From Chloroflexota bacterium (GTDB taxonomy: Bacteria > Chloroflexota > Anaerolineae > B4-G1 > SLSP01), in assembly GCA_022707665.1 (NCBI GenBank), contig JAKJAE010000065.1:1-11222 (forward strand): a stretch of 11,222 bases of DNA, in the 5' to 3' direction. The notes beneath the pieces were generated by a model that saw only the letters and a list, made by a program, of their open reading frames with translations, did no database searches and was not told the DNA's origin. Positions within the stretch are counted from its first letter, which is position 1, and each line of letters begins with the position of its first letter. The position numbers and the translations under genes are program-made. Below are positions 1 to 11,222 of this stretch, piece by piece.

Positions 1-307
1 GGACCCTCGCAAGGTTTCTGCGCTCGTGGTATGCCAGCGAACAGCAGAACCCCTCGCAGAGTCCAGAAACTCTGCGAGGGGAGGCTTTTCCTTGCGAGGG
101 TTTCTGGACCCTCGCAAGGTTTCTGCGCTCGTGGCATGCCAGCGGGCAGCAGAACCCCTCGCAGAGTCCGGAAACTCTGCGAGGGGAGGCTTTTCCTTGC
201 GAGGGTTTCTGGACCCTCGCAAGGTTTCTGCGCTCGTGGTATGCCAGCGAACAGCAGAACCCCTCGCAGAGTCCGGAAACTCTGCGAGGGGAGGCCTTTC
301 CTTGCGA
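1..307. repeat. Three tandem copies of a 105-bp unit, each with two perfect hairpins
   Basis: Copies begin at 1, 106 and 211; the third breaks off near 307, where TTGCGAGGG becomes TTGCGATGG. Copies differ at only a few bases. Each unit carries a type A hairpin (50-81, 155-186, 260-291) with 13-bp arms CCCCTCGCAGAGT / ACTCTGCGAGGGG around a 6-nt loop (CCAGAA or CCGGAA). A type B hairpin (90-119, 195-224) has 12-bp arms CCTTGCGAGGGT / ACCCTCGCAAGG around TTCTGG. Position 1 already lies next to a type B right arm, so the array probably extends left of the window. The alternating palindromes resemble REP/BIME-type intergenic repeats. Since 105 is 35 codons, one frame stays open through the array, but the resulting 35-residue peptide repeat looks like a by-product rather than a gene. 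Related hairpins recur at 2519-2686. Confidence 0.95.
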
Positions 308-329
308 TGGGGAGAGACCGGCCTATCAT
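302..329 (+). promoter_or_regulatory. Possible sigma70-type promoter for the glycosidase gene
   Basis: TTGCGA (302-307) and TATCAT (324-329) are separated by 16 nt and match the -35 and -10 consensus at 4 of 6 and 5 of 6 bases. Transcription would start near 336, leaving a leader of about 50 nt before the ATG at 387. The -35 element is the last piece of the third repeat copy, so the broken repeat may supply part of the promoter. This is a pattern match only; such matches arise by chance and the host sigma factor is unknown. Confidence 0.35.
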
Positions 330-373
330 CCAATCGGGTCGACCATAGAACGGCCCCAACCCCGCGCCCTTTC

Positions 374-378
374 AGGAG
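374..378 (+). promoter_or_regulatory. Shine-Dalgarno AGGAG for the glycosidase gene
   Basis: AGGAG lies 8 nt upstream of the ATG at 387 and supports that start over the out-of-frame ATGs nearby. Confidence 0.7.
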
Positions 379-386
379 ATACGCCC

Positions 387-2501
387 ATGGACACATGCGT
401 CCTCGAAAACCACGCCCTGCGCCTCACCTTCGACCGCGCCACCGGCGCGTTGGTCGGCCTCACTGCCATCGAGACCAACTGGAGTCTGCTCGACCGCCCG
501 CACCTGGGGCTCTCGTTCCGGCTGCTGGTGCCGCTCCGCCGCTCGACTGACGACTGGCTCACCGGCAAGCGCAATAACCCGGTCTTCGGCGAAAAGCAAG
601 CCCTCACGTCACTCGACGTCGCCGCCGACGGCCGGAGCGCCACCTTCATCTGGGACGGCGTCACCTCGGAGGAAGGCGGCCCGCTGGATATCAAGGTGGT
701 CCTCACCGTGGACATGGCCCCCGTCGCGGCTGTCCCCGCCGTCACCTTTACGATGACGATCGAGAACCGCTCGCCTTACACCGTCGAGGCCGCCTTCTGC
801 CCCTATCTGGGGGACATCGCGCACCCCGAGGGCGCGGACTGGTTCAAGACCTTCATCTACCAGTACGCCACGGCGGGCGAGGCGTCGCTGTGGCCCACCT
901 ACACCAACATGCGCGGCTACTACGGCGTCGACTATCCCATCCAGCTCGCCGCCGGCGCGCCGATGTCGCCCTACATCCTGCTGCGCAGCGCGGATCAGGG
1001 GCTCTACGCCGGCGTCGCCGCGCCGAGCTCCGAGCTCGTGGCCTGGCACACCGAGCTGCACCCGGGCTACGGCAGCTCGATCGACGCGCGCGTGCCCGAG
1101 ACGCGAACCATCGCCGGGCAGGATGTGGCCACGCGCTTCGCAGCGGTCCACATGCCCTTCATCCAGCCGGGCGAGACGCGCGCACTCACGCCGGTGATGC
1201 TGGCCCCCTTCCAGGGTGGCTGGCAGCAGGGCGTCGAGGTCTACAAAGCCTGGCGCAACACGTGGATGCGCACGCCGGCCCTCCCCGCGTGGGCGCGCGA
1301 GCCCCACGCGTGGCAGCAGATCCACATCAACTCGCCCGAGGATGAGCTGCGCATCCGCTTTACGGACCTAGTCAAGGTGGGAGAGGAATGCGCCCGCCAC
1401 GGCGTCAAGGCCATCCAGTTGACGGGCTGGAACTTCGGCGGGCAGGACCAAGGCAATCCCTCCCACGACCCCGACCCGCGCCTGGGCACCTTCGAGGAGC
1501 TGCGCGAGGCCATCGCCGCCATCCAGGCGCTGGGCGTGAAGGTGATCCTCTTTGCCAAGTTCACGTGGGCCGACCGGGCGACCGAGCGCTTCCGCAAAGA
1601 GCTCATCAAGTATGCCGTCAAGGACCCCTACGGAGACTACCAGGTCCATCCGGGCTACCAGTACCACACGATGACGCAGTTGCTCGACCTTAACAGTAAG
1701 CGCTTCGTGCCGATGTGCTTCCTGAGCGAGGACTATCTGCGCATCTGCGAGGAGGAATTCCAGAAGACGCTGGACCTGGGCGCCGACGGCATCCTGTTCG
1801 ATGAGTGCCTGCACCACAGCCCGACGCTGCTCTGCTTCGACGAGAGCCACGGCCATCGCTACGCCGCGCCGGTCTACGCCAACGACAACCGGCTGATCCA
1901 GGGCTTCGCCGAAATGGCCTGGAAGCGCAACCCCGACTTCCTGTTTGCCGCAGAGGCCGCCTACGACTGGGAGTTCGAGGCCTATCAGGCGTCCTACCAC
2001 CGCAGCGAGAGCAAACACCACATCCCGCTCAGCCGCGTTATGCTGCCCCACGCCCTGCTGGTGACGGCGGTGACCGGCTTCAACGACCGCAATATGGTCA
2101 ACCAGTGCCTGCTCTACCGGTACGCCATCAGCTACGAGCCCTACAACTTCAAGGGACACCTCGACGACTATCCCGAGACGATGGCCTACGGCAAGCAGAT
2201 GGACGCGCTGCGCACCGAGCTGCGCGACATCTTCTGGGACGGTGAGTTCCGCCACGAGATCGGCGCCACGGTCACCGTTGAGGGTGCGCGCCACCACCCC
2301 TACGCCGTCTATGCCGGACGCTCAGATGGCAGGCCCGGCGTGGTGGTGGCCAACTACGATGACCACAAGACGGTCACGGTGGCGGTAACGATGGACGACG
2401 GCACGCGCCTGACCCGCTACCGGCTCGTCGACGACCCGCGATGGACGTCCACCGACGAGGGCATCGTCCTGCCGCCCTGCTCGGCAGCGGTGGTCGTCTA
2501 G
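387..2501 (+). CDS. TIM-barrel glycoside-hydrolase-like protein (DUF6259-like)
   Basis: A 704-residue protein with no signal peptide or membrane segment, so probably cytoplasmic. Residues 1-275 look like an N-terminal beta-sandwich (it opens LENHALRLTFDRATGAL, common in sugar-binding and mutarotase-like folds). Residues 295-600 look like a (beta/alpha)8 barrel, and 620-704 like a small C-terminal beta domain. Barrel landmarks are KAIQLTGWNFGG (341-352), GVKVILFAKFTW (383-394), the strand end DGILFDE with D467, D472 and E473, and FLFAAEAAYDWE with E523 and D527. By analogy with clan GH-D enzymes such as GH36, D472 could be the nucleophile and E523 or D527 the acid/base; that assignment is inference. 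It most resembles the uncharacterised DUF6259 group. The substrate is unknown; an alpha-linked glycoside is plausible. There is no sugar transporter or regulator in view, and the gene stands alone between two blocks of palindromic repeats. Confidence 0.8.
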   Translation: MDTCVLENHALRLTFDRATGALVGLTAIETNWSLLDRPHLGLSFRLLVPLRRSTDDWLTGKRNNPVFGEKQALTSLDVAADGRSATFIWDGVTSEEGGPLDIKVVLTVDMAPVAAVPAVTFTMTIENRSPYTVEAAFCPYLGDIAHPEGADWFKTFIYQYATAGEASLWPTYTNMRGYYGVDYPIQLAAGAPMSPYILLRSADQGLYAGVAAPSSELVAWHTELHPGYGSSIDARVPETRTIAGQDVATRFAAVHMPFIQPGETRALTPVMLAPFQGGWQQGVEVYKAWRNTWMRTPALPAWAREPHAWQQIHINSPEDELRIRFTDLVKVGEECARHGVKAIQLTGWNFGGQDQGNPSHDPDPRLGTFEELREAIAAIQALGVKVILFAKFTWADRATERFRKELIKYAVKDPYGDYQVHPGYQYHTMTQLLDLNSKRFVPMCFLSEDYLRICEEEFQKTLDLGADGILFDECLHHSPTLLCFDESHGHRYAAPVYANDNRLIQGFAEMAWKRNPDFLFAAEAAYDWEFEAYQASYHRSESKHHIPLSRVMLPHALLVTAVTGFNDRNMVNQCLLYRYAISYEPYNFKGHLDDYPETMAYGKQMDALRTELRDIFWDGEFRHEIGATVTVEGARHHPYAVYAGRSDGRPGVVVANYDDHKTVTVAVTMDDGTRLTRYRLVDDPRWTSTDEGIVLPPCSAAVVV

Positions 2502-2518
2502 GGATCACACAGACCTTG

Positions 2519-2564
2519 CCCTTGCGAGGGTTTCCCCGCGTTCCGACGCGCACCCTCGCAAGGG
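2519..2564. terminator. Possible transcription-stopping hairpin after the glycosidase gene
   Basis: A perfect 13-bp stem, with a nested 5-bp stem in its loop, begins 17 nt after the TAG at 2499-2501. It lies in a convergent gap, where structures of this kind often end transcription from both sides. There is no U-tract, so it is not a canonical intrinsic terminator. A role in mRNA 3'-end stability, or simple repeat residence, is equally possible. Confidence 0.3.
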
Positions 2565-2686
2565 TTCTGGCGCTCGACCGCGTTGCTCCGCATGCCGGAA
2601 CCCCTCGCAGGGCGCGGAAGCCCTGCGAGGGGAAGATCTCCCCTTGCGAGGGTTTCCCCGCGTTCCGACGCGCACCCTCGCAAGGG
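2519..2686. repeat. Diverged B-A-B copy of the hairpin repeat family
   Basis: Three palindromes follow each other. Two type B hairpins (2519-2564 and 2641-2686, 122 bp apart) have 13-bp arms CCCTTGCGAGGGT / ACCCTCGCAAGGG and a longer loop that itself folds (CGCGT-TCCG-ACGCG). Between them is a type A hairpin (2601-2632), CCCCTCGCAGGGC / GCCCTGCGAGGGG around GCGGAA. Order and core sequences match the array at 1-307, but the units are longer and two stem pairs of type A have changed on both arms. The block fills most of the gap between the convergent glycosidase and ada genes. In the remaining 2687-2764 I see nothing recognisable. Confidence 0.93.
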
Positions 2687-2764
2687 TTCCAAGCGCGCAA
2701 CTGCGTTGACCCCAGAACCCGCGGCTCAGCACTCTCGCGACCGCGAAATGCGATGGCCCTGGGT

Positions 2765-3817
2765 CTATGCCTCCTCGCGCTCCAGGAGCGCGCGCTTGCG
2801 CTCGAGGCCCCAGCGATAGCCGCCCAGCTCCCCATCGCCGCGCACCACTCGGTGGCACGGCACGGCGACGGCAAGGCGGTTCGACGCGCAGGCTTGCGCC
2901 ACGGCGCGAGCCCCCCGGGGATTCCCGACCCGCGCCGCGAGCTCGGCATAGCTGACGGTCGAGCCAGCCGGGATCTGTTGCAGTGCCGCCCAGACCCGGC
3001 GCTGGAACGCGGTCCCCTGGATATCGAGCGGGAGCGAGAGCCCGCGTTCCGGCGCCTCCAGGAGCGCGAGGACCTCGCGCTCCGCATCCGCCAGCCCGGC
3101 GCCGTCCTCGCCAAGGTCGGCGCGCGGGAAATCGGCGCGCAGCCGCGCGACCAGGGCCTCCGGGTCATCGCCAAGGTCGATGCGGCAAAGGCCCTGGTCC
3201 GTTGCAGCAATCAACACCCAACCGAGATAGCCCTGCGCCAGAGCGTAATGGATAGCCATGTCGGCGCCTCCTGTCTTGTACTGAGCGGGCTTCATCCCCA
3301 GTGCGGGGGACGCGTAGAAGGTGCCCGCCGACCCAAAGCCCGCGCCATAGACCGCGTCCGTGACCGTCTCCCCGGCGCGCAGGCCCTCGCGGACGCGGCG
3401 CGCCCGCATCTCCATCGCGTACTGTTTGGGTGAGACCCCCACACGCTCCTTGAAGAGCCGCTGAAAGTGAGTGGGGCTGTAGCCGGCGGCATCCGCCAGC
3501 TCCCGCAAGGTGGGCGCGCGCTCGGCCTGTTCGATCGCCCTGCAGGCCTCGATCACGGCCTGCAGCGCCGCATCCGACGCCGCCGGCATCCGGGGCCTGC
3601 AGCGCTTGCACGGGCGGAACCCGGCAGCCTCCGCGGCCTGCCAGGCATCGAAGAAGCTCACATTGTCGCGGTTGGGCAAACGCGACGGGCAGCCGGGCCG
3701 ACAATAGATGCCCGTCTTCGACACCGCGTACACAAAGGCATCGGCTGCCGCCGGATCGCGCTCCGCCACGGCGTCCCAGCGCGCCGCATCCGTCTGATAG
3801 GCTTGAGGATCGTTCAC
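2765..3817 (-). CDS. ada: Bifunctional Ada: methyl-phosphotriester sensor / O6-alkylguanine-DNA methyltransferase
   Basis: The 350-residue product is close to the 354 of E. coli Ada. Residues 1-78 form the Ada zinc domain with C39, C43, C70 and C73 (GIYCRPGC and PCKRC); C39 corresponds to the residue that accepts methyl groups from phosphotriesters. Residues about 85-185 are an AraC-type double helix-turn-helix (TLRELADAAGYSPTHFQRLF). Residues 190-350 are the methyltransferase part with PCHRVV, where C321 takes the alkyl group from O6-alkylguanine, followed by GGYRWG. In this family, self-methylation of the N domain turns the protein into a transcription activator, including of its own gene. 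The start is GTG at 3815-3817, supported by GGAGG 6 nt upstream and by family length. The stop is TAG at 2765-2767. No alkB or alkA follows; the gene is a single unit converging on the glycosidase gene. Confidence 0.96.
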   Translation of the reverse strand: MNDPQAYQTDAARWDAVAERDPAAADAFVYAVSKTGIYCRPGCPSRLPNRDNVSFFDAWQAAEAAGFRPCKRCRPRMPAASDAALQAVIEACRAIEQAERAPTLRELADAAGYSPTHFQRLFKERVGVSPKQYAMEMRARRVREGLRAGETVTDAVYGAGFGSAGTFYASPALGMKPAQYKTGGADMAIHYALAQGYLGWVLIAATDQGLCRIDLGDDPEALVARLRADFPRADLGEDGAGLADAEREVLALLEAPERGLSLPLDIQGTAFQRRVWAALQQIPAGSTVSYAELAARVGNPRGARAVAQACASNRLAVAVPCHRVVRGDGELGGYRWGLERKRALLEREEA

Positions 3818-3823
3818 GGACCA

Positions 3824-3828
3824 CCTCC
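3824..3828 (-). promoter_or_regulatory. Shine-Dalgarno GGAGG deciding the GTG start of ada
   Basis: On the minus strand GGAGG lies 6 nt before the GTG at 3817. An ATG at 3828-3830 is out of frame and overlaps the ribosome site, so GTG is the likely start. Confidence 0.75.
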
Positions 3829-3839
3829 ATCCACGAACC

Positions 3840-3889
3840 AGTATACGGTAGTGCGTGCGCCGGGGCTATCGATTTCTTGCGCTGTAATC
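3840..3889 (-). promoter_or_regulatory. ada promoter with Ada operator
   Basis: Read on the minus strand, 3875-3889 is GATTACAGCGCAAGA. It matches the E. coli ada operator, recalled as AATTAAAGCGCAAGA, at 13 of 15 bases, including the GCAA box with a 6-nt spacer from a GAT in place of AAT. A -10 element TATACT lies at 3840-3845 with no good -35 (TAGCCC at the expected place), as expected for a promoter that needs activator contact. Transcription would start near 3833, only about 16 nt before the GTG, and the operator would centre near -49. Auto-activation by methylated Ada is therefore likely. The comparison sequence comes from memory, not from a search. Confidence 0.7.
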
Positions 3890-4238
3890 CGGTAGGGGCA
3901 CCCCTTGTGGGTGGCCTCTGGTTAGCCGTTCCGGGGCCCGGAGGGCAGGGACAAGCCCTGCCCCTACAACCGGAAACGCGCAGGCCCACGTTGGGAAATG
4001 CGGTCGGCGCGTTCAAATCGCTGACCGCCCGCGCCTATATCGCCGTGTCCACAATGCCGGCTGGCCTGCATTCGACCGCCGGATCTGGCAGCGCAACTAC
4101 TGGGAACACGTCGTGCGCAACGAGACCGAGCACGAGCGCACGGTAGGCTACGTCCTCGACAATCCATCGCGCTGGCGACCGGACGAGCACACCGATGACG
4201 CATGGCCCGATTTCCTCGACCCGTATGATTCGCCATAG
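3886..4238 (+). pseudogene. Remnant of a Y1/RAYT (IS200-like) transposase, 5'-truncated and frameshifted
   Basis: Two adjoining reading frames together give the C-terminal half of a REP-associated tyrosine transposase. Frame one (3886-about 4050) reads NPVGAPLVGG, then a linker with GQGQALPLQPETRRPTLG and VGAFKSLTARAYIAV. A one-base shift near 4050 moves to frame two (4050-4238), with GWPAFDRRIWQRNYWEHVVR, then NETEHERTVGYVLDNPSRW and a TAG at 4236. WQRNYWEHVVRNE is the conserved C-terminal helix block that carries the tyrosine in this family. The N-terminal HUH domain, with its HxH motif, is absent. No start codon or ribosome site is apparent and the gene cannot make an active enzyme. It abuts the ada operator, so an element once inserted or recombined here. 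Assignment rests on remembered family motifs and is firm for the C-terminal block. Confidence 0.85.
3889..3973. repeat. GTAGGGGCA...TGCCCCTAC inverted repeat with inner hairpin, inside the transposase remnant
   Basis: Outer arms GTAGGGGCA (3892-3900) and TGCCCCTAC (3959-3967) are exact reverse complements and are flanked by CCGG on both sides (imperfect on the right). Nested in the right part is GGGCAGGG-ACAAG-CCCTGCCC (3943-3963), an 8-bp stem. A weaker hairpin, GCACCC-CTTGT-GGGTGGC, lies in the left part. The whole element is in frame with the transposase linker (VGAPLVGG to GQGQALPLQ). It is unrelated in sequence to the CCTTGCGAGGG family elsewhere in the window. Confidence 0.8.
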
Positions 4239-4411
4239 GTGCCCGATCCGATAGTACACGGCGAGCGAGCGGATGGAGCGCGTGTTCCGCCGAAACACGC
4301 ACAGGCCAGCACGGTCCTGGCAACGAGGCTCAGGATGATGTGGACGCGCGCTCCGTAGAGATAGTCCTTCACCCCATTTGCCGCCACACTTACCTCGTGT
4401 CGCTCTTTGAA
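4239..4411. other. Gap with no recognisable gene
   Basis: Between the transposase stop and the operon promoter I find no protein family signature on either strand. Minus-strand open frames here continue into antisense of the helicase gene and look incidental. One small hairpin is present, GCGTGTT-CCGCCGA-AACACGC (4280-4300), without a U-tract. The stretch may be older mobile-element debris. Confidence 0.5.
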
Positions 4412-4440
4412 TTGGCACGCAACAATAATGCGACTATGAT
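4412..4440 (+). promoter_or_regulatory. Sigma70-type promoter of the helicase operon
   Basis: TTGGCA (4412-4417) and TATGAT (4435-4440) are exactly 17 nt apart, each matching consensus at 5 of 6 bases except the -35, which matches at 4 or 5 depending on the position weighting. They lie in a locally AT-rich patch (AACAATAATG) within otherwise GC-rich DNA. A start near 4447 gives a leader of about 64 nt before the ATG at 4511. It is the best promoter match I see in the window. Confidence 0.6.
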
Positions 4441-4510
4441 GGATTCGTATGCGTCGAGAAACCAGCAAAGTGCAAGACCGGCAAGGTGATGACCCACCAG
4501 AGGGAATGCA

Positions 4511-7500
4511 ATGGACGTCTTCGACCTTAGAAACGCGCTGATTGCTGACTATGCCTCCTACATCAGGAGCTTCATCCAGATCCGCGATGCCCGGATCCGC
4601 GCTTATGTGGACCAGGCGCTCGACCAGGGTCTCCTGTGGCCCGATCCGCTCATCCAGCTTAACCCGTCGTTCGAGCCGGGAAGCTGGGTCGACGACCTCT
4701 GTGATGAAGGGCTTCTCCACCCTGCCTGCAGATGGGTATTCCGTCGCAAAGCACACGCCCAGGACCGTGGCCAACCCCTGCGCCTGCACCGCCACCAGGA
4801 GGATGCCATCCGCACGGCCCGGGCTGGCCACAACTATGTTCTGACCACGGGCACCGGCTCCGGCAAGAGCCTCGCCTACATCATCCCCATCGTCGACCAC
4901 GTCCTCCGCCACGGGAGTGGCAAGGGCACCCAGGCCATCATCGTCTACCCGATGAACGCCCTGGCCAACAGCCAACTTGGCGAGCTCGAGAAGTTCCTCA
5001 AGTTCGGCACCGACGACGGCAGGGGGCCGGTGACCTTTGAGCGGTACACCGGTCAGGAGAACGACGAAGAGAAGAAGCGGATCATGGCCAATCCGCCGGA
5101 CATCCTCTTGACGAACTATGTCATGCTGGAGCTGATCCTCACTCGTCCCGACGAGCGCAAGACGTTGGTCAACGCGGCGCAGGGATTGCGTTTCCTGGTG
5201 CTCGACGAGTTGCATACCTATCGCGGCCGCCAGGGCGCCGACGTCGCCATGCTCGTCCGCCGTGTTCGTGAAGCCCTCAACGCCGACGCCATGCAGTGCG
5301 TCGGCACCTCGGCCACGCTGGCGGGCCAGGGAAGCCTCGAGCAACAGCAGGCGGAAGTGGCGAGAGTGGCGTCCACCCTTTTCGGTGCGCCGGTGCGCCC
5401 GGAGCACGTCATCGGCGAGACACTACGGCGCGCCACCAGGGAGGCTGTAGCGACGGACGCGAGCTTCCTCGCCCGGCTCCGCGCGAGCATCCAGAGCCCG
5501 GCCCTGCCCACGGACTACGATGCCTTCGTCGCCCACCCGCTCGCGAGCTGGGTCGAAAGCACCCTGGGATTGTCAGCCGACACCAGCAGCGGACGCCTCG
5601 TCCGTGCCCATCCCCGGAGCCTCACCGGCGAGGGCGGAGCAGGCCACGACCTGAGCGCGCTGACCGGGCTGCCCGAATCTGACTGCATCGGCGCTCTGCA
5701 GGCCACGCTGATGGCAGGGTACGATGCCGAGAATCCCCAGACGAAATTCCCGGCCTTTGCCTTCCGCCTCCATCAGTTCATCAGCCGGGGCGACACGGTG
5801 TATGCCTCTCTGGAGCCGGAGGGCCGCCGCCACGTCACCGTCCATGGACAGATGTTTGTTCCGGGCGAGCGAGACAAGGTGTTGCTGCCATTGGCCTTCT
5901 GCCGGGAGTGTGGTCAGGAGTACTACGTAGTTCGGGCAGCCAAGGACCCCGAGACGAAGGCCGACCGCTACATCGCCCGCGACCTCGGCGAGGTCCGTGG
6001 TTCCGAGGGCGGCGAACCCGGCTTCCTCTATCTGAGCGAGGCTGACCCCTGGCCTGAGGATAGCCGCGAGGCCCTTGACCGTCTCCCCGAGGACTGGCTT
6101 GAGGAGCAAAACGGCCAGCTCGTCATCAAGCGAAGCCAGCGCAAGAACCTGCCCATCGTGCGGCGCGTAGCGCCCAACGGCGTTGCCGGGCCTTCGGGCC
6201 AGACCGTGACCTTTCTCCAGGCGCCTTTCCGCTTCTGCCTGCACTGCGGCGTCTCCTATGACGCCCGGCAGTCGTCGGACTTCGGCAAGCTCACCCAACT
6301 GAGCTCCGGGGGGCGCTCCACGGATACGACCATTCTGGGTCTATCGCTCATCCAGAAGCTCAAGAACGATGAAACCCTCCGCCCGGAAGCACGCAAGCTC
6401 CTGAGCTTCACCGACAACCGCCAGGACGCGTCACTGCAGGCCGGCCACTTCAACGACTTTGTCGAGATCACCCTGCTGCGCTCCGCACTCTATCGCGCCG
6501 CCGAGGCTGCCGGAGACGCGGGGATCACGCACGATGTGCTGACGATCAAGGTCTTCGAGTCGCTCGCTCTCCCGATCGAGGTCTATGCCAGTGACCCCGA
6601 GGTCCGTTTTGCCCAGAGGGCGGAGACCGACCGTGCCCTGCGCGAGGTGCTCGGCTACCGGCTTTACCGCGATCTGCGCCGCGGCTGGCGCATCACGTCG
6701 CCCAACCTCGAGCAGTGTGGCCTCTTGCGAATCGACTACGTGTCGCTGGATGAGCTGTGTGCGGCCCAGGACGTCTGGCAGCACACGCACGCGGCGCTGG
6801 CATCGGCCACACCCGAGACGCGAATGCGGATCGCCCGTGTCTTGCTCGACTACATGCGCCGTGAGCTGGCGATCAAAGTCACCTACCTGGACCAGGCCAA
6901 CCAGGAAAGCATCAAACAGCTCAGCAGCCAGCGATTGGTTGCTCCCTGGGCCCTCGACGAGAATGAGGACTTCCACCACGCCGCGATCCTCTTCCCCCGC
7001 CCTCAGATGGCCCACGAGGACGAGTATCGCGGGAACCGCTTCTTGTCGCCCCGGGGTGGCTTTGGGCTCTTCCTCCGGCGTACCACGACCTTCCCGGACT
7101 ATCACGAGCGTCTCACGATCCCCGAGACGGAAGCCCTCATCGACCAGATCCTCGATGGGCTGCGGATCGCCGGCCTCGTTGAGCGCGTGGTCGATGCCAG
7201 GAATGATCCCGGGGGAAAGCCCGGCTTCCAGCTCCTGGCCTCGGGCATGATCTGGCGCGCCGGTGACGGCACAACGGCGTTCCACGACCCGATCCGCGTA
7301 CCCCGGATGCCCGAACAGGGCGGCAAGACCAACCCCTTCTTCGTCGACTTCTACCGCTCGGTCGGACGAAAGGTGTTGGGCATCGAGGCGCGGGAGCACA
7401 CGGCTCAGGTGCCGGCGGCCGAACGGGAGGACCGCGAGGCGCGCTTCCGCAAGGCGACCCTGCCCATCCTCTTCTGCTCGCCGACGATGGAGCTCGGTGT

Positions 7501-9700
7501 CGATATCGCCGAGCTCAACGCGGTCAACATGCGCAATGTGCCCCCCACGCCGGCCAACTACGCCCAACGCAGTGGGCGTGCTGGCCGGCAAGGGCAACCG
7601 GCCCTGGTCTTCACCTATTGCACGATCGGCAGCCCCCACGACCAGTACTACTTCAAGCGCCCGAGCCTGATGGTCTCGGGGGCCGTGAGCCCGCCGCGCA
7701 TCGATCTCACCAATGAGGACCTCATCCGCAGCCATGTCCAGGCGATCTGGCTCGCCCAATCGGGCTTGAGCCTCGGGCGGTCGCTCAAAGATCTCCTGGA
7801 TCTGACAAAGGAACCCGATCTTCCGTGCATCGATGCCGTGCAGGAAGCGCTCTCCAACGTGCACACGCGCGTTCGGGCCAGGGCACGGGCCCAAGCCATC
7901 CTGAGCGACATCGAGCACGAACTGGCAGGTGCCGATTGGTGGAACGAGAGGTGGTTGGACGGTGTGCTTGGGCAAGTCGATCTGGAGTTCAACCGCGCCT
8001 GCGGGCGCTGGCGCGACCTCTACCGCGCCGCCAAGAACCAGCTCGAGGTGCAGCACGCCATCATCCGCGACGCGAGCCGCACCACCCAGGACAAGCGCCA
8101 GGCCCAGCGCCTCTACCAGGAGGCCCAGAGCCAGCTCGAGCTCCTCACGGAGGCCGAGAACATCATCCAGTCTGACTTCTACTCCTACCGCTACTTCGCC
8201 AGTGAGGGCTTCCTGCCGGGCTATAGCTTCCCGCGGCTGCCCCTCTCGGCTTACATCCCGGCGCGTCGCATCCGCAGCCAGCACGATGAGTTCCTCTCGC
8301 GGCCCCGGTTCCTGGCGATTTCCGAGTTTGGCCCACGCTCCATCGTCTACCACGAGGGCTCCCGCTATGAGATCAACCGGGTGAACCTTCCCGTGTCGGA
8401 GACCGGCGAGGGCCTGGCCACCACACGCGCCAAACAGTGCATCGCCTGTGGCTACCTGCACCCGATCACGAGCGGCGATGGCCTCGACCGCTGCGAGCGC
8501 TGCGGTGCCCTGCTCGAGGCCCCCCTCGACAACCTCTTCCGTCTGCAGAACGTCTCCACCCGGCGCCGCGATCGCATCTCGTCTGACGAGGAGGAACGCT
8601 TCCGCCAGGGATTCGAGCTGCGGACCGCGATCCGTTTCGCCGACCACGGCGGCGTCACCTCAGCGCGTACGGCCCAGATCTGTCACGAGGGCGATATGAT
8701 CGGCACCCTTACCTATGGCCACGCGGCCACGCTCTGGCGGATCAACCTCGGCTGGCGCCGGCGTGCCAATCAGGACCAATTTGGCTTCATCCTCGATACC
8801 GAGCGAGGCTACTGGGCAAGCGAGAAGCAAGAAGGGACGCCATCCGACGATGACCCTCTATCGCCCCGCACGATGCGCGTGATTCCCTTTGTCGAAGATC
8901 GCAAGAACTGTCTGATCTTCGAACCGGCGGTGATGGAAGCCAAAGGCAGCATGGCCTCGCTGCAGGCAGCGCTCAAGAGCGCCATCCAGGTAGAGTTCCA
9001 ACTGGAGGACACCGAGCTTGCGGCTATGCCTCTGCCCGATATCGACAACCGGCGTGCCATCCTGCTCTATGAGTCGGCCGAGGGCGGAGCGGGCGTGCTC
9101 CGTCGCCTTGTCGACGACGACGGAGCCTTTGCCCGCGTCGCCGTGCAGGCGCTCCAGTTGTGCCACTTCGACCCGCGGACCGGCGAGGACCTTCGCCGCG
9201 CCCCCAATGCCAGAGAGGACTGCGAGGCCGCCTGCTACGATTGCCTGATGAGCTACACCAACCAGATCGACCATCCGTTCCTCGACCGGCAGGCGATCCG
9301 TGCCTATCTGATGCGCTGTAGCCGGTCCACGCTCGAGGCCTCGCCCCGGGTGGCCTCGCGGTCAGAGCACGTTGGACGCCTGTTGGCGCTCTGCCAGTCG
9401 GACCTGGAGCGCGAGTGGCTCGCCTTCCTGGGGGCGGGCAACTATCGCTTACCTACCCACGCACAGCGTCTCATCGAGGCCTGCCAGACACGGCCCGACT
9501 TCCTTTATGAAAGCGAACACGCGGCAATCTATGTCGATGGCCCGCATCACCGCTACCCGGAGCGGCAGGCGCGTGACCTGGCCCAGCAGGAGTGTATGGA
9601 GGACACCGGCTACACGGTGATCCGGTTCGCGCTTCAGGAGGACTGGGAGGGCATCATCAAGCGCTATCCCTCGATCTTCGGAGGGAGCACCCAACCATGA
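4511..9700 (+). CDS. SF2 helicase - DUF1998-type region - Vsr/DUF559-like nuclease fusion, DISARM-like
   Basis: This 1729-residue cytoplasmic protein begins at the ATG preceded by GAGGG 6 nt upstream. RecA lobe 1: HQ (95-96), Walker A GTGSGKS (114-120), [10 protein letters not shown] (146-155), DELH (232-235) and SAT (267-269). Lobe 2 seems split: [18 protein letters not shown] (630-647), then about 330 residues before [16 protein letters not shown] (990-1005) and QRSGRAGR (1019-1026). Two CxxC pairs (C464/C467, C576/C579) may form one zinc site. Residues 1165-1220 are strongly helical and possibly coiled-coil. A DUF1998-type part follows with C1310/C1313, C1328/C1331 and the signature [15 protein letters not shown] (1571-1585). 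Residues 1630-1729 carry DLEREWL, PDF (D1663) and VDGPHH (D1676), the pattern of Vsr/DUF559 PD-(D/E)XK nucleases. In DISARM, helicase DrmA and DUF1998 protein DrmB are separate; here both are fused. A role in anti-phage defence is inference; DNA repair by an MrfA-like helicase is the alternative. Confidence 0.85.
9680..9684 (+). promoter_or_regulatory. Shine-Dalgarno GGAGG before the second operon gene
   Basis: GGAGG lies inside the end of the helicase gene, 12 nt before the ATG at 9697. The spacing is long, so reinitiation at the ATGA overlap (ATG 9697-9699, TGA 9698-9700) may contribute as much as direct ribosome binding. Confidence 0.5.
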
Positions 9701-11222
9701 CCTACGCCGTCGGTTCCCTGGTGAAAGCGCGCGGGCGCGAATGGGTGGTCCTCCCCGATTCTTCCGCCGATCTGCTCGTCCTGAGGCCGCTCGGCGGCTC
9801 CGATGACGAGATCACGGGCGTCTACCTGCCCCTTGAGCCGGTGTCCCCGGCGACCTTTGACCTGCCCGACCCGGCCCACGTGGGCGATTACCGTTCGGCG
9901 CGCCTGTTGCGCGATGCCGTCCGCCTGGGGTTCCGCTCCAGTGCCGGCCCGTTCCGCTCCTTTGCCCGGCTCGGCGTCGAGCCGCGGCCTTACCAACTGG
10001 TCCCGCTCCTGATGGCGCTCAAACTCGACCCCGTGCGCTTGCTTCTGGCTGACGACGTGGGCATCGGCAAGACTATCGAGGCCGGCCTGATCGCGCGCGA
10101 GTTGCTCGACCGTGGCGACATCGAGCGCCTGGCGGTGCTCTGTCCCCCGCCGCTTGCCGAGCAGTGGCAGACCGAGCTGCGCGACAAGTTCCACATCGAG
10201 GGCGAGCTCGTGCTGCCCTCCACCGCCGCCCGGCTGGAGCGCGACCTGTCCATCGGCGAGTCGCTCTTCGAGCGCTACCCCTATGTCATTGTCTCGCTCG
10301 ACTACATTAAGTCCGACCGACGCCGCGAGGAGTTCCGCCGCGCCTGTCCCGAGTTCGTGATCGTCGACGAGGCCCATACCTGCGCCTTCGGTGCCGAGCG
10401 GGGCGGGCGTCACCAACGCCACGAGTTGATCCGCAGCCTCGCCCAGGACCCCGATCGGCACATGGTCCTCGTCACCGCCACCCCCCACAGTGGCAAGGAG
10501 CATGCCTTCCGCTCGCTTCTCGCCTTCCTGGATCCGGACTTTGCTGAGCTGCCCGAGGACCTGACCGGCGAGGCCAACCTCCGCCACCGGCGGCGCCTGG
10601 CCCAGCACTTCATTCAGCGACGCCGGGCCGACATTCGCACCTACCTCGACGCGGACACCCCTTTCCCCGCACGGGAGGACCGCGAGGAGAGCTACAAGCT
10701 GAGCCCTGACTACCGGCGGCTCTTCGACCGGGTGCTGGCCTATGCCCGTGAGTCGGTGCTCGACAAGACAGGTGGGGCTTTCCATCAGCGCGTCCGCTGG
10801 TGGTCCGCGCTGGCGTTGCTGCGCTCGCTCGCCTCGAGCCCCGCCGCCGCTGCGGCAACGCTGCGCAACCGCGCCGCGCCCGCCGAGGCCGAAACTGAGG
10901 AAGAGGTCGACGAGATTGGGCGCCGCACGATCCTCGACCTGGTCGTTGACGAGGCCGCCGACGGCTCCGACGTCACCCCGGGCTCCGACCCGGGCGATGG
11001 AGAGGACGAGGGCCAGAGCAACCGCCGCCGACTCCTGGAGATGGCGCGCATGGCCAACAGCCTTACCGGCGCGAAGGACGAGAAGCTGACGAAGGCCGTG
11101 GCCCTCATCAAGGGACTGCTCGATGACGGCTTCCACCCGATTGTCTTCTGCCGCTTCATCCCCACGGCGGACTATGTTGCCGCCGAGCTGCGCGCCCGCC
11201 TGCCCAGAGGCGTGGAGGTCGT
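9697..11222 (+). CDS. SNF2-family ATPase, DrmD-like (3' end beyond window)
   Basis: The frame is open to the window edge, giving 508 residues of a longer protein. Residues 1-50 ([18 protein letters not shown]) look like a small beta domain. Helicase landmarks follow: PYQL (98-101), Walker A DDVGIGKT (119-126, K125), DEAH (224-227), motif III TATPHSG (260-266), and the start of the second lobe at HPIVFCRF (480-487). An acidic, low-complexity stretch (about 395-440) separates the lobes. The N-terminal domain and the [20 protein letters not shown] block resemble the SNF2-like protein DrmD of class 1 DISARM, as remembered. The gene overlaps the helicase-nuclease gene by 4 nt and is surely co-transcribed and translationally coupled, implying that the two ATPases act in one process. 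SNF2 proteins use ATP to translocate on duplex DNA or remodel protein-DNA complexes, usually without strand separation. The missing C-terminal part should hold motifs V and VI. Confidence 0.88.

Follow-up and report, generated by a model that had tools for sequence, protein, structure and literature searches.

The analysed stretch of 11,222 nucleotides from a Chloroflexota bacterium, referred to as the window, very probably carries the first two genes of a Chloroflexota ARMADA Type I anti-phage operon, whose PglX/Eco57I-type methylase gene was lost to an assembly break. A genuine defence locus is the most likely reading, though an ordinary member of a known system type. Among the papers listed in the literature searches, ARMADA, a relative of DISARM, is defined only by Bell et al. 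(2025, bioRxiv preprint, PMC12458937). The preprint describes Type I as a YprA-like helicase with a built-in DUF1998 and Vsr-type nuclease, a RapA-like helicase, and a PglX-like methylase, and also reports the reversed gene order. Measured against that description, the locus resembles Type I in having the helicase with its fused DUF1998 and Vsr-type nuclease first, a RapA/BrxHII-like ATPase second and, in relatives, a PglX/Eco57I-type methylase third, while it differs in that a scaffold gap cuts the operon and leaves the methylase unseen. The type tested in cells is Type II rather than Type I.

ORF1 (4511–9700, forward strand) begins with ATG and encodes a protein of 1729 amino acids (aa), a YprA/DruE-like SF2 helicase with a fused DUF1998 (MZB) and a C-terminal Vsr/DUF559-type nuclease, which is read here as the ARMADA Type I helicase. 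ORF2, encoding an SNF2/RapA-like (BrxHII/DrmD-related) ATPase, starts with ATG at 9697 on the same strand and runs past 11,222 to the contig end with a 10-N gap inside. The TGA of ORF1 shares the bases ATGA with the ATG of ORF2, and the two genes thus overlap, as the initial annotation had stated in proposing their coupling. Probable ribosome-binding sites could be read from the sequence for ORF1 (GAGGG, 4500–4504) and ORF2 (GGAGGG, 9680–9685), both on the forward strand. Past the window, where it had been suggested to look for a methyltransferase or further genes, the contig consists of 10 N (11,223–11,232) and 305 more bases, ending at 11,537; the SNF2 gene resumes there in another frame, but no methyltransferase was found. 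The change of frame falls at an assembly gap and is thus no evidence of a frameshift, a reading rejected on account of the 10 N. Methylase searches of this MAG (73% complete), whose contig ends inside the second gene, gave weak matches at most (best E 1.2e-4). The window held no recognised defence neighbour, the upstream genes being Ada and a DUF6259 protein. As to the mobile-element debris previously described, palindromic repeats were present, but a putative RAYT-like transposase remnant, read from the frame at 3987–4235, matched 0 Pfam families.

The single chain of helicase, DUF1998-type region and nuclease described in the initial annotation could be recovered by Pfam analysis of ORF1. 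On the forward strand, the DEAD domain (RecA1) occupied aa 94–271 (4790–5323; E 4.9e-28), the Helicase_C domain (RecA2) aa 955–1028 (7373–7594; E 3.7e-13), and the MZB/DUF1998 zinc domain aa 1484–1579 (8960–9247; E 6e-10, above the cut-off). Alignment of 13 homologues supported RecA1 and revealed an invariant Walker A motif GTGSGKS (aa 114–120) and DELH (aa 232–235). RecA2, with a motif at aa 1019–1026, and the MZB/DUF1998 domain, in which C1571, C1575 and C1578 were invariant, were likewise supported by alignment. Invariant alignment columns also marked two CxxC pairs before RecA2 (C464/C467 and C576/C579; 5900–6247, forward strand), which probably form an inserted zinc-binding module, judging from these columns. 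The predicted structure of aa 1090–1729 (pLDDT 74), which includes the MZB/DUF1998 domain, matched MrfA 6znp in Foldseek (E 3.4e-7). The region of aa 240–965 had a poor predicted fold (pLDDT 60) with no PDB match better than E 1.0, and its profile gave three matches, of which a helicase of 1970 aa scored best (E 0.13). A helical block near aa 310–409 was modelled at pLDDT 61–89 and had no fold match. The BrxA-like insert after RecA1, said to mark the lineage, could not be confirmed by fold or profile in this poorly modelled region. ORF1 was 65% identical to the homologue of the nearest relative (locus L003) over aa 1–1724, and full-length homologues were found at roughly 40–66% identity, which rules out chance.

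The C-terminal domain of ORF1 (9428–9682, forward strand) was predicted from Pfam and motif alignment to be a Vsr/DUF559-like PD-(D/E)XK nuclease with RPDF (aa 1661–1664) and YVDGPHH (aa 1674–1680). The DUF559 model matched aa 1663–1708 at 19.6 bits with the whole of ORF1, just below the cut-off of 20.6, and at 23.7 bits, above it, with the C-terminal 145 aa alone. The residues D1663, D1676 and H1680 were all present, the motif is intact, and the domain is predicted to be an active Vsr-type nuclease. Among the C-termini of 26 homologues picked for an intact motif, 23 matched DUF559 and 18 matched MTES_1575. The Vsr model of Pfam was itself not among the matches. The nuclease region was weak in the PDB profile search (best E 0.031), and the 50 Foldseek rows shown for the model of aa 1090–1729 contained no nuclease fold except one FAN1 match at E 0.82, which was taken as chance. 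One or both of the conserved Asp residues (D1663 and D1676, window numbering) were missing from 14 of the 44 complete three-gene loci. A stand-alone PD-(D/E)XK_3 (GxxExxY) gene lay in the operon in four of these 14 loci, against one of the 30 others.

The SNF2-rel_dom of Pfam was found in ORF2 (E 5.1e-13), and its best PDB matches were RapA chains (E about 3e-17). The BrxHI and BrxHII models of PADLOC gave 127.9 and 98.3 bits, and those named DpdE (PDLC02853; 551.2 bits) and DrmD (186.2 bits) scored higher. The second gene of the pair is thus read as a BrxHII/RapA-like helicase, as in ARMADA Type I. In L003 the SNF2 gene is followed by a DNA methylase gene matching Eco57I, N6_Mtase and MmeI_Mtase; its matches to PglX and further methylase models are weak. 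All three genes (helicase, SNF2 and methylase) were present in 44 of the 58 stretches examined, L003 among them, the stretches having been chosen partly because matches of this kind lay nearby.

In the survey of pair co-occurrence suggested with the initial annotation, 19 of 21 full-length Chloroflexota relatives (at least 50% identity) had the SNF2 gene downstream of the helicase, in the same orientation and no more than 1.5 kb away. The contigs of the other two (G330 and G265) stop about 0.5 kb past the helicase, which for G265 was deduced from the truncated length of the locus. An "orphan" helicase variant in G022 was ruled out, since the contig carries an SNF2 gene about 9.6 kb further downstream. 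The helicase of G023 is a candidate orphan: its contig ends about 9.6 kb downstream, and the sole SNF2 protein elsewhere is 34% identical. G049, another candidate, had no SNF2 match at E ≤ 1e-40, and its contig stops 1.3 kb past the helicase. What looked like a small conserved ORF separating the helicase from the SNF2 gene (L124, L125, L126 and L137) proved to be the reading frame of the helicase C-terminus in the loci compared. Gene order and accessory genes differ among the relatives, which have often lost the nuclease motif.

Helicase matches at E ≤ 1e-90 were present in 64 of 400 Chloroflexota genomes, the window's own counted. None of the four listed congeneric genomes had a comparable match; of the 19 further members of the family that were listed, 5 had one at E ≤ 1e-200. 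Matches were also found in 268 plasmid records, of which 70 cover at least 80% and many are near-copies. Relatives are also encoded on six viral contigs, three of which have the SNF2 gene immediately downstream of the helicase. Defence-gene neighbours, which had also been raised for checking, were seen in some relatives (DISARM, McrC or CRISPR genes), if not in the window; on a Nocardioides plasmid, an ARMADA-type operon lies between drmA/drmB and an McrC-family gene. From the patchy distribution, the plasmid and viral-contig carriage, and these neighbours, we infer a defence role, and anti-phage activity would be expected of the locus itself.

In the helicase tree, the window was sister to L003 (100%) within a 46-row clade (100%) that takes in the loci combining a helicase gene with SNF2 and N6-methylase genes, the values being FastTree local supports. 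The clade was set apart from five ARMADA-II-type rows, three Druantia III rows and the one DrmA included, from the Nocardioides plasmid, in a tree built with FastTree alone, for which DrmA, Calothrix and others were flagged as long branches. The Type I label of the clade was set from gene order. Six members (L009, L035, L037, L038, L040 and L103) showed no SNF2 or methylase gene on the stretch, and the tree also has a three-row sister group (L042, L043 and L092) that carries no type label. The ARMADA Type II plasmid loci (L093, L098 and L099), labelled from annotated gene order, share an SNF2-like helicase and a YprA-like helicase with the present operon, and a methylase with its relatives. 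Their order is SNF2, methylase, a 2.1-kaa helicase and a UvrD/GajB-like helicase, whereas the helicase of the window is 1729 aa long, is the first gene, and branches elsewhere.

The initial annotation had read the locus as a compact, fused DISARM-type module in which DrmA- and DrmB-like parts form one chain and a PD-(D/E)XK domain may replace DrmC. Like Class 1 DISARM, it combines a DrmD-related ATPase and a YprA-family helicase with, in relatives, a methylase; DrmD was the best NCBIfam model for ORF2, and the methylases of relatives matched the DrmMI models of PADLOC best. The DrmD-like partner thus held up, albeit below the cut-off: the incomplete ORF2 reached 205.6 of 610 bits (and 79.2 of 950 on a second model), and the complete homologues of L003 and of L051, a Deinococcus radiophilus plasmid operon, reached 313.8 and 314.0. 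ORF1 scored only 17.5 bits on the NCBIfam DrmA model (cut-off 950), PADLOC placed it with DruE (DruE3, 342.5 bits) over DrmA (47.6 bits), and in the tree it stands apart from the DrmA of the Nocardioides plasmid, which carries DISARM genes and an ARMADA-type operon next to each other. Class 1 DISARM has separate drmA and drmB, while helicase and MZB are one chain in the window; according to the preprint, a fused chain is typical of the YprA family and the consistent DrmA/DrmB split is special to DISARM (PMC12458937). What stands is a DISARM-related defence module, and a fused Class 1 DISARM variant is very improbable.

The DruE3 match, with the shared YprA core, would also suit a Druantia-type system having DruE with an unusual partner. 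The solved helicases nearest to ORF1 in sequence were 9tu7_Y (2108-aa chain) and 9wae_A (1970-aa chain), which we take to be DruE from their chain lengths, the match list carrying no such name. Such a system is extremely unlikely here, since the DruE of L097, encoded beside an STY4851/ECs_5259 gene, reaches 2207.8 bits with the same DruE model, about six times the score of ORF1, and the tree does not group the window with the Druantia III rows. Moreover, two DruH-type queries, which recovered each other and L102, found no match at E ≤ 1e-3 in the window (a short contig), the 58 stretches or the six viral loci. The Dpd system was rejected on DpdJ (76.7 of 800 bits) and DpdE (133.7 of 500 bits for the incomplete ORF2; 187.0 and 204.2 for complete homologues), even though the PADLOC model named DpdE fits. 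A housekeeping DNA-repair pair of the MrfA/YprA kind would account for the MZB domain, the MrfA-like modelled C-terminal part and the sequence match of ORF1 to 6znp (84.7 bits). However, the conserved synteny that the initial annotation expected of a housekeeping helicase was not observed: the patchy occurrence described above, in congeners, family and phylum alike, the relatives on plasmids and viral contigs, and the SNF2 and methylase partners make this reading exceedingly doubtful.

In an ARMADA Type I operon of this kind, the methylase would mark the host's own DNA, and the RapA/SNF2-like ATPase may track double-stranded DNA and, together with the methylase, discriminate unmarked incoming DNA from self. 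The YprA-like helicase could load at 3' single-stranded regions of phage DNA, as shown for DruE, and move 3'-to-5' under an OB-CON-DUF1998 canopy, as shown for MrfA. The Vsr-like nuclease, whose motif is present, may then nick or cut the strand. Phage would in this way be cleared directly and non-abortively, which ARMADA Type II has been shown to do in E. coli.

The locus, which the 2023 PADLOC models would label piecemeal as DruE and DpdE, can be regarded instead as an ARMADA Type I operon, a type that is widespread yet patchy in Chloroflexota. It is possible, if rather doubtful, that the fused nuclease of Type I is dispensable or replaceable. If so, the core activity would be DNA tracking and blocking by the two ATPases with the methylase, and the cutter would be swapped in trans or absent. 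Natural relatives without the catalytic residues make the need for the helicase's own nuclease in defence a testable matter.

ORF1 (4511–9700, forward strand; 1729 aa) and ORF2 (9697 onward, forward strand) each possess a probable ribosome-binding site and are joined by an ATGA overlap. ORF1 contains DEAD, Helicase_C, MZB/DUF1998, and C-terminal DUF559/MTES_1575-type nuclease domains, and ORF2 encodes a SNF2/RapA-like ATPase; this architecture agrees with the initial annotation of a helicase with a DUF1998-type region and a nuclease, coupled to a SNF2 ATPase. Alignment of 13 homologues revealed that the Walker A, DELH, and QRSGRAGR motifs of ORF1 were invariant, as were its mid-chain CxxC pairs (C464/C467 and C576/C579), another two CxxC pairs at aa 1310–1331, and three DUF1998 cysteines. 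The window ends at 11,222 because 10 N, a scaffold gap inside the SNF2 gene, fill positions 11,223–11,232 of the contig. The suggested search past this point recovered the continuation of the SNF2 gene up to the contig end at 11,537, which was reached without a methylase gene.

In PADLOC, ORF1 scored best against DruE (342.5 bits) and ORF2 against a DpdE model (551.2 bits). These are cross-matches, since a DruE adjoining a STY4851-family gene, a locus taken to be Druantia III, scored 2207.8 bits on the same DruE model, and the window proteins were far below the cut-offs of the curated NCBIfam DpdE, DpdJ, DrmA, and DrmD models, as were complete ORF2 homologues. The pair fits the description of ARMADA Type I in passages of PMC12458937, namely a helicase with fused DUF1998 and a Vsr-type nuclease, followed by a BrxHII/RapA-like helicase and a PglX-like methylase. 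In a FastTree helicase tree of 63 rows, to which long-branch warnings apply, the window grouped with L003, a locus of a Chloroflexota MAG, inside a 46-row clade of ARMADA-I-type loci; outside it were five ARMADA-II-type rows, three Druantia-III rows, a Calothrix row matching the PADLOC DruE2/DruE4 models, and DrmA. The proposal of a compact, fused DISARM module is disfavoured by this separation from DrmA and the low DrmA and DrmD scores. Four Chloroflexota YprA-like helicases (L047–L050; genomes G034, G022, G042, and G028) formed a separate clade near the Druantia rows, which could be TALON or some other class.

Among 400 genomes of the phylum, the window's own included, matches were found in 64 for the helicase (E ≤ 1e-90), 56 for SNF2 (E ≤ 1e-60), and 77 for the methylase (E ≤ 1e-60), the last not being an operon count because the query may also find other methylases. 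In 19 of the 21 full-length helicases with at least 50% identity (window excluded), the SNF2 gene followed within 1.5 kb in the same orientation, and in the remaining two (G330 and G265) the contig stops about 0.5 kb past the helicase. Below 50% identity, SNF2 was present within 30 kb in 20/31 full-length helicases (same strand downstream, 8; same strand upstream, 9; opposite strand, 3) and not in 11/31. All three genes occurred on 44 of 58 stretches examined, a set counting one plasmid twice (L053 and L122); the other 14, including the window's contig, were without one or two of them on the stretch. The L003 methylase matched Eco57I, N6_Mtase, and MmeI_Mtase, and PglX models weakly. In G022:C190 (L038), the ARMADA helicase gene is separated from the SNF2 gene by an apparent insertion of about 9.6 kb, which includes a 1900-aa ORF among others. 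On Deinococcus radiodurans R1 plasmid MP1 (L056), an ARMADA-I-type operon with its methylase annotated as two genes adjoins an ISDra3 transposase.

In favour of a defence role, the helicase is patchily distributed, and no comparable match was found in four congeners of the window genome. Relatives were carried by plasmids (70 records at ≥ 80% coverage, many near-copies) and six viral contigs. Defence neighbours were found on Nocardioides plasmid pNOCA01, where drmA/drmB and a McrC-family gene flank the operon on either side, and on a Thermus plasmid, where brxL and type III CRISPR genes occur in the vicinity of a more distant relative. Against this role, no defence neighbour was seen in the window, nor was a recognised defence gene beside the operon in some other plasmid loci, and phage records gave only three partial matches.

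Upstream, an Ada-type bifunctional regulator/O6-methylguanine-DNA methyltransferase (2768–3817, reverse strand; NCBIfam PRK15435, 409.1 bits, cut-off 345) and a 704-aa DUF6259 protein (387–2501, forward strand; 49.1 bits, cut-off 28.7), perhaps a sugar-acting enzyme, could be predicted. Regions 1–315 and 2519–2689 comprise three tandemly arranged 105-nt units, together with additional copies of a GC-rich palindrome (CCCTCGCA...TGCGAGGG). Across the MAG this pattern was located at 15 sites, including four on the window's contig, and the backwards-read control at none.

The nuclease-motif Asp pair (D1663 and D1676) was kept in 30 of the 44 complete loci, and one or both were missing in 14. A GxxExxY/PD-(D/E)XK_3 gene was present in the operon in 4/14 Asp-loss loci vs 1/30 Asp-kept loci (Fisher p 0.029, uncorrected for kinship or the several traits examined; L142 and L143 are closely related, and L053 and L122 represent one plasmid). 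In five loci, L003 (12,648–13,025), L123, L124, L125, and L138, such a gene separates SNF2 from the methylase. The L003 operon also contains a DUF6036 nucleotidyltransferase gene, that of L053 a four-helix-bundle gene, and that of L104 a Phd/VapC-type pair. The Type I nuclease is termed 'predicted active' in a passage of PMC12458937, and the main-text passages found on 'inactivated', 'lost', and 'GxxExxY' do not mention such losses in Type I, which may already be known.

According to parts of PMC12458937, protection of E. coli by ARMADA Type II does not involve cell death, requires all four genes, and depends on ATPase and methylase motifs; 3'-tailed DNA is the loading site of DruE in a passage of PMC13192584. 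In the present operon type, the methylase may mark host DNA as self, the SNF2 ATPase may track along DNA, and the helicase-nuclease would unwind and cut.
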